64,000 nucleotides of DNA from Cetobacterium somerae (GTDB lineage Bacteria > Fusobacteriota > Fusobacteriia > Fusobacteriales > Fusobacteriaceae): positions 1,118,454 through 1,182,453 of the forward strand of contig NZ_CP092519.1 in NCBI RefSeq assembly GCF_022430525.1, in the 5' to 3' direction. How positions within the stretch are numbered: the stretch's first letter is position 1; each line of letters starts with the position of its first letter. Under the pieces are notes generated by a model, which had not been told where the DNA came from, did no database searches, and was given only the letters and a program-made list of their open reading frames with translations. Below are positions 1-64,000 of the stretch, in pieces. Position numbers and translations under genes: made by a program.

Positions 1-121
1 CCTTCAATTTATTTTTTCTTATCTTAATACACTCATCTTCTGAAATATATCTATATCCCATATTTGTAAGAAGTTCTACTACCTTTTTCTGATCATATAA
101 TTCTGAAGTATAAATTTTAAT
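1..121 (-). CDS. hsdR: Type I restriction enzyme R subunit, N-terminal fragment (runs off window)
   Basis: Only about 40 codons lie in the window. They read IKIYTSELYDQKK then a GYRYISEDE segment, which resembles the extreme N terminus of HsdR ATP-dependent translocase/nuclease subunits (a GY-Y-S-E-E pattern before a LKEVLL-type stretch). The reading frame has no ATG before codon 21. AGGAGG lies just upstream of two in-frame ATT codons (119-121 and 113-115), so the start is either a rare ATT or the internal ATG. It follows the 272-residue ORF by only 14 bases, consistent with the last gene of the RM operon. The assignment rests on a short stretch plus context; the catalytic part is outside the window. 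Confidence 0.6.
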   Translation of the reverse strand, partial: MKIYTSELYDQKKVVELLTNMGYRYISEDECIKIRKNKLK

Positions 122-134
122 CCCCCTCCTGTTA

Positions 135-953
135 CTATTTTTTCTCTTCAATTCTTGAAACATTTTCGTTCATAGTATAATGTACAAACTGCCTTCCTAA
201 ATTTGTTATTTCGTATGGTTCCGTATTATCAAAAGCAGATTTTGCTAGAGACGTTTTAGTCACTGGTTGCTTTTTTGTTTTTAAAAAATTTCCATTATAA
301 TCTGTAGGTTTATATTGTCTAATAACTCCACCCATGCTCAAATCTCTAATAATCATTTTAAATAAATCAGCTTCAGCAGAATCTTCTCTAGGAGGCTCTA
401 AATTTTCTGAAAGATTTCTCCAAATTTCTCCTCTACTTATGTGAGGAATTTTATAGATTAGAGAAATTATTTTAAAATGAAGTTCATGATAATTCTTTAT
501 CCAATCTATAAAAAGTCTTATCACATCATCAGAACAAAGTTTTGTTCCTGAAGAGTTAATTAAAAGGTTAGTAATAAACTTTCTTTTCTCCTCTGTTGCA
601 GATTCATCCCATACTCTATAACTTAAATTAACTAGTTGAAGATATTCTGGTGATTCTATTCTCTCTACTATCTCCTCTCCAAAATTTGAAATTCTATTTA
701 TTATTTCTTCTAAAGAGTTTTTTAAAGCAAGCAATTTAAATTCATGCTCTTTTAACCATTCTGTTCTTAAATCATTAGATATTTCATCTTTATTTTCTAT
801 CGGTATACTTGCCATAGCACTTATTACCCCACCTACCCATGGAATTGCACTTAACGCAGCTAATGAAAGCTTTTCAAAAACTTTTCTTTTATTAGATGTA
901 TTTAGTTTTAACAACTCTTGTTCATAATTTATATTTAATTCTTTCATTTTCAA
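135..953 (-). CDS. Unrecognised protein within the type I RM operon (helical N part, winged-helix-like C part)
   Basis: This 272-residue protein is not one I recognise. Near residues 28-50 there is a glycine/alanine-rich hydrophobic segment (ALSAIPWVGGVISAMASI) that could insert in a membrane or pack as a helical hairpin. It is followed by a charged helical region (residues 60-105). The last third (about residues 155-260) has the rhythm of a winged helix: a HISRGEIWRNL recognition-like helix, then RDLSMGGVIRQY and a short ITNLGRQFV end. It lies 19 bases after hsdS and 14 bases before hsdR on the same strand, so it is almost certainly co-transcribed with the RM genes. A regulator, an anti-restriction control factor or a linked defence effector are all possible; none is shown. 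Confidence 0.75.
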   Translation of the reverse strand: MKMKELNINYEQELLKLNTSNKRKVFEKLSLAALSAIPWVGGVISAMASIPIENKDEISNDLRTEWLKEHEFKLLALKNSLEEIINRISNFGEEIVERIESPEYLQLVNLSYRVWDESATEEKRKFITNLLINSSGTKLCSDDVIRLFIDWIKNYHELHFKIISLIYKIPHISRGEIWRNLSENLEPPREDSAEADLFKMIIRDLSMGGVIRQYKPTDYNGNFLKTKKQPVTKTSLAKSAFDNTEPYEITNLGRQFVHYTMNENVSRIEEKK

Positions 954-972
954 ATATTCCCCCTTTAATTTT

Positions 973-2235
973 TTAAACTGTTATAACAACTCCACTTAAT
1001 AACATGCTCATTAAACTTTGTTTTTCACTTTTTAAAACAAATAATTCTTTTTCTAATAATTCAATTTCTCTATCTAAAGTTGAAAGAAAATTAGCAATTT
1101 TAGTTTGTTCTCCAAGAAAAGGGACCAATATATTTAATAATAATAAATTAGCTGGTTGAATTCTTTTAGACCCAGTTCCTGTAGCTAATATTTCTAAATT
1201 TTTATAAAATATTTCTCTAGACATAAAATAAAAAAACCATTTTTCATTTATTTCTCCTAGAAAATCAAAAGCAGGTATATCTGTCGATGATTGAAAATCA
1301 TTTAGTTCTTGTGGTATAATCCCAAAAGCTCCCTTATGTAAATTTTGCTTCCCATAGATAAATTGCCCTGCTTTTCTGAGATAATTTAAAGTTGCTCCTT
1401 CTTTTTCTTCAGGATTTACAATCCTTTTTTCCACCCCTTTTAAATTTAATCTAACAGTTATTCTTTTCGATAAAGTTTGCTCTATTGGTATAATTTTGCT
1501 CTCTTTTAAAATTTCTCCTATTTTCTGTTCTTTCCACTTGGGATAATCATTTCCATTTTCATCCCTAAATCTTAATTCTTGAGAAAATATTTTTTGCATC
1601 ATACCTTTTTTATATTTTTTCTTAGCTTCAATCAATTTTTCTTGCTTTAATATTCCTTCATCCCATTTAGATAAAATAGTAGATATTTTTATTTGCTCCT
1701 CTATTTTGGGCAAAACTATTTCTAATCTATCAAACTCCTTTTGACCTAGAGTTTTATTTCTTCCAGCTCCTCCTGGCGAAGCTAATTCTAACTTTTCTTT
1801 TCCTCTTTTTGTTTTAAAATAATATGTTATATACTCTAAGTCTAAAACATCCTTAACAGGCTTGTACATTGGAAATCTATGAGATGCAATCATTCCAAAT
1901 TCTTTTTCTGTAGTTTTTGCAATTGCTTGCTCCCAAGCAAAAACTATATTCACTATAAAAACATTAGGTTCTATCCAAAAAACTCTCTTATTTCCTAACT
2001 CTACACCTAATTTATGTTCTTTATGAAAAATGCCTTTTCCATGAGATCTAATCCCTATCTCTTGATATAATTTATCTTTTTCTACTAAAACTGGATTATT
2101 AACTCTATTAAAAATTTCTTCCATTTTTACTTTTTTCCAATCAATTGGATACACTCCATCTCCAATTTTCCTATACCCTTGGGGTAGCTCTTTATTTTTA
2201 ATTTTTTCTATTCTTTCTTTAATTTCTATTCTCAT
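973..2235 (-). CDS. hsdS: Type I restriction-modification specificity subunit S
   Basis: The protein gives sequence specificity to the HsdM methylase and the HsdR translocase. At 420 residues it is full length. It has the classic layout: target recognition domain 1 (about residues 30-185), a conserved central coiled region (EEQIKISTILSKWDEGI, about 180-230), target recognition domain 2 opening with YPKWKEQKIGEIL, and a second conserved coil near the C terminus (EQTKIANFLSTLDREIELL). The order hsdM - broken RhuM - hsdS - unknown - hsdR is compatible with one operon. The start follows TAGGAGATAAG. The two recognition halves differ, so a bipartite asymmetric target is expected; the target cannot be read from sequence. 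Confidence 0.93.
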   Translation of the reverse strand: MRIEIKERIEKIKNKELPQGYRKIGDGVYPIDWKKVKMEEIFNRVNNPVLVEKDKLYQEIGIRSHGKGIFHKEHKLGVELGNKRVFWIEPNVFIVNIVFAWEQAIAKTTEKEFGMIASHRFPMYKPVKDVLDLEYITYYFKTKRGKEKLELASPGGAGRNKTLGQKEFDRLEIVLPKIEEQIKISTILSKWDEGILKQEKLIEAKKKYKKGMMQKIFSQELRFRDENGNDYPKWKEQKIGEILKESKIIPIEQTLSKRITVRLNLKGVEKRIVNPEEKEGATLNYLRKAGQFIYGKQNLHKGAFGIIPQELNDFQSSTDIPAFDFLGEINEKWFFYFMSREIFYKNLEILATGTGSKRIQPANLLLLNILVPFLGEQTKIANFLSTLDREIELLEKELFVLKSEKQSLMSMLLSGVVITV

Positions 2236-2249
2236 CTTATCTCCTAATA

Positions 2250-2906
2250 TTAATTTCTATTATTTATTGGATTTATTAAAACTTTCACAATTAAGTCTTT
2301 TTCAATAGCCTTACTTTCAGCAATCATGAGAACTATAGTAACTAAAGTGTTATCACCAATTCTTTTATTTCCATCTAAAAAAGAGTGATTTTTTACTATA
2401 AAGTATAAAAGATTTAGTTTCTGAAATTACTTTTAATAACCCTTTAGCTTCATTTAATTGAACCTATTGCTTTTCAACCATTCTCTCTAAAATTTTTATT
2501 GTAACTTTTAATTCACCAAACTGAGCATATTTTTCTTTTAATTTTTTCTCATTTATCAAATAATCCTTTATCAAAGAATCTTTTAAAAGCTTTGTTGCTC
2601 ATATTCTAAATTGAGTTCCTTGCTTTGATTTAACTCTATATCCTACAGATATGATGACATCTAAATTATAAAAAAGTATTTCTCTTTCAACCTCTATTTA
2701 AACTATCTGGGATTTCCAGATAGTTGATTCCTCAATTAATTCTTCCTCTTTATAAATATTTTTTATGTGTTCATTAATTATTTTTATACTTTTATCAAAA
2801 AGTTCTGATATCTGTTTTTGAGTTAGCCAGACATTTTCACTTTCTATCCTAACTTCAAATTTTATATTTTTTTACTGTCTTCATATATACCAATTTGATT
2901 TTCCAT
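2250..2906 (-). pseudogene. Degraded RhuM-family / Fic-domain gene
   Basis: Pieces of a RhuM family protein can be read in shifting frames between hsdM and hsdS. They are MENQIGIYEDS at the start, then VWLTQKQISELFDKS after a frameshift, then LDVIISVGYRVKSKQGTQF followed by an in-frame TGA where the family has Trp (RIWATK). After more breaks comes the C-terminal Fic motif NHSFLDGNKRIGDN, ending INNRN-stop. The Fic core H-x-F-x-D-G-N-K-R is still visible. Intact RhuM/Fic genes are common passengers inside type I RM operons. With several stops and shifts no full-length product is possible, so this is a recent wreck. Confidence 0.88.
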
Positions 2907-2908
2907 CT

Positions 2909-4402
2909 TTACCCTCTTAAACCTAGCTCTTCTAGAATCTTTTTCATCTCTCCTCTTATTGAAACTAATTCTGTCTCAATTTCAAGAATCTCATCTTCTA
3001 AAACATCTATATCAACAATCTCTTCATCCTCAAAAGTATCCACATATCTTGGAATATTTAGATTAAATCCATTTTCTTCAATCTCTTCTATTTGAGCTAT
3101 ATGAGAGTATTTTTCTATCTCTTTTCTTTCTTTATATGTGCTAACAATTTTTTTAATATCTTCATCTCTCAATACATTTTGATTTTTCTCTTTTGCAAAC
3201 TCATTACTTGCATCTATAAATACAATATCCTTGTCTTTTCTATTATTTTTGAAAATAAGAATACAAGCTGGGATGTTAGTTCCAAAGAATAGATTTGCTG
3301 GAAGCCCAATTACTGCATCTAATAGATTTTCTTTAATTAATCCCTCTCTTATTTTACCTTCACTTGCTCCTCTAAATAAAACTCCGTGAGGTAAAACTAC
3401 AGCTACCGTTCCCTCGCTATTCATACTCGCTATCATATGTTGCACAAAAGCATAATCCCCTTTCGATTTTGGAGGAATTCCATATATAAATCTTCCGTAT
3501 TTGTCAGATTTTGCTTCCTCTTCTCCCCATTTATCAAGAGAAAATGGAGGGTTTGCTAAAACCACATCAAATTTCATAAGTTTATCATTTTCAAGTAGTA
3601 ACGGGTTTCTTATTGTATCTCCCCATTGGATTTTTGCATCATTTATATCGTGTAAGAACATATTCATCTTAGATAAAGATTGTGTTTGACCATTTCTCTC
3701 TTGTCCATAAATCTGAAAGTTTTTGCTTCCAACTTCTTTTGAAGCTTTTATAAGCAGTGAACCAGATCCGCAAGTTGGATCATATATTCTATCTCCCTCT
3801 TTTGCTCCTGCTAACTTTGCAAGCAAAGTTGAAACTTCTGCTGGAGTAAAGAATTCTCCACCTTTTTTTCCTGCATCTCCTGCAAAATGGGCTATAAGAT
3901 ACTCATATGAATCTCCTATTACATCATTTCCTGCAAGTTTACTAGGTCTAAGATCTAACTCTTCACTATTAAAATCTTCTAATAAATGCTTAAGCATTGC
4001 ATTTTTCTCTTTAGTTCTTCCAAATTGAGCTTCTGAATTAAAATCTATATTTCTAAATACTCCTTCTAATTTCCCTTTATTGTCTTCCTCAATTCTTTCT
4101 AGGGCAGAATTAATAATCTCGCCAATATTTTCTCTATTTCTATTTTCAAAAAGATATTCAAAAGTACAAGTTTCATCAAGAGTAAACTTTTCTCTAGATA
4201 ACTGTTTCTCAACTCTATCCATTTTTCCATCATATTTTAATATTAGTTCGTCTTTCTTTTCTCTATAAAAATCTGATAGGTATTTTACAAATAACATTGT
4301 TAAAATATAATCCTTATATTGAGATGAGTCCATTGTTCCTCTGAAAGTGTCGCAAGCTTTCCAAATTATATTATTTATTGTTTCTTGTGTTGTTTTTTTC
4401 AT
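2909..4402 (-). CDS. hsdM: Type I restriction-modification methyltransferase subunit M
   Basis: HsdM is the S-adenosylmethionine-dependent adenine methylase of a type I RM complex. The 497-residue length is normal. An N-terminal helical HsdM_N domain (ACDTFRGTMDSSQYKDYIL) precedes the methylase core with motif I RIYDPTCGSGSLLIKA (about residue 207) and catalytic motif IV VLANPPFSLDKWG (about residue 280). The C-terminal coil (EEIVDIDVLEDEILEIE) should contact HsdS. Its ATG directly abuts the stop codon of the upstream half-S gene, and its GGAGG lies inside that gene, implying translational coupling. All motifs are intact, so it is probably active. Confidence 0.96.
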   Translation of the reverse strand: MKKTTQETINNIIWKACDTFRGTMDSSQYKDYILTMLFVKYLSDFYREKKDELILKYDGKMDRVEKQLSREKFTLDETCTFEYLFENRNRENIGEIINSALERIEEDNKGKLEGVFRNIDFNSEAQFGRTKEKNAMLKHLLEDFNSEELDLRPSKLAGNDVIGDSYEYLIAHFAGDAGKKGGEFFTPAEVSTLLAKLAGAKEGDRIYDPTCGSGSLLIKASKEVGSKNFQIYGQERNGQTQSLSKMNMFLHDINDAKIQWGDTIRNPLLLENDKLMKFDVVLANPPFSLDKWGEEEAKSDKYGRFIYGIPPKSKGDYAFVQHMIASMNSEGTVAVVLPHGVLFRGASEGKIREGLIKENLLDAVIGLPANLFFGTNIPACILIFKNNRKDKDIVFIDASNEFAKEKNQNVLRDEDIKKIVSTYKERKEIEKYSHIAQIEEIEENGFNLNIPRYVDTFEDEEIVDIDVLEDEILEIETELVSIRGEMKKILEELGLRG

Positions 4403-4981
4403 TTATTTATCCTCCACTATTATTCTATTTATCTCTGCTTTATATTTTAATTTTTTTAGCTCAATTAACCTTTCAAAAAGTTTCACTTCTCTCTGATAAA
4501 GTTCATCTAAAATCACTTTTTTTCTTTGTTTTTCTATATCTATTATTGGAATTATTATTTCAGATAATACAGATGTTTTTAAAGTAATTATACTGCTCCC
4601 TGCAAGATCTTTTTCATATTGCTTTTTTACATAATTACTATTTAAAATCATAGTTAAATATTCAGGTATTATATTCATGCCTTTTTTTAATCTTATAATT
4701 GCAAATAATGATGGAATTAACATTTCTTCTTCATCCTTTATGCAAATTACTATATTAGGTTCTCTTAATCTTACTAAAACATCTCCTTTTTGAGTCTTAA
4801 ACTCTTTTTCAATCTCTTCCTTTAAATCAATCTCATCACAGAAATTAGAAAGAAATTCTCCTGACTCATGAAATGATTTTAAAGTAATTTGTTTATATTT
4901 GAAAGGGTTTAATCCCAATTCATTTTTTTTTCTAGAAGTAACAAGTCCTGTTCTTATATCTGCTATTTCTTTTAAAAACAT
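4403..4981 (-). CDS. Half-length type I S-like specificity protein (single recognition domain)
   Basis: At 192 residues this is about half an HsdS. It opens MFLKEIADIRTGLVTSRKK, a typical start of a recognition domain, and ends in one coil (EKQRKKVILDELYQREVKL). Only one target recognition domain is present. It is the first gene of the RM operon, 22 bases after one copy of a direct repeat, and its stop abuts hsdM. Single-domain S proteins can dimerise to build a symmetric specificity subunit; that is known for some type I systems, but here it is inference. Alternatively it is a remnant of a second S gene, though the intact ORF, RBS (GGAGG) and coupling to hsdM argue that it is expressed. Confidence 0.8.
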   Translation of the reverse strand: MFLKEIADIRTGLVTSRKKNELGLNPFKYKQITLKSFHESGEFLSNFCDEIDLKEEIEKEFKTQKGDVLVRLREPNIVICIKDEEEMLIPSLFAIIRLKKGMNIIPEYLTMILNSNYVKKQYEKDLAGSSIITLKTSVLSEIIIPIIDIEKQRKKVILDELYQREVKLFERLIELKKLKYKAEINRIIVEDK

Positions 4982-4991
4982 TCCTACCTCC

Positions 4992-5015
4992 TTTTGTATT
5001 ATTTTTAAGTTTACA
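4992..5015 (-). repeat. 24-bp direct repeat, copy 1 (between promoter and RBS of the RM operon)
   Basis: On the minus strand the unit starts TGTAAACTTAAAAATAATAC and is identical over 24 bases to a copy 61 bp upstream. This copy overlaps the expected transcription start and leader. Confidence 0.9.
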
Positions 5016-5020
5016 ATAGT

Positions 5021-5049
5021 AATATAGCTTATAATTTTTTCTTTGTCAA
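5021..5049 (-). promoter_or_regulatory. Sigma-70 promoter of the RM operon
   Basis: Read on the minus strand: TTGACA (5044-5049), a 17-base spacer, then TATATT (5021-5026), about 40 bases before the half-S gene. It is the strongest promoter match in this part of the window. Identical direct repeats sit on either side of it. Confidence 0.8.
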
Positions 5050-5052
5050 TTT

Positions 5053-5076
5053 TTTTGTATTATTTTTAAGTTTACA
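5053..5076 (-). repeat. 24-bp direct repeat, copy 2 (just upstream of -35)
   Basis: Second identical 24-base unit, ending four bases upstream of the TTGACA box. Together with copy 1 it brackets the promoter, as paired operators would. Confidence 0.9.
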
Positions 5077-5152
5077 GATAAAAAAAGCGATTTATTTAAT
5101 TATAAAATTCATTATTTTAATACTATCAAATATAAAATCCATATAAACAGAA

Positions 5153-5181
5153 AAAACAAGAGTTTTAAAAACTCTTGTTTT
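5153..5181 (-). terminator. Rho-independent terminator of the methyltransferase gene (bidirectional shape)
   Basis: AAGAGTTTT / AAAACTCTT stem with A-run on one side and T-run on the other, so it could act on both strands. It lies 73 bases past the stop of the 5255-5836 gene; the bases between hold nothing else I can see. Confidence 0.75.
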
Positions 5182-5254
5182 CACTAGATATAATATTACA
5201 TACTCTATAAAAATGTATCTCTATTTTGAAAATTTTTAATTTATTTCTAAAATT

Positions 5255-5836
5255 TTATCCCTTTTTCAAAATTACATTAAGCCATCTTTCTTTTTCTCTT
5301 CCAGGCCTAACATCTCCAGTTTCAAAAGTTTCATAATAACAAAACTCTAAATCTTTTATTAAATCTAAAAATTTATCCTTTGTAAAACAAGTAAAACTTC
5401 TTCCATCTTTCTCATAGTTACTTTCTCCGTATTTAAATGATGCATATATAACTCCATCTTTCTTTAAAGCTTTATGACATCTTTTCAATGTTTCTAAAAC
5501 CTCTTCCTCTCTTAGATGAAGTAATGAAGCACAAGCCCAGATTCCTATAAATCTATCTTGGAAATCTAAATCTTTCATATCCGCCACAATAACCTTTTGT
5601 CCAATAAATTCACTAGCTTTTTCAGCTAGAACTGGTGAGAGATCTAAAGCTGTAACCGTAAACCCTTCATCTAAAAAGTGCTTAGCATCTCTTCCGCTTC
5701 CGCAACCTAAATCAAGAATTTCCCCTGTTTTTTCTGAAAGTTTCTCTTCAAAAATCTTATAAGTAGCACTCATATCTGCATTTACTGTGTTGTTAAAAAA
5801 ATCATCTGCATTATCATTATAAAATTTTACTGACAT
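5255..5836 (-). CDS. Class I SAM-dependent methyltransferase (small-molecule type)
   Basis: The 193-residue protein has the Rossmann methyltransferase signature GEILDLGCGSGRDAKHFL (about residue 37), an acidic ribose-binding end of strand 2 (VTALDLSP), and the ADMKDLDF and IWACASLLHL motifs of strands 4 and 5. This places it among broad TehB/UbiE-like class I methyltransferases. There is no DNA-methylase NPPY motif, so it is probably not part of the neighbouring RM system despite the proximity. The substrate is unknown. It is a single-gene unit with its own terminator downstream. Confidence 0.85.
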   Translation of the reverse strand: MSVKFYNDNADDFFNNTVNADMSATYKIFEEKLSEKTGEILDLGCGSGRDAKHFLDEGFTVTALDLSPVLAEKASEFIGQKVIVADMKDLDFQDRFIGIWACASLLHLREEEVLETLKRCHKALKKDGVIYASFKYGESNYEKDGRSFTCFTKDKFLDLIKDLEFCYYETFETGDVRPGREKERWLNVILKKG

Positions 5837-6158
5837 TTACCCCTCCAAATACTATATTTTACACTTTTTATAAAACACTACACTTTAAACAAATACCTAT
5901 TTTTAAGTCACAAAGTTAACTTATTCCTATTTTATAAGTACTTTCATATAAATTAAAGTTAAAATATGCTGTTTTACTACTTTTTTGACAAAAGTTCATT
6001 TTTTTGACTCTCTAATTTCAATTTTAACCTTTTTGCTCATTTCCACTCTATAAAGTATGAGCACCCATATAAAATCAATTGAAACTGCACAAAATCGATT
6101 TTAAGGGTGCTCTTATCTTTTGTATTACACTTTATATATCTTTAGAGCTTCAACCTCT
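5837..6158. other. Intergenic stretch without a protein gene
   Basis: About 320 bases. I see no ORF with an RBS. It holds the upstream region of the methyltransferase gene (TAAAAT-like boxes, no confident promoter), a short palindrome AAGTTAACTT near 5932, and the long hairpin at 6059-6112 described separately. Confidence 0.6.
6059..6112 (+). other. Long two-part hairpin, possible terminator or small RNA
   Basis: GAGCACCC (6059-6066) pairs perfectly with GGGTGCTC (6105-6112). Inside, AAAATCAATT pairs with AATCGATTTT with one mismatch, leaving a loop of about 12 bases. On the plus strand the hairpin is followed by TTATCTTTT, and a TATAAA box lies just upstream, so a hairpin-only transcript starting near 6058 is conceivable. 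It also lies just beyond the end of the 6159-6755 gene and could simply terminate it. Confidence 0.5.
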
Positions 6159-6755
6159 CTATTTCTTAACTCTCTTCAAGATTCTATCTTTTAAATTAAA
6201 ATCTTTTTCAATTTTTTTATTGGTAAGTCTTTCTAAAGCAGATAGGTTTCCATAACGACAAATATCGTTCATTTCACTTTCAGAAAGAGTACTTGTTGTT
6301 TTTGACATCAACTCTTGAAAACGTGTTTTGTTAGCTATAAATTCTTTTATACAACTCTCCTCTTTTGTAGAAAAAAGATTATAAAAATCACTAACATAAT
6401 TATCTGGAATCATATATGGATTTTCATTTGGAATAAACATAATCTGCATATTTGATCCTCTTGTCACATGGTGAAGAGTTTTATCAGGAGACTCCCAAAC
6501 CGCGAACACTTGCTTTTCAAATAGAATATCCGACTCTAAAATTGATACTCCATATACAATTTTTCCACCGTGTAAGTCTATATATTTTGCAACCGTTTCA
6601 AAAGAATCATTAATATTGTATTTTCTTATTTGTATATTATGATCTAATTTTCGAGTTAAAAAAACATAACTTTTAGAATGGATAAATTGTTCTAATTCAT
6701 TGTACATAATTTCTGGACAGTTTAATTTTGAGTGAGATTTCATTATTGCCTCCAA
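6159..6755 (-). CDS. Hypothetical protein, 198 residues
   Basis: I do not recognise this protein. It is soluble, with no signal peptide or membrane segment. Residues 20-120 look like an alpha/beta domain (YVFLTRKLDHNIQI, GGKIVYGVSIL, VFAVWESPDKTLHHVTRGS), and the C-terminal 45 residues are helical and charged (ICRYGNLSALERLTNKK). It has a clear RBS and its own near-consensus promoter, TTGTAA-17-TATAAT at 6785-6813. Between promoter and gene there is an inverted repeat (AAAAATCAAA / TTTTGATTTT, about 6756-6779). It is a stand-alone gene flanked by the 5.8-6.1 kb gap and a broken cyclase gene. No function is proposed. Confidence 0.75.
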   Translation of the reverse strand: MEAIMKSHSKLNCPEIMYNELEQFIHSKSYVFLTRKLDHNIQIRKYNINDSFETVAKYIDLHGGKIVYGVSILESDILFEKQVFAVWESPDKTLHHVTRGSNMQIMFIPNENPYMIPDNYVSDFYNLFSTKEESCIKEFIANKTRFQELMSKTTSTLSESEMNDICRYGNLSALERLTNKKIEKDFNLKDRILKRVKK

Positions 6756-6784
6756 AAAATCAAATATTTTTTGATTTTACTTAT

Positions 6785-6813
6785 ATTATACCCCGTATAA
6801 GAAACATTTACAA
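6785..6813 (-). promoter_or_regulatory. Promoter of the 198-residue hypothetical gene
   Basis: Minus strand TTGTAA (6808-6813), 17-base spacer, TATAAT (6785-6790). A small palindrome TTATAC-GGG-GTATAA overlaps the -10 box and could be an operator. Confidence 0.7.
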
Positions 6814-6852
6814 CAAATGATTGAAACTAAAACTTTTTTAGCTTTTAAAACA

Positions 6853-7400
6853 TTAAATTTCTTTAATCAAATAACTACCCTTATTTGTTTTCTTTAAAGC
6901 ATATAATGCTAAATCAGCTAACTTATACAACTCTTTAAAGTTACAGTTACCCTTTTTATCATAAGCTACTCCAATAGTTGATTTTATCTTTATTTTTTCA
7001 ATTGTCATTTCTAATTCAGCTATCATTCTTTCTAAGTAAACTTCTAAATCAACCTTAGATACATTCTCTAAATATACCACGAATTCATCTCCGCCTAGAC
7101 GTCCTACAATCCCCTCTTTATCAAATATCTCCTTAAGTTTCATCCCAATGAAAGTTATGACCTCATCTCCTTTTTGATGTCCCATACTATCATTTATACA
7201 CTTAAAGTTATCCAAATCAATTAGTATCAAGGATTGTAGTCCTGTTACTTTTTTAGCTTATGAATTCTTTTCATTTCATCTTTTGTGTATCCTACCATCT
7301 TATAAAATGCTGAATTAGCTTTTAATATAGTAGAATATTTATCATTTTTACATATTAGTGCTCCGCAACTTATTTTTTCAAAAAAATCTATATCTTTCAT
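6853..7400 (-). pseudogene. Truncated PAS-GGDEF diguanylate cyclase gene
   Basis: The first frame starts at ATG 7398-7400 (MKDIDFFEKISCGALIC, then NSAFYKMVGYTKDEMKR), the front half of a PAS domain, and stops at KLKK. After a break, a second frame supplies LILIDLDNFKCINDSMGHQ and the intact GRLGGDEF active-site loop through to the end of a GGDEF domain (125 residues from MILIDL). The back half of the PAS domain and the D-x-LTGL-x-NR start of GGDEF are missing, so an internal deletion with loss of frame is the simplest reading. The 125-residue piece may still be translated, but it lacks the first strand and helix of the fold and is probably inactive. Confidence 0.82.
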
Positions 7401-7451
7401 ATTATTTAACCTACTTTTTATTTTTCAAATTTAATTTATTACTCATACTTT

Positions 7452-8156
7452 TTAGCATAAACTCTTTTTAGAATCCATCTTAGTCGCCAAGTATAAAAAT
7501 GGTGTATCCATAGCTGCAACTATCCATTTTAATATATATGTACTTAAAAATATCTCAAACATAACTTCAAAAGAGAAAATCCCTGTGAAGGCTAAAGTTG
7601 TAAATAAAATATTATCCACTAACTGACTTACCATAGTACTTCCATTATTTCTAATCCATAGATGCTTTGGAAACTTCTCTTTTAAAATCTTATACAGATA
7701 TATATCTACATGCTGAGATATTGCATACGAAACTAATCCAACTATCATAAATCTTGGGAATAATCCAAAAATCGATTTTAGATTACTATGCATCTCTAGT
7801 CCGTCTGCTTCTGGAGTAAACATCAGTGCAAAGTTTATCATAAATGCTATAACTATATTAGTAAAAAATCCTATCCAAATAGCTTTCTTAGCCTCTTTTT
7901 CTCCATACTTTTCAGAAAGTATATCTGTAACTAAAAATGCACTAGCATAAGGTATATTTCCTAGTGATGCATGCAAACCAAAAAGTTTAACTAAAACCAT
8001 TACCTCAACACTTGCTATAAACATAGATATTGGAATCCAAATAAAAAGTCCTGTTTTTCCAAAACATTTATAAGCACCTAAAACAATAATAAAACTTAAA
8101 AACAGTTTTATTATCCATAACATCTCATTTTGTAATAACATTCCATTCATCATCAT
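7452..8156 (-). CDS. yhhQ: Queuosine-precursor transporter, YhhQ/VUT family
   Basis: An integral membrane protein of 234 residues with about six membrane segments. Family hallmarks are NIPYASAFLVTDILSEKYG (around residue 67) and the later NNGSTMVSQLVDNILFTTL motif (about residue 170). YhhQ proteins import queuosine precursors (preQ0, preQ1 or queuine, depending on the member). It starts at the end of the nucleoside hydrolase gene, whose last codons contain its AAAGGGG RBS, so the two are co-translated. The shared leader carries a preQ1-I-like aptamer. Import for queuosine salvage is therefore the likely role; the exact substrate is not determined. Confidence 0.9.
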   Translation of the reverse strand: MMMNGMLLQNEMLWIIKLFLSFIIVLGAYKCFGKTGLFIWIPISMFIASVEVMVLVKLFGLHASLGNIPYASAFLVTDILSEKYGEKEAKKAIWIGFFTNIVIAFMINFALMFTPEADGLEMHSNLKSIFGLFPRFMIVGLVSYAISQHVDIYLYKILKEKFPKHLWIRNNGSTMVSQLVDNILFTTLAFTGIFSFEVMFEIFLSTYILKWIVAAMDTPFLYLATKMDSKKSLC

Positions 8157-8157
8157 A

Positions 8158-9123
8158 TTAATACCCCTTTAACACTATTTCGTTATCTTTTTTATTTTCA
8201 GGAAAAATTCTATGAAAGAAAAACTCAAAGAATCTTTTCTCATCCACCTCTGTATTTATAAATACATTTGGTGTTTTTCTATAAAAATCTCCAATATCTA
8301 TTAACGTCTGTCCAATGGCTCTTCCATTTTCAACACATTCTAAGTGAGTTAAAACTCCACTACATAGACTTGGCTCTATAAAATAAGCTACTGCTAAAGG
8401 ATCGTTTATTACACAACCTAAAGTTCTTTCTTGCATCCAATGAAAATCAACATAAAATCCTGTTATATTATAAATAAAATCAGCTATTTCATTTTTCATC
8501 TGCTTTAAATACTCTCTATAGTTTAGTGTTAAAACTATTTTTCTAGTTACATCTAGTGGAATAAGCTCTATTGGCTTATCTACATTTTCAAAAACAATAT
8601 TTACTGATTCTGGATCTACCCAGTAGTTAAATTCAGCTACTTGAGAACAATTCCCGTTGGTTCTAAAAGCACCTCCCATAGAAACAATTCTTTCAGCTCT
8701 TTTTAAAATCTCTTTTTCCCTCTCCACAGCCTTTGCTAAATTTGTCATTGGACCTAATGCTATGATAGATATATCATCATTCTCTTTTAAAGTTTTAATA
8801 AGATAATCCACAGCTCCTAATTTAATAGCATCTTTTGGAATGACAACTTCTGGTAAAACATCTCCAACTCCGTCGTCTCCATGGGTATCTTGAGCTGTTA
8901 CTAAATCTCTTTTAATCGGATTATTATCTCCTAAGAAAATAGGAATATCCTCTCTTTTTAGTAACTTTAAAACTCGATAAGCATTAACTCCTCCAATCTC
9001 CACTGGAACATTTCCAGCACAAATAGTAATTCCAATAACATCTAGCTCTGGTGATTTCAGTGCTAAAATCAGCGCCAGTGAATCATCAATTCCTGGATCA
9101 CAATCAATAATTATTCTTTTCAT
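8158..9123 (-). CDS. Nucleoside hydrolase (IunH family), probable queuosine hydrolase
   Basis: This 321-residue enzyme has the calcium-binding N terminus of nucleoside hydrolases (IIIDCDPGIDDSLAL) plus the FNYWVDPES and NDPLA segments, and would split a ribonucleoside into base and ribose. I place the start at ATG 9121-9123 (MKRIIID), preceded by GGGAGAGG. The longer in-frame ATG at 9214-9216 falls inside the leader aptamer and is unlikely. QueK, the queuosine hydrolase described in Clostridioides difficile, belongs to this family and neighbours YhhQ; the same pairing and the preQ1-like leader here make that function a good inference. A general inosine/uridine hydrolase remains possible. Confidence 0.9.
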   Translation of the reverse strand: MKRIIIDCDPGIDDSLALILALKSPELDVIGITICAGNVPVEIGGVNAYRVLKLLKREDIPIFLGDNNPIKRDLVTAQDTHGDDGVGDVLPEVVIPKDAIKLGAVDYLIKTLKENDDISIIALGPMTNLAKAVEREKEILKRAERIVSMGGAFRTNGNCSQVAEFNYWVDPESVNIVFENVDKPIELIPLDVTRKIVLTLNYREYLKQMKNEIADFIYNITGFYVDFHWMQERTLGCVINDPLAVAYFIEPSLCSGVLTHLECVENGRAIGQTLIDIGDFYRKTPNVFINTEVDEKRFFEFFFHRIFPENKKDNEIVLKGY

Positions 9124-9153
9124 AACCTCTCCCTTTCTGGGATCCACACAAAC

Positions 9154-9182
9154 AAAAAAGGCTAGAATAAACCTAGCCCCTT
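9154..9182 (-). terminator. Terminator hairpin in the leader of the queuosine-salvage operon
   Basis: Minus strand GGGGCTAG / CTAGCC stem followed by six T residues, placed between the aptamer and the coding region. It begins two bases after the aptamer's 3' pseudoknot strand, the usual geometry for a transcription-terminating riboswitch. Confidence 0.75.
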
Positions 9183-9184
9183 GC

Positions 9185-9218
9185 TGGTTTTTTTTACAGA
9201 TGGATCTCCCAAACATCT
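9185..9218 (-). promoter_or_regulatory. Probable preQ1-I riboswitch aptamer
   Basis: Minus strand 5' to 3': AGATG (P1, 9214-9218), UU, UGG (9209-9211), a loop ending in C, CATCT (P1', 9198-9202), GU, eight A residues, then CCA (9185-9187) that can pair with UGG to form the P2 pseudoknot. The size (34 nt), five-bp P1, two U residues after P1, a C just before P1' (where the ligand-pairing C sits) and the A-rich tail ending in the P2 strand all match the class I preQ1 fold. It precedes a nucleoside hydrolase and a queuosine-precursor transporter, and a terminator follows at once. Loop bases differ from the commonest consensus, so ligand identity is inferred. Confidence 0.72.
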
Positions 9219-9235
9219 TTTTTTATAAATTTAAT

Positions 9236-9272
9236 TCTAAAAGAGTATATCATCTCTTTTAGATTTTTTCAA
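9236..9272 (-). promoter_or_regulatory. Promoter with overlapping palindrome upstream of the riboswitch
   Basis: Minus strand TTGAAA (9267-9272), 17-base spacer, TATACT (9244-9249). A perfect 10-bp inverted repeat, TCTAAAAGAG / CTCTTTTAGA (9236-9245 and 9254-9263), straddles the -10 box. It may be an operator, or it may be the terminator of the preceding 9283-9594 gene, although its T-run is on the wrong side for that gene. Confidence 0.6.
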
Positions 9273-9282
9273 CTAAATCTGA

Positions 9283-9594
9283 TTACAGCTTTATAATATA
9301 AAACTTCACTCCATTTATTACAATAGTATCCTCTTTTTTCTTCCCAATCTTATCGAACTTACTGTGAGTATATCTTCTCACTAATTTAGCTGGATAATCT
9401 TTTGAAGTTTTAATAGAGATTAACTCAATTGTACTTAAAAGCTCCACTCTATCACTTGAAACTAAATAATCATCTGCACCATAAGAAAATAAAACTCCTT
9501 TATAATAACCATCTGGTTTTATCATCTTAAAATTAAAATTCTTTCCTGTTTGTTTTACTATGTACTGCCCTAAAGCAGATATTTTTTCCTTCAT
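9283..9594 (-). CDS. Hypothetical protein, 103 residues
   Basis: I do not recognise this small basic protein. It has no signal peptide. It looks like an all-beta barrel or SH3-like fold after a short N-terminal helix (GYYKGVLFSYGADDYLV, then VELLSTIELISIK, then DTIVINGVKFYIIKL). It follows the CuA-type protein gene by 19 bases on the same strand with a GAGGTAAGAA RBS, so the two are probably co-transcribed. A role linked to copper is possible from position only. Confidence 0.65.
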   Translation of the reverse strand: MKEKISALGQYIVKQTGKNFNFKMIKPDGYYKGVLFSYGADDYLVSSDRVELLSTIELISIKTSKDYPAKLVRRYTHSKFDKIGKKKEDTIVINGVKFYIIKL

Positions 9595-9613
9595 TTCTTA
9601 CCTCTTTTATTTC

Positions 9614-9940
9614 TTATTCTACTTTTATCTTTAAAAGCATTTTTTTGTGTCCTGATCCACAAGGTAATGTACATTTAGCAGTATATTCTCCAACCTCTTT
9701 TGGTGTTATCTCCACTGTTTGGGCTTTTCCAGGAGATGCTTCTAAGTTAAACCCTAAGTCTCTTGATCCTAAACCATGATCTCCCTCTTTGCTTATCAAA
9801 GTTAATTTCACAGGTTCATCTTTTTTTAAAACAATCTCTTTTGGTTCATAACCCCAATTATACGCAGTTATATCAATCTCTTTTCCCAAAAGTGTCGCTG
9901 ATAAAAATGTACATAATCCTAAAATTTTAAAAATTTTCAT
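9614..9940 (-). CDS. Secreted CuA-type cupredoxin
   Basis: A 108-residue protein with a signal peptide (MKIFKILGLCTFLSATLLG) and a single cupredoxin domain. Near its end is CTLPCGSGHKKM, which fits C-x3-C-x3-H-x2-M, the ligand pattern of the binuclear CuA centre of cytochrome oxidase subunit II and N2O reductase. An upstream histidine in EGDHGLG supplies the expected second His ligand. There is no oxidase, NosZ or membrane anchor here, so this is a free-standing periplasmic copper protein: an electron carrier, a copper store or a chaperone. The downstream 103-residue gene shares the transcript. Confidence 0.82.
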   Translation of the reverse strand: MKIFKILGLCTFLSATLLGKEIDITAYNWGYEPKEIVLKKDEPVKLTLISKEGDHGLGSRDLGFNLEASPGKAQTVEITPKEVGEYTAKCTLPCGSGHKKMLLKIKVE

Positions 9941-9983
9941 AATCTACCTCCTAAACTTAAAATAAGTTAAAAGGTATTACCAA

Positions 9984-10358
9984 CTAAATCTCTTTTTTCA
10001 TTTTTTCGCAGAATTTTTTTGCTTTTAAACTGCTTTCATCTATATCTAACTCTATTTTTTTTATAGAAGTATCCTCTTCAGGTAAATGAGTTAAAATAAA
10101 ATACCCCAATCCTCTATTTTGATACTTGGGACAAATAAAAAGTTTTTCAACTTTAAAAGTTCCTACTTCACTTTGTGATTTTAAAAATATAGCTCCTATT
10201 ATCTCATTTTCTAAAAATATAACTTTTCCAACACTATTTTCTGTTATATTTTTAAACTCTTCGTAACTCTCTTTTTTTAAACTTTTTCTAAATGCATTTC
10301 TATTTATATTCCAAAGAGCATTGCAATCACTTGCTTTAAAATCTTTAATCTCTACCAT
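9984..10358 (-). CDS. GNAT-family N-acetyltransferase
   Basis: A 124-residue acetyltransferase fold: VEIKDFKASDCNALWNINR at the start, then EVGTFKVEKLFICPKYQNRG with the acetyl-CoA pyrophosphate-binding loop QNRGLGYFIL (Q/R-x-x-G-x-G/A), and a C-terminal helix. It is a little shorter than usual because the last strands are trimmed. The substrate cannot be told. It lies 11 bases downstream of the large GGDEF-EAL gene and 43 bases upstream of the CuA gene, all on the minus strand. Confidence 0.82.
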   Translation of the reverse strand: MVEIKDFKASDCNALWNINRNAFRKSLKKESYEEFKNITENSVGKVIFLENEIIGAIFLKSQSEVGTFKVEKLFICPKYQNRGLGYFILTHLPEEDTSIKKIELDIDESSLKAKKFCEKMKKEI

Positions 10359-10369
10359 TTTCTCTCCTC

Positions 10370-13141
10370 CTAAATATTTTTTAGTTCCTTTTGTGGTCTT
10401 CCAAAATAATACCCTTGCCCATAACTAACTCCAATATCTTTTAAAAATTCAAACTGTACTTTTTCTTCTATTCCTTCTGCTACAACTTTAAGTTTTAAAC
10501 TCTTTATCATATTTGTTAGTCCTAAATATACATTTTTTCCTTTCTCGCTCTCTCCATTAATGCTAGAAATTAGTGATTTATCAAACTTTACAACATCTAT
10601 CGGTAGTGTTGTTAAAAGTCCTACAGTAGAGTATCCCGCTGTAAAATCATCTATAGAAAGATATATTCCCTTCTCTCTAAATTTATTTAATTTTGTTATA
10701 ACATCCTCTGCATCTTTTAAAAATGTACTTTCTGTTATTTCTATCTCTAAATTTTTTCCACTTAAAGAGTATTTTTTTAAAAGATTTAATATAACTTCTA
10801 CAACCTCTTTTCTTTTAAGAGTTTCTACAGACATATTAAAAGACATTCTAAAATCTTTATCTACAACACCATCTTCTATAAGTTGTTTTGTCTTCTTTAT
10901 TGCCTTTTCAGCAATTTTATAATCAACTTTATAGATTATTCCTAAGTTTTCAGCTATTGGTATAAATTCACTTGGATAAATCTCTCCTAGTAAATTATTA
11001 TTCCATCTTGTTAAAGCTTCCGCACCTATTACTTCTCCATTTTTCAACTCATATTTCTTTTGGAATACTGGATAAAACTCTGTATTTATTGATTTATTAA
11101 TTAAATTTTCGATTATTTTTTTTCTTTTTTTAGTTTTTATAAATTCATAAGTTGCTTCTTGTGACCACTTTTCTTCACTTTTTTTTGCTGAATACATAGC
11201 TAAATCTGCATACTTAAAAGCATACTCCATTGAATTTTTCTCTTTTTTTAAATAATATCCTAAACTAAAAGAAATATTATACTTTTTCATTAAATTTGAA
11301 TTTTTAAAAAGAGATTCTAATTTTTCTACTTTTAATTTTACATCTGTTGTATAACAAGAAAATATGTAAAATTCATCACCTGATATTCTAAAAATATAAT
11401 CATTAGCAAAAACTTCTTTTAAAAGTTTTCCAGCTTCCACTAACACCTTGTCACCGTAATCATGTCCATAAGTATCATTTAATAGTTTAAAATTATTTAA
11501 ATCCATTAAAAAAGTACAACCACTTATATCACTATTATTTTTACAAAATTCATTATAAACTCTTCTACTATATAAACCTGTTAATTCATCTTTTAGTAGT
11601 TCTTTATTTTTTCTTTTATGTATTAAAACTTTAAAGGTTTGATAAGCTACCAGTAACATTAGAGCTACACAACTAAGAATAACTACTGCAACTAGTTCTT
11701 TATGTCGCTCTTGCTGATGAAGAATCTCTCTTTTTTTATTTAACTCTGACACTTTAAGAATATCTTTCAAATCTACCATTTCTAATATAGCTTTATTTAA
11801 AATATTTTTTAATATTTCTCTGTCTTTATTTAAAGCTAAGTTTATAGGTACATTTTCAAGAATTTTTATATTATATCTATTTTTATCATATATGTCTGAA
11901 TTTAAAGATAAAACTGCAGTTAATTTATTATTTTTTAAATCTGATAACATTTTATCTCCATTTAAGTAAGCTTTTATATCGCTTTTTAAAAAATGATCTT
12001 TAGCTACACTTTCTTCTATTGAATTTTTTATAACACCAACTGTTTTTTTATTAGATAAGTTTTTGAAATTTTCTATTTGATAGACATTTAAGTCATAAAT
12101 TTTTTTAGTAAATATAAACGTCTGCTCTCTTTCAGCTGTTTTTGAAAGAGTTAAAACATCTATTTCACCTTTATTAAACTCTTCATAAATATTAGCCCAC
12201 TCAATTTTTTCACCATTTTCTTTTTGAGTTATATTAATATTTAACCTTCTAAATAAACAACCTAGTAAGTCTGGAAGAACTCCTACAAATTTTTTATTCA
12301 TAGATGAATAATTACTAACATTTTCAATATTTCCATAGGAAATTTTTAAAGGTTCTAAATTTTTTAGATATTCACTTTCTTCATCTGTTAAAGAATTTAG
12401 AAATTTATTTTTAAATAAATATTCCCTTCTTTTTTTTAACCAGTTCTCTATCTTTTTATTATACTTTTCATCTAAAGCATTATTTATTATACCACTTAAA
12501 TTTTCATACTCTTTTCTAATTCCAATTGTAGTTTCAGGAAGTTTACCCACATTTAATTTATTAGATTCACCTATTGTACTCAGATTTGTTTTGGCAAAGT
12601 ACTTAGGATTCTCCATATCTAGTTCATCAATTTTAATAACTTTCATATCTAGTTCATTTTTTAGTTTAAATCTTTCTAAAAATTCTTCATAGACACTATT
12701 TTTAGTTACATAAACCTCTACTCCATTTAAATCCTCTGGAGCATTTAAATTCTTATCTTTTGAAACAACAACTAGTTCCTCATCGAAAATTTTATTTGTA
12801 AATATTGTAAAATTACCTCTACTGTCAGTTTTAGATAATAAACCTAGAATATCAATTTTTTCATCTTGGAATTCACGATATATAGTATCCCAATTTCCTT
12901 TTCTTAATTTTATATTAAGCTGTAAATAATTTCCTAATAGCTCCTCTAAAATATCATTTAATGATTCATTATCTATTTTATCATTTGCAAAATAGTTAGT
13001 TTTTATCCCTAAAACTAACTGCTTTTCTCTCAACTCTTGAAGATATTCTTTCTCCTTTTGGTTTTTAGGAATATATATATCCATCGAAATTATAAATTTA
13101 AAACTTAAAAAGAAAACCAAAAGTATTCTTTTTATACCCAT
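10370..13141 (-). CDS. Membrane receptor with two SBP_bac_3-like domains, GGDEF and EAL domains
   Basis: A 923-residue c-di-GMP signalling protein. After a signal sequence (about residues 1-20) come two tandem periplasmic binding-protein-3-like domains (about 25-240 and 255-470; EKIDILGLLSKT- and GEIDVLTLSKTAEREQTF-type segments). A membrane helix follows (VAVVILSCVALMLLVAYQTF, about 480), then GGDEF (active loop RISGDEFYIF, with SGDEF) and EAL (VIGAEALTRW, FNMSVETL, IEITEST, SIDDFTAGYST, KFDKSL, AEGIEE, YGQGYYFGRP). The EAL metal ligands and catalytic glutamates look present, and the SGDEF loop is usually active, so it could make or break c-di-GMP. The ligand may be an amino acid or similar small molecule. 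Confidence 0.92.
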   Translation of the reverse strand: MGIKRILLVFFLSFKFIISMDIYIPKNQKEKEYLQELREKQLVLGIKTNYFANDKIDNESLNDILEELLGNYLQLNIKLRKGNWDTIYREFQDEKIDILGLLSKTDSRGNFTIFTNKIFDEELVVVSKDKNLNAPEDLNGVEVYVTKNSVYEEFLERFKLKNELDMKVIKIDELDMENPKYFAKTNLSTIGESNKLNVGKLPETTIGIRKEYENLSGIINNALDEKYNKKIENWLKKRREYLFKNKFLNSLTDEESEYLKNLEPLKISYGNIENVSNYSSMNKKFVGVLPDLLGCLFRRLNINITQKENGEKIEWANIYEEFNKGEIDVLTLSKTAEREQTFIFTKKIYDLNVYQIENFKNLSNKKTVGVIKNSIEESVAKDHFLKSDIKAYLNGDKMLSDLKNNKLTAVLSLNSDIYDKNRYNIKILENVPINLALNKDREILKNILNKAILEMVDLKDILKVSELNKKREILHQQERHKELVAVVILSCVALMLLVAYQTFKVLIHKRKNKELLKDELTGLYSRRVYNEFCKNNSDISGCTFLMDLNNFKLLNDTYGHDYGDKVLVEAGKLLKEVFANDYIFRISGDEFYIFSCYTTDVKLKVEKLESLFKNSNLMKKYNISFSLGYYLKKEKNSMEYAFKYADLAMYSAKKSEEKWSQEATYEFIKTKKRKKIIENLINKSINTEFYPVFQKKYELKNGEVIGAEALTRWNNNLLGEIYPSEFIPIAENLGIIYKVDYKIAEKAIKKTKQLIEDGVVDKDFRMSFNMSVETLKRKEVVEVILNLLKKYSLSGKNLEIEITESTFLKDAEDVITKLNKFREKGIYLSIDDFTAGYSTVGLLTTLPIDVVKFDKSLISSINGESEKGKNVYLGLTNMIKSLKLKVVAEGIEEKVQFEFLKDIGVSYGQGYYFGRPQKELKNI

Positions 13142-13165
13142 TCATCCCCCCTCGAAAATTAGAAG

Positions 13166-13471
13166 TTATAAAATTTTTTCTAAAAACTTTTCAATTTCGC
13201 TTTTTATTTCAGAAATAGAAAAAAATCTTACTTTCTTCATAATTTCTATCCCGCCGTAATATATGATTAAAACAGGCGTTACAAAAACTAAAAATTCTCC
13301 TGACACTTCAGGATTCTTTTTTGTATCTATTGGAAAAAATTTAGAATTTTTATATTCTTTAGAAAGCTCCTCTAACCTAGGGAGCATAGCACCATCCACT
13401 CAACATTTTTTTGTTCCATCATAGATATATACAAATCCAAATTTCTCATTTCTCATATCTTTATAGTTCAT
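13166..13471 (-). pseudogene. Thioredoxin-like gene interrupted by UGA after the cysteine
   Basis: From ATG 13469-13471 (RBS GGGAGGGG) the frame reads MNYKDMRNEKFGFVYIYDG then TKKC, meets TGA at 13400-13402, and continues VDGAMLPRLEELSKEY and FFPIDTKKNPEVSGEF to VTPVLIIYYGG. This is a thioredoxin fold with cis-Pro region V-T-P. The family usually has C-W/S-V-C-K here, so a Trp codon turned stop plus loss of the second Cys is the simplest reading. Readthrough as selenocysteine would give a C-U pair. I see no convincing bacterial SECIS stem at the usual distance, so I call it a pseudogene. The downstream ORF from MDGAML could still be made. Confidence 0.7.
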
Positions 13472-13578
13472 ATTCCCCTCCCTATAAATGATTTTATATC
13501 TTTTATTTAAATTATATCTTGATTTCCATTTTTTTTCTAGGAAAAACTAAAAATTCTTTTCCATTTTTTATTTTTTGG

Positions 13579-13633
13579 TTTTACTTGTCTTTTACCTGTT
13601 TTTTATTTTACCTTTACATACATACCGTATAAT
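13579..13633 (+). promoter_or_regulatory. Promoter and triple direct repeat upstream of the phosphonate operon
   Basis: A -10 box TATAAT lies at 13628-13633, with a weak TTTTAC at 13606-13611 as -35. TTTTAC-led repeats start at 13579 (TTTTACTTGT), 13590 (TTTTACCTGT) and 13606 (TTTTACCTTT). The last copy overlaps the -35 region, so they may be operator sites for the DeoR-type regulator at the operon's end. Confidence 0.55.
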
Positions 13634-13662
13634 ACTATTAAATTGAAAAATGGGGTGATTTT

Positions 13663-14715
13663 ATGACATTTAATAAAAAAATATTAGGTTCATTGGTTTT
13701 AACAACACTTTTAGCTAGTTGTGGTTCTTCTGAAAAACCTGTATCTAAAGAAAATAATAAAACAAAAGAGATTACAGTTTATACAGCTTTAGAAAATGAA
13801 CAGATTCCTGAGTATCTTCAATCTTTTAAAGAGCAATATCCTAACATAAAACTTAATATTGTTAGAGAATCAACAGGTGTTATCGTTTCAAGAGTTTTAG
13901 CTGAAAAGGATAATCCACAGGCTGATGTTGTATGGGGAACTGCTGCTACTGGACTTTTAGTTTTAGATGAAGCTAACCTTTTAAAGGAATACTCTCCTAA
14001 AGACATTGAAAAAATAAATCCAAAATTTAAAGATAATACAGGTAAAGATCCTAAATGGGTTGGAAACAACGCTTGGATGACAGCTATTTCAGTTAACACT
14101 ATTGAAATGAAAAAATTAGGTTTAGAAGAACCTAAAAATTTCTCTGATCTTTTAAAACCTGAATACAAAGGTTTAATCTCTATGCCTAACCCGGCTTCTT
14201 CTGGAACTGGATTTTTAACAGTTTCTGCTTTAGTCCAACTTTTAGGAGAGGAAAAAGCTTGGGAATATATGGCTAGCTTAGATAATAATATGGGTGTTTA
14301 TACTCACTCAGGATCTAAACCTGCTAAAACAGCTGCATCTGGAGAGTATCCAATTGGAATATCTTATGGATATCCTGGAATAAAAATAAAAAATGATGGA
14401 GCTCCAATTAATGTTTATTTTCCTAATGAAGGTTCTGGTTGGGATTCTGAAGCTAATGCTCTTATAAATAAAAAGAATATTAAAGATGAAGCTAAGGTAT
14501 TTTTAGATTGGGCTATCTCTGAAGATGCTATGAAAATGTATGCTAAATCTTACGCTATTGTTTCTAGAGATATCAATGTTGCTCCACCAAAGGGGTTCCC
14601 AGAAAATCCTATCAATCAATTAATCGCCAATGATTTCTCTTGGGCTGCTGCTAATAAAGAGCGTATTTTAACTACTTGGGAAACAAAGTTTGGTTCAAAA
14701 ACTGAAAAAAAATAA
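13663..14715 (+). CDS. ABC transporter substrate-binding lipoprotein, 2-aminoethylphosphonate type
   Basis: A 350-residue periplasmic binding protein with a lipobox (LLASCGSS, Cys at about residue 20). It belongs to the ferric/2-aminoethylphosphonate type II binding-protein group: ITVYTALENEQIPEYL start, ADVVWGTAATGLLVL, then GLISMPNPASSGTGF and YPIGISYGYPG. Because phnX, pbfA-like and phnW genes follow in the same operon, the likely cargo is 2-aminoethylphosphonate rather than iron. It is the first gene after the promoter; RBS GGGGTG. Iron specificity is the main alternative and the sequence alone cannot exclude it. Confidence 0.9.
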   Translation: MTFNKKILGSLVLTTLLASCGSSEKPVSKENNKTKEITVYTALENEQIPEYLQSFKEQYPNIKLNIVRESTGVIVSRVLAEKDNPQADVVWGTAATGLLVLDEANLLKEYSPKDIEKINPKFKDNTGKDPKWVGNNAWMTAISVNTIEMKKLGLEEPKNFSDLLKPEYKGLISMPNPASSGTGFLTVSALVQLLGEEKAWEYMASLDNNMGVYTHSGSKPAKTAASGEYPIGISYGYPGIKIKNDGAPINVYFPNEGSGWDSEANALINKKNIKDEAKVFLDWAISEDAMKMYAKSYAIVSRDINVAPPKGFPENPINQLIANDFSWAAANKERILTTWETKFGSKTEKK

Positions 14716-14728
14716 TAAAGGGGTACTA

Positions 14729-15706
14729 ATGAGTTATTTAAAGATAAAAAATGTTGAAAAAACTTTTGGTAAATTTAAAGCACTAAATAATATAAATTTC
14801 GAAATAGAAAGAGGGGAGTTTATCTGTTTTTTAGGTCCATCTGGTTGTGGTAAAACAACACTTCTTAGAATTATTGCTGGACTTGAAAATGTAGATAGTG
14901 GTGAAATTTTTTTAAAAGATGAAAACATTACAAAAAAGCATCCTGCTAAAAGAAATATGTCAATCGTTTTCCAATCTTATGCTCTTTTTCCAAATTTAAC
15001 AGTTGGAGAAAATATTGCTTATGGGATGAAAAACAAAAAAATACCAAAAGATATAATTCAAAAGAAAATAGATGAGTCTCTTGAGCTTGTTGGTTTAAGA
15101 GGTCAAGAGCATAAATATCCAAATGAACTTTCAGGTGGACAACAACAAAGAGTTGCACTTGCTAGAGCAATATCTTACTCACCAGATATTCTTTTATTAG
15201 ATGAGCCTCTTTCAGCTCTTGATGCTAAAGTAAGAGAAAAGCTTAGAAACGATATAAAAGATCTTCAAAAAAAACTTGGAATCACAACTATAATGGTTAC
15301 TCATGATCAAGAGGAAGCTCTTTCAATGTCAGATAGAATAATCGTTATGGATAACGCTAAGGTTGTTCAAGTTGGAACACCACAAGATATCTATGAAAAT
15401 CCAGCTAACAATTTCATTGGAGATTTTATAGGAAAAGTTAATAAGTTTGAAATCAATGGAGCAAAAGTCATGGCTAGACCAGAGGATATCTCTCTTGCTG
15501 ATGAACAAACAGATAATTTCTTTATGGGAACATTGGAATCTTGGGAGTATATGGGATCATACTACAGATTAAAAGTTAATAAAAAGAACTATATCATTGA
15601 AGTTGATATCTGTAGAAATAATATTGCTCATATTCCACTAAAAAAAGATCAACATATCTTTCTTAAAGTTGAAAGAACTTTAGGAGGAGGAGTTGAATGG
15701 AGCTAG
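14729..15706 (+). CDS. ABC transporter ATP-binding protein (phosphonate importer)
   Basis: A 325-residue ATPase starting at MSYLKIK after AAAGGGG. It has Walker A GPSGCGKTT, Q-loop VFQSYALFP, signature LSGGQQQRVALARA, Walker B ILLLDEPLSALD and switch His in VTHDQEEA. The C-terminal 80 residues form a TOBE-like regulatory domain (NKFEINGAKVMARPEDI). It fits the CUT2/FbpC-like group used for iron and 2-aminoethylphosphonate. The next gene starts inside its last codons (overlap about 10 bases), so importer subunits are translationally coupled. Confidence 0.93.
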   Translation: MSYLKIKNVEKTFGKFKALNNINFEIERGEFICFLGPSGCGKTTLLRIIAGLENVDSGEIFLKDENITKKHPAKRNMSIVFQSYALFPNLTVGENIAYGMKNKKIPKDIIQKKIDESLELVGLRGQEHKYPNELSGGQQQRVALARAISYSPDILLLDEPLSALDAKVREKLRNDIKDLQKKLGITTIMVTHDQEEALSMSDRIIVMDNAKVVQVGTPQDIYENPANNFIGDFIGKVNKFEINGAKVMARPEDISLADEQTDNFFMGTLESWEYMGSYYRLKVNKKNYIIEVDICRNNIAHIPLKKDQHIFLKVERTLGGGVEWS

Positions 15707-17418
15707 TTTTTAAAAAATCAGAAAAACTACTTTCAGAAAAAATTAGAGATATCATTGTTTGGGGAATTGTAATCTTTTTCGTTGTTACTCTTCTCTTTCC
15801 ACTTATCTCTTTAAGTATAAAAGCAACAGAGGACAATGCTGGAAACTTCATTGGTTTACAAAATTTTATACAGTACCTTACTAGTCCTGGAGTAGTATCC
15901 TCATTTTTTAATACAGTTAAAATAGCAACTTTAACTATGGTTATAACTTTAATTTTAGGATTTGGTTACTCTTACGGAATGGCTAGAAGCAATATAAAAG
16001 GAAAAGGAGTTTTAAAGTTTTTAATTCTTCTACCTATATTTGCTCCAACTATGCTACACGGTATCTCACTAGTTTATCTATTTGGAAGAATGGGTGTCAT
16101 AACTACTGGATTCTTTGGTAGATTTCCTAATCTCGCAACAGATATAAATCTATACGGTTCAACTGGAATTGTAATTAGTGAAGTTATATATACTTTGCCT
16201 CAAGCTTACTTAATTATCTCTATGGCTCTACAAAATAGCGACTATAGACTCTATGAAGCTGCTAAAACTCTTGGAACAAGTAAAGTGAAACAATTTTTTA
16301 CAATAACGCTTCCATCTTGTAAGTATGCTGTTTTTTCTACAGCTACAGTTTCTTTTATTCTTGCATTCACTGACTTTGGAGCACCTAAAGTTGTTGGTGG
16401 AAACTATAATGTTTTAGCTACAGATATCTATAAACAAGTTATCGGACAGCAAAATTTAGGAAGAGGGGCAGTTGTTAGTATTCTTTTACTTATTCCTGCA
16501 GTAATCTCGTTTTTCTTTGAAAAATCTTTAGAGAAAAAACAAAGAGATACCTTCAATGCAAAATCTATGAACTATCGAATTGAAAATTCAACTGGTAGAG
16601 ATATTTTCTTCTACAGTTTCTGTTGGTTTATTGGTCTTAGTATATTAGGACTTTTTATTACAGCTGGAGTAGCTTCTTTTGTTAAAATGTGGCCCTATAA
16701 TTTTGAACTTACTTTAAATAACTATAAATTCTTTGATTTTAATGGTGGAGCTTTCCATTTTTATAAAAACTCAATTACTATAGCTTTGCTTTCAGCTCTA
16801 TTTGGAACTATCATTGCATACCTTGGAGCATATATATGTTTAAAAACTGAAAGTTTAACAAAGCTTAGAAATGTTATTAAATTTTTCGCAATAGTACCTT
16901 TAGCTCTTCCTGGAATAGTTTTAGGTTTAGGATATATTTTCTTCTTTAATATGAACTATATTAGAATTCCACTTCTTGGTTGGATAAATAATCCATTCAA
17001 TAGTTTATATGGAACCCTTTGGATATTAGTTCTTGTAAACATAGTACACTTTTTCTCTGTTGCTTTTATGACAGCATCAACTTCTTTGAAAAAGTTAGAC
17101 AAAGAGTTTGAAATTGTATCTCTTTCTATGGGTGTTCCTTGGTATAAAACATTTTTCAATGTAACTCTACCACTTACTAAACACACTATTGGAGAGATAT
17201 TCATATATTACTTTGTAAACTGTATGACTACAGTTTCAGCAGCCGTTTTCTTATATACTTCAAAAACAACTCTTGCATCTATTGCAATGGTTAACCTTGA
17301 TGAGGTTGGAGATCAGGCTAAAGCAGCAGCAATGGGAATTTTAATTGTTGGAACAAATCTTTTAGTAAAAGCAATTTATGAAATAATAAAAAAAAGAAAT
17401 TTTGGGAGGAATAAATAA
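15697..17418 (+). CDS. ABC transporter permease, two fused MetI domains
   Basis: A 573-residue membrane protein with about 12 segments. It carries two copies of the binding-protein-dependent permease domain: the first EAA loop is near YEAAKTLGTSKVKQFFTITL (about residue 190), the second near FEIVSLSMGVPWYKTFF (about residue 470). Both halves of the transmembrane pore are thus on one chain, as in FbpB-like iron importers and in PhnV/PhnU fusions. It overlaps the ATPase gene and shares its last base with phnX. It is the inner-membrane part of the phosphonate importer. Confidence 0.92.
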   Translation: MELVFKKSEKLLSEKIRDIIVWGIVIFFVVTLLFPLISLSIKATEDNAGNFIGLQNFIQYLTSPGVVSSFFNTVKIATLTMVITLILGFGYSYGMARSNIKGKGVLKFLILLPIFAPTMLHGISLVYLFGRMGVITTGFFGRFPNLATDINLYGSTGIVISEVIYTLPQAYLIISMALQNSDYRLYEAAKTLGTSKVKQFFTITLPSCKYAVFSTATVSFILAFTDFGAPKVVGGNYNVLATDIYKQVIGQQNLGRGAVVSILLLIPAVISFFFEKSLEKKQRDTFNAKSMNYRIENSTGRDIFFYSFCWFIGLSILGLFITAGVASFVKMWPYNFELTLNNYKFFDFNGGAFHFYKNSITIALLSALFGTIIAYLGAYICLKTESLTKLRNVIKFFAIVPLALPGIVLGLGYIFFFNMNYIRIPLLGWINNPFNSLYGTLWILVLVNIVHFFSVAFMTASTSLKKLDKEFEIVSLSMGVPWYKTFFNVTLPLTKHTIGEIFIYYFVNCMTTVSAAVFLYTSKTTLASIAMVNLDEVGDQAKAAAMGILIVGTNLLVKAIYEIIKKRNFGRNK

Positions 17419-18224
17419 TGAGAAAAGAGATTAAGGCAGTTATATTTGATTGGGCAGGTACTACAGTAGATTATGGATGTTTTGCACCACTTGATGTTTT
17501 TGTTCAAGTATTTAAAGAGATTGGTATTGAGATAACTTATGAAGAAGCTAGAAAACCTATGGGAATGTTAAAAATAGATCATATTAAAGCACTATTAAAA
17601 ATGGATAGAATACACTCTTTATGGTTAGAAAAATTTAATAGAGAGTACACTATGGATGATATCAACTCTTTATATGAGAGATTTGAAGAAGTTTTATTTG
17701 CTTCTTTAGAAAACTTTGCTGAACCTGTTCCTGGAATACTAGATCTTCAAAAAGAATTAAGAAATAGGGGAATAAAGATTGGAAGTACTACTGGGTATAC
17801 AAAAGAGATGTTAGATATTGTTGCTCCTAAAGCAAAAACATTTGGATACTGTCCAGATTTTAGAATTACATCAACTGAAGTTCCTGCTGGTAGGCCATTT
17901 CCATATATGATTTATCAAAATATGATAACTTTAAATGTTCCAAGTGTAAGCTCTGTTATAAAAATTGGAGATACAACTGTTGATATGAAAGAGGGAAAAA
18001 ATGCTGGTGTTTGGGCTGTTGGTATCTTAAAAGGTGGAAGTGAACTTGGACTTTCTCAAAAAGAAGTTGAAACTATGGATTCTGCTGAACTAAAAAAATT
18101 AATGGATGCAACTGCAAAAAGATTATATTCTGCTGGAGCTGACTATGTTGTTGAGCAAGTTGGAGACTTACCTAATATAATTGATATCATTAACGCTAAA
18201 ATGAATGCCGAAGAGGTTATCTAA
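17418..18224 (+). CDS. phnX: Phosphonoacetaldehyde hydrolase (phosphonatase)
   Basis: A 268-residue HAD-superfamily enzyme that cleaves phosphonoacetaldehyde to acetaldehyde and phosphate. HAD motif I is VIFDWAGTTVD (nucleophile Asp, then Ala-Gly as in PhnX). The cap segment contains RKPMGMLKIDHIKALL, whose lysine is the Schiff-base Lys of phosphonatases. Motif II is GSTTGYT, and the motif III/IV region is VIKIGDTTVDMKEGKNAG. The length is that of the family. It converts the product of PhnW (and PbfA) made next door. RBS GGGAGG precedes the ATG. Confidence 0.96.
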   Translation: MRKEIKAVIFDWAGTTVDYGCFAPLDVFVQVFKEIGIEITYEEARKPMGMLKIDHIKALLKMDRIHSLWLEKFNREYTMDDINSLYERFEEVLFASLENFAEPVPGILDLQKELRNRGIKIGSTTGYTKEMLDIVAPKAKTFGYCPDFRITSTEVPAGRPFPYMIYQNMITLNVPSVSSVIKIGDTTVDMKEGKNAGVWAVGILKGGSELGLSQKEVETMDSAELKKLMDATAKRLYSAGADYVVEQVGDLPNIIDIINAKMNAEEVI

Positions 18225-18225
18225 C

Positions 18226-19581
18226 ATGAATAAAATTACATCTGAAGGGGATATTAATACCTCTTCAAATCGTAAAATTTGGCAAGAAAAAAATATAAAT
18301 TATGAAACTAATTGCATTCTTAGAGATGATGAAGATATCTTTCTTCATCAATCTCTTTCAACACCTTGTCTAAATGTTTTAAAAAAATCTAAAGGTATAT
18401 ATTTAGAAGATATCTCTGGAAAAATCTATATGGATTTTCACGGAAATAATGTGCACCAAGTTGGTTTTGGAAATGAAGATGTTAAAAATGCTATTATTCA
18501 AGAGATGGAAGAACTTCCATTTTCCCCTAGAAGATATACGAATAACTCTGCTATAACTTTAGCTAAAAAACTTTCTGAAAAGACAAATGGTCTTTTAAAT
18601 AAAGTTCTATTTTCACCAGGAGCAACCTCTTCTATTGGAATGGCAATGAAATTAGCTCGACTTGTCACTAAAAAAGATGGGTTTTTATCTTTTTGGGACT
18701 CCTTTCATGGTGCTTCAATAGATGCTATCTCCTTAGGGGGTACTGCTCATTTTAGAAATGGTATTGGGAGTCTTTTAACTGGGTGCGAACACCTAGTCCC
18801 TTATAGTAACTACAGACCTATTTTTGATGAGGACACTTTTCTAAATATTTTAGATTACACTCTAGAAAAACATGGAAATATAGCAGCCTTTTTTATGGAA
18901 ACCATTAGAAATACTGAAGTGGAGATTCCATCATATAAACTCATGAGAGGAATAAGAGATATTTGTACAAAACATAATACACTTTTAGTTTTAGATGAAA
19001 CTGCTATTGCTTTAGGAAGAACTGGAAAATTCTTCGCCTTTGAACACTATGATATCGAACCTGATATTGTTGTTGTTGGAAAAGGACTTGGTGGCGGGAT
19101 ATTTCCAATCTCTGCTCTTTTAACAAAAGATGAGTTTAATATTGGTCAATACACATCTTTAGGACACTATACTCATGAAAAATCCTCTGTTGGATGTGCT
19201 GCTGCTAATGCTACTATAGATTTTATCGATAGTCACAGCATTTTAGAAAAAACATCTAATATGGAGAAGTTTATTTTAAAAAAATTAAATATCCTAAAGG
19301 AAAAATATAAAATTATTGGTGATGTAAGAGTCATTGGAATGCTTTTTGCAGTAGAACTTGTGAGAGATAGAAAAACAAAAGAAAAAGCTGAGTCTGAAGC
19401 TGATAGGATTCTTTATAAATGTCTTGACCTAGGTCTTAGTTTTAAGGTTTCTAGTGGAATTTTAACTCTTTCGCCACCACTTATCATTGAAAAGCACGAA
19501 CTTGAAAAAGCTCTTGAAATTCTTGAAGAGAGTATAAAAATTGAAAACATAAAACTTTTTGGAGGAAATAACAATGAATAA
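18226..19581 (+). CDS. pbfA: Class III PLP enzyme, probable (R)-1-hydroxy-2-aminoethylphosphonate ammonia-lyase
   Basis: A class III aminotransferase-fold protein of about 451 residues, starting at MNKITSEG just past the phnX stop (RBS GAAGAGG). The PLP lysine is in VVVGKGLGGGIFP, the cofactor phosphate loop near SPGATSSIG, and an Asp in LVLDETAIALGR. Proteins of this kind placed between phnX and phnW are PbfA, which eliminates ammonia from (R)-1-hydroxy-2-aminoethylphosphonate to give phosphonoacetaldehyde. The operon position strongly supports this; a plain omega-aminotransferase is the alternative. Confidence 0.85.
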   Translation: MNKITSEGDINTSSNRKIWQEKNINYETNCILRDDEDIFLHQSLSTPCLNVLKKSKGIYLEDISGKIYMDFHGNNVHQVGFGNEDVKNAIIQEMEELPFSPRRYTNNSAITLAKKLSEKTNGLLNKVLFSPGATSSIGMAMKLARLVTKKDGFLSFWDSFHGASIDAISLGGTAHFRNGIGSLLTGCEHLVPYSNYRPIFDEDTFLNILDYTLEKHGNIAAFFMETIRNTEVEIPSYKLMRGIRDICTKHNTLLVLDETAIALGRTGKFFAFEHYDIEPDIVVVGKGLGGGIFPISALLTKDEFNIGQYTSLGHYTHEKSSVGCAAANATIDFIDSHSILEKTSNMEKFILKKLNILKEKYKIIGDVRVIGMLFAVELVRDRKTKEKAESEADRILYKCLDLGLSFKVSSGILTLSPPLIIEKHELEKALEILEESIKIENIKLFGGNNNE

Positions 19582-20686
19582 CAATAACTTAACAGATAAA
19601 CCATATATCCTTTTAACACCAGGACCACTTACAACATCTTCTGGAGTTAAATCAGCTATGCTTAAAGATTGGTGTACTTGGGATAACGAGTATAACTCTT
19701 TAGTTCAAGATATGAGAAAAAGAGTTTTAGATGTTGCTGAAGCTGGAGATGACTATACTATGATTCCTATGCAAGGAAGTGGAACTTTCTCTGTTGAGGC
19801 TGTTTTAACAACTGTTGTTGGAGAAAATGAAAAAGTTTTAATTCTTTCAAATGGTGCATATGGAGATAGAATGAAAACTATTTGTGACACAGCAAAAGTT
19901 AAAAATGCTATCTATAAAATTGAACAAACTGAAACTTATGATTTAACTCATTTAGAAAATATTTTAAAGGAAGATAAAGAGATTACTCATGTTGCTGTTG
20001 TTCACTGTGAAACTACATCAGGAATTTTAAATCCAATTAAAGAGATTGGAATAGTTGTTAAAAACTACAATAAAACTTTTATAGTTGATGCTATGTCTAG
20101 TTTTGGAGGAATTCATTTTAATATTCCTGAGTATCAAATTGACTTTTTAATTAGTTCATCTAATAAATGTATCCAAGGAGTTCCTGGATTTGGATTTATT
20201 ATAGCTAAACAATCTGAACTTTTAAAGTGCGAAGGAAAAGCTCGTTCTCACTCTTTAGATATCTTCGATCAGTGGAAAGTTATGGAAAGTGGAAATGGAA
20301 AATGGAGATTTACTTCACCTACTCACGTTGTAAGAGCATTTTACCAAGCTCTTTTAGAGCTAGAAGCTGAAGGAGGAGTTAAATCTAGAGAAAAAAGATA
20401 TAAAGAAAACCAAGATAAACTTGTTAACGGTATGGAAACTCTTGGATTTAAAGCTATCATCTCTTTAGAAAAGCAATCTCCTATTATTACTACATTCTAT
20501 GCTCCGAATCATCCTGATTATAAGTTCGAAACTTTTTATTCAAAACTTAAAGAACAAGGATTTGTTATATACCCTGGTAAATTAACAAAAGAAGAGAGTT
20601 TTAGAATTGGTAACATTGGAGAAGTTTACCCTACAGATATTGATACTTTAATCAACTCTATTAAGAATTCAATGTTCTGGAGATAA
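19574..20686 (+). CDS. phnW: 2-aminoethylphosphonate-pyruvate transaminase
   Basis: A class V PLP aminotransferase of 370 residues. The start is MNNNNLTDK, after GGAGGAAATAAC; the first codon lies inside the end of the pbfA-like gene. Features are LLTPGPLTTS at the N terminus, MQGSGTFSVEAVL, IVDAMSSFGG and the PLP lysine in FLISSSNKCIQGVPGFG. These match PhnW, which moves the amino group of 2-aminoethylphosphonate to pyruvate, giving phosphonoacetaldehyde for PhnX and alanine. Full length, motifs intact. Confidence 0.95.
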   Translation: MNNNNLTDKPYILLTPGPLTTSSGVKSAMLKDWCTWDNEYNSLVQDMRKRVLDVAEAGDDYTMIPMQGSGTFSVEAVLTTVVGENEKVLILSNGAYGDRMKTICDTAKVKNAIYKIEQTETYDLTHLENILKEDKEITHVAVVHCETTSGILNPIKEIGIVVKNYNKTFIVDAMSSFGGIHFNIPEYQIDFLISSSNKCIQGVPGFGFIIAKQSELLKCEGKARSHSLDIFDQWKVMESGNGKWRFTSPTHVVRAFYQALLELEAEGGVKSREKRYKENQDKLVNGMETLGFKAIISLEKQSPIITTFYAPNHPDYKFETFYSKLKEQGFVIYPGKLTKEESFRIGNIGEVYPTDIDTLINSIKNSMFWR

Positions 20687-20689
20687 TCT

Positions 20690-21463
20690 ATGTTAATGGA
20701 AGAACGTAGGCAACTTATTTTAAATGAAATAAATATTAAAAATATCGTTTATGTGAAAGATCTTGCAGTGAGATATAGTGTGACTATGGAAACCATTCGA
20801 AAGGATTTAGAAGAGATAATATTTGAAAACCAAGATATTAAAAAAGTTTATGGAGGAGCTCTAAAAAGCTCCTCTAGTATAATTGATGAAAGTTACAATT
20901 TAAGAAAGGAACTTTTCTCCAATGAAAAAACTATTTTAGCTCAAAAAGGTGTTACCCTCATCAATGATGGCGATTCTATATTTTTAGATGCCGGAACTAC
21001 AATCTCTAAAATAGTTCCATATTTAAAAAATAAAAAAAATCTTAAAATTGTCACTATCTCTCTTTCTGTTATTAATGAATTTATAAATTTTTTTAGTAAT
21101 ATTGATCACACTCACTCTATATTTCTAATCGGTGGAGAGGTTAAACTAAATCTTTTATCAACATCTGGAATTAAAACATCTTTAGATATCAACAATTATT
21201 TTTTCGATAAAGCTTTTTTAACTTTAGATGGTTTATCTTTAGAAAATGGTATAACATCACATAATCACGATGAAGCACTAGTTACTAGAACAGCCTTAAA
21301 ACATTCTTTAGAAAATATATTTTTAGTTACTGATGAAAAATTCAATACCTCTAAATTTTATAAAGTTTGTGATTTAAATCAAGTTAATTACCTTGTTTCT
21401 GTAAATCCTGAAAACAGTTTCCTTAAAAATTTAGTTAAAAATTTTAATATAAATCTCTATTAA
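20690..21463 (+). CDS. DeoR-family transcriptional regulator of the phosphonate operon
   Basis: A 257-residue DeoR-type protein. The N-terminal HTH reads ERRQLILNEINIKNIVYVKD with recognition helix SVTMETIRKDLEEI. The sensor half contains the phosphosugar-isomerase-like GDSIFLDAGTTISK motif and the FDKAFLTLDGLSLENG segment. It starts three bases after phnW and is the last gene of the operon, so it likely controls it. Phosphonate operons more often use GntR or LysR regulators, so DeoR is a variation. The effector may be a phosphorylated or phosphono intermediate. Confidence 0.9.
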   Translation: MLMEERRQLILNEINIKNIVYVKDLAVRYSVTMETIRKDLEEIIFENQDIKKVYGGALKSSSSIIDESYNLRKELFSNEKTILAQKGVTLINDGDSIFLDAGTTISKIVPYLKNKKNLKIVTISLSVINEFINFFSNIDHTHSIFLIGGEVKLNLLSTSGIKTSLDINNYFFDKAFLTLDGLSLENGITSHNHDEALVTRTALKHSLENIFLVTDEKFNTSKFYKVCDLNQVNYLVSVNPENSFLKNLVKNFNINLY

Positions 21464-21503
21464 TGTGTTATAATTTTTTTATTAAATAACGGAGGTAGAC
21501 TAT

Positions 21504-21761
21504 ATGAAGAAAACACTATTTATACTTAAAAATTGTGATAGTTGTGATGTAGTAAAAGGTTTATTCAATAATAGACATGATTTAACTATCTATGATTTGA
21601 CTGAAGCTAAAGACTTAGCACAAAAACTTAATGTTACTTCAGCTCCTACTTTAGTAGTTGAAGATTGGGAAAGTGTTACTAACTACGTTGGAGTTGAAAA
21701 AATTAAAGAGTATTTAAGTGATGAACCTACACCAAATTATCCTTGTGTTTGTTCTGAATAG
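21504..21761 (+). CDS. Glutaredoxin-like thiol protein, 85 residues
   Basis: A short thioredoxin-fold protein. It starts KTLFILKNCDSCDVVKGLF, with the redox motif C-D-S-C, and has the cis-proline in TSAPTLVVED. The C terminus adds YPCVCSE, a second Cys-x-Cys pair not typical of glutaredoxins, which might bind metal or act as a resolving thiol. It has its own RBS (GGAGG) 40 bases after the DeoR gene. A NrdH-type reductant or a disulfide carrier are likely uses. Confidence 0.82.
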   Translation: MKKTLFILKNCDSCDVVKGLFNNRHDLTIYDLTEAKDLAQKLNVTSAPTLVVEDWESVTNYVGVEKIKEYLSDEPTPNYPCVCSE

Positions 21762-21785
21762 TTTTACTGATTAAAGGGGGATTTT

Positions 21786-22169
21786 ATGATTGAATTTAAA
21801 AATGCATTGAAAAATGGAGATTTAGAAAAATTAAAAGCTAAATTAGAAGATGGAATTGATATTAATGATAGAAGCGGGGAATACAGATATCCTATTCATA
21901 AAGCTGTTCTTTTAAAGGATGTAGATATTGTCAGATTATTTTTAAAGCATAATGCTGACATCAATATCCAAGAACCACTACAAGGTAATACACCTATCAA
22001 CCTTGCTATTTTCAATAAAGATTTACAGATGGTAAGTTTTTTTAAAGAAAATGGTGCTAATTTAGATATTAAAAATAGCTGGGGAATGAACTCACTAGAG
22101 TATGCTATCTATCTAAAAAATAATATGAATTTTGATGATATTGATGATATTATTGAAATCTTAAAATAA
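21786..22169 (+). CDS. Ankyrin-repeat protein
   Basis: A 127-residue cytoplasmic protein built of about three ankyrin repeats: GDLEKLKAKLEDGIDINDRS, then YPIHKAVLLKDVDIVRLFL with HNADINIQ, then TPINLAIFNKDLQMVSFF with NGANLDIK, and a capping repeat (NSLEYAIYLKN). It is a protein-binding scaffold with an unknown partner. It follows the glutaredoxin-like gene by 24 bases; both probably share a transcript that ends at the terminator right after it. Confidence 0.88.
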   Translation: MIEFKNALKNGDLEKLKAKLEDGIDINDRSGEYRYPIHKAVLLKDVDIVRLFLKHNADINIQEPLQGNTPINLAIFNKDLQMVSFFKENGANLDIKNSWGMNSLEYAIYLKNNMNFDDIDDIIEILK

Positions 22170-22209
22170 GAAAAAAAGAGCATTTAGATTTTTAAATGCT
22201 CTTTTTTTT
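22170..22209 (+). terminator. Bidirectional terminator between ankyrin and CLC genes
   Basis: AGAGCATTTA / TAAATGCTCT stem with A-run before and T-run after, between two converging genes. The CLC stop codon lies inside the stem. Confidence 0.85.
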
Positions 22210-23404
22210 GACCTTCATATATACTTATCTCTCCACTAAATAGATAAGCCATAGCACAAGCTACAAAAAGATATCCTGCCATATTGTAACCAAATATCTC
22301 TATTCCTATTAAAAATGATGCTAAGAAAGTATTTGTAGATGAAGCAAATACAGCACAATAACCTACAGCTGCTAAAAACTCCACAGGAATTCCAAACCAA
22401 CTTCCTAAAATACCACCTAAACATGCTCCTATAGCAAAAATTGGAGTAACCTCTCCCCCTTGAAATCCTATTCCTAAAGTGAATATAGTAAAGAACATCT
22501 TTAATATCCAATCATAGGAATATAGTTTTTCTTTTGAAAAAGCTATATCAATTAGATTAGTTCCTAACCCACTATATCTTCCACCATAAACTAACCAGAT
22601 TAAAAATGCTAATATTATTCCTCCAAAAAATATTTTTTTTATTGGATCTAAATTTACCATATATTTATTCTTCTTAAATTTTTTTAAGAAAAAAGCAAAA
22701 CAATAACCAGCTACTGCAAAAATAAAACTTGCCATTATAAACATAGTTATATTTCTCATATCACTTTTTGGAAATTCCTCTATTATAAAATGAAAATGTT
22801 TCATCTCAAAATACTCTGATACTCCAAAGGCTGTATAAGCTGCTAAAAATGCTGGAAATAACGCTTTATATTCCACAACTCCCATATTCAAAATCTCTAA
22901 AGAAAATATTGTTGCTGCAAATGGAGTTCCAAAAAGTCCTGAAAATCCAGCTGAAATTCCTGTTGAAATAAGAATTTTTTTCAAATCATTTATATTTAAT
23001 TTTATTTTTCTTTCTACATATATTGTTATAGTATTTGCTACTGTTGCTCCTATCTGTACTGCCACTCCCTCTCTACCAGCTGAACCACCAAAAAGATGAG
23101 TCGCCCATGTTGAAACAATAGAAAATGGTATTAATCTTTTAGGAATAATTACATTCTCCATATGTGCTGCTTCAAATACATAGCCCATTCCTTTTAAAGA
23201 TCCTTTCCCATATTTTTTATATAAAAATATCATTAAAACACCCACAAAAGGTAAACAAATTATTAATTTATTAAAATATTCAACTCTTAAATTAGCTGCT
23301 AATATCAATCCTTTTGAAAAAAATACATCAATAATACCTACTATTAATCCTGTTATAATTGAAAATCCTGAAAAAAATAGAGCTCTTATTATTCTGTCCT
23401 TCAT
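22184..23404 (-). CDS. CLC-family channel/antiporter, possibly the fluoride type
   Basis: A 406-residue membrane protein with the CLC signature GGSAGREGVAVQIGA (gating Glu in GREG) and the second half motif GFQGGEVTPIFAIGA. The length and the GREGVAVQ/GGEVTP variants resemble the CLC-F fluoride/proton antiporter branch rather than chloride CLCs, whose motifs are GREGP and G-x-F-x-P. That subtype call is from memory of the motifs. No fluoride riboswitch was seen upstream. It lies 15 bases after the MscS gene on the same strand. Confidence 0.85.
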   Translation of the reverse strand: MKDRIIRALFFSGFSIITGLIVGIIDVFFSKGLILAANLRVEYFNKLIICLPFVGVLMIFLYKKYGKGSLKGMGYVFEAAHMENVIIPKRLIPFSIVSTWATHLFGGSAGREGVAVQIGATVANTITIYVERKIKLNINDLKKILISTGISAGFSGLFGTPFAATIFSLEILNMGVVEYKALFPAFLAAYTAFGVSEYFEMKHFHFIIEEFPKSDMRNITMFIMASFIFAVAGYCFAFFLKKFKKNKYMVNLDPIKKIFFGGIILAFLIWLVYGGRYSGLGTNLIDIAFSKEKLYSYDWILKMFFTIFTLGIGFQGGEVTPIFAIGACLGGILGSWFGIPVEFLAAVGYCAVFASSTNTFLASFLIGIEIFGYNMAGYLFVACAMAYLFSGEISIYEGQKKEHLKI

Positions 23405-23419
23405 ATATTCCTCCTTACT

Positions 23420-24268
23420 CTACTTGTTTTCAGTTACATTTACATCTAAAATATTAAATGGAACGTTTACTCCCTCTTTATTAAATACTTCTAAAATATA
23501 AGCCATTAACTCTCCTCTAACTTTATAATAACCTTTTGTTGGGGTCCAAACCATAAATAAAATATTTATACTTGAATCTCCATATTCCATTGTATGTATA
23601 AAGTTTTCTCTATCTTTATTTAACCCTTCGTAAGTGTTAGCTATATTTTCCAATATACTAATTACTTTTTTCATATCAGAATCATAAGATACCGATAACA
23701 TAAGTTTTATACGTCTAAAAAGATTTGCATCATAGTTTATAATATTTCCACTAATCATTACATTATTTGGAACTATGACTCTTCTTCCATCTAAACTAGT
23801 TATATATGTTGAGAATACCTCTATTTTCGAAACTTCTCCCATTACACCATTTATCTTTATAAAATTTCCTATACTAAAAGGTCTTGTAAAAAATAGTACT
23901 ACTCCACCTGCTAAATTCGATAGAAACTCTTTTAAAGAGATACCTACACCTAAACCAATAGCACTGATCATTGTAGCTATTGATGCTTCACTAAAACCAA
24001 ATGCCAATAATCCTATTAAAAAAAACATTACATTTAATCCTAATTTTGTAACTGATTTAGTGAATTGCTTTGTATTAATATCTTGATTAACTACTGGTAT
24101 TTTATCTATATACTTGTCTACTTTTTTTGTAAAATACGAACCTAAATACAGTATAATTATAAAAAAAAGGGTTCTAATTAGGAATTCAATTGCATCATGT
24201 CCTAAAGTTTGCAATAATGGTTCTCCTGAACTATTTTTTATTTGTAATATACTACCTAATGTTTTCAT
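23420..24268 (-). CDS. Small-conductance mechanosensitive channel, MscS family
   Basis: A 282-residue MscS-like channel. Start ATG 24266-24268 (MKTLGSILQ) follows GGGAGGAAG. It has three membrane segments (about residues 32-52, 75-95 and the pore helix ATMISAIGLGVGISLKEFLS with small residues), then the beta domain GNFIKINGVMGEVSKIEVF and TSLDGRRVIVPNNVMISG. It would open on membrane tension during osmotic downshock. It is co-directional with and close to the CLC gene, suggesting ion and osmotic homeostasis as a common theme. Confidence 0.93.
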   Translation of the reverse strand: MKTLGSILQIKNSSGEPLLQTLGHDAIEFLIRTLFFIIILYLGSYFTKKVDKYIDKIPVVNQDINTKQFTKSVTKLGLNVMFFLIGLLAFGFSEASIATMISAIGLGVGISLKEFLSNLAGGVVLFFTRPFSIGNFIKINGVMGEVSKIEVFSTYITSLDGRRVIVPNNVMISGNIINYDANLFRRIKLMLSVSYDSDMKKVISILENIANTYEGLNKDRENFIHTMEYGDSSINILFMVWTPTKGYYKVRGELMAYILEVFNKEGVNVPFNILDVNVTENK

Positions 24269-24418
24269 GCTACTTCCTCCCAAAATAAACTTTCTCTATA
24301 ATTTATATTATAGATTTAATAAATATATCCTTTAATTTTTTTATAAATTTAAAAGGAAATCTTTATTTTTTTTGTAGAAATAGCACAGATACATTAACTA
24401 GCATAGGAGGTATTTTTT

Positions 24419-24577
24419 ATGGAAAAATGGAGATGTAAAGTGTGTGATTGGATTTATGATCCTGCTACTGGGGATCCTGATAATGGTGTAGCTCCTGGTA
24501 CTGCTTGGGAAGCTGTTCCTGAAGATTGGGTTTGCCCTATATGTGGTGCAGCAAAAGACGAGTTTGAAAAAGAATAA
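24419..24577 (+). CDS. Rubredoxin
   Basis: A 52-residue rubredoxin: [20 protein letters not shown], then [20 protein letters not shown] and AAKDEFEKE. The two C-x2-C pairs (C6/C9 and C39/C42) bind one iron. RBS AGGAGG lies at 24405-24410. It precedes hcp on the same strand, separated by a terminator-like hairpin, and could supply electrons to Hcp or to a peroxide/superoxide reductase. Confidence 0.97.
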
Positions 24578-24585
24578 CTTTTTTT

Positions 24586-24618
24586 ACTGGGGTACTTTTT
24601 AATACCTCAGTTTTTTTT
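24586..24618 (+). terminator. Terminator or attenuator between rubredoxin and hcp
   Basis: ACTGGGGTA / TACCTCAGT stem (one G-T pair), followed by T8. It ends the rubredoxin message but may allow some readthrough into hcp, which begins 32 bases later. Confidence 0.8.
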
Positions 24619-24649
24619 AATTTTTTAAATATAATTTAGGAGGTTATCT

Positions 24650-26302
24650 ATGTCTATGTTTTGTTTTCAATGTCAAGAAACTGCTATGAATAAAGGTTGT
24701 ACTGTTAGAGGTGTTTGTGGTAAAGCCTCTGAAACTGCTAATTTACAAGATTTATTAATACACATGGCTAAAACGGTTTCTGCTTATATTGAGCTTTTAA
24801 ATGATAAAATTCCTATAACTGATGATTTACATCGTTGGGTTGTAAATGCTCTTTTTGTTACTATTACTAATGCTAATTTTCACGATGACGCTATTATAAG
24901 AGAGATTGAAGCTGGTGAATCTTATAGAACTGCTCTTGAAATAGAACTTTTAAATAATAAAATCTCTGTTCCTGAAAAATATGCAAAATATATCAACTGC
25001 CCTACTGATCTTAGTTCAGATGATTCTCTTTTAGATTATGCTGAAAAAGTTGGTGTACTTAGAACAAAAAATGAAGATATTCGTTCTTTAAGAGAGACTA
25101 TTATATATGGACTAAAGGGAATGTGTGCTTACGTTGAACATGCTTTTAATTTAGGATTTGAAGATGTTTCAATATACAGATTTATTGAAGAAACTTTAGC
25201 TAATGTTGACGATGATTCTTTAACTGTTGATGAGCTAGTACAAATGGTTCTAAATGTTGGTAAAGTTGGTGTTGATGCTATGGCCCTTTTAGATAAGGCT
25301 AATACAACATCTTATGGACACCCTGAAATAACTAAAATTAATATTGGTGTTAGAAACAAACCTGGAATCTTAATATCAGGGCATGATTTAAAAGATTTAG
25401 AAATGCTTTTAGAGCAAACTAAAGGTACTGGAGTTGATGTTTATACTCACTCTGAAATGTTACCTGGTCATGCATACCCGTTTTTTAAAAAATATGATAA
25501 TCTTGTAGGAAACTACGGAGGATCTTGGTGGCACCAAACAAAAGAATTTGTTGACTTTAATGGACCTATTCTATTTACAAGTAACTGTTTAGTACCTCCT
25601 AGGGGGACTTTAGCTGAGTATCTTGAAAGAGTTTATACTACAAATTCTGCTGGTATGGAAGGATGCGAACATATTCTTGCTGATGAAAATGGATTTAAAG
25701 ATTTCAGCGAGATTATTGAAAAAGCAAAGGCATGTAAACCTCCTATTGAAATTGAACATGGTGAAATTATTGCTGGTTTTGCTCATAATCAAGTTTTAGC
25801 TTTAGCTGATAAAATTGTTGATGCTGTCAAATCTGGAGCAATCAAAAAATTCTATGTTATGGGTGGTTGTGACGCTAGAATGCAAGATAGAAAATACTAT
25901 ACTGAATTTGCCCTAGCTTTACCTAAAGACGCTGTAATTCTTACTGCAGGTTGTGCTAAATATAGATATAATAAATTAGACTTAGGAGATATTGGTGGTA
26001 TTCCTAGAGTTTTAGATGCTGGGCAATGTAATGATTGTTATTCTCTAGCTGTCATTGCACTAAAATTAAAAGAGGTATTTGGATTAGAAGATGTAAATGA
26101 TTTACCAATTGTGTTTAACATTGCATGGTACGAACAAAAAGCTGTCTTAGTTCTTTTATCTTTACTATATCTTGGATTTAAAAATATACATGTAGGTCCT
26201 ACTATTCCTGCATTTTTAAGCTCTAATGTTCTTCAAGTTTTAATTGATAACTTTAATTTAGGAACAATTAGTAATGTTGAAGACGACTTAAAAAATTTCT
26301 AA
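24650..26302 (+). CDS. hcp: Hybrid cluster protein (hydroxylamine / NO reductase)
   Basis: A 550-residue Hcp. The N terminus [14 protein letters not shown] then VRGVCGK gives Cys 5, 8, 17 and 23 (C-x2-C-x8-C-x5-C), the class I spacing typical of strict anaerobes with a [4Fe-4S] cluster. Hybrid-cluster ligands are visible further on: [51 protein letters not shown] and WYEQKAV. Hcp reduces nitric oxide or hydroxylamine and protects against nitrosative stress. No hcr gene follows. RBS AGGAGG; the start is the first of two close ATGs. Confidence 0.97.
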
Positions 26303-26305
26303 AAT

Positions 26306-26337
26306 AAAAAGGCAAACTTTAATAGTTTGCCTTTTTT
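26306..26337 (+). terminator. Bidirectional terminator between hcp and the DUF305 gene
   Basis: GGCAAACT / AGTTTGCC stem with A5 before and T6 after, between converging genes; the last codons of the DUF305 gene are in the stem. Confidence 0.85.
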
Positions 26338-27044
26338 AATATCTGTTTCATTTCTTTTATTTCTTCGTCTTGACTTAGTATAATCTTTTGAGACATTTTT
26401 ATTAATTCTTGATTTTTACCATATTTTAAATATTCTTTTGCCATAAGAACAGCACCTTCATGATGAATAGTCATATTTTCTAAGTAACTTTTTGTAACCT
26501 CTGTTGCATCATTAGCTTGATTATTATAAGGTTTCATCTCTTTCATCATTTTCACCATTATTTTTTTCATTTTATTTAAAAATTCTGGATTATCATTCCC
26601 CCTTAACTCTCCCGACTCTAATAATTTTTGCATTAGTACAACCTCTTTTTCTTGAGAACGAATTATTCTATATGCTAAATTTTTTACATCCATATTCTGA
26701 GTATATTTTAGAATTCCTGTACTTGTTATTATTGCTGCTTCGTGGTGGGGTATCATATATATCACAAAATTATTTCCAACATCTTTTGTTAAAAATATTT
26801 GAGAACTATTTGACATCATCACACTATGAGCATATTCATCATACTCTTTAAAACCTCTTAAATTTTGCGGAATAATCTCTTCTAAAGGAGTTAATACTGT
26901 ATAGATTTTACTATCTGACTTTATTTCGTAATTAGATATTTTATGAATATGGTTTTCATTTAAATCACTTCCAGGGGAATTTAAAGAAACTGTTGAAAAA
27001 AGTGCTGCAATTCCCACCATTATATTTATATTTTTAAAATCCAT
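26319..27044 (-). CDS. Secreted DUF305-family protein
   Basis: About 241 residues, starting at ATG 27042-27044 (MDFKNINIMVGIAALFSTVS, a signal sequence) after AGGAGG. Two DUF305 four-helix modules can be seen: VIYMIPHHEAAIITSTGIL with YRIIRSQEKEVVLMQKLL, and NMTIHHEGAVLMAKEYL with SQKIILSQDEEIKEMKQIL. Each has the H-H-E metal-binding-like pair and a Q/E-E pair. DUF305 proteins often go with copper or other metal handling. The gene diverges from a ZIP metal transporter, which supports a metal role. Function otherwise unknown. Confidence 0.88.
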   Translation of the reverse strand: MDFKNINIMVGIAALFSTVSLNSPGSDLNENHIHKISNYEIKSDSKIYTVLTPLEEIIPQNLRGFKEYDEYAHSVMMSNSSQIFLTKDVGNNFVIYMIPHHEAAIITSTGILKYTQNMDVKNLAYRIIRSQEKEVVLMQKLLESGELRGNDNPEFLNKMKKIMVKMMKEMKPYNNQANDATEVTKSYLENMTIHHEGAVLMAKEYLKYGKNQELIKMSQKIILSQDEEIKEMKQILKKANY

Positions 27045-27184
27045 TTTTTCAAACCTCCTTGCACTTAAAGTATGTGCTATATTATTATATATAATCACCT
27101 AAATTCCTTTTTAATTTAAAGGATTTTCTCAATTCCTTTGTAAAAGTAAAGCATATGATACTTTTACATCTTAAGGAGGATTTT

Positions 27185-28003
27185 ATGTATGAATTTCTAA
27201 AAAATTTAGACCCTGTTTTACAGGCTCTTTTGGCTACATTATTTACATATTTTGTTACAATGCTTGGATCTGCTATGGTATTTTTCTTTAAAACAATAAA
27301 TCAAAAAGTTTTAAATGGAATGCTAGGTTTTGCTTCAGGTGTTATGATTGCAGCTTCATTTTGGTCATTATTAAATCCAGCTATTGAGTTAGCTGAAAGC
27401 ATCGGTCTTCCTGGATGGAAACCTGCTGTTATAGGCTTTCTTTTTGGTGGCTTTTTCCTTTGGTCTATTGATAAATTTTTACCTCATCTACATCAAAACC
27501 AACCTATATCAAATGCCGAAGGAATTTCAACAAAATGGAGAAGAAGCATTCTTCTAGTTCTTGCTATAACTCTTCACAATATACCTGAAGGATTAGCTGT
27601 TGGAGTAGCTTTTGGTGCTTTGGCTGTAACTGGACCTGAATCTTCCTCTACATTAGTTTCAGCAGTAGCTTTGGCTATTGGTATAGGTCTACAAAATTTT
27701 CCGGAAGGAGCCGCAGTTTCTATCCCTTTAAGAAGAGATGGAATGAGTCGTAGAAAAGCTTTTTTCTATGGACAAGCTTCTGGTATTGTTGAGCCAATAG
27801 CTGGTGTCATCGGTGCCATTTTTGTTATTAAAATGACTTTCTTACTTCCTTATGCTCTTGCTTTTGCTGCTGGTGCTATGATTTATGTTGTAGCAGAAGA
27901 GTTAATTCCAACCGCTAAGGAGATTCGTCATGATGACTCAGGAACTATTGGAGTAATGTTTGGCTTTGCTATAATGATGTTTTTAGATGTGGCCTTAGGT
28001 TAA
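27185..28003 (+). CDS. ZIP-family divalent metal transporter
   Basis: A 272-residue transporter, starting [13 protein letters not shown] after AAGGAGG. It has eight likely membrane segments and the ZIP metal motifs in segments 4 and 5: [15 protein letters not shown] and [17 protein letters not shown]. It resembles the GufA/ZupT subgroup, which takes up zinc or similar ions. Single gene, with its own terminator. It shares the upstream region with the divergent DUF305 gene. Confidence 0.93.
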
Positions 28004-28012
28004 TATATAACT

Positions 28013-28048
28013 AAAAAAAATGGAGCTATTTCTGAGCTCCATTTTTTT
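28013..28048 (+). terminator. Bidirectional terminator after the ZIP gene
   Basis: TGGAGCT / AGCTCCA stem with A8 before and T7 after, between converging genes; it overlaps the end of the 28026 gene. Confidence 0.85.
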
Positions 28049-28667
28049 CTTTCTCTACTCTCATTATTATAACTGTTACTTTATTTGTATATTTAGATAA
28101 CTCATTATAATCTTTTTCTACTTGTTCCCAATCTGGTTTTGGTCTTTCTATTTCTTTTGCTATTTTTGTGCTTAAATACTCCATTCTTTCAAGCTCTCTA
28201 TCTGCCATTCCTTTTTTTATAGCCTTCATAACCTCTTTTTCATCCATAGAGTTTGATGTTACATCATCATCTAAAACCATATCTGACATTAATTCATTAT
28301 TTATTTCCTCTTCAAAATTTGGCTCACTTTTATCTAAGCCACCTTCTTTTAAAGTTCTCATCATATTAACAGCCAATTTGTTGGTATACATTGATAATTC
28401 ATTATACAAAGTTTCAACTTTTACCCAATCTGGTTTTTCTTTTTGAACTTCAGCATCAACTTGTTCCCCTATTTCGTTCATTTTATCCATATTTTCTGGA
28501 TCCTCACCAATATTTCCCATTACATTTTGAATAAACTCCTCATTGGCCATATTCGTTACCGATATATTATCAATTGTTGGAGTGTTTGTATTTAAATTAT
28601 TTGTATCCTTTGCAGAAAAAGACGTAATTGACAACATAATAGATAAGATAATTAAAATAATTTTCAT
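28026..28667 (-). CDS. Secreted protein with duplicated DW-KVE module
   Basis: A 213-residue exported protein (signal MKIILIILSIMLSITSFSA). The mature part contains two copies of one module: KPDWVKVETLYNELSMYTNK with VNMMR, and KPDWEQVEKDYNELSKYTNK with VIIMR. It is helical and acidic. The Met-rich secreted protein at 30077 shares the core D-W-x-K-V-E-x-L-x-x-E, so the two are relatives. I do not recognise the family; the layout is like Spy/CpxP periplasmic sensors or chaperones, but that is only a resemblance. Confidence 0.8.
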   Translation of the reverse strand: MKIILIILSIMLSITSFSAKDTNNLNTNTPTIDNISVTNMANEEFIQNVMGNIGEDPENMDKMNEIGEQVDAEVQKEKPDWVKVETLYNELSMYTNKLAVNMMRTLKEGGLDKSEPNFEEEINNELMSDMVLDDDVTSNSMDEKEVMKAIKKGMADRELERMEYLSTKIAKEIERPKPDWEQVEKDYNELSKYTNKVTVIIMRVEKEKNGAQK

Positions 28668-28859
28668 CTTTTTATCTCCTTTTAATTTTATATAATCTTA
28701 AATATATACTACCAAAAGAGAAGTTAAATTCTTTGAAATTAATATAATTTTTCTAGATTTAATTATATTCTTTGTATCTAAAGTATTGATAAAATAAATG
28801 TGACAAAAGTACAAAAAATATGGTATTAATTTAAGTAACAATTCTAGGGGAGTGATTAT

Positions 28860-29996
28860 ATGTTAAATAATTTAAATACTCATCGAAACTATCTACATAC
28901 TATACCGGAACTAGCATTAAACGAATTTAAAACTGCTGAATACATCAGAAAAATTTTAGATGAAGAGCACGTGGAGTATCATTGTGTTGGAACAAGTACT
29001 GTTGCTTTTATTTCTGGAGAAAGTGATAAATGCATCGCTTTTAGAGCTGATATTGATGCTCTACCACTAAATGAAGAAAGTATTAATCCATTTAAATCTA
29101 AAACTCCTGGGATGATGCATGCATGTGGTCATGATGGACACACTGCCATGTTATTAGCATTTATACAAGAAATTAAACTTTTAATATCTCAAGGAACTAA
29201 ACTAAAAAAATCTTTAGTTTTCATATTTCAAGCAGGAGAAGAAGGAGCTGGAGGAGCTAGATTTATTATAGCTGATGACTATTATAAATCAAAAAATATA
29301 GAGGCAATCTACGCTTTACATGTATATCCTGAAATTAATGTAGGCGAATTTGCTGTAAAATCTGGTTTTGTATCTCTTCAAAATATAAACCTAGACATTG
29401 TTCTAACTGGAAAAGGTTGTCACGGTGCTCAACCACATAAAGGAATTGATTCTATACTTATTGGTGCTAAATTAGTTGAAGCATATCAATCAATTAAATC
29501 TAGAAATATACCATCTTATGAACACTTTTTACTTACAATTGGAGCTTTCCATGCAGGTACTGTTAGAAATATTATTCCTGGTACAGTTAATATGCTTGGA
29601 ACTATTAGACTTGAAAATATATCTTTAATACCTTTTATTCAGGAGAGAATGGAGCATATTAATCAAGGATTTGAACTAGCTTTTGATGTTAAAATTGATA
29701 TGAAATTTCAACCTTTTTATCCTCCAGTAATTAATGACTCCACTCTTTTTGAAAAAGCTTTAAAAGCTTTAAAAGATAAAAAAGTTTTTACTGATATAGC
29801 TTTAAGTGGATCTGAAGATTTTTCTTTTTATTCTCAAAATGGAACTCCTGGACTATTAGTATTAGTTGGTGTTAGAGATGAAGAAAAGGGGCATGTTTGT
29901 GCTTTACACAATAATAGATTTGATTTTGAAAATGAGGCTTTAATTCATGGTGTTGAATTCTTTAAAAGTTTACTTCAAGAAAATAACGTAATTTAG
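28860..29996 (+). CDS. M20-family amidohydrolase / peptidase
   Basis: A 378-residue enzyme of the M20D (IAA-Leu/hippurate hydrolase) group. Metal ligands are in MMHACGHDGHTAMLLAF, with catalytic Glu-Glu in FIFQAGEEGAGGARF, then ALHVYP and a final LSGSEDFSFYSQNG. It would hydrolyse an N-acyl amino acid or a short peptide. It is a single gene with RBS AGGGGAG. Upstream there is a weak promoter only. Substrate unknown. Confidence 0.9.
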   Translation: MLNNLNTHRNYLHTIPELALNEFKTAEYIRKILDEEHVEYHCVGTSTVAFISGESDKCIAFRADIDALPLNEESINPFKSKTPGMMHACGHDGHTAMLLAFIQEIKLLISQGTKLKKSLVFIFQAGEEGAGGARFIIADDYYKSKNIEAIYALHVYPEINVGEFAVKSGFVSLQNINLDIVLTGKGCHGAQPHKGIDSILIGAKLVEAYQSIKSRNIPSYEHFLLTIGAFHAGTVRNIIPGTVNMLGTIRLENISLIPFIQERMEHINQGFELAFDVKIDMKFQPFYPPVINDSTLFEKALKALKDKKVFTDIALSGSEDFSFYSQNGTPGLLVLVGVRDEEKGHVCALHNNRFDFENEALIHGVEFFKSLLQENNVI

Positions 29997-30076
29997 CTCT
30001 ATTTTAAAGGAAGTCTTTAAGTTATTTTTAATAATAGAACATAACTATATTATGTATTATTTAGGAGGTTTTTTTC

Positions 30077-30511
30077 ATGAAAAAATATGTTTTAGTATGT
30101 TCTTTTATTATTTCAGCTTTTACTTTTGCTGCATCACACGATAATCATCAAGATCATGTTCAACAAAATACAATGAATGATATGCCTATGATGCAATCTC
30201 AAAATAATAACTGCCATAATAATATGATGCAAAATATGACACAGATGCCTGGTTGGAAAAGTGACAAAAAAATGATGAAAAGCAATATGATGTATGCAAC
30301 ACCTGAAATGCAAAAAAATATGATTGATATCGAACAAAAAGAATTAGACATTAAAAAAGCGATGCTAGACGACAAAGTTGATTGGAGTAAAGTTGAAAAA
30401 CTTAATAAAGAAATTGGTGAAATCAGAGCTAAAATGCAAACTGAAATGATGAAAAATCAATATGAAATGATGAAGGCTGCTCCTGCTCCTACAACACCAG
30501 CAAAACAATAG
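30077..30511 (+). CDS. Secreted Met/His-rich protein, possible metal-binding
   Basis: A 144-residue exported protein: signal sequence KKYVLVCSFIISAFTFAA, then a region very rich in Met, His and Asn (MPMMQSQNNNCHNNMMQNM), and a helix with DWSKVEKLNKEIGEIRAKM. The Met/His clusters look like copper-binding arrays in periplasmic proteins, and the helical module resembles the DW-KVE module of the 28026 protein and the hairpin of Spy. RBS AGGAGG. The metal role is inference from composition. Confidence 0.82.
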   Translation: MKKYVLVCSFIISAFTFAASHDNHQDHVQQNTMNDMPMMQSQNNNCHNNMMQNMTQMPGWKSDKKMMKSNMMYATPEMQKNMIDIEQKELDIKKAMLDDKVDWSKVEKLNKEIGEIRAKMQTEMMKNQYEMMKAAPAPTTPAKQ

Positions 30512-30520
30512 TAATTAATA

Positions 30521-30552
30521 AGAAGAGAGTCTAGTAGACTCTCTTCATTTTT
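30521..30552 (+). terminator. Bidirectional terminator
   Basis: AAGAGAGTCT / AGACTCTCTT stem, then a T-rich tail, between the converging Met-rich protein gene and patatin gene. Confidence 0.85.
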
Positions 30553-31409
30553 TATCTATTCATCCAATTTAATAATCTCTCATAATTTTCTTTTGCATCT
30601 TTTAATCCTAAATTATATAAAGCTTTAATTTTATTTAAATCTCTTTCTAATCTATCTACAACTACTATTTCACTAGGTCTAAAAACAAAAACATCACCTT
30701 TATTTTCAAGTTCTTGTATATCTCTCAGTGTTCTATTATATACTAAGTGACGCTTAATTAATGCTTCAGCTACTTTAGGATACTTTCTATAATATAGTTT
30801 TATCAGTGGTTGTAATTTTAAAGGTTCTTTTTTATATCCTTCATCTTCCGTTAAAATAACTACATTTTTACTATTTCCATCTAGTATCGATTGAGCAATT
30901 GGAATTGGTGAAGCGATTCCACCATCTAAATAGATTCTTTCATTTATTATAGTTTCCTTACAAAAAAATGGTAAGCTTCCTGATGCAATTAGAGATTCTA
31001 AAAGATCATCTGTCCCCTTAAAATCTTTTTTAGAAAAAAATTCAGTTCTTCCTTTTACACAATTAAATGCACCTACTTTAAACTCTAAATCACAATTATA
31101 AAATGTTTCAAAATCAAAAGGTGATAATTCATAAGTCATTTTTTTATATGCAAAATCTATATTTATATAACTTCCATTTTTTATTAAATATTTATACCCC
31201 ATATATCTTTCATCATTTAAATATTTTAAGATAATATCAATATTTCTTCTCTTTTGTCTTGAAGCGTAAGATGCTGAGTAAATTGCACCTGCTGAAACTC
31301 CAATTGTATATTTAAAATGCAACTGTTTAGATAAAAAATAATCTAAAATTCCAGATGTATAAGCTCCTCTTAATCCTCCACCTTCTAAAACTAATCCTAT
31401 ATTATCCAT
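30552..31409 (-). CDS. Patatin-like phospholipase
   Basis: A 285-residue patatin/RssA-type lipid hydrolase. The start is ATG 31407-31409 (MDNIGLVLEGG) after AGGAGG. It has the oxyanion motif GGGLRGAYTSG, the nucleophile GVSAGAIYS (G-x-S-x-G) and the catalytic Asp in YLDGGIASPIPI. The fold and length fit bacterial YjjU/YlbK-like enzymes. No signal peptide, so it acts inside the cell. Single gene, divergent from an ABC exporter. Confidence 0.93.
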   Translation of the reverse strand: MDNIGLVLEGGGLRGAYTSGILDYFLSKQLHFKYTIGVSAGAIYSASYASRQKRRNIDIILKYLNDERYMGYKYLIKNGSYINIDFAYKKMTYELSPFDFETFYNCDLEFKVGAFNCVKGRTEFFSKKDFKGTDDLLESLIASGSLPFFCKETIINERIYLDGGIASPIPIAQSILDGNSKNVVILTEDEGYKKEPLKLQPLIKLYYRKYPKVAEALIKRHLVYNRTLRDIQELENKGDVFVFRPSEIVVVDRLERDLNKIKALYNLGLKDAKENYERLLNWMNR

Positions 31410-31506
31410 TAAAATCCTCCTAAAGCACAAACTAATATATTCACTATATTCTACTTTTAATTTAAATCTTTTCTTTCTTTTATTTTTATAAGAGTTTTAA
31501 TATTCT

Positions 31507-31535
31507 TTGACTTTTAAGTTATTTTCTTTTAAAAT
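31507..31535 (+). promoter_or_regulatory. Promoter of the ABC exporter operon
   Basis: TTGACT (31507-31512), 17-base spacer, TAAAAT (31530-31535), about 30 bases before the ATG. Confidence 0.6.
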
Positions 31536-31564
31536 TATAATAAAACTCACGGAGGAGGTTATAT

Positions 31565-33271
31565 ATGATAAAAAAATTTATAAGTTATTACAAACCTTAT
31601 AAAAAGCTATTTTTTTTAGATTTACTTGCTGCTATAACAGTTTCTATTTGTGACTTAATTTATCCTATGCTAAGTAGAGTTGCTGTTAACAACTATATAC
31701 CTAATAAAAATTATCGAAGTATTATGATTTTAGCGATTACCCTTTTAGGAATATATATTATTAAACTTATTTGTAACTATTTCATGAATTACTGGGGGCA
31801 TGTAGTTGGAGTTCGAATGCAGGGAGATATGAGAAAAGATGTTTATACTAAACTTCAAAACTTCCCAATAAAATATTTTGATAATACACAAACTGGAAGT
31901 ATCATGTCTAGAATTGTAAATGACTTACAAGAGGTTTCTGAACTTGCTCACCATGGACCTGAAGATCTTTTCATATCAATTATTATGATCTTTGGTTCAT
32001 TTTTTCTTCTTTTAAATATTAACGTCCCATTAACACTTATTGTTTTTTCAGTTATTCCATTTATAGTTTGGTTCACTATTAATAGACGCCAAAGAATGTC
32101 AGATGCTTTTTTAGAAACTCGTGAAAAAATAGGTGCTATTAATTCAACTTTACAAAACAGTATTAGTGGAATTAGAGTTTCTAAAGCTTTTGTTAATAAA
32201 AATGATGAATTAGAAAAATTTAAAAAAAGTAATGTGGAGTTTAAAACTGCTCGTGAAGGTGCATATAAAGTTATGGCTGAGTATGTTTCTGGAATGACTT
32301 TTCTTACAGATATGTTAGATTATCTTGTATTAGTTTTTGGAGCTATTTTTACTTATCAAGGTAAAATTAATTTTGGTGATTTTTTAGCATATCTTTTATA
32401 TATCCGTATTTTTAGTCAACCTATTAAAAGACTTGTTGGTTTTGTTGAACAATATCAAAATGGTATGAGTGGTTTTAAACGTTTCAAAGAGATGTTAGAT
32501 GAAGATATTGAAAAAGATTCTACAGACGCTAAAGACCTTAAAAATGTTAAAGGGGATATTAAATTTGAAAATATCTATTTTAGCCATGATAAAAAGAATA
32601 TTTTAAAAGACTTCTCTCTTAATATAAAAGCAGGAGAAACTCTTGCCCTTGTAGGTCCTTCTGGTGGTGGAAAAACTACCATTTGCAACTTAATTCCTAG
32701 ATTTTATGATATTGATAGTGGTGATATTAAAATCGATTCACAAAGCATCTACAGCTTTAAAATTGATTCACTTAGAAAAAATATTGGTATAGTTCAACAA
32801 GATCCTTTCCTTTTCACTGGAAGTATCAAAGAAAATTTAACTATTGGAAAACCTGATGCTACTGATGAAGAAATTATTGAAGCTGCTAAAAAAGCTAATA
32901 TTCATGACTTCATTGAAACATTACCAGATGGTTATAATACAGAGGTTGGAGAAAGAGGAGTAAAGCTTTCTGGTGGCCAAAAGCAAAGAATTGCTATTGG
33001 AAGAATTTTCTTAAAAAATCCACCAATTTTAATATTAGATGAAGCTACTTCTGCTTTAGATAATATAACTGAGCAGCTTATTCAAGAATCTTTAGATGAA
33101 CTTTCTAAAAATCGAACAACTATTGTTGTTGCTCATAGATTATCCACTGTTAAAAATGCCGATACTATAGTTGTTTTGACAGATGATGGTATTGTTGAAA
33201 CTGGAACTCACGATGAGTTAATTGCTAATAAAGGTTTTTATTATAATCTACACTTAGGTATCTTACAATAA
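31565..33271 (+). CDS. ABC-type exporter (fused membrane and ATPase domains)
   Basis: A 568-residue half-transporter that should work as a homodimer. Six membrane helices occupy residues 1-310 (LLAAITVSICDLIYPMLS onward). The ATPase half has Walker A VGPSGGGKTTICN, Q-loop IVQQDPFLF, signature LSGGQKQRIAIGR, Walker B ILILDEATSALD and H-loop VVAHRLSTV. This is the MsbA/LmrA-like multidrug or lipid export type; the substrate cannot be read. It is followed after 19 bases by a family 5 binding protein, an odd pairing because that normally works with importers. Confidence 0.93.
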   Translation: MIKKFISYYKPYKKLFFLDLLAAITVSICDLIYPMLSRVAVNNYIPNKNYRSIMILAITLLGIYIIKLICNYFMNYWGHVVGVRMQGDMRKDVYTKLQNFPIKYFDNTQTGSIMSRIVNDLQEVSELAHHGPEDLFISIIMIFGSFFLLLNINVPLTLIVFSVIPFIVWFTINRRQRMSDAFLETREKIGAINSTLQNSISGIRVSKAFVNKNDELEKFKKSNVEFKTAREGAYKVMAEYVSGMTFLTDMLDYLVLVFGAIFTYQGKINFGDFLAYLLYIRIFSQPIKRLVGFVEQYQNGMSGFKRFKEMLDEDIEKDSTDAKDLKNVKGDIKFENIYFSHDKKNILKDFSLNIKAGETLALVGPSGGGKTTICNLIPRFYDIDSGDIKIDSQSIYSFKIDSLRKNIGIVQQDPFLFTGSIKENLTIGKPDATDEEIIEAAKKANIHDFIETLPDGYNTEVGERGVKLSGGQKQRIAIGRIFLKNPPILILDEATSALDNITEQLIQESLDELSKNRTTIVVAHRLSTVKNADTIVVLTDDGIVETGTHDELIANKGFYYNLHLGILQ

Positions 33272-33290
33272 TCTTATTTAAAGGAGAATT

Positions 33291-34814
33291 ATGAAAAAAT
33301 TTATTCAAAAATATTTTACTTTATTACTTTTAATGAACTTTATATTTGTATTTAATAGTTCTTTTAGCAACAATAACAATATTATCACTGTAGCTCAAGG
33401 TTCAAAACCTAAATCATTAGATCCACATACATTTAATGAGTTTCCTACTCTAGGTATCACAGAACATATTTTTAATACTTTAGTTACCCTTGATGACAAT
33501 GGAACACCGATACCTGAATTGGCTGAAAATTTTACCTATCTCTCTCCTACAGAGATTTTATTTACAATTAGAAATAATGTTAAATTTCACAATGGTAATA
33601 CGTTAACAACTGATGATGTTATTTTTAGTTTAGAGAGAATGATGGAAAAACCTGGAAGTAGAGTTATATTAAAAGATATTAAATCAGTTTCTAAAACAGC
33701 TGATAATAAAGTTCTTATAACTCTGCATGAACCATCAGCACCATTTTTAGCAAACTTAACACTTCCTATAGCTGCTATTATGAATAAAAATTATGTGACA
33801 GCTGGAAATAATGTTGCTTTACACCCAATTGGTACAGGACCTTATATGGTTACTAATTGGGGTGATGGTGATAAAATTGTTATGAATAGTTTTAAAGATT
33901 ATTTTAAAGGAGCTCCTAAAAATAACGGATTAATCTTTAAAATAATTACTGAAAATACCAGTCGTTTAGCAGCTTTAGAAACTGGTGAGGTTGATATTAT
34001 TTATGCTATATCTCCCATTGATTTTCAAATTGTAGAAAAAAATCCTAACCTAAATCTACTTCATAAAACTACAACAACGACAGAGCTAATGGTTTTAAAT
34101 GTTCAAAAAAATGGTTTAGATAATAAAAATATTAGAAAAGCTATTCATATGGCTATTGATAAAGCTGGAATTTTAGAAGCTATATTTCTAAATAGAGGTT
34201 CTATTGCAACCTCTCCAATAAATCCTAATATTTTTGGAAGTTATCAAAATTTAAAACCTATAGATAATGATATAAAAAAAGCTAAAGAGATTGTTCTCAA
34301 TGAAACTAAAGAAAAAAAACTTCCAGTTTTTAAAATTTGGACAAGTGAAAATATAGTAAGAGTTCAAATAGCTCAAATTATACAAGCTAATTTAAAAGAA
34401 ATTGGAATTGAATCAAATATTGAAATTGTTGAGTGGGGAACTTTTTTAAAGAAAACTTCAGAGGGTGCTCACGATATTCTTTTAACTACATGGATTTTAG
34501 GTGTTAGTGATATTGACACTGTGGTTACCACTCTTTTCCATTCAAACTCAATCGGAGCTGAAGGAAATAGATCTTTTTATAGTAATCCAACTCTAGATAA
34601 AGAGATTGATTTAGCTCGTACCACAACTGATTCATTAAAAAGAAAAGAATATTATAGAAATATTCAAGAGATAATTTTAGATGAAAATCCAATAGTTCCA
34701 TTAGTTTATAAAATTGATGGAATTGGAATCAGCAATAAAATTCAAAATTTTCAATATAATAAAGCAAGTATGAGAAACTATTATGAAGATATGAAAAAAG
34801 TAGATGTTAAATAA
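33291..34814 (+). CDS. Family 5 extracellular solute-binding protein (peptide type)
   Basis: A 507-residue SBP_bac_5 protein with a signal sequence (FTLLLLMNFIFVFNSSFS, no lipobox Cys). Family motifs are AQGSKPKSLDPHTFNEF, then LAENFTYLSPTEILFTIR, KFHNGNTLTTDDVIFSLER and HPIGTGPYMVTNW. It would bind oligopeptides, nickel complexes or glutathione. No DppBCDF-type permease is nearby, so it must share a permease encoded elsewhere. Probably co-transcribed with the upstream exporter gene. Confidence 0.93.
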   Translation: MKKFIQKYFTLLLLMNFIFVFNSSFSNNNNIITVAQGSKPKSLDPHTFNEFPTLGITEHIFNTLVTLDDNGTPIPELAENFTYLSPTEILFTIRNNVKFHNGNTLTTDDVIFSLERMMEKPGSRVILKDIKSVSKTADNKVLITLHEPSAPFLANLTLPIAAIMNKNYVTAGNNVALHPIGTGPYMVTNWGDGDKIVMNSFKDYFKGAPKNNGLIFKIITENTSRLAALETGEVDIIYAISPIDFQIVEKNPNLNLLHKTTTTTELMVLNVQKNGLDNKNIRKAIHMAIDKAGILEAIFLNRGSIATSPINPNIFGSYQNLKPIDNDIKKAKEIVLNETKEKKLPVFKIWTSENIVRVQIAQIIQANLKEIGIESNIEIVEWGTFLKKTSEGAHDILLTTWILGVSDIDTVVTTLFHSNSIGAEGNRSFYSNPTLDKEIDLARTTTDSLKRKEYYRNIQEIILDENPIVPLVYKIDGIGISNKIQNFQYNKASMRNYYEDMKKVDVK

Positions 34815-34826
34815 CATCTACTTTTT
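34795..34826 (+). terminator. Bidirectional terminator overlapping two gene ends
   Basis: AGTAGATGTTA / TAACATCTACT stem with T5 tail and A5 lead; the stop codons of both converging genes lie inside it. Confidence 0.85.
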
Positions 34827-35309
34827 AGTTATCATCTCTATTAAATCTTTAATAGTTTCATTTAAATACTGACCTTTTAAATAATCCATTTTTACATCTT
34901 CGTAAACGAATTTTTTAATCTCTTTTGGTCTTTCTACAAAAATCTCCCCACACACTTCATATTCCTCTGTTAAAGGAACAATGAAAGGAACTTTAAACTC
35001 TTCTACTTCCATTAAAGGTTTTAAAAATTTTTCTCCTCTAGCTTTAGTTATAATAGCCATATCAAAATTTGGATTTAATTCACAAAACTTTTTTAATACA
35101 GTTACATTTAATTGAAAGTCCATACACCATGGTTCTCCTGAAACTAAAAAATTTATTTTTTCTTCAATGTTTTTTACAGTATTGATTTCATCTTCAGTCA
35201 TAGTTATTCTTGAATAATTTTTAGGAATTCTATCTCTTTCACTTTTTATTCCAGTACCCATAAAAGCATCAAAATTCATTCCTGCTGAATAAAGAGTTTT
35301 CATATCCAT
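34818..35309 (-). CDS. Thioredoxin-family protein
   Basis: About 163 residues, starting at ATG 35307-35309 (MDMKTLYSAG) after GGGGTGA. It has the region NFLVSGEPWCMDFQLNVTVL, in which W-C-M-D replaces the redox W-C-x-x-C, so only one cysteine remains. Later F-K-V-P-F-I-V-P contains the cis-Pro. It belongs with the small thioredoxin-like proteins that clear one half of a thiol exchange or act as a bacillithiol-type disulfide carrier; function uncertain. It overlaps a small shared region with the 64-residue gene upstream. Confidence 0.75.
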   Translation of the reverse strand: MDMKTLYSAGMNFDAFMGTGIKSERDRIPKNYSRITMTEDEINTVKNIEEKINFLVSGEPWCMDFQLNVTVLKKFCELNPNFDMAIITKARGEKFLKPLMEVEEFKVPFIVPLTEEYEVCGEIFVERPKEIKKFVYEDVKMDYLKGQYLNETIKDLIEMITKK

Positions 35310-35331
35310 TAAGCTCACCCCATATTTTTTA

Positions 35332-35526
35332 CTATTTATTTAGTATTTTACAATTTTTATACTCATTCTTTTGACCTAATCTATAAGTGCATGTTCCTGA
35401 TAAAACTTTACACTTTATAGACATATAATCATCTATCATCATTCCTATTGAATTTTCACATTCAAGAGTTGGATATTTATCTAGTACCTCTTTTTTTTCC
35501 TCTATTGTTATAAAATATCTTTCCAT
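35332..35526 (-). CDS. Hypothetical protein, 64 residues
   Basis: A short soluble protein I do not recognise. It contains four cysteines (ECENSIG, SIKCKVLSGTCTYR and NCKILNK), which could bind a metal or form a cluster. It lies 10 bases downstream of the YoaK-family gene and 22 bases upstream of the thioredoxin-like gene, all on the minus strand with plausible RBSs. Confidence 0.65.
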   Translation of the reverse strand: MERYFITIEEKKEVLDKYPTLECENSIGMMIDDYMSIKCKVLSGTCTYRLGQKNEYKNCKILNK

Positions 35527-35536
35527 CTTTAATCTC

Positions 35537-36202
35537 CTACCTTTTCATTTTATAATATCTATCTCTTAATAAGAAATAATAAGCTCCACTTAAAATATAT
35601 GCTATAGACATATAATTTAGAATTCCTCTTCCCAAATACTTTAATCCAAGTCCTACTAAAAGACCTCCACTTATAAAAGAAAGAATATTCATAGCATAAT
35701 ATTTCATTTTCCAAGTTATCTCTCTATTTCCTCTTAAATAATGCCCTATTACAACACCTAAATCAGTTACTGTTCCTGTCATATGGGTAGTTCTAATTAC
35801 CATACCTCTATAACGTATAAATAGACCATTTTGTAATCCTAAAGAAAAGGCAAGAATAAACACAAATAAAACTTCAGTATCTAAATATATATCTAACAGT
35901 TTTAATAGTACTCCAATAAATATGAAAGTATCTCCATATCTTTTTCTAAGCTCAAAATCTCTCCCTGACCCTATAATAATACCTGAAACTATTGCTCCAG
36001 CAAAAAATGATATTACTAATCCTATCATTATTTTCAAATGTGGTATATTATAATATGCTAAATCAGTTGATATTCTTGTTACGCTTCCTGTTATATGGCT
36101 TGCAGTTAGAGAAAATTCCAATATTGCAAAGGCATTCATACCTCCTCCTAAAAAAGCCAATAAACTTATCCATAAAAACAATTTATTATTGATTTGTTCC
36201 AT
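35537..36202 (-). CDS. YoaK/DUF1275 family membrane protein
   Basis: A 221-residue membrane protein with about six segments and the family pattern LLAFLGGGMNAFAILEFSL at the start, with TASHITGSVTRIS, then QNGLFIRYRGMVIRTTHMTG and TVTDLGVVIGHYL. DUF1275 proteins are of unknown function, thought to be transporters. It starts just after the DUF386 gene and probably shares its transcript. Confidence 0.88.
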   Translation of the reverse strand: MEQINNKLFLWISLLAFLGGGMNAFAILEFSLTASHITGSVTRISTDLAYYNIPHLKIMIGLVISFFAGAIVSGIIIGSGRDFELRKRYGDTFIFIGVLLKLLDIYLDTEVLFVFILAFSLGLQNGLFIRYRGMVIRTTHMTGTVTDLGVVIGHYLRGNREITWKMKYYAMNILSFISGGLLVGLGLKYLGRGILNYMSIAYILSGAYYFLLRDRYYKMKR

Positions 36203-36215
36203 TTCTTCCTTCTTC

Positions 36216-36671
36216 TTAGTACTTTATCTTAAATACTACTTTCTTTAATTCTTTAGGTTCGTTATTTTTTGCTATTAACGGCATATGAGGTTCATCTGGG
36301 AAAACTATTAAAAAGTTATCTTTAGTCATATTTAATCTATACTCTTCAGCACCCTCTAAAACTTGAAAATCACTCTCATCATTATATTCAGTTTTTTCTT
36401 TTAATGAATCTTTTAAAGAGTAACCAATTCCCTCTTCACCATCAATCACCACATGAATATCTATATATTTTTTATGTCCTTCAAAGAAACACTCTTCTAA
36501 AACTTTAGTTTTACACTCTTGAAGATTAAAAAACACATTATCTCCATCTAATTCATTTTTTCCTACTGCCCCATTTTTATAACTTCCATTCTCAATAGCT
36601 TCTATAGCCATATCTAAACCACTAGAAATTCCCTTATAAAACTTTAATTCATTCATTTGTCCAAAGATCAT
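36216..36671 (-). CDS. YhcH/YjgK/YiaL (DUF386) family protein
   Basis: A 151-residue cupin-like protein. Typical features are EFFEGHKKYIDIHVVIDGEE-like CFFEGHKKYIDIHVVIDG, GIGYSLKDS, and a FLIVFPDEPHMPLI end with metal-binding His and Glu residues (H-x-D-x-H, E, H). Relatives include anomerase-type enzymes of sugar catabolism such as sialic-acid operons; here no such operon is nearby. RBS GGGGGAT. Probably first gene of a four-gene minus-strand set. Confidence 0.85.
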   Translation of the reverse strand: MIFGQMNELKFYKGISSGLDMAIEAIENGSYKNGAVGKNELDGDNVFFNLQECKTKVLEECFFEGHKKYIDIHVVIDGEEGIGYSLKDSLKEKTEYNDESDFQVLEGAEEYRLNMTKDNFLIVFPDEPHMPLIAKNNEPKELKKVVFKIKY

Positions 36672-36755
36672 TTAATAATCCCCCTTATTTTTTTATATTC
36701 TTCTTTAATGATATTCTAAAAACCTTCATAAAGTCAAGCTATTATTTAATTTAGA

Positions 36756-36784
36756 TTGATTTTTTTTGATAATTCTTTTATAAT
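36756..36784 (+). promoter_or_regulatory. Promoter of lepA
   Basis: TTGATT (36756-36761), 17-base spacer, TATAAT (36779-36784), 35 bases before the GTG start. Confidence 0.8.
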
Positions 36785-36818
36785 ATAGTGTGAAGAAATA
36801 TATTTAGAGGAGGATATT

Positions 36819-38621
36819 GTGTTACAAAAATTTAAAAGAAACTTTTCAATTATAGCACATATAGATCACGGTAAATCAACTGTAGCTGATAGACTACTTC
36901 AAGCTACTGGAACTGTTACTGAAAGAGAAATGAAAGAACAACTTCTTGATTCAATGGAGTTAGAAAGAGAAAAAGGAATTACAATAAAAGCTCAGGCTGT
37001 TACTTTAAAATATACTGCTAAAGATGGAAACGAGTATGAATTAAACCTTATTGATACTCCTGGACACGTTGACTTTATATATGAAGTTTCTCGTTCACTA
37101 TCTGCATGTGAAGGAGCTCTTCTAGTTGTAGATGCTGCTCAAGGTGTAGAAGCTCAAACTCTAGCTAACGTTTACTTAGCTCTTGAGAATAATCTTGAAA
37201 TTGTACCTGTTATCAACAAAATTGACTTACCTGCTGCTGATGTAGAAAAAGTTAAAAATGAAATTGAGGATATTATTGGATTACCTGCAGATAACGCTGT
37301 TTTAGTTTCAGCTAAAGCTGGAATTGGAATTGAAGAGCTTTTAGAAGCTATTGTTGAAAGAGTTCCTGCTCCAACTTTTGATGAAGAAGCTCCTTTAAGA
37401 GCTATGATTTTTGACTCTTTATTTGACGACTATCGTGGAGTTATAACTTATGTTAAAGTTCTTGATGGTTCTATTAAAAAGGGAGATAAAATCAAAATTT
37501 GGTCAACTGGAAAAGAGTTTGACGTTCTTGAATGTGGTATTTTTGCTCCAACTAAAAAAGAGCAACCAGAACTTAGCTCAGGATCTGTTGGATATATCAT
37601 AACTGGTATTAAAACTATCCAAGATACACAAGTAGGAGATACTATTACTCATGCTAAAAGACCTTGTACTGAGCCTTTAGAAGGATTTAGAGCTGCTCAA
37701 TCAATGGTATTTGCTGGATTATACCCAATTTCTACAGATGATTATGAGGATTTAAGAGAAGCTTTAGAGAAACTTCAGCTAAATGATGCTTCTTTAACAT
37801 TCATTCCTGAAACATCTCTTGCATTAGGATTTGGATTTAGATGTGGATTCTTAGGATTATTACACATGGAAATTATTGTTGAAAGACTTAGAAGAGAATA
37901 TGATATAGATTTAATTTCTACTTCTCCTTCAGTTGAGTATAGAATTACTTTAGAAGGAAAAGAAACTTATGTTATCGATAACCCTTGTGATTTCCCTGAA
38001 GGTGGAAGAGCAAAGTTCTGTGTTGAAGAACCATATATAAAAGGAAGTATCCTTACTCCAAAAGATTACGTAGGAAATGTTATGGAGCTTTGTCAAGAAA
38101 AAAGAGGAACTTACATTGATATGAAGTATATAGATGATAACAGAACAATGGTAATCTATGAGTTACCTCTTGCAGAAATTGTTATTGACTTCTATGATAA
38201 ATTGAAATCTAGAACTAAAGGATATGCTTCTTTTGAATATGAAATGATTGGCTATAAAGAATCTTCGCTTGTTAAAGTAGATATTCTTGTTTCAGGAAAC
38301 GTTGTCGATGCATTCTCATTCATTGCTCATACTGATCATGCTGCATCTAGAGGAAGAGCTATTTGTGAAAAGTTAAAGGAAATTATTCCTAGACAACAAT
38401 TCGAAGTACCTATTCAAGCTGCATTAGGAGCTAAAATAATAGCTAGAGAAACTATCAAAGCTTATAGAAAGAACGTTCTTGCTAAGTGTTATGGTGGAGA
38501 TATTTCTAGAAAGAAAAAACTATTAGAGAAACAAAAAGAAGGAAAGAAAAGAATGAAACAAATTGGAAACGTAGAGATTCCTCAAGAGGCATTCGTATCT
38601 GTTCTTAAACTTAATGATTAA
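36819..38621 (+). CDS. lepA: Elongation factor 4 (LepA), ribosomal back-translocase GTPase
   Basis: A 600-residue translational GTPase. It starts with GTG (first residues read [19 protein letters not shown]) after GAGGAGG. G1 is [10 protein letters not shown]2 around [12 protein letters not shown]3 DTPGHVDF, G4 NKID, with the LepA-specific C-terminal domain ([18 protein letters not shown], then EVPQEAF-like IPQEAF). It acts on stalled ribosomes. Single-gene unit with a good promoter and its own terminator. Confidence 0.98.
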
Positions 38622-38629
38622 TTTAATTT

Positions 38630-38658
38630 TGGGTGAGCTAACTAGCTCACCTTTTATT
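38630..38658 (+). terminator. Terminator after lepA
   Basis: GGTGAGCTA / TAGCTCACC stem followed by TTTTATTT. Confidence 0.85.
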
Positions 38659-38681
38659 TATTGAGGAGGGATTTTATATTT

Positions 38682-40295
38682 ATGAAGCAGTTACACTTTA
38701 TTTTAAAAAGGATTTTTCCTGACATTTTGAGTATTTTAATTTTTTTATCTGGTACCCTTATTATATTTTCAAATTCATCAAGATTTGATATAAGATATAT
38801 TAAGTTTATCTATTCTGTTTTACCTGGAGATATTATAACTTTATCTCATCTTTCATCTAATATAATAGGAACTTTTCTTCTTATACTAGCTTATGGAATT
38901 TATAGACGATTAGATAGTGCTTACTATTTATCTATTATAGCCTTTATTTTTGCAATATTTTTTAGTTTTTTTAAAGGCTTTAACTATTTAGAAGCAGCTT
39001 TCTTTAGCTTTATTTTAATTTTATTAGTTCCATCTAAAGATCGTTTTTATAGAAAATCTTCAATTTTAAAAGATAGATTATCTATAAAGTGGGTGTTATT
39101 CACCTTACTTGTTATTTTACTAAGTATCTTTTTTGGCTTTTACTCTTTCAAAACAGTGGAATATAAAAAAGAAGTTTGGTGGCATTTAGTTTTAAATAGA
39201 CACTATACCATTTTCTTAAGAAATAGCTTTATATCACTGTCTATATTTTGTATTTTTTTAGTTTTTAATTTTTTCAATACTGTATTAAGTGTAGAGAAAA
39301 TACCTAGTTCAAAAGTTTTAAATGAAATAAAAAAAATAATTAAATCTAGCGACAATAGTTATGCTTCTTTAGCATTATTACCTGATAAATCTATTCTTTT
39401 TGACAAAGGAAAAAATTCTTTCATTATGTATGGAAATACTAATAGCAATCTAATTTCTATGGGAGATCCTATTGGTGATAAAAAACATTTTCGTGAAATT
39501 ATACAAGATTTTTATAGAATTGGAAAACAAAGTGGAAAAAATATAGCTTTTTATGAAATTTCTAAAGAGCATCTTTCTGAATATTTAGAATTAGGTTTAA
39601 AAATAATTAAAATTGGAGAAGAAGCTGTTGTTAATCTAAAAAATTATGATATATCAACACCTCTATATAAAAAAATTAGGTATACATTTAATAAGTTTGA
39701 AAAAATGAATTTAACTTTTAAAGTTGTCGATTCCATCGAGGGCATTGAATCTCAATTAGAAGAAGTTTCTAATAATTGGTTAAAAAATAAAAAAGCAAAA
39801 GAAAAAGAGTTTTCTTTAGGTAATTTTAATTTAGATTACCTTAGAAATTTTAAAATAGCACTTTTATATAACGAAAACAATGAATTGATTGCTTTCTCTA
39901 ATTTATTGAGTACTGATAATAAAAGTGAAGTTGCCATTGACTTAATGAGATATGTTGAGTCTGCTCCATCTGGAACTATGGAGTATTTATTTATAAAAAT
40001 AATCAACTGGTCTAAAGAAAATGAATATGAGCGTTTTAGTTTAGGTATGGCTCCGCTTGCTGGAATTTATGGTGGAGAGTTAGCTCCATTATGGAATAAA
40101 CTTAGTGTATTTTTATTTAACCATGGTGGGAACTTTTACAACTTTGAAGGCTTAAAACAATTTAAAGATAAATTTGCTCCTCAATGGGAATCTAAATATT
40201 TAGCATACTCTGGTCATTTTAATTTAGCTTCTCTATTAAAAGATATTGCTCTTTTAATCTCTGGAGGAATTCTTGGTATATTTAGTAAAAAATAA
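38682..40295 (+). CDS. MprF-like aminoacyl-phosphatidylglycerol synthase domain protein (short flippase part)
   Basis: A 537-residue membrane protein starting MKQLHFILKRIF after TGAGGAGG. Five or six membrane segments (about residues 1-200) are followed by a DUF2156 GNAT-like domain. This shows SLALLPDKSILF, ISMGDPIGDKKHF, AIDLMRY, FSLGMAPLAGI and the family-typical C-terminal FKDKFAPQWESKYLAY. In MprF this domain adds lysine or alanine to phosphatidylglycerol using aminoacyl-tRNA. Full MprF has about 850 residues and 14 segments, so the lipid-flippase half is mostly absent. A synthase without flippase, or a different acyltransferase, is likely. Confidence 0.85.
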   Translation: MKQLHFILKRIFPDILSILIFLSGTLIIFSNSSRFDIRYIKFIYSVLPGDIITLSHLSSNIIGTFLLILAYGIYRRLDSAYYLSIIAFIFAIFFSFFKGFNYLEAAFFSFILILLVPSKDRFYRKSSILKDRLSIKWVLFTLLVILLSIFFGFYSFKTVEYKKEVWWHLVLNRHYTIFLRNSFISLSIFCIFLVFNFFNTVLSVEKIPSSKVLNEIKKIIKSSDNSYASLALLPDKSILFDKGKNSFIMYGNTNSNLISMGDPIGDKKHFREIIQDFYRIGKQSGKNIAFYEISKEHLSEYLELGLKIIKIGEEAVVNLKNYDISTPLYKKIRYTFNKFEKMNLTFKVVDSIEGIESQLEEVSNNWLKNKKAKEKEFSLGNFNLDYLRNFKIALLYNENNELIAFSNLLSTDNKSEVAIDLMRYVESAPSGTMEYLFIKIINWSKENEYERFSLGMAPLAGIYGGELAPLWNKLSVFLFNHGGNFYNFEGLKQFKDKFAPQWESKYLAYSGHFNLASLLKDIALLISGGILGIFSKK

Positions 40296-40314
40296 TTTAA
40301 TCAATATATAAATG

Positions 40315-40347
40315 AAAAAAAGGAGAGATTAACAATCTCTCCTTTAA
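40315..40347 (+). terminator. Bidirectional terminator before rpmA
   Basis: AGGAGAGATT / AATCTCTCCT stem, A7 before and T3 after, between converging genes. On the minus strand the A-run becomes a T-run, ending the rplU-prp-rpmA operon. Confidence 0.82.
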
Positions 40348-40351
40348 AATC

Positions 40352-40642
40352 TTAGTTAGCTTTCTCAGCGTAAACTGAAACTTGCTTCTTGTCTCTTCCT
40401 AATCTCTCGAACTTTACGTATCCATCGATTAATGCGAATAGAGTATGATCTTTTCCACATCCCATGTTGTTTCCAGCGTGGAATTTGTTTCCTCTTTGTC
40501 TAACGATGATGTTTCCAGCTTTTACAACCTCTCCATCATACTTTTTAACTCCAAGGTAATTTGGATTAGAATCTCTTCCGTTCTTAACAGAACCTTGTCC
40601 TTTTTTCTTCGCAAATAATTGTATATTTAATGTAAATAGCAT
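40352..40642 (-). CDS. rpmA: Ribosomal protein bL27
   Basis: A 96-residue bL27. It starts with [20 protein letters not shown], the N-terminal extension that Prp must remove before the ribosome-active end forms (cut just before the A-K-K/F-A junction). The body [33 protein letters not shown] and [14 protein letters not shown] is standard. It is last in the rplU-prp-rpmA operon. The extension is shared with Firmicutes and Fusobacteria, and it is a useful taxonomic sign. Confidence 0.98.
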
Positions 40643-40978
40643 CTAAATTTCCTCCTTCTCTACAAGCTTTATGTGTTTAGGATAACCCTTAGATAGTTCT
40701 TTCAACATCAATACCATTGTATCTAATAATACATGAACCTCTTTTTCTTTGTTAGAAAAATCCATTCCCCTCATATCAACGTCTAAGTACCCATCGGAGT
40801 CAATTTCAAATTTTGGAGTAATATCCAAAATCTCTTGCAATCCTCCTAACGGAAATTGCATTGCCATGGAAATTGCGGCACAAACAATATCTTGCCCGTA
40901 CTCAGCGTATTCAGCATGACCATTGGCTCTGTATCTAACTACTTTACCATTCTTTTTAAAAATTTCAATCTTTGTCAT
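40643..40978 (-). CDS. prp: Ribosomal-processing cysteine protease Prp
   Basis: A 111-residue small cysteine protease that removes the N-terminal extension of bL27. Catalytic His is in RYRANGHAEYAEYGQ (His 21 or so), catalytic Cys in DIVCAAISMAMQF (Cys 33 or so). It sits between rplU and rpmA with 1-base and 7-base spacing, the conserved location. The matching extension on the neighbouring bL27 supports function. Confidence 0.95.
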   Translation of the reverse strand: MTKIEIFKKNGKVVRYRANGHAEYAEYGQDIVCAAISMAMQFPLGGLQEILDITPKFEIDSDGYLDVDMRGMDFSNKEKEVHVLLDTMVLMLKELSKGYPKHIKLVEKEEI

Positions 40979-40985
40979 AAATTAA

Positions 40986-41297
40986 TTATGCATTGATTGC
41001 AGTAACTTTGATCTCAGTGAAAAGTTGTCTATGACCTTTCTTTCTGTGATATCCAGTCTTTGGCTTGTATTTGAAGTTAACAACTTTAGCTCCTTTACCT
41101 TGAGCAACAACCTCTGCAACTACTTTAGCACCTTCAACAACAGGAGTTCCAACTTTAACCTCTCCATTGTTTGATACTAAAAGAACCTCTGTTAATTCTA
41201 CAGTTGTGTTAACCTCAGCATTTAGTTTTTCAACTCTTAATACTTCACCTACTGCAACTTTGTACTGTTTTCCTCCAGTTTTTATAACTGCGTACAT
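40986..41297 (-). CDS. rplU: Ribosomal protein bL21
   Basis: A 103-residue bL21: [20 protein letters not shown], then the [20 protein letters not shown] and [20 protein letters not shown] segments typical of the 23S-binding C terminus. First gene of its operon, with the RBS GGAGGTG and a structured leader upstream that likely regulates it by product binding. Confidence 0.98.
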
Positions 41298-41319
41298 TCT
41301 AACACCTCCAAAAGTATAA

Positions 41320-41366
41320 AGATCGCTAGATTCGGTTGCTGACGACCTTATCCAAGCTTAATCTAC
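41320..41366 (-). promoter_or_regulatory. Structured 5' leader of the rplU operon (L21-leader-like)
   Basis: Minus strand TAGATT (41360-41365) pairs with AATCTA (41327-41332), enclosing a smaller GGT/ACC-closed loop (GGTCGTCAGCAACC). The leader starts right at the expected transcription start. An L21-autoregulatory leader is known in many low-GC bacteria; whether this is that fold or a separate one would need covariance comparison. Confidence 0.55.
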
Positions 41367-41371
41367 TGTTT

Positions 41372-41400
41372 ATCTTATCATTTTTTATATGTTTTGTCAA
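41372..41400 (-). promoter_or_regulatory. Promoter of the rplU-prp-rpmA operon
   Basis: Minus strand TTGACA (41395-41400), 17-base spacer, TAAGAT (41372-41377). Confidence 0.8.
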
Positions 41401-41405
41401 CTAAT

Positions 41406-42170
41406 TTATTTCAACCATTCTTGTGATAACGGTGATCCATTTCTAAAGTTTGTAATTTTTTCTAACTCACCTTTTGGAGTATAACTTCTCCATTCTCCAT
41501 TTGGTAATCCACCTGCTAGTCTACCTTTTTCTCTAATTTTTCCATTATCCCAATAAGCAATCCATTCTCCATTTCCACCTTTAAAATCTTCTTGGTGAAG
41601 TATTTTTCCTGTATTATCAAACCATGTTGCTGGTCCTGATATTCTTCCTCCTGAATATGTTATTCTTGAACGGATATTTCCTGTATTTCTATAGTATGTT
41701 TCTTGAACTCCATTTTTAACTCCGTTAACATAAGGCTCTTTTAATCCAACTCTTCCAGCTTCAGAATACCAAACTTTATTACCGTTTAATTTTCCATCTC
41801 TATACTCTTCTGTATAATGTTTATGAACACCTACTACTGCTGCGAATGTACCTGTGAAAGGAACAGTTGAATTTCCATTATAAGCTATTTTATTTCTAAC
41901 TTGCTTTTTTGCTATACTAACTTGGTCTATTCCATTTAAAGTAATTTCTGTTACTGCACTTTCAGCTAAAGATACATTTTGTCCTGTATGAATTATATCA
42001 GTTTGAGGAATAAACTCACCTTCAGGCATTGTCGATATACTTACATCATATGCTTGCTTAGGTACTGATGGTAACAATATTCTCTCTTCATCACTTATTT
42101 TCTTTTCTAAAGGAGTACATCCTACTAATGCTAATAACATTACTCCTATTACTATTTTCATCTTTTTCAT
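41406..42170 (-). CDS. MORN/YwqK-like repeat lipoprotein
   Basis: A 254-residue exported lipoprotein (MKKMKIVIGVMLLALVGC, lipobox Cys at 18). After a linker of 80 residues it has a series of short beta-hairpin repeats: EEYRDGKLNGNKVWYSEAG, EPYVNGVKNGVQETYY, then ITYSGGRISGPATWF and WDNGKIREKGRLAGGLPNGE. These are YwqK/MORN-2-type repeats common in fusobacterial surface proteins. The partner is unknown. It sits between the rplU promoter and the rnpB terminator, on the same strand as both. Confidence 0.85.
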   Translation of the reverse strand: MKKMKIVIGVMLLALVGCTPLEKKISDEERILLPSVPKQAYDVSISTMPEGEFIPQTDIIHTGQNVSLAESAVTEITLNGIDQVSIAKKQVRNKIAYNGNSTVPFTGTFAAVVGVHKHYTEEYRDGKLNGNKVWYSEAGRVGLKEPYVNGVKNGVQETYYRNTGNIRSRITYSGGRISGPATWFDNTGKILHQEDFKGGNGEWIAYWDNGKIREKGRLAGGLPNGEWRSYTPKGELEKITNFRNGSPLSQEWLK

Positions 42171-42203
42171 AATAATTTTCTCCTAATAAGATTTTATATA
42201 AAA

Positions 42204-42237
42204 AATAAAGCCAAGGAATTTATATAAAATTTCTTGA
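42204..42237 (-). terminator. Terminator after rnpB
   Basis: Minus strand CAAGAAATTT / AAATTCCTTG stem (one mismatch) followed by GCTTTATTTTTT. It separates rnpB from the YwqK-like gene. Confidence 0.7.
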
Positions 42238-42251
42238 CTCAGTTGTTTATT

Positions 42252-42593
42252 ATTGATAGGCATTAAATAAGCCGGGTTTTGTATTTGTCAATCATTTATC
42301 TAGAGCTATAATTGCTTATAGCTTCAAGCAACTTACCCTGAGAGAGGACGAGCAGCCCCTATTCTCTCCTATTTAGTCTTGCTCCAAAGGGGGTTTACCT
42401 AGCTTCTTTAGTCTCCTAAAGAACTGGTGGTCTCTTACACCGCCTTTTCACCCTTACTACAATATTGTAGCGGTCTATTTTCTGTGGCACTTTCCTTAAA
42501 GTTTCCTTTAGTAGCCGTTAGCTACCCTTTTCGCTCTGTGGAGCCCGGACTTTCCTCTTGCCAAAGCAAGCGATTAACTCTAATACCTATCAC
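42252..42593 (-). ncRNA. rnpB: RNase P RNA
   Basis: About 340 nt catalytic RNA that removes 5' leaders from tRNA precursors. The 5' half shows the universal core GAGGAAAGTCCGGGCTCC (minus strand, near 42546-42563), then GCGAAAAGGGTAGC and CTAACGGCTA. The 3' end has ACAAAACCCGGCTTAT. Outer helix P1 forms between GATAGGTATTA (42581-42591) and TAATGCCTATC (42255-42265). The 5' strand of P1 overlaps the last codons and stop of the 42580-43143 gene. Confidence 0.95.
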
Positions 42594-43143
42594 TTTTTAA
42601 CTTGTATTTTCTCTTTTTTCTTTTTACCTGTATTATTCTAATAGATAATACTAAAAATGTCAACAAAATTCCTAAAAATACTTTAGTACCTAGTGTCATC
42701 TGTTCTAAATCTTTACTATTCTCTTGAGAATCAGATGTTGCTACAAATATCTCTTGTAACCCTTCAACTAGATTTGTTGCTATCAAAGTCTCATTTTTTT
42801 CGCCTACATACTCCTCCACATTTGTTAACAATAGTGATAAATCTGAGGCCATATCTTCAGGATTTAAATCTTGTGAAATTTTCAACTGTACTTTTAAAAC
42901 TTCATTTTCATTATTTTTTATTAAATTTACAATAACTGTTTTTTCTTGTTCATCTGCTTCAAAACCTTCATTTTCCTCTAAAGTATTTAAATAAAGTTTA
43001 TCTCCAGTTTTTTCTTGGAAAGTTTCTACAACTGTCAATAACTTTGACTTATCATCTTCTGAAAAAACATTTCTATAATCATTTATTTTTCCAAGGACCA
43101 AAGTAGAAAATATCAATGAACCTACCATAACTTTTTTTAGCAT
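42580..43143 (-). CDS. TPM-domain-like membrane protein
   Basis: A 187-residue protein: signal sequence MLKKVMVGSLIFSTLVLG, a domain of the TPM/YgcG type (DYRNVFSEDDKSKLLTVVET then TGDKLYLNTLEE and KTVIVNLIK), and a C-terminal membrane helix (VFLGILLTFLVLSIRIIQV) followed by a basic tail. Usual TPM proteins help photosystem repair or membrane proteolysis; the bacterial role is unclear. Its last four codons (SDRY-stop) fall in the P1 helix of rnpB, an unusual overlap. It follows nif3 by 12 bases. Confidence 0.8.
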   Translation of the reverse strand: MLKKVMVGSLIFSTLVLGKINDYRNVFSEDDKSKLLTVVETFQEKTGDKLYLNTLEENEGFEADEQEKTVIVNLIKNNENEVLKVQLKISQDLNPEDMASDLSLLLTNVEEYVGEKNETLIATNLVEGLQEIFVATSDSQENSKDLEQMTLGTKVFLGILLTFLVLSIRIIQVKRKKRKYKLKSDRY

Positions 43144-43155
43144 CCTATGTTCTCC

Positions 43156-43944
43156 TTACATTTTTTGAAATATTGGGCCATCATTATATATTGAAATTTT
43201 TATTTCAAACTCTTTTTTTAATAAAATTTCTAATAAATTTGAAAATATCCATTCACTTTCAAAATGACCTATATCAATCAAAGTAAAATTTTCTTCTCTT
43301 GCATCCATAGCTTCATGATATTTTATATCTCCTGTAATTAGAACTTGTGCTCCTAATTTTTTAGCTTTTCTCCAATAAGATGCCCCTGCCCCACTGACTA
43401 AAGATATCTTTTTAATCTCTCTTTCTTTTTTTGATCTTACTACATTTATACTATTTAAATTCAACTTTTCTTTCAATAAATTTGATAAATTTTCTAAGCT
43501 TAACTCTTCGTCTAATTTATAAATTCTTCCAATTCCATACTCTCTTCCATTACTTTCCATTGGATCTAATATTTTTCCATTTTTTAATCCTAGTATGTTT
43601 TCTCCTAAAAAATCATTTAATCCTGATTTTCCTGAATCTAAATTCGTATGCATTGAATACACTGAAATTCCATTTTCTATTAATCTTATTATTTTTCGTC
43701 CTGCTAAAGTATCATTAGTTACCTTTTTCAAAGATGTAAAGATTACCGGGTGATGCGTTATTATTAGATTTGCACCTACTTCAATTGCTTTATCAATAAC
43801 ACTCTCTGTTAAATCTAATGATAATAAAATTCCTGTTATTTTCGAATCCCTTTTTCCTATTAATAATCCTACATTATCCCAATCTTCAGCTAAAGAAGTT
43901 GGAAATTTCTCTTCTAAAAAATTTATAATCTTACTTAGCTTCAT
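43156..43944 (-). CDS. Nif3-like dinuclear metal centre protein
   Basis: A 262-residue Nif3/YqfO family protein. The metal site is visible: HHPVIF (about residue 65), AVYSMHTNLD-like VYSMHTNLDSGK, and the late ALITGDIKYHEA-like VLITGDIKYHEAMDA plus DIGHFESE. These hexameric proteins have been linked with GTP cyclohydrolase-type or NAD-related reactions; the exact role is open. It overlaps the sigma-like gene by four bases, so the two are translationally coupled. Confidence 0.92.
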   Translation of the reverse strand: MKLSKIINFLEEKFPTSLAEDWDNVGLLIGKRDSKITGILLSLDLTESVIDKAIEVGANLIITHHPVIFTSLKKVTNDTLAGRKIIRLIENGISVYSMHTNLDSGKSGLNDFLGENILGLKNGKILDPMESNGREYGIGRIYKLDEELSLENLSNLLKEKLNLNSINVVRSKKEREIKKISLVSGAGASYWRKAKKLGAQVLITGDIKYHEAMDAREENFTLIDIGHFESEWIFSNLLEILLKKEFEIKISIYNDGPIFQKM

Positions 43945-44774
43945 ATTTTTAAACTTCTTCCCCCTCCTAAAGATATTTTTGTTAGAGCTTCTTCAAATAA
44001 CTGCTCTCCTTCTCCTCTTTTTAAGTCTAAGGCATTTTCAATTTCAAATAAAGATTCTCTTTTATCTCCAATTAATCCATAATATCTTTTTAAAATTTCT
44101 TCTTCTAAATGAGATATTTTTTTCAGAACTGAATTATAGTCAAGTTTTTCAACTTCATTTATCTTTTCTTCGATTATCTCTGATTTTTCATCTAAAGGTA
44201 TTTCATCAGTATTTTCTTCTTCTAATTCTGCTACAATTTCATGCTCTATTAACTCCTCTTTTCTTTTTGAGAAGTATCCTTTATACATATATTTTTCAGT
44301 TTCTACTTTTTCGTCTACAAATAATAACATCTCTCTTCTAGCCCATAATTTAATATATTCTAAAATATCTCCATTTGATGGTCTGTACTCTTCTAAAGCT
44401 TTTATTATTCCAATATTTCCCTCTTGAATTAAATCTAAATAATCAATTCCAGCTATTAAATAATCAAAAGCTATATTGGCAACTTCTCTTAAATTACTTT
44501 CTATTAATTTATGAGCACTTTCCTCTTCATCTAAAGTTTCTAAAACAGTTTTTAATTCTTCTTTTGAAAGTGGTTGAATATAAGAGATTTCTTCTAAATA
44601 TTCTGCTACAATACCTTCTACTACATAACTATTTTCTTCAACTTTCTCTTCTTTTCTTATATCTACAGTCTCTAATTCTAGTTTTAAACTTGGATTCTCT
44701 TTTAAAAATTTTACAAAATCCTTATCATCAATACAATTTTCTAATATCTCTTTTTCAAATGCTTTTACTTTCAT
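43941..44774 (-). CDS. Degenerate sigma-70-like protein
   Basis: A 277-residue relative of sigma factors. The core-binding region 2.2 is well kept: [19 protein letters not shown] (compare [19 protein letters not shown] in RpoD next door). The following region 2.3/2.4 is changed: ILEYIKLWARREMLLFVDE replaces the [10 protein letters not shown] melting/-10 motif. A long acidic linker (ELEEENTDEIPLDEK) precedes a weak region 4 (HLEEEILKRYYGLIGD, then EIENALDL) whose recognition helix looks lost. It begins 59 bases after rpoD, behind a terminator. It may bind core polymerase without recognising normal promoters, as an alternative sigma or a competitor. Confidence 0.85.
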   Translation of the reverse strand: MKVKAFEKEILENCIDDKDFVKFLKENPSLKLELETVDIRKEEKVEENSYVVEGIVAEYLEEISYIQPLSKEELKTVLETLDEEESAHKLIESNLREVANIAFDYLIAGIDYLDLIQEGNIGIIKALEEYRPSNGDILEYIKLWARREMLLFVDEKVETEKYMYKGYFSKRKEELIEHEIVAELEEENTDEIPLDEKSEIIEEKINEVEKLDYNSVLKKISHLEEEILKRYYGLIGDKRESLFEIENALDLKRGEGEQLFEEALTKISLGGGRSLKI

Positions 44775-44804
44775 GTTTTCCCCTTTTCTTTTTTAATAAT
44801 AAAA

Positions 44805-44827
44805 TGGGGGATAGAAATTCTCCCCCA
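44805..44827 (-). terminator. Terminator after rpoD
   Basis: TGGGGGA / TCCCCCA stem, followed on the minus strand by TTTTATT. It separates rpoD from the sigma-like gene. Confidence 0.8.
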
Positions 44828-44833
44828 TATTTT

Positions 44834-46075
44834 TTATACTTTAAAATCTTCTAGTTTCTTTCTTCTACTTGGATGTCTTAATTTTCTAAGTGCTTTAACC
44901 TCTATCTGTCTGATTCTCTCTCTTGTTACTTTAAATATTTTTCCAACTTCTTCTAGAGTTTTTGGTGCACCATCATTTAATCCGTATCTAAAGATTAAAA
45001 CTTGTTCTTCTCTACTACTTAAAGTTTTTAAAACATCGTTTAATTGCTCTCTAAGTAAAGTTCTATTTGTTAATTCGTATGGATTTTGCATTTTATTATC
45101 TTCTACGAAATCTCCTAATTCGCTATCTTCTTCACTTCCAACTGGAGTTTCTAAAGATATTGGATCTTGGTTCATTTCTTGAATACTTTTAATCTTTTCA
45201 ACTTCCATTCCTAGTCTATCTGCTAAAACTTCTGGAGTAGCATCTTTTCCTGTTTCTTGAAGGTATATTCTAGCTTCTTTTTTAATTTTATTAATTGTTT
45301 CTATCATGTGAACTGGTATACGAATTGTTCTACCTTGGTCAGCTATTGCTCTTGTGATAGCTTGTCTTATCCACCAAGTTGCATAAGTAGAGAACTTATA
45401 TCCTTTACTATACTCAAACTTTTCAACCGCTTTCATTAATCCTATATTTCCTTCTTGAATTAAATCTAATAGCTTTAATCCTCTATTTGTATGTTTTTTG
45501 GCTATACTTACAACTAATCTAAGGTTTGCTTCTATAAGTTGTTGCTGAGAGTATTCGTCTCCCTCTAAAGCTGCTTTTGCATATCCTAACTCCTCTTCAT
45601 GAGTTAATAATGGAATCTGTCCGATTTCTCTTAAGTACATCTTTATAGGTTCGTCTACTTCCATCTCTCCAGTTATACTGAATAAGTCATCATTTACTAA
45701 ATCATCTTCTGTTACTTCTTCAATATCATCTGGGTTAAAGTCAAAATCATCTGAATATTCTGTACTAGTACTTTTTTCCTCTTCTTCTTCATCTTCATCT
45801 AATTCAACAACAGGTCTTTTTAATAGTGGAGTTATAACTTTTTTTACATCTTTTCTACCATCGTCTTTTCTCTTAATATTTTCCTGTTTCTTTACTTCTT
45901 CTTGGGAAATAATTTTTATTCCCTGTTCTGTCATTCCATTTATTAAAAACTCTATTCTTTCTGGTGGAAAATCTGAACTTAACTGGCTATTAATCTCTTC
46001 ATAGCTTATTACTTTATTTTCCATTGCCTTTCTTAATAAAGCTAAAACCTTTTCATTTTTTATAAACTCCTTCAT
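44834..46075 (-). CDS. rpoD: Housekeeping RNA polymerase sigma factor (sigma-70/RpoD)
   Basis: A 413-residue primary sigma factor. Region 1.1-like start ([18 protein letters not shown]), region 1.2 [18 protein letters not shown], region 2 [20 protein letters not shown] with [19 protein letters not shown], region 3 [12 protein letters not shown] and region 4 [20 protein letters not shown] with [14 protein letters not shown] run of acidic residues ([11 protein letters not shown]) occurs near residue 95. It follows dnaG by 43 bases, the common dnaG-rpoD pairing. Confidence 0.98.
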
Positions 46076-46118
46076 TAGTTGAAGCCTCCTCTATTGAATA
46101 AAATTATCTCTTAAAATT

Positions 46119-47900
46119 TTAAGCATTGATACTTTTAAATTCTTCATACAATGCACAAAGGTCATTGAACTCAATATGTTGTTTCAATTTATCCTCTATT
46201 TTCTTTAGCTTAATATGTTTTAACAAATTACTTCTCTCTTTTAATGCTTCTTTTAATTCTAAAATAAACCACGACATAAAAATAATTTGAAATCCTTTTT
46301 CTATATCTAATTTATTTGAGTAATCATCTATAGAAAGTAACGATATATTTACTAACTCTTTTTCTTCATCTTGAGTTAGATTTCCTGTTAATATTATATC
46401 TTTTATTATATTAGAACTTTTTTCTTGGTTTTCTTTTAAAAACTCTATATATTGAAATATTTTTTTTCCTAAACTACTACTGATCTCTTTATCTCTAAAA
46501 TCTTCAAGATACTCATTTTCAGAAAGAACTAATGCTAATGTCAATTTCTCTAGATTATATAGTCCTTTTTCGTCTAAATCCTTACTTTCCTCTTTTTTTT
46601 CGTAAGTATTTTTTGTTCTTTTCTTATTATTCGTTATCAGAATAGATTTTAAAACATCTAATTCAATATTTAATGATTTTCCTAATTTATCAATATATAA
46701 ACTTTTTTCTAAATCACTTTCTAAACACTGAAAAAAATCTTTAAATCTATTTATGAAATTTTGCTTTGACATATGATCTTCTAAACTATACTCAGAAGAA
46801 TATCTTAAATAAAGGTAGTCAAAAGCTTCTAAAGACTCTTTTACAACTTTTAAAAAAGCTTCTTTTCCATACTTTTTCAAATAATCATCAGGATCTTTTG
46901 CATCTTTATATAACAATACTCGTATATTAAATCCAGCTGATTTTAAAATAAGTATAGATCTCTCAGTAGCTTTTTGTCCAGCTTCATCCATATCAAAAGA
47001 AAGTATCACATTATTAGTATATTTTTTTAATAAATGTGCTTGTTCCTCTGTTAAAGCTGTTCCTAATGGTGCTAAAGCCACATCAAAACCATAAGAATGA
47101 CTTGATAAAACGTCCATATACCCTTCCATTAAAATAGAATAGTTTTTCTTTTTAATGTTACTTCCTTTTTGGATAAATCCATATAAGTTTTTTCCTTTTG
47201 AAAAAATAGGTGTTTCTTGTGAATTTATATATTTTGGAATCTCTTTACTATCTTCTAAAGATCTACCACCAAAAGCTATAATTTTACCAGAAACTGAGTA
47301 TATCGGAAAAATAATTCTGTTTCTAAAAGCATCATAAATTCCCTTTTCATTTTCTTTAGCCAAACCTAAATCAAATATCTTCTTTTTTTCAAACCCCTTT
47401 TTTATAAGATAATCATAAAGTCCCGTCCATTCATTGGGAGCATATCCTATTTCATTTTCTTTTATTAATTTTGGGTTTATTTTTCTTCTAGATAGATATT
47501 CTAAAGCATCTCGAGCTGTATTTTTAAACATCTCCTCTTTGTAATAATTATGAGCCTCTTCCATAATTTCATAATACTCTTTATTTTCATTAACTTTACT
47601 ATTTCCTACTTTTTTTATTGGAATATTATATTTATTTGCTAACTCTTCTACTGCTTCAACAAAAGATATTTTTTTATACTCTGAATAGAATTTTATAGGA
47701 TTTCCACCTGCACCACATACAAAACATTTACAAATATTTTTATTTGGGCTTACTACAAACGATGGATTATTATCTTGATGAAAGGGACACAAACCTTTAA
47801 AATTAGCTCCTGTTTTCTTCAAGTCAACAAATTCTCCTACAACCTCTTCAATATGTAATTGTTGTAACAATAAATCAATATCTTCTGATTTATATTTCAT
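46119..47900 (-). CDS. dnaG: DNA primase
   Basis: A 593-residue DnaG. The start is ATG 47898-47900 (MKYKSEDIDL), preceded by AGGAGAATATT. The zinc ribbon is CPFHQDNNPSF with CKCFVCGAGGN (C-H-C-C), then the TOPRIM core YSILMEGYMDVLSSHSYGFD, ALTEEQ, and the catalytic LSFDMDEAGQKA (D-x-D). The C-terminal DnaB-binding part is helical and divergent (residues 440-593). First gene of dnaG-rpoD; promoter and 5' hairpin lie upstream. Confidence 0.97.
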   Translation of the reverse strand: MKYKSEDIDLLLQQLHIEEVVGEFVDLKKTGANFKGLCPFHQDNNPSFVVSPNKNICKCFVCGAGGNPIKFYSEYKKISFVEAVEELANKYNIPIKKVGNSKVNENKEYYEIMEEAHNYYKEEMFKNTARDALEYLSRRKINPKLIKENEIGYAPNEWTGLYDYLIKKGFEKKKIFDLGLAKENEKGIYDAFRNRIIFPIYSVSGKIIAFGGRSLEDSKEIPKYINSQETPIFSKGKNLYGFIQKGSNIKKKNYSILMEGYMDVLSSHSYGFDVALAPLGTALTEEQAHLLKKYTNNVILSFDMDEAGQKATERSILILKSAGFNIRVLLYKDAKDPDDYLKKYGKEAFLKVVKESLEAFDYLYLRYSSEYSLEDHMSKQNFINRFKDFFQCLESDLEKSLYIDKLGKSLNIELDVLKSILITNNKKRTKNTYEKKEESKDLDEKGLYNLEKLTLALVLSENEYLEDFRDKEISSSLGKKIFQYIEFLKENQEKSSNIIKDIILTGNLTQDEEKELVNISLLSIDDYSNKLDIEKGFQIIFMSWFILELKEALKERSNLLKHIKLKKIEDKLKQHIEFNDLCALYEEFKSINA

Positions 47901-47945
47901 CAATATTCTCCTAATCTCTTAGATTTTTTAAGTAAAAAATATTTA

Positions 47946-47996
47946 AGAGCAAACCGCTCTATCCTAAATTATATTATATTTTTGGTAAATATGCAA
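47946..47996 (-). promoter_or_regulatory. Promoter of dnaG with a hairpin at the transcript start
   Basis: Minus strand TTGCAT (47991-47996), 17-base spacer, TATAAT (47968-47973). Transcription should start near 47961. At once comes AGAGC-GGTTT-GCTCT (47946-47960), followed by TTAAATATTTTTT, so the message begins with a small hairpin and a T-run that could stabilise or attenuate it. Confidence 0.65.
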
Positions 47997-48008
47997 TTTT
48001 TTTTTAAA

Positions 48009-48044
48009 ATAAAAGAAGGATTTTAAAAAATCCTTCTTTTTTTC
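48009..48044 (-). terminator. Terminator after the SurA/PpiD-like gene
   Basis: AAAAGAAGGATTTT / AAAATCCTTCTTTT stem, with T-run on either strand. It ends the 48045-49793 gene on the minus strand. Confidence 0.85.
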
Positions 48045-49793
48045 TTAATTTTCTGTATTTTGTGTACTTAACTCAATCTCTTTTAAAGCTTCTTGAGCTT
48101 TTGCATTAATATAATCTGTTTTTACTTGATTTTCAAACTCTTGGAAATCAGCTTTTTTCTCATCTGTTTGTGAGTCTTTTTTATAGATTATAAAATCTTT
48201 TTGATCTTTAATAAATCCAATATCTCCAACTTTAGAATCATAAATAGCTTTTGCTAGCTCTTCATTGTATCCTAATCCTGGAATATATCCTTCTTTTGTA
48301 ATTCCATCTATTTTCTCAGAGAAAACTATATCTTTATCATTTTTCAAATCTTCAAATGTTATTGTTTTATCAGTTAAATCTTTAACGATTTGAGAAACTT
48401 GAGTATTTTTTGAATTTAATGTTTCTTCTGATGGTTCTGGAATAATTAAAATATGGCTTGCTGTAACTGTTTCAGCTTTATCATCTTTCTCTTGTACAAA
48501 AATTATATGATATCCAAATTGAGTCTTTACAACCTCTGGATAAATCTCCCCAGGAGTCCCTGCAAAAGCTGCTTCCTCAAAAGGTTTTACCATATCTCCC
48601 TTTTTAAAAGTTCCTAAAGCTCCTCCTGTAGGACCACTTGGCCCATCAGAGAAGTTTTTAGCCATGTCTGCAAAATTATTTTTATTAACCTTCTTTAAAA
48701 GATCTTCAGCTTTCTCTTTTGCCTTCTGATCATCACTTTCTGTTGGTTGAACTTTTAAAATAGCAATATTTGCATCAGCACTTTCTAATGTATCATAATT
48801 TAATTGATTCTCTTCAAAGAACTCTTTTAAATCATTTTGAGTGTATGTTATTTCTGATTTTAACTTACTATACAGCTCTTTTACAGCATTTGCAACTTGT
48901 AAATCTAATGGTAAAATAGTATCTACTTTTATTCCTTTAGCCTCAGATGCTTTTAATAACTTTATCTCTGATTCAATTGACGATTTTGCTAACTCTTTCG
49001 CTTGCTCTAAATCACCTTTCGTCATTGTTAAAGTATTTAAAACTCTTTTATCAAACTCAACGTTACTTACTTTTACTCCATCAAATTCAAATGCTTCTTT
49101 TTCTACATAAGCATCGAAGTTTTTATCTAAATCTTCTAACCTCATTTTTGCTCTAGCTTCAGATATATCTTTTGCATATACTTCAGCACCTTTTTGTAAT
49201 TTTAAAGCTTGCTCTATTTGAGCTTTAACATCTTCTAATGGTTTTCCTTGGAACATTGTATATTTGTAATCAGCATAATACTCATCAATCTCTTGAGGAG
49301 TTACTTGTACTCCTTGAGTTATAGCTTCAGATGTCTTTTGTAATATTAAGTTTTCTCTAATCTCATTTTCTAAAGTTTTTGTAGTGTATCCTTGACTTAA
49401 AAGTGCACTTTTAAACTGCTCTTTATCAGGAAACGCTGCCTTTATTTGATCCATTTGAGCATCAACTTCTGATCCTGAAACTTTTACCTTTAATTTATCT
49501 GCCATCTCTAATAAAAGATTTCTATTGATTAACTCGTTAAAAGCTATCGTATTCATTAACTCTGGATCTATATTAGTTCCTAAGTATCTTTTATAATTCT
49601 CAGACATTATAGCCATAGATCTGTGTGCTTCTACCATTGTAACTTTTTTACCATTTAGTTTAAAAGCTAACTGTGTATTTGCAGAACTACTTCTAAATGA
49701 CATTGCATAACCTGCTATCAAACTTATTAAAAAGAATATTGTTACTACCCAGATAACTGGTTTCATATTTTTTCTAAACTTTCTAATTGCCAT
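48045..49793 (-). CDS. Membrane-anchored SurA/PpiD-type peptidyl-prolyl isomerase foldase
   Basis: A 582-residue protein with an N-terminal membrane anchor (KPVIWVVTIFFLISLIAGYA), a SurA_N-like domain (VTMVEAHRSMAIM, ELINRNLLLEMADKL, TLENEIRENLILQKT), and two parvulin-like domains. The better of these contains NNFADMAKNFSDGPSGPTGG, GTFKKGDMVKPFEEAAF and EVVKTQFGYHIIFVQE; the second starts TASHILIIPEPS. The layout is PpiD-like: a foldase for secreted and outer-membrane proteins, acting at the periplasmic face. It lies 30 bases after the NtrC-like regulator on the same strand. Confidence 0.9.
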   Translation of the reverse strand: MAIRKFRKNMKPVIWVVTIFFLISLIAGYAMSFRSSSANTQLAFKLNGKKVTMVEAHRSMAIMSENYKRYLGTNIDPELMNTIAFNELINRNLLLEMADKLKVKVSGSEVDAQMDQIKAAFPDKEQFKSALLSQGYTTKTLENEIRENLILQKTSEAITQGVQVTPQEIDEYYADYKYTMFQGKPLEDVKAQIEQALKLQKGAEVYAKDISEARAKMRLEDLDKNFDAYVEKEAFEFDGVKVSNVEFDKRVLNTLTMTKGDLEQAKELAKSSIESEIKLLKASEAKGIKVDTILPLDLQVANAVKELYSKLKSEITYTQNDLKEFFEENQLNYDTLESADANIAILKVQPTESDDQKAKEKAEDLLKKVNKNNFADMAKNFSDGPSGPTGGALGTFKKGDMVKPFEEAAFAGTPGEIYPEVVKTQFGYHIIFVQEKDDKAETVTASHILIIPEPSEETLNSKNTQVSQIVKDLTDKTITFEDLKNDKDIVFSEKIDGITKEGYIPGLGYNEELAKAIYDSKVGDIGFIKDQKDFIIYKKDSQTDEKKADFQEFENQVKTDYINAKAQEALKEIELSTQNTEN

Positions 49794-49823
49794 TTTTAAC
49801 CCCTCCGAAGAATTTTGTAAATA

Positions 49824-51209
49824 TTATTTTGTATCTAATCCATATTTTCTGATTTTTTCATAAAGAGTTGTTCTTCCAATTCCTAAAAGCTTAGATGTTT
49901 CTTGTTTATTCCATCTTGTCTTTTGTAATGCCATTGCAATTACTACCTTTTCAACTTCATCTAAAGCATATATTTCTTGCTCTAATATATTTTTTAAAGG
50001 TCCTACTCCAATAACAGTTTTATTTTCAACTGTATCAGATTTCATTTTTATTTCTAATGGTAAATCTTCTACATCAATATTTCTATCGTTACATAAAATT
50101 ACCATTCTTTCAATCATATTCTTTAATTCTCTTATATTTCCTGGGTAAGAGTACTCCATTAAGTATTTCATAGCATCTCCAGAAATAACTGGTATTTCTC
50201 TTCTTAAATCTTTTACGATTTTATTTAAGAAGTAGTTTGCTAGCATAGGAATATCATCTTTTCTGTCTCTTAAAGGTGCTACCTCAATTGGGAAAGCAGT
50301 TAGTCTATGGTATAAGTCTTTTCTGAATTTACCTTTTTCTGTTTCCTCTTTTAAATCTTTATTAGTAGATACAATAAATCTAACATCTACTCTTCTTGAT
50401 TTATTTCCTCCAACTCTTCTAAATTCTCCATATTCAATAACTCTAAGAACTTTTGATTGAGCTTTTAGATCCATCGCTGATATTTCATCAAGGAATACAG
50501 TTCCACCATCTGCTTCTTCTAAAATTCCTTTTTTACTTGTAGTCGCTCCTAAGAACGCTCCTCTTTCATAACCAAATAACTCTCTTTCAATTAGATCTTC
50601 TGGTAAAGAAGCACATGAAATTGTTATATAGTTTTCTTTTCTTCTATCACTCTTCTTGAATATCTCTTTAGCAATTAACTCTTTTCCTACTCCATTTTCT
50701 CCTGTTATTAAAACAGTTAAATCACTTTCTGCTACTTTATCAATTAAGTTTTTTACCTCTTTAATTCTTGTAGACTGTCCAATTATCTCATTTTCATCTT
50801 CTGTATCAGAAAGCTTCTCTTCTAATTTTCTCTTTTCTTTTACTATTTCTAAACTTCTTAAAGCTGGTATCATTATTCTGTTCATCTCTTTAACATCTAC
50901 TGGTTTTAATAGATAGTTATAGATATCCGCTTCCTTCATCTCTTGAATTAAAGCTTCATTTTCCTCATCAAGTAATCCTATTACTACAAAATCTTTTCCT
51001 ATTCCATTTAACTTTCTTTTAGCTTCTGAAAAGTTAAACCATGTTAAATACTCATCTAATAAAACTACGTCAAAATCACTCTCTCTTAACATATCTAGAG
51101 CATCTAATAAGTTATTAAATGTTATTATTTCATAAACTTCTGATAAAGCTTTTCTTACTTGTTTTAATGTTTCTTTTCTTTCTGAAACTACTAATATTGA
51201 TTTTTTCAT
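49824..51209 (-). CDS. NtrC-like AAA+ response regulator with altered receiver and GAFTGA motif
   Basis: A 461-residue protein starting MKKSILVVSERKETL after AGGAGGAAAAGG. The receiver keeps a phospho-Asp candidate (VVLLDEYL) and the Lys (YLLKPV), but the acidic pair after strand 1 reads S-E instead of D-D. The AAA+ domain has Walker A GENGVGKELIA, the loop GYERGAFLGATTSKKG where GAFTGA should be, Walker B GGTVFLDEIS and the arginine finger region. The C-terminal Fis-type HTH is TRWNKQETSKLLGIGRTTLY. GAFTGA contacts sigma-54; GAFLGA lacks the key Thr, so it may not activate sigma-54 in the usual way. Confidence 0.88.
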   Translation of the reverse strand: MKKSILVVSERKETLKQVRKALSEVYEIITFNNLLDALDMLRESDFDVVLLDEYLTWFNFSEAKRKLNGIGKDFVVIGLLDEENEALIQEMKEADIYNYLLKPVDVKEMNRIMIPALRSLEIVKEKRKLEEKLSDTEDENEIIGQSTRIKEVKNLIDKVAESDLTVLITGENGVGKELIAKEIFKKSDRRKENYITISCASLPEDLIERELFGYERGAFLGATTSKKGILEEADGGTVFLDEISAMDLKAQSKVLRVIEYGEFRRVGGNKSRRVDVRFIVSTNKDLKEETEKGKFRKDLYHRLTAFPIEVAPLRDRKDDIPMLANYFLNKIVKDLRREIPVISGDAMKYLMEYSYPGNIRELKNMIERMVILCNDRNIDVEDLPLEIKMKSDTVENKTVIGVGPLKNILEQEIYALDEVEKVVIAMALQKTRWNKQETSKLLGIGRTTLYEKIRKYGLDTK

Positions 51210-51245
51210 CCTTTTCCTCCTACTTTCTATTTTCGATAACAATGT

Positions 51246-51274
51246 ATTATAATTGATATTTTGTTATTTTTCAA
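51246..51274 (-). promoter_or_regulatory. Promoter of the NtrC-like regulator gene
   Basis: Minus strand TTGAAA (51269-51274), 17-base spacer, TATAAT (51246-51251), about 37 bases before the start codon. It is a sigma-70 type promoter, so expression of the regulator itself does not need sigma-54. Confidence 0.8.
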
Positions 51275-51403
51275 GACTTTTTTAAAAAATTCTGTTCTAG
51301 ATTATTTCAAAGAGTTTCACTCTAAACATTAGTTCAAATTTCTTCTCTTTTTTCCTTTTTATTTTGTCACATTTTCTTAGTTAATGTTTTTTTTCTATAT
51401 GAA

Positions 51404-52012
51404 TTAATTTAACATAGACTTTAAAAACAGATTATAAAACATTTCAATCTCTCTAGTTATATCAATAGTTGCATATTTTTCAACCATTCTCTTATAGCTA
51501 TCTTCATCTACTACTTCTATTCCTGTCTGAGTTATTAAATATAATAAAAGAGTTGTTAGTGATGAACTTAGCATTGTTCTAATTTTTTCAATTTCACTTC
51601 TATACTCTTCTTTTATGTGTTCTTTGTTGTTATTTAAGAACTCACTAAAGATAATATCTCTTTTCATATACTCATCATATGTTAAGTTTATCTCGCCATT
51701 CTCATAAATTTTAGCAAATAAAAACAGATTATATCTATCATCTTTTAAAGTTAATCTTCTTCTAACAATCATTTTTAATTTTTCTTCAAATGGAACTTCT
51801 AAGTCTCCAACTTCTTTTAAAAACTCTTTTCTACTTATAACAGAGTTATCCATTATTTCTAACAGTAACTCCTCTTTACTTTTAAAATAGTAGTAAAATC
51901 CACCTTTTGCCATTCCTAAAACATTAGCTATATCTTCTATTTTAGTATTTCTGATTCCATTAGCTGCAAATAAAATAGTTGCGGTTCTCTTTATACGATC
52001 TCTTTTCGTCAC
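51404..52012 (-). CDS. TetR/AcrR-family regulator
   Basis: A 202-residue repressor-type protein starting at GTG (MTKRDRIKRTATILFA). The N-terminal HTH reads IEDIANVLGMAKGGFYYYFKSKEELLLEI, a textbook TetR helix-turn-helix; the rest is a helical ligand-binding domain. It follows rseP by 22 bases on the same strand, so it is at the end of the uppS-cdsA-dxr-tmk-rseP operon. The ligand and targets are unknown, possibly envelope-related. Confidence 0.92.
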   Translation of the reverse strand: MTKRDRIKRTATILFAANGIRNTKIEDIANVLGMAKGGFYYYFKSKEELLLEIMDNSVISRKEFLKEVGDLEVPFEEKLKMIVRRRLTLKDDRYNLFLFAKIYENGEINLTYDEYMKRDIIFSEFLNNNKEHIKEEYRSEIEKIRTMLSSSLTTLLLYLITQTGIEVVDEDSYKRMVEKYATIDITREIEMFYNLFLKSMLN

Positions 52013-52034
52013 ACAATCACGTCCTTATTTTTAA

Positions 52035-53063
52035 TTAAAATTTAAAAATATTAAATATATCGTTAGCTGTTGCAAATATAATTAACCCAAATAACATGAT
52101 CATACCAATTGTATGAACTCTTTCTTCAAGTTTTTTATCAACTTTTATTCCAATTAATTCTAATATAACAAATATAATTCTTCCTCCATCTAAAGCTGGG
52201 AAAGGTAGTAAATTAAATATTCCTACATTTATTGATAAAATAGCTAATAACCAAATTAAAATTCCAGAACTACCACTTTTACTTGCATCTCCTACAACTT
52301 TAACTATTCCAACAGGACCACTAATATCCTTAGCTTTTACTTTACCTGTTACAAGCATTTTTACTCCACCTAATGTATCTTCAAATACTCCTATAAATAT
52401 TTTGAAAGATTGTTTTATTCCCTCTCCAAAACCATATTTTTCAAATTTATATTCAGGAATTATTCCCATTATTGCTGGTTTTTCTTCACTAATTTTAGTC
52501 AATGGAACTACCACATCTAAAGTTTTTCCATCTCTTTCTATAACTACATCTAAAGCATCTCTCTTTTTAGAATCTTTTGCTATTGTCTCACCTATCTCAG
52601 ACCATGTTGTTATTTTTGTCCCATCTATCTCTTTTATAATATCATTTTCTTTCAAAACTGTTGATGCTTTTGCCTCTTTTATTACATTTCCTACTATTGG
52701 ATTAGTATTTTGAATTGCTTTTCCACTAGCAAATGTTACTCCTAGTATTACTAATAGAGCTAACATAAAATTCATAAATACTCCAGCAAATAAAACTACA
52801 AATCTTGCAAATGGTGGCTTACTGTTAAAACCATTTTCAACTTTACTTTCAACTTCCATTCCATCAATATTAACAAATCCACCTATTGGTATTATTCTAA
52901 TAGAGTATAAAGTTTTTCCAGTATAATAAGAATATAGTTCTGGTCCCATTCCTATTGCAAACTCAGAAACAGGCATTTTAAAAAATCTTGCTGCTAAAAA
53001 ATGTCCTAATTCATGTATAAAAATTATTAATCCTAGTAATAGTAGCGCTATTATTATATCCAT
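52035..53063 (-). CDS. rseP: Site-2 intramembrane zinc protease RseP
   Basis: A 342-residue membrane metalloprotease: zinc motif FIHELGHFLAAR near residue 17, a PDZ domain (ENDIIKEIDGTKITTWSEI), and the late LLPFPALDGGRIIF whose LDG completes the active site. Four membrane segments are visible. It would cleave anti-sigma or signal-peptide remnants within the membrane. Its place after uppS, cdsA, dxr and tmk is a common envelope-gene order. Confidence 0.95.
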   Translation of the reverse strand: MDIIIALLLLGLIIFIHELGHFLAARFFKMPVSEFAIGMGPELYSYYTGKTLYSIRIIPIGGFVNIDGMEVESKVENGFNSKPPFARFVVLFAGVFMNFMLALLVILGVTFASGKAIQNTNPIVGNVIKEAKASTVLKENDIIKEIDGTKITTWSEIGETIAKDSKKRDALDVVIERDGKTLDVVVPLTKISEEKPAIMGIIPEYKFEKYGFGEGIKQSFKIFIGVFEDTLGGVKMLVTGKVKAKDISGPVGIVKVVGDASKSGSSGILIWLLAILSINVGIFNLLPFPALDGGRIIFVILELIGIKVDKKLEERVHTIGMIMLFGLIIFATANDIFNIFKF

Positions 53064-53074
53064 TTTTCCTCCTG

Positions 53075-53770
53075 TTATAAAATTTCACTTACGAGCTCAA
53101 ACACCTCATTTGAAATTTCTTCTATTGTTTTTAATCTATTATTTTCAACGCATTCGATCTCTTTCCAAGAGTATTTTTTTGATATTTCACACGCATTTTT
53201 ATGAGATTTTTTCAAATATTCAACGTTTTTTTCATGAATATCTTTTTTGTCTTCACCAGTTATTTTATTTTTTCTTTCAGCCATTAACTTTTGAGCTGTT
53301 TCCGTTGGCATATTTAAAAAAATAACTAAATCTGGTCTTGGTATTTCCATTTTATTATATTCTAAATCTTCTAACCAAGATAAATATATCTCTTTTTCTT
53401 TAGAATTATCTATTTTAGATGCTTGGTGAACCATATTTGATGTTGTATACCTATCTGTTATAATTATTCCACCATCTTTATAAAAATTTCCCCAATCGGT
53501 TTTATAAGAAGCATATCTATCTATTGCATACATTGTTGAAGCTGGATACGGATTTACTTTTTCCGCATCAGTCCCAAATTCTCCTGCTAAATACATTTTT
53601 ACTGGAGCACATGCTGGACTATTATAATTTGGAAAAGATATCTTTCTTATTTTCTTAATCTCTTTTGATAACTTTTCAAATAGCATGGCCGTTTGTGTTT
53701 CTTTTCCACTTGAATCTGTTCCCTCTATAACTATAAGCTTTCCTTTTTTAATCTCTTCCATAATTATCAT
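53075..53770 (-). CDS. tmk: Thymidylate kinase
   Basis: A 231-residue dTMP kinase. P-loop [14 protein letters not shown], the D-R-Y of [14 protein letters not shown], the nucleotide-binding [12 protein letters not shown] and a LID-like [12 protein letters not shown]. The form with [10 protein letters not shown] is the slightly longer subtype. Its start (ATG 53768-53770, or ATG 53759-53761) lies inside the last codons of dxr, in another frame, so the genes are coupled. Confidence 0.93.
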
Positions 53771-54902
53771 AAACCCACTTTCTTGTTTCTTTATCTACAT
53801 TTTTTATTATCTCTAAAGAATCTACCTCTTTTGCTTCATGAGATTCCATAGCTTTTTCTATAATTTCATATATTTCTAAAAATTTTATTTTACCCTTTAA
53901 AAATAGTTCCACTGCAACTTCATTTGCTGAGTTAAATACACACGGCATTGTTTTTCCTATCTTTCCAGCTTGAAAAGCTAACTTTACTCCTTTAAACACA
54001 CTGTCATCAACTTGAGTAAATGTAAGTTCTCTCAATGATTTTAAATTTAATTTTTCTAATTCTCTACTGCTCTCTCTTTCCGGATACGTAAAAGCATACT
54101 GAATAGGTAATTTCATATCAGGTGCTCCTATTTGTGCAATAATAGAGTTGTCTATAAATTCTACCATTGAATGAATTATACTTTGAGGATGAACTAAAAC
54201 CTCAATATTATCATATTCTATCCCAAATAACATATGAGCTTCTATTACCTCTAAGCCTTTATTAACTAATGTTGAGGAATCAATTGTTATTTTTTTCCCC
54301 ATAGACCAATTTGGGTGTTTTAAAGCTTGTTCAACTGTTACATCTTTTAACTCCTCTAAAGTTTTACCTCTAAACGTTCCACCACTAGCTGTAATAATCA
54401 AATTTCTTACTTCTTCTTTTCTACTACCTTGCATACTTTGAAACAAAGCTGAATGCTCACTATCAACTGGAATTATCTCAGCTTTCGGATATTTTTTTAA
54501 AAGCTTATTTATATAATCTCCTGCTGCTACCATTGTTTCTTTGTTTGCTAATGCAATTCTTTTTTCTTTTTTTATCGCTTCAATTGTAGCTTCAATTCCT
54601 ACAGCTCCACTTATTGCTGTTAAAACTATATCAGTATCTTCAAGAGCTCCCATTGCTTTTAATCCTTCATCTCCAAAATAAATCACTTTTTCTGGATATA
54701 GCTTTTGTAGAATTTCAGCATTTTTTTCAGTACCTATACAAAGATATTTTGGGTTAAATTGCTCTATTTGTTCTTTGAATAATTCTAAATTTGAATATGC
54801 AGACATTCCTACAACTTTAAATTTCTCTTTTTTGGCCTCTATAACTTTTAGTGCATTTGTTCCAATACTTCCTGTAGAACCCAATATAGTTATATTTTTC
54901 AT
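53748..54902 (-). CDS. dxr: 1-deoxy-D-xylulose 5-phosphate reductoisomerase
   Basis: A 384-residue enzyme of the non-mevalonate isoprenoid route, making MEP with NADPH. Start [20 protein letters not shown] after GAGGAGA. The NADPH loop is GSTGSIG, metal and substrate sites are in [22 protein letters not shown] and [19 protein letters not shown]. It supplies the precursor used by UppS in the same operon. Full length and motif-complete. Confidence 0.97.
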
Positions 54903-54943
54903 ATTCTTTCTCCTCAAAACATTTATATTTCTCTTCTAAAAAA

Positions 54944-54970
54944 ATGGTAGCTTTTTAAGCTACCTTTTTC
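54944..54970 (-). terminator. Hairpin between cdsA and dxr
   Basis: GGTAGCTT / AAGCTACC stem followed on the minus strand by ATTTTTTT. It may weaken or end transcription between cdsA and dxr. Confidence 0.75.
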
Positions 54971-54971
54971 T

Positions 54972-55784
54972 CTAAATAAATTTTAACAAATAATATACAA
55001 CTGGTACAACAAATAACATACTATCAAAACGATCTAATATCCCACCATGTTCTCCTAGTAATTTTCCTGAATCCTTAACTTTAAACTCTCTTTTAAACAT
55101 AGATTCACCTAAATCACCTATTTGAGCCACTATACTTATTAAAAATCCAAATAATAAAACTACTATTATATTTACATCAGCTCCAAAAATATTAAAATAC
55201 TTGTTTATCAAATAAATAGTTCCCATTGTAAAAACTATTCCTCCGATAGAACCTTCAATAGATTTTTTTGGACTTATTGAACTAAATCCTTGTTTAAATA
55301 TTTTTCTACCTATTCCCATTCCTACAAAATATGCAAACGAATCACATACCCACACTAAAATTTGAATTGTTAACAACCATTTTCCACCATTTGGCAAATA
55401 ATTCATTAATAATAGATGTGTAAATAGTCCTGAAATATAAATAACTCCAAGTAAAGTAATCCCAATATCTCTACTTGAATTTTCAACTTTGTTTTGTAAA
55501 ACTTTTTTTCCTATTAAAGCTATTGTCAATAGCGTTATTGGCATAAGTATAAGTGTTGAATTATCTACATTTGCAAAATATATTATGTTTGGTATAGCTA
55601 ATCCAGCTATATATCCTAAATTTACATCTGGTTTTTTCCCACCGATTTCTGCCATTTTATAAAACTCAAACAATCCTACTAAAATAACAAAGTTTACAAA
55701 CAATAATAGCAAAAACCCTCCTTTTAACAATACTGTCATTAAAAGTGGTATTCCTATTAAAGCTACTAATATCCTATTTAACAT
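54972..55784 (-). CDS. cdsA: Phosphatidate cytidylyltransferase
   Basis: A 270-residue membrane enzyme making CDP-diacylglycerol, the precursor of all phospholipids. Seven or eight membrane segments and the family signature VKDSGKLLGEHGGILDRFDS near the C terminus with the catalytic Asp residues. It starts one base after uppS, showing tight coupling. Confidence 0.96.
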   Translation of the reverse strand: MLNRILVALIGIPLLMTVLLKGGFLLLLFVNFVILVGLFEFYKMAEIGGKKPDVNLGYIAGLAIPNIIYFANVDNSTLILMPITLLTIALIGKKVLQNKVENSSRDIGITLLGVIYISGLFTHLLLMNYLPNGGKWLLTIQILVWVCDSFAYFVGMGIGRKIFKQGFSSISPKKSIEGSIGGIVFTMGTIYLINKYFNIFGADVNIIVVLLFGFLISIVAQIGDLGESMFKREFKVKDSGKLLGEHGGILDRFDSMLFVVPVVYYLLKFI

Positions 55785-56471
55785 CTATTTTACTCCTCCA
55801 AAACGCCTATCTCTTTTTTGATAACTTTCTATAGCCTTTATTAACTCATCTTTATTAAAATCTGGCCAATAAGTATCTGTTACATATATTTCAGAATAGG
55901 CTATTTGCCATAATAAAAAATTAGAAATTCTCATTTCTCCACTTGTTCTTATTAGTAACTCTGGATCTGGCAATTGATTATATAAGTATTTTTCTACAGT
56001 TTCTTCTGTTATTTCTTTTTCGTTATTTTTTACAATCTCTTTTATAGCATCAACTAACTCGGCCCTACCTCCATAATTAAAAGCTATATTCAATGTTATT
56101 CCTGTATTTCCTTTTGTTGCTTCTTCCAACTTACTAATCTCTTCAAGAAGATCTTTACTAACACCCTCTTTTCTCCCAGAAACTAAAAACTTAACATTAT
56201 TCTTCATTAATAATTTTTTTTCATTTTTTAAATAAGTCTTGAAAAGAAACATCAAAGTATCTACTTCTTCCTTTGCTCTTTTCCAATTTTCTGTTGAAAA
56301 AGCATAAACTGTTAAATATTTTATACCTAACTCTCCACAAGAAGTTAATATTTTTCTTAAAGTATCTGCTCCAGCTTTATGGCCATATGTTCTAGGCATT
56401 CCTTTTTCTTTTGCCCAACGTCCATTCCCATCCATAATTATTGCTATATGATTTGGTACTCTTAAACTCAT
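55785..56471 (-). CDS. uppS: Undecaprenyl diphosphate synthase
   Basis: A 228-residue cis-prenyltransferase making the lipid carrier for peptidoglycan and LPS. IAIIMDGNGRWAKEKGM holds the catalytic Asp, then YAFSTENWKRAKEEV and the C-terminal LLIRTSGEMRISNFLLWQ with TDTYWPDF. First gene of the uppS-cdsA-dxr-tmk-rseP-tetR run; RBS GAGAGGAG. Confidence 0.97.
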   Translation of the reverse strand: MSLRVPNHIAIIMDGNGRWAKEKGMPRTYGHKAGADTLRKILTSCGELGIKYLTVYAFSTENWKRAKEEVDTLMFLFKTYLKNEKKLLMKNNVKFLVSGRKEGVSKDLLEEISKLEEATKGNTGITLNIAFNYGGRAELVDAIKEIVKNNEKEITEETVEKYLYNQLPDPELLIRTSGEMRISNFLLWQIAYSEIYVTDTYWPDFNKDELIKAIESYQKRDRRFGGVK

Positions 56472-56557
56472 TATTTTTCTCCTCTCAATAAATCACTAAA
56501 TTTTACCATATTTAGAACATTTTTTCCATAAAAAAAATGCTTACTAAGTGAACAAAA

Positions 56558-56580
56558 GAGGTAGTTTTTATGCTACCCCT
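56558..56580 (-). terminator. Terminator after nadD
   Basis: GGTAG / CTACC stem with an 8-base loop, followed on the minus strand by TCTTTTG. It separates the nadD operon from uppS. Confidence 0.65.
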
Positions 56581-56582
56581 TT

Positions 56583-57149
56583 TTACTTTTTGTATAGTTT
56601 ATTAACTTTTATGAACTCTGCTATCTCTTTTGGTACCATATTCTCTATGGATTCCTCTCTTAAAACAGCTTCTCTCACTCTTGTTGAAGAACAATTCAAA
56701 AATGGATTTTTCACCTGTAAAAGATTTGAATCTTTTAACAAGGTAGTATATCCTTCTCGCTGAAGAACAACAACTTTAGCTAATTTTAAAATCTCTTTAT
56801 AATTTTTCCATTTATGAAAATATGCTCCTGAATCTTCACCAATAATTTCATAATATTCATTATTTGGATATTTTTCAATAATTTTCAACAATGTATCATA
56901 TGTAAATGAAACCTCTTTTGATTTAACTTCTATATCTGAAACTTCTATTTTCTCTTGATCTTTAAATGCTATTTCACACATTTTTAATCTCATATTCGCA
57001 TCTGCTAATATATTTTTTCTATGAGAAGGAGTTCCTACAGGTATAACCAAAAGTTTATCTAATTTTAAATAATCTATAATAAACTTTGCCATATATATAT
57101 GACCATTATGAATAGGATTAAAACTTCCTCCATATATTCCTATTTTCAT
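56583..57149 (-). CDS. nadD: Nicotinate-nucleotide adenylyltransferase
   Basis: A 188-residue nucleotidyltransferase of NAD synthesis. MKIGIYGGSFNPIHNGHIYM has the G-x-F-x-P-x-H-x-G-H motif, and CSSTRVREAVL the late ISSTxxR. Length standard. It follows the PTS IIA-like gene by two bases. Confidence 0.95.
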   Translation of the reverse strand: MKIGIYGGSFNPIHNGHIYMAKFIIDYLKLDKLLVIPVGTPSHRKNILADANMRLKMCEIAFKDQEKIEVSDIEVKSKEVSFTYDTLLKIIEKYPNNEYYEIIGEDSGAYFHKWKNYKEILKLAKVVVLQREGYTTLLKDSNLLQVKNPFLNCSSTRVREAVLREESIENMVPKEIAEFIKVNKLYKK

Positions 57150-57151
57150 TT

Positions 57152-57604
57152 TTAGCCAATCTCCGCAATTGCTTCAATTAAACATTCTGTTGTTGTACTT
57201 TCTAAAATACTTTCTCTAATTTTTTTATCTCTAAAAATTTTAGCTAATGATGAAAGTAATTCTAAATATTTTTTACTTTCACCTTTTGGTGCTCCAACTA
57301 AGAGTACTATTTTAACTTTTTCTCCGTCTAATGAATCAAAATTTACAGGTCTTTTTAATAATGCAACTGATACCACAATGTCTTTTACTACTTCTGTTCT
57401 TGCATGAGGAATTGCAACACCCATTCCAATCCCTGTAGTTCCAACATTTTCTCTCTCTAAAACTTCTTTATAGAATATATCTTTATCAGAAATCAAATCA
57501 CTATTTTCAGCCATATTAGATACCATTACTTTTAATATCTCATTTTTTGAAACAGATTTATTATCTATAATGTTAATCATTTTTATATTAAAATAATTTA
57601 ACAC
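57152..57604 (-). CDS. PTS IIA-like protein (fructose/nitrogen-type)
   Basis: A 150-residue EIIA-fructose/PtsN domain. The phospho-His is in GIGMGVAIPHARTEVV, with VALLKRPVNFDSLDG and KIVLLVGAPKGESKKYLELL following. No sugar IIB/IIC genes are near, so it may be a regulator like PtsN rather than a transporter part. It overlaps no genes but lies between a 239-residue unknown and nadD. Confidence 0.9.
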   Translation of the reverse strand: MLNYFNIKMINIIDNKSVSKNEILKVMVSNMAENSDLISDKDIFYKEVLERENVGTTGIGMGVAIPHARTEVVKDIVVSVALLKRPVNFDSLDGEKVKIVLLVGAPKGESKKYLELLSSLAKIFRDKKIRESILESTTTECLIEAIAEIG

Positions 57605-57616
57605 CTGTTGCCCCCT

Positions 57617-58336
57617 TTAAAACTTTATACTATTTAAAATTTCATCTTTAATTTGCCATTGAGTTACTTTATTTTGATTTTTAATTTCATTTAATAACAT
57701 TGCTCTATATTTCTTTTCATTTTTATATGTATAGCTTTCTAATACCTTTTTATAAGCTAATAAAGATAAATTTTTAATCTCTTCAGAAATTTCTATATTT
57801 GAACTATCACTCTCTTCAGAACCTTCTAAACAACTTAAATCATATCTTTGTTTTGTAAAATAACTAATAACTAGATAACCAATTTCATCTATCCATCCAA
57901 TATTATCCAAAACTTCTTTCATCGCTAAAGCCATTAACGGTTTATAAAAACTTATATTATCCATAAGAGATAAATTAAATAATGTTTTTAGAAACTCCTC
58001 TTTATCTTTTAAAGCTAACTCTTTTCCATATTTTTTAGAAAATTCTAATTCACCCTTTATTACTAATTTCATAAAATTTTCTTTTAATTTATCTACAGAT
58101 ATATTCGATAATCTTTCTATTTTTTTCTCTTTAATTCTCTCAATTTTATTGCTCTCTTCTTTTAAAACTCTTTCAAAAATTTCATCACTTTCACAAAATA
58201 CCATTAAAGGAATTGAAAAATTCATCTCCTTTCTCTTAACTATTCCATCACAATCAATAGTTAAGTAGGCTCTTTTGTCAAGAGTATCCGCATTTTCTAT
58301 TACTTTTGATACTCTTTTTTCTATTCTACTTTTCAT
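57617..58336 (-). CDS. Hypothetical protein, 239 residues
   Basis: I do not recognise this soluble, lysine- and glutamate-rich protein. The first 60 residues form strands (AYLTIDCDGIVKRKEMNFSI), the rest is helical with a run of KEELI-type residues and ends WQIKDEILNSIKF. It overlaps the end of lpxK by 11 bases and precedes the PTS IIA-like gene by 12, so it belongs to a conserved-looking operon with envelope and NAD genes. No function proposed. Confidence 0.75.
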   Translation of the reverse strand: MKSRIEKRVSKVIENADTLDKRAYLTIDCDGIVKRKEMNFSIPLMVFCESDEIFERVLKEESNKIERIKEKKIERLSNISVDKLKENFMKLVIKGELEFSKKYGKELALKDKEEFLKTLFNLSLMDNISFYKPLMALAMKEVLDNIGWIDEIGYLVISYFTKQRYDLSCLEGSEESDSSNIEISEEIKNLSLLAYKKVLESYTYKNEKKYRAMLLNEIKNQNKVTQWQIKDEILNSIKF

Positions 58337-59342
58337 TTATTTCACCAAATCCTTTTAAACTATTATCTTCTAACATTGTAAATTCAATTTTAAGAACAAA
58401 TAAATTGTCCATTTCTAATCCTTTCGGAAGTTTTACTAAATCTTTTTCTGTTGTTATTATAAAATCTGCATCCATTGCTTTCGCTCTTTTTTTTATAACA
58501 TCAAAGTCTTTCTCTTTAAAATCATGGTGATCCATAAAATCTACTCTTTCTATGTATTCTGGATTTAAAGAAATTACTGTCTTTTCAAAATTAAGTGGAT
58601 TTGCAAGTCCTGAAAAAAGAAGGACTCTCTTACCTGCTACCCAAAATAACGGTTTTGCATTTCCTTTTATATCACATAACGAAGTCACTCCGTGTTTAGC
58701 AACTGAAACTGACTTCTTAAACTTCACTTTTAAAAATCTTTTCAATGTCTCTAAATCACTTTCTGATATTAAATCGGATTTCGTTATTATAAACTCACTT
58801 GCTCTTTCTCCACCTTTTTGAAAGTCCTCTCTTAAAGTACCTTTAGGTAATAACGCACCCCATCCAAAGGGATTTGTCGCATCAATCAATACAATATCTC
58901 TATTTCTCTTTAATTTTCTATGTTGAAACCCATCATCTAGTATTATTGTGTCTACTCCAAACTTTTCTACTGCTAATTTACAAGCCTCATATCTATTTCT
59001 TCCTACTATAACAGGCGTCTTTAAATTTAAAGCATGAATATAAGGTTCGTCTCCACTCTCTTTAGATGTAACTAATATTTTTTTCCCATCGCTTACTACT
59101 AAGGGATCAATTTTTCTTTTTCCTCTATATCCTCTTGATACTATAGCAACTTTTCTCCCCATTTTCAGAAGTTTTTTTGCAAAGAATTGAACTGCTGGAG
59201 TTTTTCCAGTACCTCCAACAGTTATATTCCCTATACATAAAATATCAACATCTGGTATCTCATTTATTTTAAGATACCTTTTATCGTAAAGCCAATTTCG
59301 TATTGAGGTTATTAAAAAATATATATACGATAAAAGTCTCAT
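58326..59342 (-). CDS. lpxK: Tetraacyldisaccharide 4'-kinase
   Basis: A 338-residue kinase that phosphorylates the lipid A disaccharide. N-terminal membrane-anchoring helix (LLSYIYFLITSIRNWLY), then P-loop CIGNITVGGTGKTPAVQFF, VAIVSRGYRGK, DTIILDDGFQHRKLKR and the DFIITTEKDLVKLP motif. It shows that the organism makes lipid A. It lies 15 bases after smc. Confidence 0.96.
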   Translation of the reverse strand: MRLLSYIYFLITSIRNWLYDKRYLKINEIPDVDILCIGNITVGGTGKTPAVQFFAKKLLKMGRKVAIVSRGYRGKRKIDPLVVSDGKKILVTSKESGDEPYIHALNLKTPVIVGRNRYEACKLAVEKFGVDTIILDDGFQHRKLKRNRDIVLIDATNPFGWGALLPKGTLREDFQKGGERASEFIITKSDLISESDLETLKRFLKVKFKKSVSVAKHGVTSLCDIKGNAKPLFWVAGKRVLLFSGLANPLNFEKTVISLNPEYIERVDFMDHHDFKEKDFDVIKKRAKAMDADFIITTEKDLVKLPKGLEMDNLFVLKIEFTMLEDNSLKGFGEINEK

Positions 59343-59357
59343 TTTTTCCTCTCTTTA

Positions 59358-62300
59358 CTAAATTTTTACTTGAACTAATTTAGAAATTCCTATTTTTTTA
59401 TTCATTGTTACTCCATATAGAGAATCTGATGCCTTCATAGTTTCTTTATTATGAGTTATTAAAATAAATTGAGATCTATCAGTAAACTCTTTTAATTTTC
59501 CAATTAATTTTCTAGTATTTTTTTCATCAAGAGCAGCCTCAATCTCATCTAAAAATGTAAATGGACTAGGTTTATACATAAATATTGCCATTATAAATGC
59601 TATTGCAACCATTGACTTTTCTCCACCAGAAAGTAGTGAAAGAGCTTGTCTTTTTTTATTTTTATATTTTACTGATATTTCAACACCACAATTTTGGAAA
59701 TCTTCTCCATTATGAAGTGATAATTTACCTTCTGAGTTATCCAATGTTTCTATACACATCTCATTAAAGTTTTTATTTATCTCCTCATAAGCCTCATAGA
59801 ATTTTTCTTCTATTGTTTGATCAATTTCTTTTATTAAAAGAGATAGACTTTTTTCTCCTTTTACTAAATCTTCTCTTTGTAAATCAATAAACTTATATTT
59901 ATTATCCAACTCTTTGAACTCTTCAATTGAAAGTAAATTTACAGATTCAAAACCTCTTAATTTTAATTCTAACTCTCTTACTTTTGTTCTTGAAGTTTTT
60001 ATATCTTCCTCTTTTAATGAGTATTCTTCAACTTCTACTAACTCTTCTAATTGAATTAAAATCTCTTCAATCTCTCTAGAAATACGCTCCTTTCTTTCTA
60101 GTTCTCTATTTAAAATTTCTTTTTCTTTGAATAAAGTTGTTTCAATTTCTCTTGAATTTTTTATCATATCTTTTGATTTTTCTTCTAAAATATGATCCTC
60201 TTTCTTCATATCTTTTAGTTCTTGATTTTCATTTTCAAACTTTATATTTTTATTTTTTATATCTTCTGCTATAGTATGAGCCTTTTCTTCTAATTTTTCA
60301 AGTTCTTTTTTTATTTCTATTAAAATATTTGATATTTTATCCTTTTTCTCCTGTTGCTCTCTTTGATCATTCTTTTCTTTTTCTTCTTCTTTTTCAATTT
60401 GGATAAATCTATCTTTACTATTTAAATATAGTATTCTTATATCTGAAAATTTATTTCTTAAATCATTTATCTCTGTATTTAAAATTTGAATTGTAGAATT
60501 TTCATTATCTAATTCATTTTTTAAATCTGATACTATTTTTTCAGTTATCTCTTTTTCACTTTGAGAGTTTTCAACTCTTTTAGCATACTCTTTACTATAA
60601 TTTTCCTCTTCTTGAATCTCAATATCTACTACTCTTTTTTCCTTTTCTAGCTTTTCACTTCTTGATTTTAAATCTAAGTATAACTCTTCTGCTATTTTAG
60701 ATTGTTTTCTTAGACTATCTTCTAGTGCGTCAATTCCACCTATTTCATCTTCGTACTTCTCAAGTTTTTTACTCATAACTTGAATTTTTTCATTCCAATC
60801 CTTTAATTTAGATGACATCTCTCTTGTGCTATCTTCTAAAGTTTTAATCTCTTTTTTTCTTTCAAAAATCTGAGCAACAATAGAGTTTGAATTTTCTCCA
60901 CCTGTTATTCTTCCTCTAGAACTTAATAGTTCACCAGAAAGGGTTACTATATTTCCGCTATAACTATTTTCTTTTAATATTTTTAAAGCAACATCTGCCT
61001 CTGTTACAACTAAAATATTTCCTAATAACATATCTAATACTTTACTATATTTTTTATCTACAGTTACTAAATCTGAAGCTCTTCCTATAACGCCCTCTTT
61101 TTTAGGAACATCTTTTATTGAACCAACTTTAATTGTATCTAAAGCTAAAAATGAAGCTCTTCCAGCTTTTTTTTCTTTTAAAACTTCTATTCCTTTTTTA
61201 GCTACCTCACTTGTTGTTACAACTATATCTTGTAAGTTACCTGGAATTGCAGCTTCTATCGCCTTTTGATAATTTTCTGGTACAGTTATTAATGATATAA
61301 CTGCCCCTTCTACTCCTGATATCTTAGCATTTAAAACCTCTTTTACACCTTTATAAAATCCTTCATTACTTTCTTGAACTCTATAAAGAGCTTGAAGTTT
61401 AGCTGAAGCTCTTTTTTCTTCAAATTCAGCATTCCTTACTAATTCAGCAGCTTTATTCATATCTCTACTTAAATCACTGATCTCTTGCTCTAATTTTATC
61501 TGTCTCTCTTCTGTTTCTTTTAATTCTTTTTGCTTTAATTCTTTATTTTTTAAAGCTTTTTCTAACTCTTTTGAGTTTTCTTCTATTTTTTTATCGAATC
61601 CCTCTTTCTCCTCTTTTAAAGATGAAATCTTGAATTCACTACCTTTCATTCTTCTTGTAGAACTTTCAATTTCGTTTAAAAGTTTTAACTTTTCAACTTC
61701 TAAATCCATTATTTTTCTCTTTTTTAATTCAATACTAATCTCTTTATCTCTTTTATTCGTTTCTTTTTCTTCGATAGATTTTTCAAACTCTTTATTTTTC
61801 GTCTCAATATCTAAAACTCTTTCTTTTACTCTCTCTTTTTCTTCTTTTAGTTTTACTAATATTTGGTCTTTAGATTCTATAGTTCTTTCTACAAAAATTA
61901 TCTCTTCTTCTTTTTGTTTTAACTCTCTTGTATAAGATGTTATTCTTTCTCTAACTCTTATCTCTTCCTTTTCTAGTGCCTCAATTTCTGATTTTAAAGA
62001 AGTGTTACTCTCAGAAAAATTTTCTATTTTAGAGTATAACTCTTTTCTTCTATTTTCTATTAGATTAAGTTCTATTTCTAACTTTTTTAACTCATCTTCT
62101 AATGTTGAAGTTATTGTTGTTAATCGTTCTTGCTCTTTCTCTCCTGATTTTAATATTTCATCTTTAGAGTTTAAATCAAATGTTAAAACTCCTTTTTGTA
62201 AAATATTTTTTTCATCTTTTAGAGATAAATATTCAATGGCTTTTTTAGATTGCTTTTCAACTCTTGTTCTATTTTCACCAATTTCATTTAAAACTAATTC

Positions 62301-62873
62301 TATTTTCTCAAGTTCATTTTGAACTTTTTCTAATCTTTTTTCAGACTCCATTTTTTTCTGCTGAAACTTCTTTACTCCTGCTGCTTCTTCTATTATACTT
62401 TTAATCTCTTTATTTGAAGATGAAATTATTCTTTCTACTTTTCCTTGTCCTATTACAGAATAAGCACTTTTTCCAACTCCAGTATCTAGAAATAGTTCTC
62501 CGATATCTTTTAATCTAACTTTTTTGTCATTGATTAAATAATCATTATCTCCATTTTGAGACATTTTTCTTGTAATTTTTATACTATCCGCTTCAATTGG
62601 AAAAAAATTATCTCTATTATCTATAAAAAGAGAAACTTCTGCATAATTTGCAGGTTTTTTTCCCTCTCCACCAGAAAATATAATATCTTTACTCTCTTTA
62701 GCTCTTATATTTTTATAAGATTGTTCACCTAAAACCCATAATATTCCATCTAATATATTTGACTTTCCACTTCCATTTGGTCCAACAATAGAGGTTATCC
62801 CTCCATCAAAATCTATTCTTATTCTTTCACCGAAAGACTTAAATCCATAAATTTCTACACCTTTTAAGTACAT
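59358..62873 (-). CDS. smc: Chromosome segregation ATPase SMC
   Basis: A 1171-residue SMC. Walker A IVGPNGSGKSNILDGILWV at the N terminus, then a long coiled coil, the hinge (residues about 505-665: LNAKISGVEGAVISLI to VTLSGELLSSRGRITGG), the return coil and the C-terminal signature LLSGGEKSMVAIAF with Walker B FTFLDEIEAALDEKN. It compacts and disentangles chromosomes with ScpAB, which are not in the window. It is full length. Confidence 0.98.
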   Translation of the reverse strand: MYLKGVEIYGFKSFGERIRIDFDGGITSIVGPNGSGKSNILDGILWVLGEQSYKNIRAKESKDIIFSGGEGKKPANYAEVSLFIDNRDNFFPIEADSIKITRKMSQNGDNDYLINDKKVRLKDIGELFLDTGVGKSAYSVIGQGKVERIISSSNKEIKSIIEEAAGVKKFQQKKMESEKRLEKVQNELEKIELVLNEIGENRTRVEKQSKKAIEYLSLKDEKNILQKGVLTFDLNSKDEILKSGEKEQERLTTITSTLEDELKKLEIELNLIENRRKELYSKIENFSESNTSLKSEIEALEKEEIRVRERITSYTRELKQKEEEIIFVERTIESKDQILVKLKEEKERVKERVLDIETKNKEFEKSIEEKETNKRDKEISIELKKRKIMDLEVEKLKLLNEIESSTRRMKGSEFKISSLKEEKEGFDKKIEENSKELEKALKNKELKQKELKETEERQIKLEQEISDLSRDMNKAAELVRNAEFEEKRASAKLQALYRVQESNEGFYKGVKEVLNAKISGVEGAVISLITVPENYQKAIEAAIPGNLQDIVVTTSEVAKKGIEVLKEKKAGRASFLALDTIKVGSIKDVPKKEGVIGRASDLVTVDKKYSKVLDMLLGNILVVTEADVALKILKENSYSGNIVTLSGELLSSRGRITGGENSNSIVAQIFERKKEIKTLEDSTREMSSKLKDWNEKIQVMSKKLEKYEDEIGGIDALEDSLRKQSKIAEELYLDLKSRSEKLEKEKRVVDIEIQEEENYSKEYAKRVENSQSEKEITEKIVSDLKNELDNENSTIQILNTEINDLRNKFSDIRILYLNSKDRFIQIEKEEEKEKNDQREQQEKKDKISNILIEIKKELEKLEEKAHTIAEDIKNKNIKFENENQELKDMKKEDHILEEKSKDMIKNSREIETTLFKEKEILNRELERKERISREIEEILIQLEELVEVEEYSLKEEDIKTSRTKVRELELKLRGFESVNLLSIEEFKELDNKYKFIDLQREDLVKGEKSLSLLIKEIDQTIEEKFYEAYEEINKNFNEMCIETLDNSEGKLSLHNGEDFQNCGVEISVKYKNKKRQALSLLSGGEKSMVAIAFIMAIFMYKPSPFTFLDEIEAALDEKNTRKLIGKLKEFTDRSQFILITHNKETMKASDSLYGVTMNKKIGISKLVQVKI

Positions 62874-62899
62874 CTTATCTCCCTAATAACTTTTGTCTT

Positions 62900-62925
62900 A
62901 AAAAAAGCTAACCCATTAGGTTAGC
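62900..62925 (-). terminator. Terminator after rdgB
   Basis: GCTAACC / GGTTAGC stem with T7 on the minus strand, starting at the last bases of rdgB. Confidence 0.85.
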
Positions 62926-63511
62926 CTATATTTAATATTTTATCAATTCCATTTTTTAAAGCTTCTAAAGCTTTTGCTCTATGGCTAATTTGATTTTTTA
63001 TTTCAGGCATCTCAGCAAATGTTTTATCATACTCTGGTAAATAGAAATGAGGATCATATCCAAAGCCATCTTTTCCTCTAGCCTCATCTATAATTACTCC
63101 CTCTATTTCACCTCTAAAAGAGTGATACTCTCCATTTGGTTTTCCTAAAGTTATCACAGTCACGAATTTTGCTTTTCTATTCTCTATCCCTTGTAAGTTC
63201 TCTATTAGTTTTTTATTATTTGCTGAATCATTTCCATCTTCTCCAGCGTATCTAGCAGAGTAAACTCCAGGCTCACCATTTAAAGCTTCAACACAAAGAC
63301 CTGAATCATCTGAAATTGTGATCATGTTTGTAAATTTTGCTATTTCTAATGCCTTCTTTTTAGAATTTTCTTCAAAAGTATCTCCATCTTCTATAACCTC
63401 AGGAATTTCTATTCCATCTTTTATAGAAAGTATTTCAAAATCTAATCCAGATAAAATTTTTGACATCTCATCTATTTTTTTCTTATTTCCTGTGGCTAAA
63501 AATATTTTCAT
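62921..63511 (-). CDS. rdgB: dITP/XTP pyrophosphatase (RdgB/HAM1)
   Basis: A 196-residue nucleotide sanitation enzyme removing dITP and XTP. It begins [20 protein letters not shown] and has ITISDDSGLCVEALNGEPGV, YSARYAGEDG, GYDPHFYLPEYDKTFAEM and SHRAKALEAL. Its ATG overlaps the stop of rph by one base, so both are translated together. Confidence 0.97.
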   Translation of the reverse strand: MKIFLATGNKKKIDEMSKILSGLDFEILSIKDGIEIPEVIEDGDTFEENSKKKALEIAKFTNMITISDDSGLCVEALNGEPGVYSARYAGEDGNDSANNKKLIENLQGIENRKAKFVTVITLGKPNGEYHSFRGEIEGVIIDEARGKDGFGYDPHFYLPEYDKTFAEMPEIKNQISHRAKALEALKNGIDKILNIG

Positions 63512-64000
63512 TACTTAGAAAACTCCTCCTCTATCTCTTTTCTTTGGATATCTATTAACTCATAAATCCCTTTTTCAGCTAAATCTAATAACTCGTTTAA
63601 CTCTTTTCTTGAGAAAGTTGCTTCTTCTCCAGTTCCCTGAATCTCTACAAACTCTCCTTTATCATTCATAATTACATTCATATCTACTTCTGCCTCTGAA
63701 TCTTCAGTATACATTAAATCAAGTACTGGAGTTCCTTTTACAGTTCCAACAGATATTGCTGCAATGTTAGCTATAATCGGATTTTCTGCTAATAGACCTT
63801 TCTCCATAAGTCTTCTCATAGCCATTTCTAACGCTATAAATCCACCTGTAATTGATGTAGTTCTTGTTCCACCATCTGCTTGGATTACATCACAATCGAT
63901 AGTTATTGTTCTTTCTCCTAATTTCTCAAGATCAATACAAGCTCTTAAAGCTCTTCCTATAAGTCTTTGAATCTCCATTGTTCTTCCACCAAGTTTTCCT
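63511..64000 (-). CDS. rph: Ribonuclease PH, C-terminal part (runs off window)
   Basis: The frame is open to the window edge: [60 protein letters not shown] and [19 protein letters not shown]. These are the phosphate-binding R-T and ADGGTRTA-like motifs of RNase PH, which trims tRNA 3' ends. About two thirds is visible; the N-terminal part lies beyond 64000. rph-rdgB is a common order. Confidence 0.96.

Follow-up and report, generated by a model that had tools for sequence, protein, structure and literature searches.

PreQ1-I riboswitches, represented in Rfam by RF00522, have been described as three types. In type I the base before the specificity cytosine is always U and a CUA tail is preferred, type II prefers A at that position, and type III, almost exclusively found in Pseudomonadota, displays a pyrimidine-rich loop and an AAGG tail. 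The roles of the bases that form the alpha site (G5-C18, U6, C17 and A30) are established in preQ1-I structures (PMC11625349). The closest described systems are the type II element of Bacillus subtilis queCDEF, the type I element of Carnobacterium antarcticum, which stacks two preQ1, and the preQ1-I-controlled operon of Clostridioides difficile, in which queK sits with qrtT and queL (PMC11477304), and not near yhhQ as a first-pass annotation of our sequence had assumed.

The stretch of Cetobacterium somerae DNA that we analyzed (the window, 64 kb of a 2.97-Mb genome) harbors a 33-base RNA switch that heads a queK-yhhQ gene pair, with the aptamer at window 9218-9185 on the minus strand. We propose, with a probability of about 0.82, that this leader is a preQ1-sensing, terminator-coupled OFF switch with preQ1-I architecture, which belongs to a compact group lying beyond RF00522 and the subtype descriptions at hand. 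The features of the locus are as follows.

9244..9272, minus strand: promoter (-35 TTGAAA 9272-9267, 17-nt spacer, -10 TATACT 9249-9244)
9214..9218, minus strand: P1 5' strand AGATG; the outer pair covaries, the other four are invariant
9207..9213, minus strand: L1 and 5' side of P2, TTTGGGA; identical in every member, whether from Fusobacteriota or Streptococcus
9204..9206, minus strand: L2, GAT here and four bases elsewhere; variable
9203, minus strand: specificity cytosine (C17 equivalent), just 5' of P1'; invariant
9198..9202, minus strand: P1 3' strand CATCT, pairing with AGATG
9188..9195, minus strand: A-rich L3, A8; invariant, its last A the A30 equivalent
9185..9187, minus strand: P2 3' strand CC(A), complementary to UGG of L1; every member has the CC
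9169..9173, minus strand: GGTTT, predicted antiterminator partner of the tail AAACC; invariant in 8 genomes
9156..9182, minus strand: intrinsic terminator AAGGGGCTAGG-TTTAT-TCTAGCCTTTT, then T-rich; 11 pairs, two bases past the aptamer
9136..9147, minus strand: GTGGATCCCAGA, predicted to pair with 12 aptamer bases (TTTGGGA..TCCAT), enclosing the terminator; putative regulatory element
9126..9133, minus strand: Shine-Dalgarno GGGAGAGG, read from the sequence
8158..9123, minus strand: queK-type nucleoside hydrolase, 321 aa, start ATG 9123
7452..8156, minus strand: yhhQ/QPTR queuosine-precursor transporter, 234 aa (TIGR00697)

Read 5' to 3', the leader consists of AGATG-UUU-GGG-A-GAU-C-CAUCU-GU-A8-CCA (9218-9185), two further bases and the terminator, which is the 34-nt fold that the first-pass annotation had described. 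P1 is made of five Watson-Crick pairs between AGATG (9218-9214) and CATCT (9202-9198), and L1 is composed of TTT (9213-9211), GGG (9210-9208) and A 9207. By analogy with the known structures, G9214, the last base of the P1 5' strand, would be the G5 equivalent that forms the floor of the pocket, 9213 and 9212 would correspond to U6 and U7, and C9203 is expected to pair with the ligand, a role that is taken from preQ1-I structures (PMC11625349). A GG/CC P2 would be possible in the same register as in the B. subtilis element.

Compared with the B. subtilis type II element, the two aptamers share a 5-bp P1 with a G-C top pair, U6, a specificity C before P1', an A-rich L3, a short P2 between L1 and the tail, an association with queuosine genes and, in the proposed mechanism, coupling to a terminator in an OFF switch. 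In contrast to type II, the variant has an L1 fixed as UUUGGGA, a CC tail and any base before the specificity C (G in 11, U in 10, A in 3 and C in 1 of 25 unique aptamers), and it is invisible to RF00522. With A at that position in just 3/25, the group does not belong with type II. The type I element of C. antarcticum is similar in its UU after P1 and the C right after the A-run, and in the window alone also in the U before the specificity C. However, this U is lost in relatives, the CUA tail is absent and C8 is replaced by U, which makes a second (beta) ligand site doubtful; a base before C that may be G, U, A or C, together with the CC tail, excludes the group from type I. Type III is likewise excluded, by the purine-rich UUUGGGA loop, the CC tail and the hosts, Fusobacteriota and Streptococcus. 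PreQ1-II and preQ1-III also control the uptake of queuosine precursors, but their folds are larger and unrelated, and neither Rfam model has a match in the leader. The element is therefore not a new class but a preQ1-I sequence subgroup that current Rfam misses, and, being set apart from types I-III by their descriptions, it possibly represents an unrecognized fourth subtype.

The Infernal search with RF00522 that the first-pass annotation had proposed as a check came out negative, without a match in the 64-kb window either at the gathering threshold or at E 10, and the same was true of the relatives' leaders (E 10) and of the Streptococcus loci (E 5). The element thus falls short of the RF00522 gathering cut-off of 39 bits. 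The sole Rfam match in the window at gathering threshold is a class A RNase P RNA (42252-42590, 300.6 bits). A model built only from RF00522-type matches out of Fusobacteriota and Lactobacillales (R3) nevertheless has its best match of the whole window at the aptamer site (17.6 bits, E 0.017), and places the variant site on top in 21/21 variant loci tested. As a reverse test, a variant-only model (R2) was run on canonical loci and ranked the canonical aptamer first in 10/14 of them, at 13-23.5 bits. Since R3 recovers the variant sites while R2 scores separate group members (50-57 bits) from canonical aptamers (≤23.5 bits), the two forms are related but distinct.

These searches bear on whether the element is simply a divergent type I or type II member, hidden by Rfam's model alone and already included in the 2014 subtype alignments (McCown et al.). 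The shared pseudoknot plan, the A-rich tail, the alpha-site bases and the recovery of variant sites by R3 would all fit such a placement, which we regard as possible though doubtful because the free base before the specificity C and the CC tail disagree with the type I and II descriptions and because the R2 split is sharp (50-57 versus ≤23.5 bits). Were it correct, the mechanism would be unchanged and only the claim of novelty would fall. Streptococcus agalactiae has been reported with an Rfam PreQ1 match (PMC6064168). In the papers searched, no preQ1-I element on streptococcal queC is described; prior inclusion of the group in the 2014 subtype alignments is possible.

An orthologous hydrolase gene with the same leader is present in eight genomes of the genus. 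In 8 Cetobacterium-group genomes, 33/33 aptamer columns are invariant, whereas of the leader columns on either side only 46% are (p of about 1e-11 under the assumption of independent columns). The promoter keeps TTG and TATA(A/C)T across the genus alignment, and in the terminator stem pairing mostly survives base changes among the genus genomes. Terminator-like sites number 4 in the region versus 0.3 in shuffles. By folding energy, the 34-nt piece is indistinguishable from shuffled sequences (MFE z 0.12, no excess stability), as expected for an aptamer with a 5-bp stem and a pseudoknot, for which MFE is not informative. Covariation of P1 and P2 in relatives, on which the first-pass annotation had staked its reading, is seen for the outer P1 pair, which occurs as AU, CG, GC, UA and UG; 11/23 unique aptamers show two-sided changes relative to the commonest pair, and the covariation score was reached by 0/500 shuffles. 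No member departs from UUUGGGA in L1, from CC in the tail or from the common sequence of the A-run, the specificity C and the four inner pairs of P1, so that these inner pairs and P2 (GG/CC) offer no changes in which covariation could be seen. GG/CC complementarity is present, unvaried, in every member, and we infer P2 and inner P1 pairing from complementarity and analogy. Across two phyla, 27/34 columns are invariant. This near-frozen core includes the alpha-site bases, all of which are present (the G5-C18 floor, U6, C17 and A30), with the G5-C18 equivalent found in 23/23 aptamers, in agreement with the 5-6 bp P1 closed by a G-C pair beneath the ligand that characterizes preQ1-I.

Very strong conservation with little covariation can also mark a protein-binding site, and the leader could in principle be a constitutive attenuator, or be bound by a protein, and have no small-molecule ligand. 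We consider this highly unlikely for an element that shares its architecture with validated preQ1-I riboswitches, is conserved across two phyla and is associated almost exclusively with queuosine genes. Because its core is nearly frozen, the group lends itself to a direct test of whether it forms a fourth preQ1-I subtype, one with a new pocket ceiling.

The distribution of the element was determined by model and pattern searches. Within the phylum, a covariance model made from the genus leaders recovered it in one further relative of Cetobacterium (L035), and beyond that in a single additional family, with 21 genomes, which named records suggest to be Leptotrichiaceae/Sebaldella. When about 85,000 species genomes were scanned for the exact pattern, about 70 Streptococcus genomes, including pneumococcus, were added. 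While that scan required parts of the core, the model searches did not, yet they gave the same core and a wide score gap. The group consensus is nGAUGUUUGGGA-N3/4-C-CAUCn-nUAAAAAAAACC, and an improved covariance model with this consensus is the practical gain. The next weaker matches of the phylum search (≤26 bits) that were read were attributed to chance, as were the weak variant-model matches below 29 bits that were read individually, which lack the full motif and are mostly unrelated coding sequence, and the scattered exact-pattern matches (Roseivirga, Planctomycetota, Methanoregula and others), in which P1 cannot form. A scan of IMG/VR yielded no motif, and phage records gave one irrelevant 25-base match alone. 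For Lactobacillales and Bacillota, evenly drawn samples were searched with Infernal filters set more strictly, and weak members may have escaped detection there.

A queuosine gene lies downstream of 90/92 distinct sites: queC at 60, yhhQ at 21 and queK at 9. The automatic motif test gave queC 59, yhhQ 20 and queK 9, and two loci, L044 (yhhQ) and L094 (queC, at a record end), were assigned by eye. At the remaining 2/92 sites (L160 and L163) the leader is long and no gene lies within reach; these loci and L093 illustrate that in some Streptococcus several hundred extra bases lie between the aptamer and queC, with no close terminator. In Streptococcus, the operon under the variant aptamer is queC-queD-queE-queF, as curated models (TIGR) confirm for one locus. 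In Leptotrichiaceae it is yhhQ-queL, the radical-SAM gene of which matches the structure of queuine lyase QueL (PDB 6p78, E 9e-65). The group provides candidate regulators, missed by Rfam-based annotation, for the queCDEF operon in streptococci of the pneumococcus group and for the queuosine-salvage genes of Leptotrichiaceae and Cetobacterium. In family f1 (genus g14), six loci (L066-L067 and L072-L075) carry on yhhQ-queL aptamers that are intermediate between the canonical and variant forms, with an UUCGAAAAAUC loop and an ACCAA tail; the variant model gives 23.5 bits for L066.

Canonical and variant aptamers coexist and exchange gene sets freely. The C. somerae genome encodes, at G000:C1:1579903-1579947 (L001/L225), a near-canonical, type-I-like preQ1-I riboswitch (36.6 bits) that controls queL and a second yhhQ, whose product is 54% identical to the YhhQ of the window; here, then, the canonical form heads queL-yhhQ, whereas queK-yhhQ has the variant. 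Streptococcus equinus also carries both forms: its canonical aptamer (42.4 bits) precedes queK plus an ECF S-component gene, and its variant precedes queC. A genome with both forms makes it possible to compare their affinities and roles in one cell.

The first-pass annotation had also suggested that the element could be a variant with a changed ligand. The variant part stands, since RF00522 misses it, and the changed ligand finds little favor in the operons that it controls. PreQ1 alone is shared as a metabolite by all of the genes under control: it is the product of QueCDEF and of QueL, the end of the QueK-QueL route and a predicted substrate of YhhQ. Because canonical and variant forms swap partners and preQ1 is common to all of them, it is by far the simplest ligand, and a changed one is unlikely. 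That the variant would sense queuine or preQ0 is quite improbable in our estimation, even though its L1 and tail bases differ from those of RF00522 members, a canonical riboswitch coexists in the same genome, and the direct product of QueK is queuine. The same motif controls queCDEF, the product of which is preQ1, in Streptococcus. Queuine would be a substrate of the yhhQ-queL operon of Leptotrichiaceae, and since it is the substrate and not the product of QueL there, an OFF switch responding to it makes little sense; the QueL route does not pass through preQ0, and every preQ1 alpha-site base is kept. Altered recognition in the wider sense (queuine, preQ0 or a different stoichiometry) is improbable as well. 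If it were true, a cell would possess a pair of related switches, each responding to a different metabolite of a single salvage pathway.

As for the two proteins of the operon, the predictions of the first-pass annotation are supported. The hydrolase, a member of the IunH family, matches PF01156 (E 2e-85) and has the DxDxxxDD motif in the sequence IIIDCDPGIDD, and the transporter scores 185.2 bits with TIGR00697, whose curated cut-off is 50.95. The hydrolase is 50% identical to an S. equinus protein and 49.5% identical to a protein from an E. faecalis plasmid, versus 35% for the generic paralogue in its own genome, and its two plasmid relatives are both directly behind RF00522 matches (47.1 and 45.5 bits) and ahead of ECF S-component genes. 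In a tree of 16 sequences, made by a quick method and with long branches, it groups with RF00522-controlled proteins of S. equinus, E. faecalis and L. paracasei (SH-aLRT 100). We therefore classify it, from its sequence, as a putative QueK-type enzyme. The best curated profile for this protein is RihA, and one could suppose that it is a general pyrimidine/purine ribohydrolase and the operon one of nucleoside, not queuosine, salvage. This is very unlikely, because the 208 bits obtained are far under the cut-off of 433, the protein groups with hydrolases encoded under RF00522 and beside an ECF S-component gene, a separate generic paralogue exists in the same genome, and yhhQ directly follows the hydrolase gene in at least six genomes.

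The pathway inventory, which relies on family searches, shows QueC in 0/12 genomes of the genus, QueA in 10/12 and Tgt in 9/12, while the window's own genome has Tgt and QueA, lacks QueC, and encodes QueL elsewhere, under the ordinary preQ1-I riboswitch. With QueC absent and QueA and Tgt present, the genus would have to salvage, and the predicted route is from Q to queuine to preQ1, via QueK and then QueL. As in the C. difficile operon, a salvage hydrolase and a transporter are under preQ1-type control in a genome that encodes QueL. In contrast to C. difficile, queK is here paired with yhhQ, queL is in a second operon, and queK is under a variant riboswitch.

In the mechanism that we propose, the ligand-free tail AAACC would pair with GGUUU atop the terminator hairpin, RNA polymerase would read through, and QueK and YhhQ would be made. 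When preQ1 is plentiful, it would lodge between P1 and the GG/CC P2, where C9203 would pair with it and U9213 and A9188 would recognize it; the bound aptamer would then hold the tail, and the terminator would form and turn queK-yhhQ off. QueK would free queuine from queuosine, YhhQ would import a precursor, and QueL, produced from the second preQ1-controlled operon, would convert queuine to preQ1 for Tgt and QueA. GGTTT (9169-9173) overlaps the 5' arm and loop of the terminator, and its duplex with AAACC has a predicted energy of -8.9 kcal/mol (shuffle p 0.04). Pairing between tail and terminator has a shuffle p ≤0.07 in 15/17 Fusobacteriota leaders, with AAACC/GGUUU as partners in the Cetobacterium group and CCUUUUG/CAAAAGG in most Leptotrichiaceae. 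Most Streptococcus leaders, too, contain terminators within about 20 bases. A general antiterminator was sought in these leaders and not found, being unclear in most, in contrast to Fusobacteriota.

The Cetobacterium queK leader has additional elements. The predicted helix of GUGGAUCCCAGA, located just 5' of the Shine-Dalgarno, with 12 aptamer bases is paired in 96.9% of cells, compared with at most 55% in slid controls. The segment 9126-9147, just 5' of queK, reads TGGnnCCC...GGGAG, is conserved in nine genomes, and has two possible pairing partners, the aptamer and the Shine-Dalgarno. Since the CCC of 9136-9147 could alternatively pair with the GGG of the Shine-Dalgarno, one may speculate that a second, translational layer of control exists on top of termination. 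Upstream, the queK promoter has its -10 box inside a 10-bp palindrome (9236-9263, TCTAAAAGAG-ATGATATA-CTCTTTTAGA). The palindrome is partly kept in relatives, among which one stem pair is altered on both sides, and could be an operator or the terminator of a convergent transcript. Finally, while the true start of queK is ATG 9123, its frame is open back to an ATG at 9216, inside the aptamer, which means that automatic gene calling may produce a spurious 352-aa protein and mask the riboswitch.
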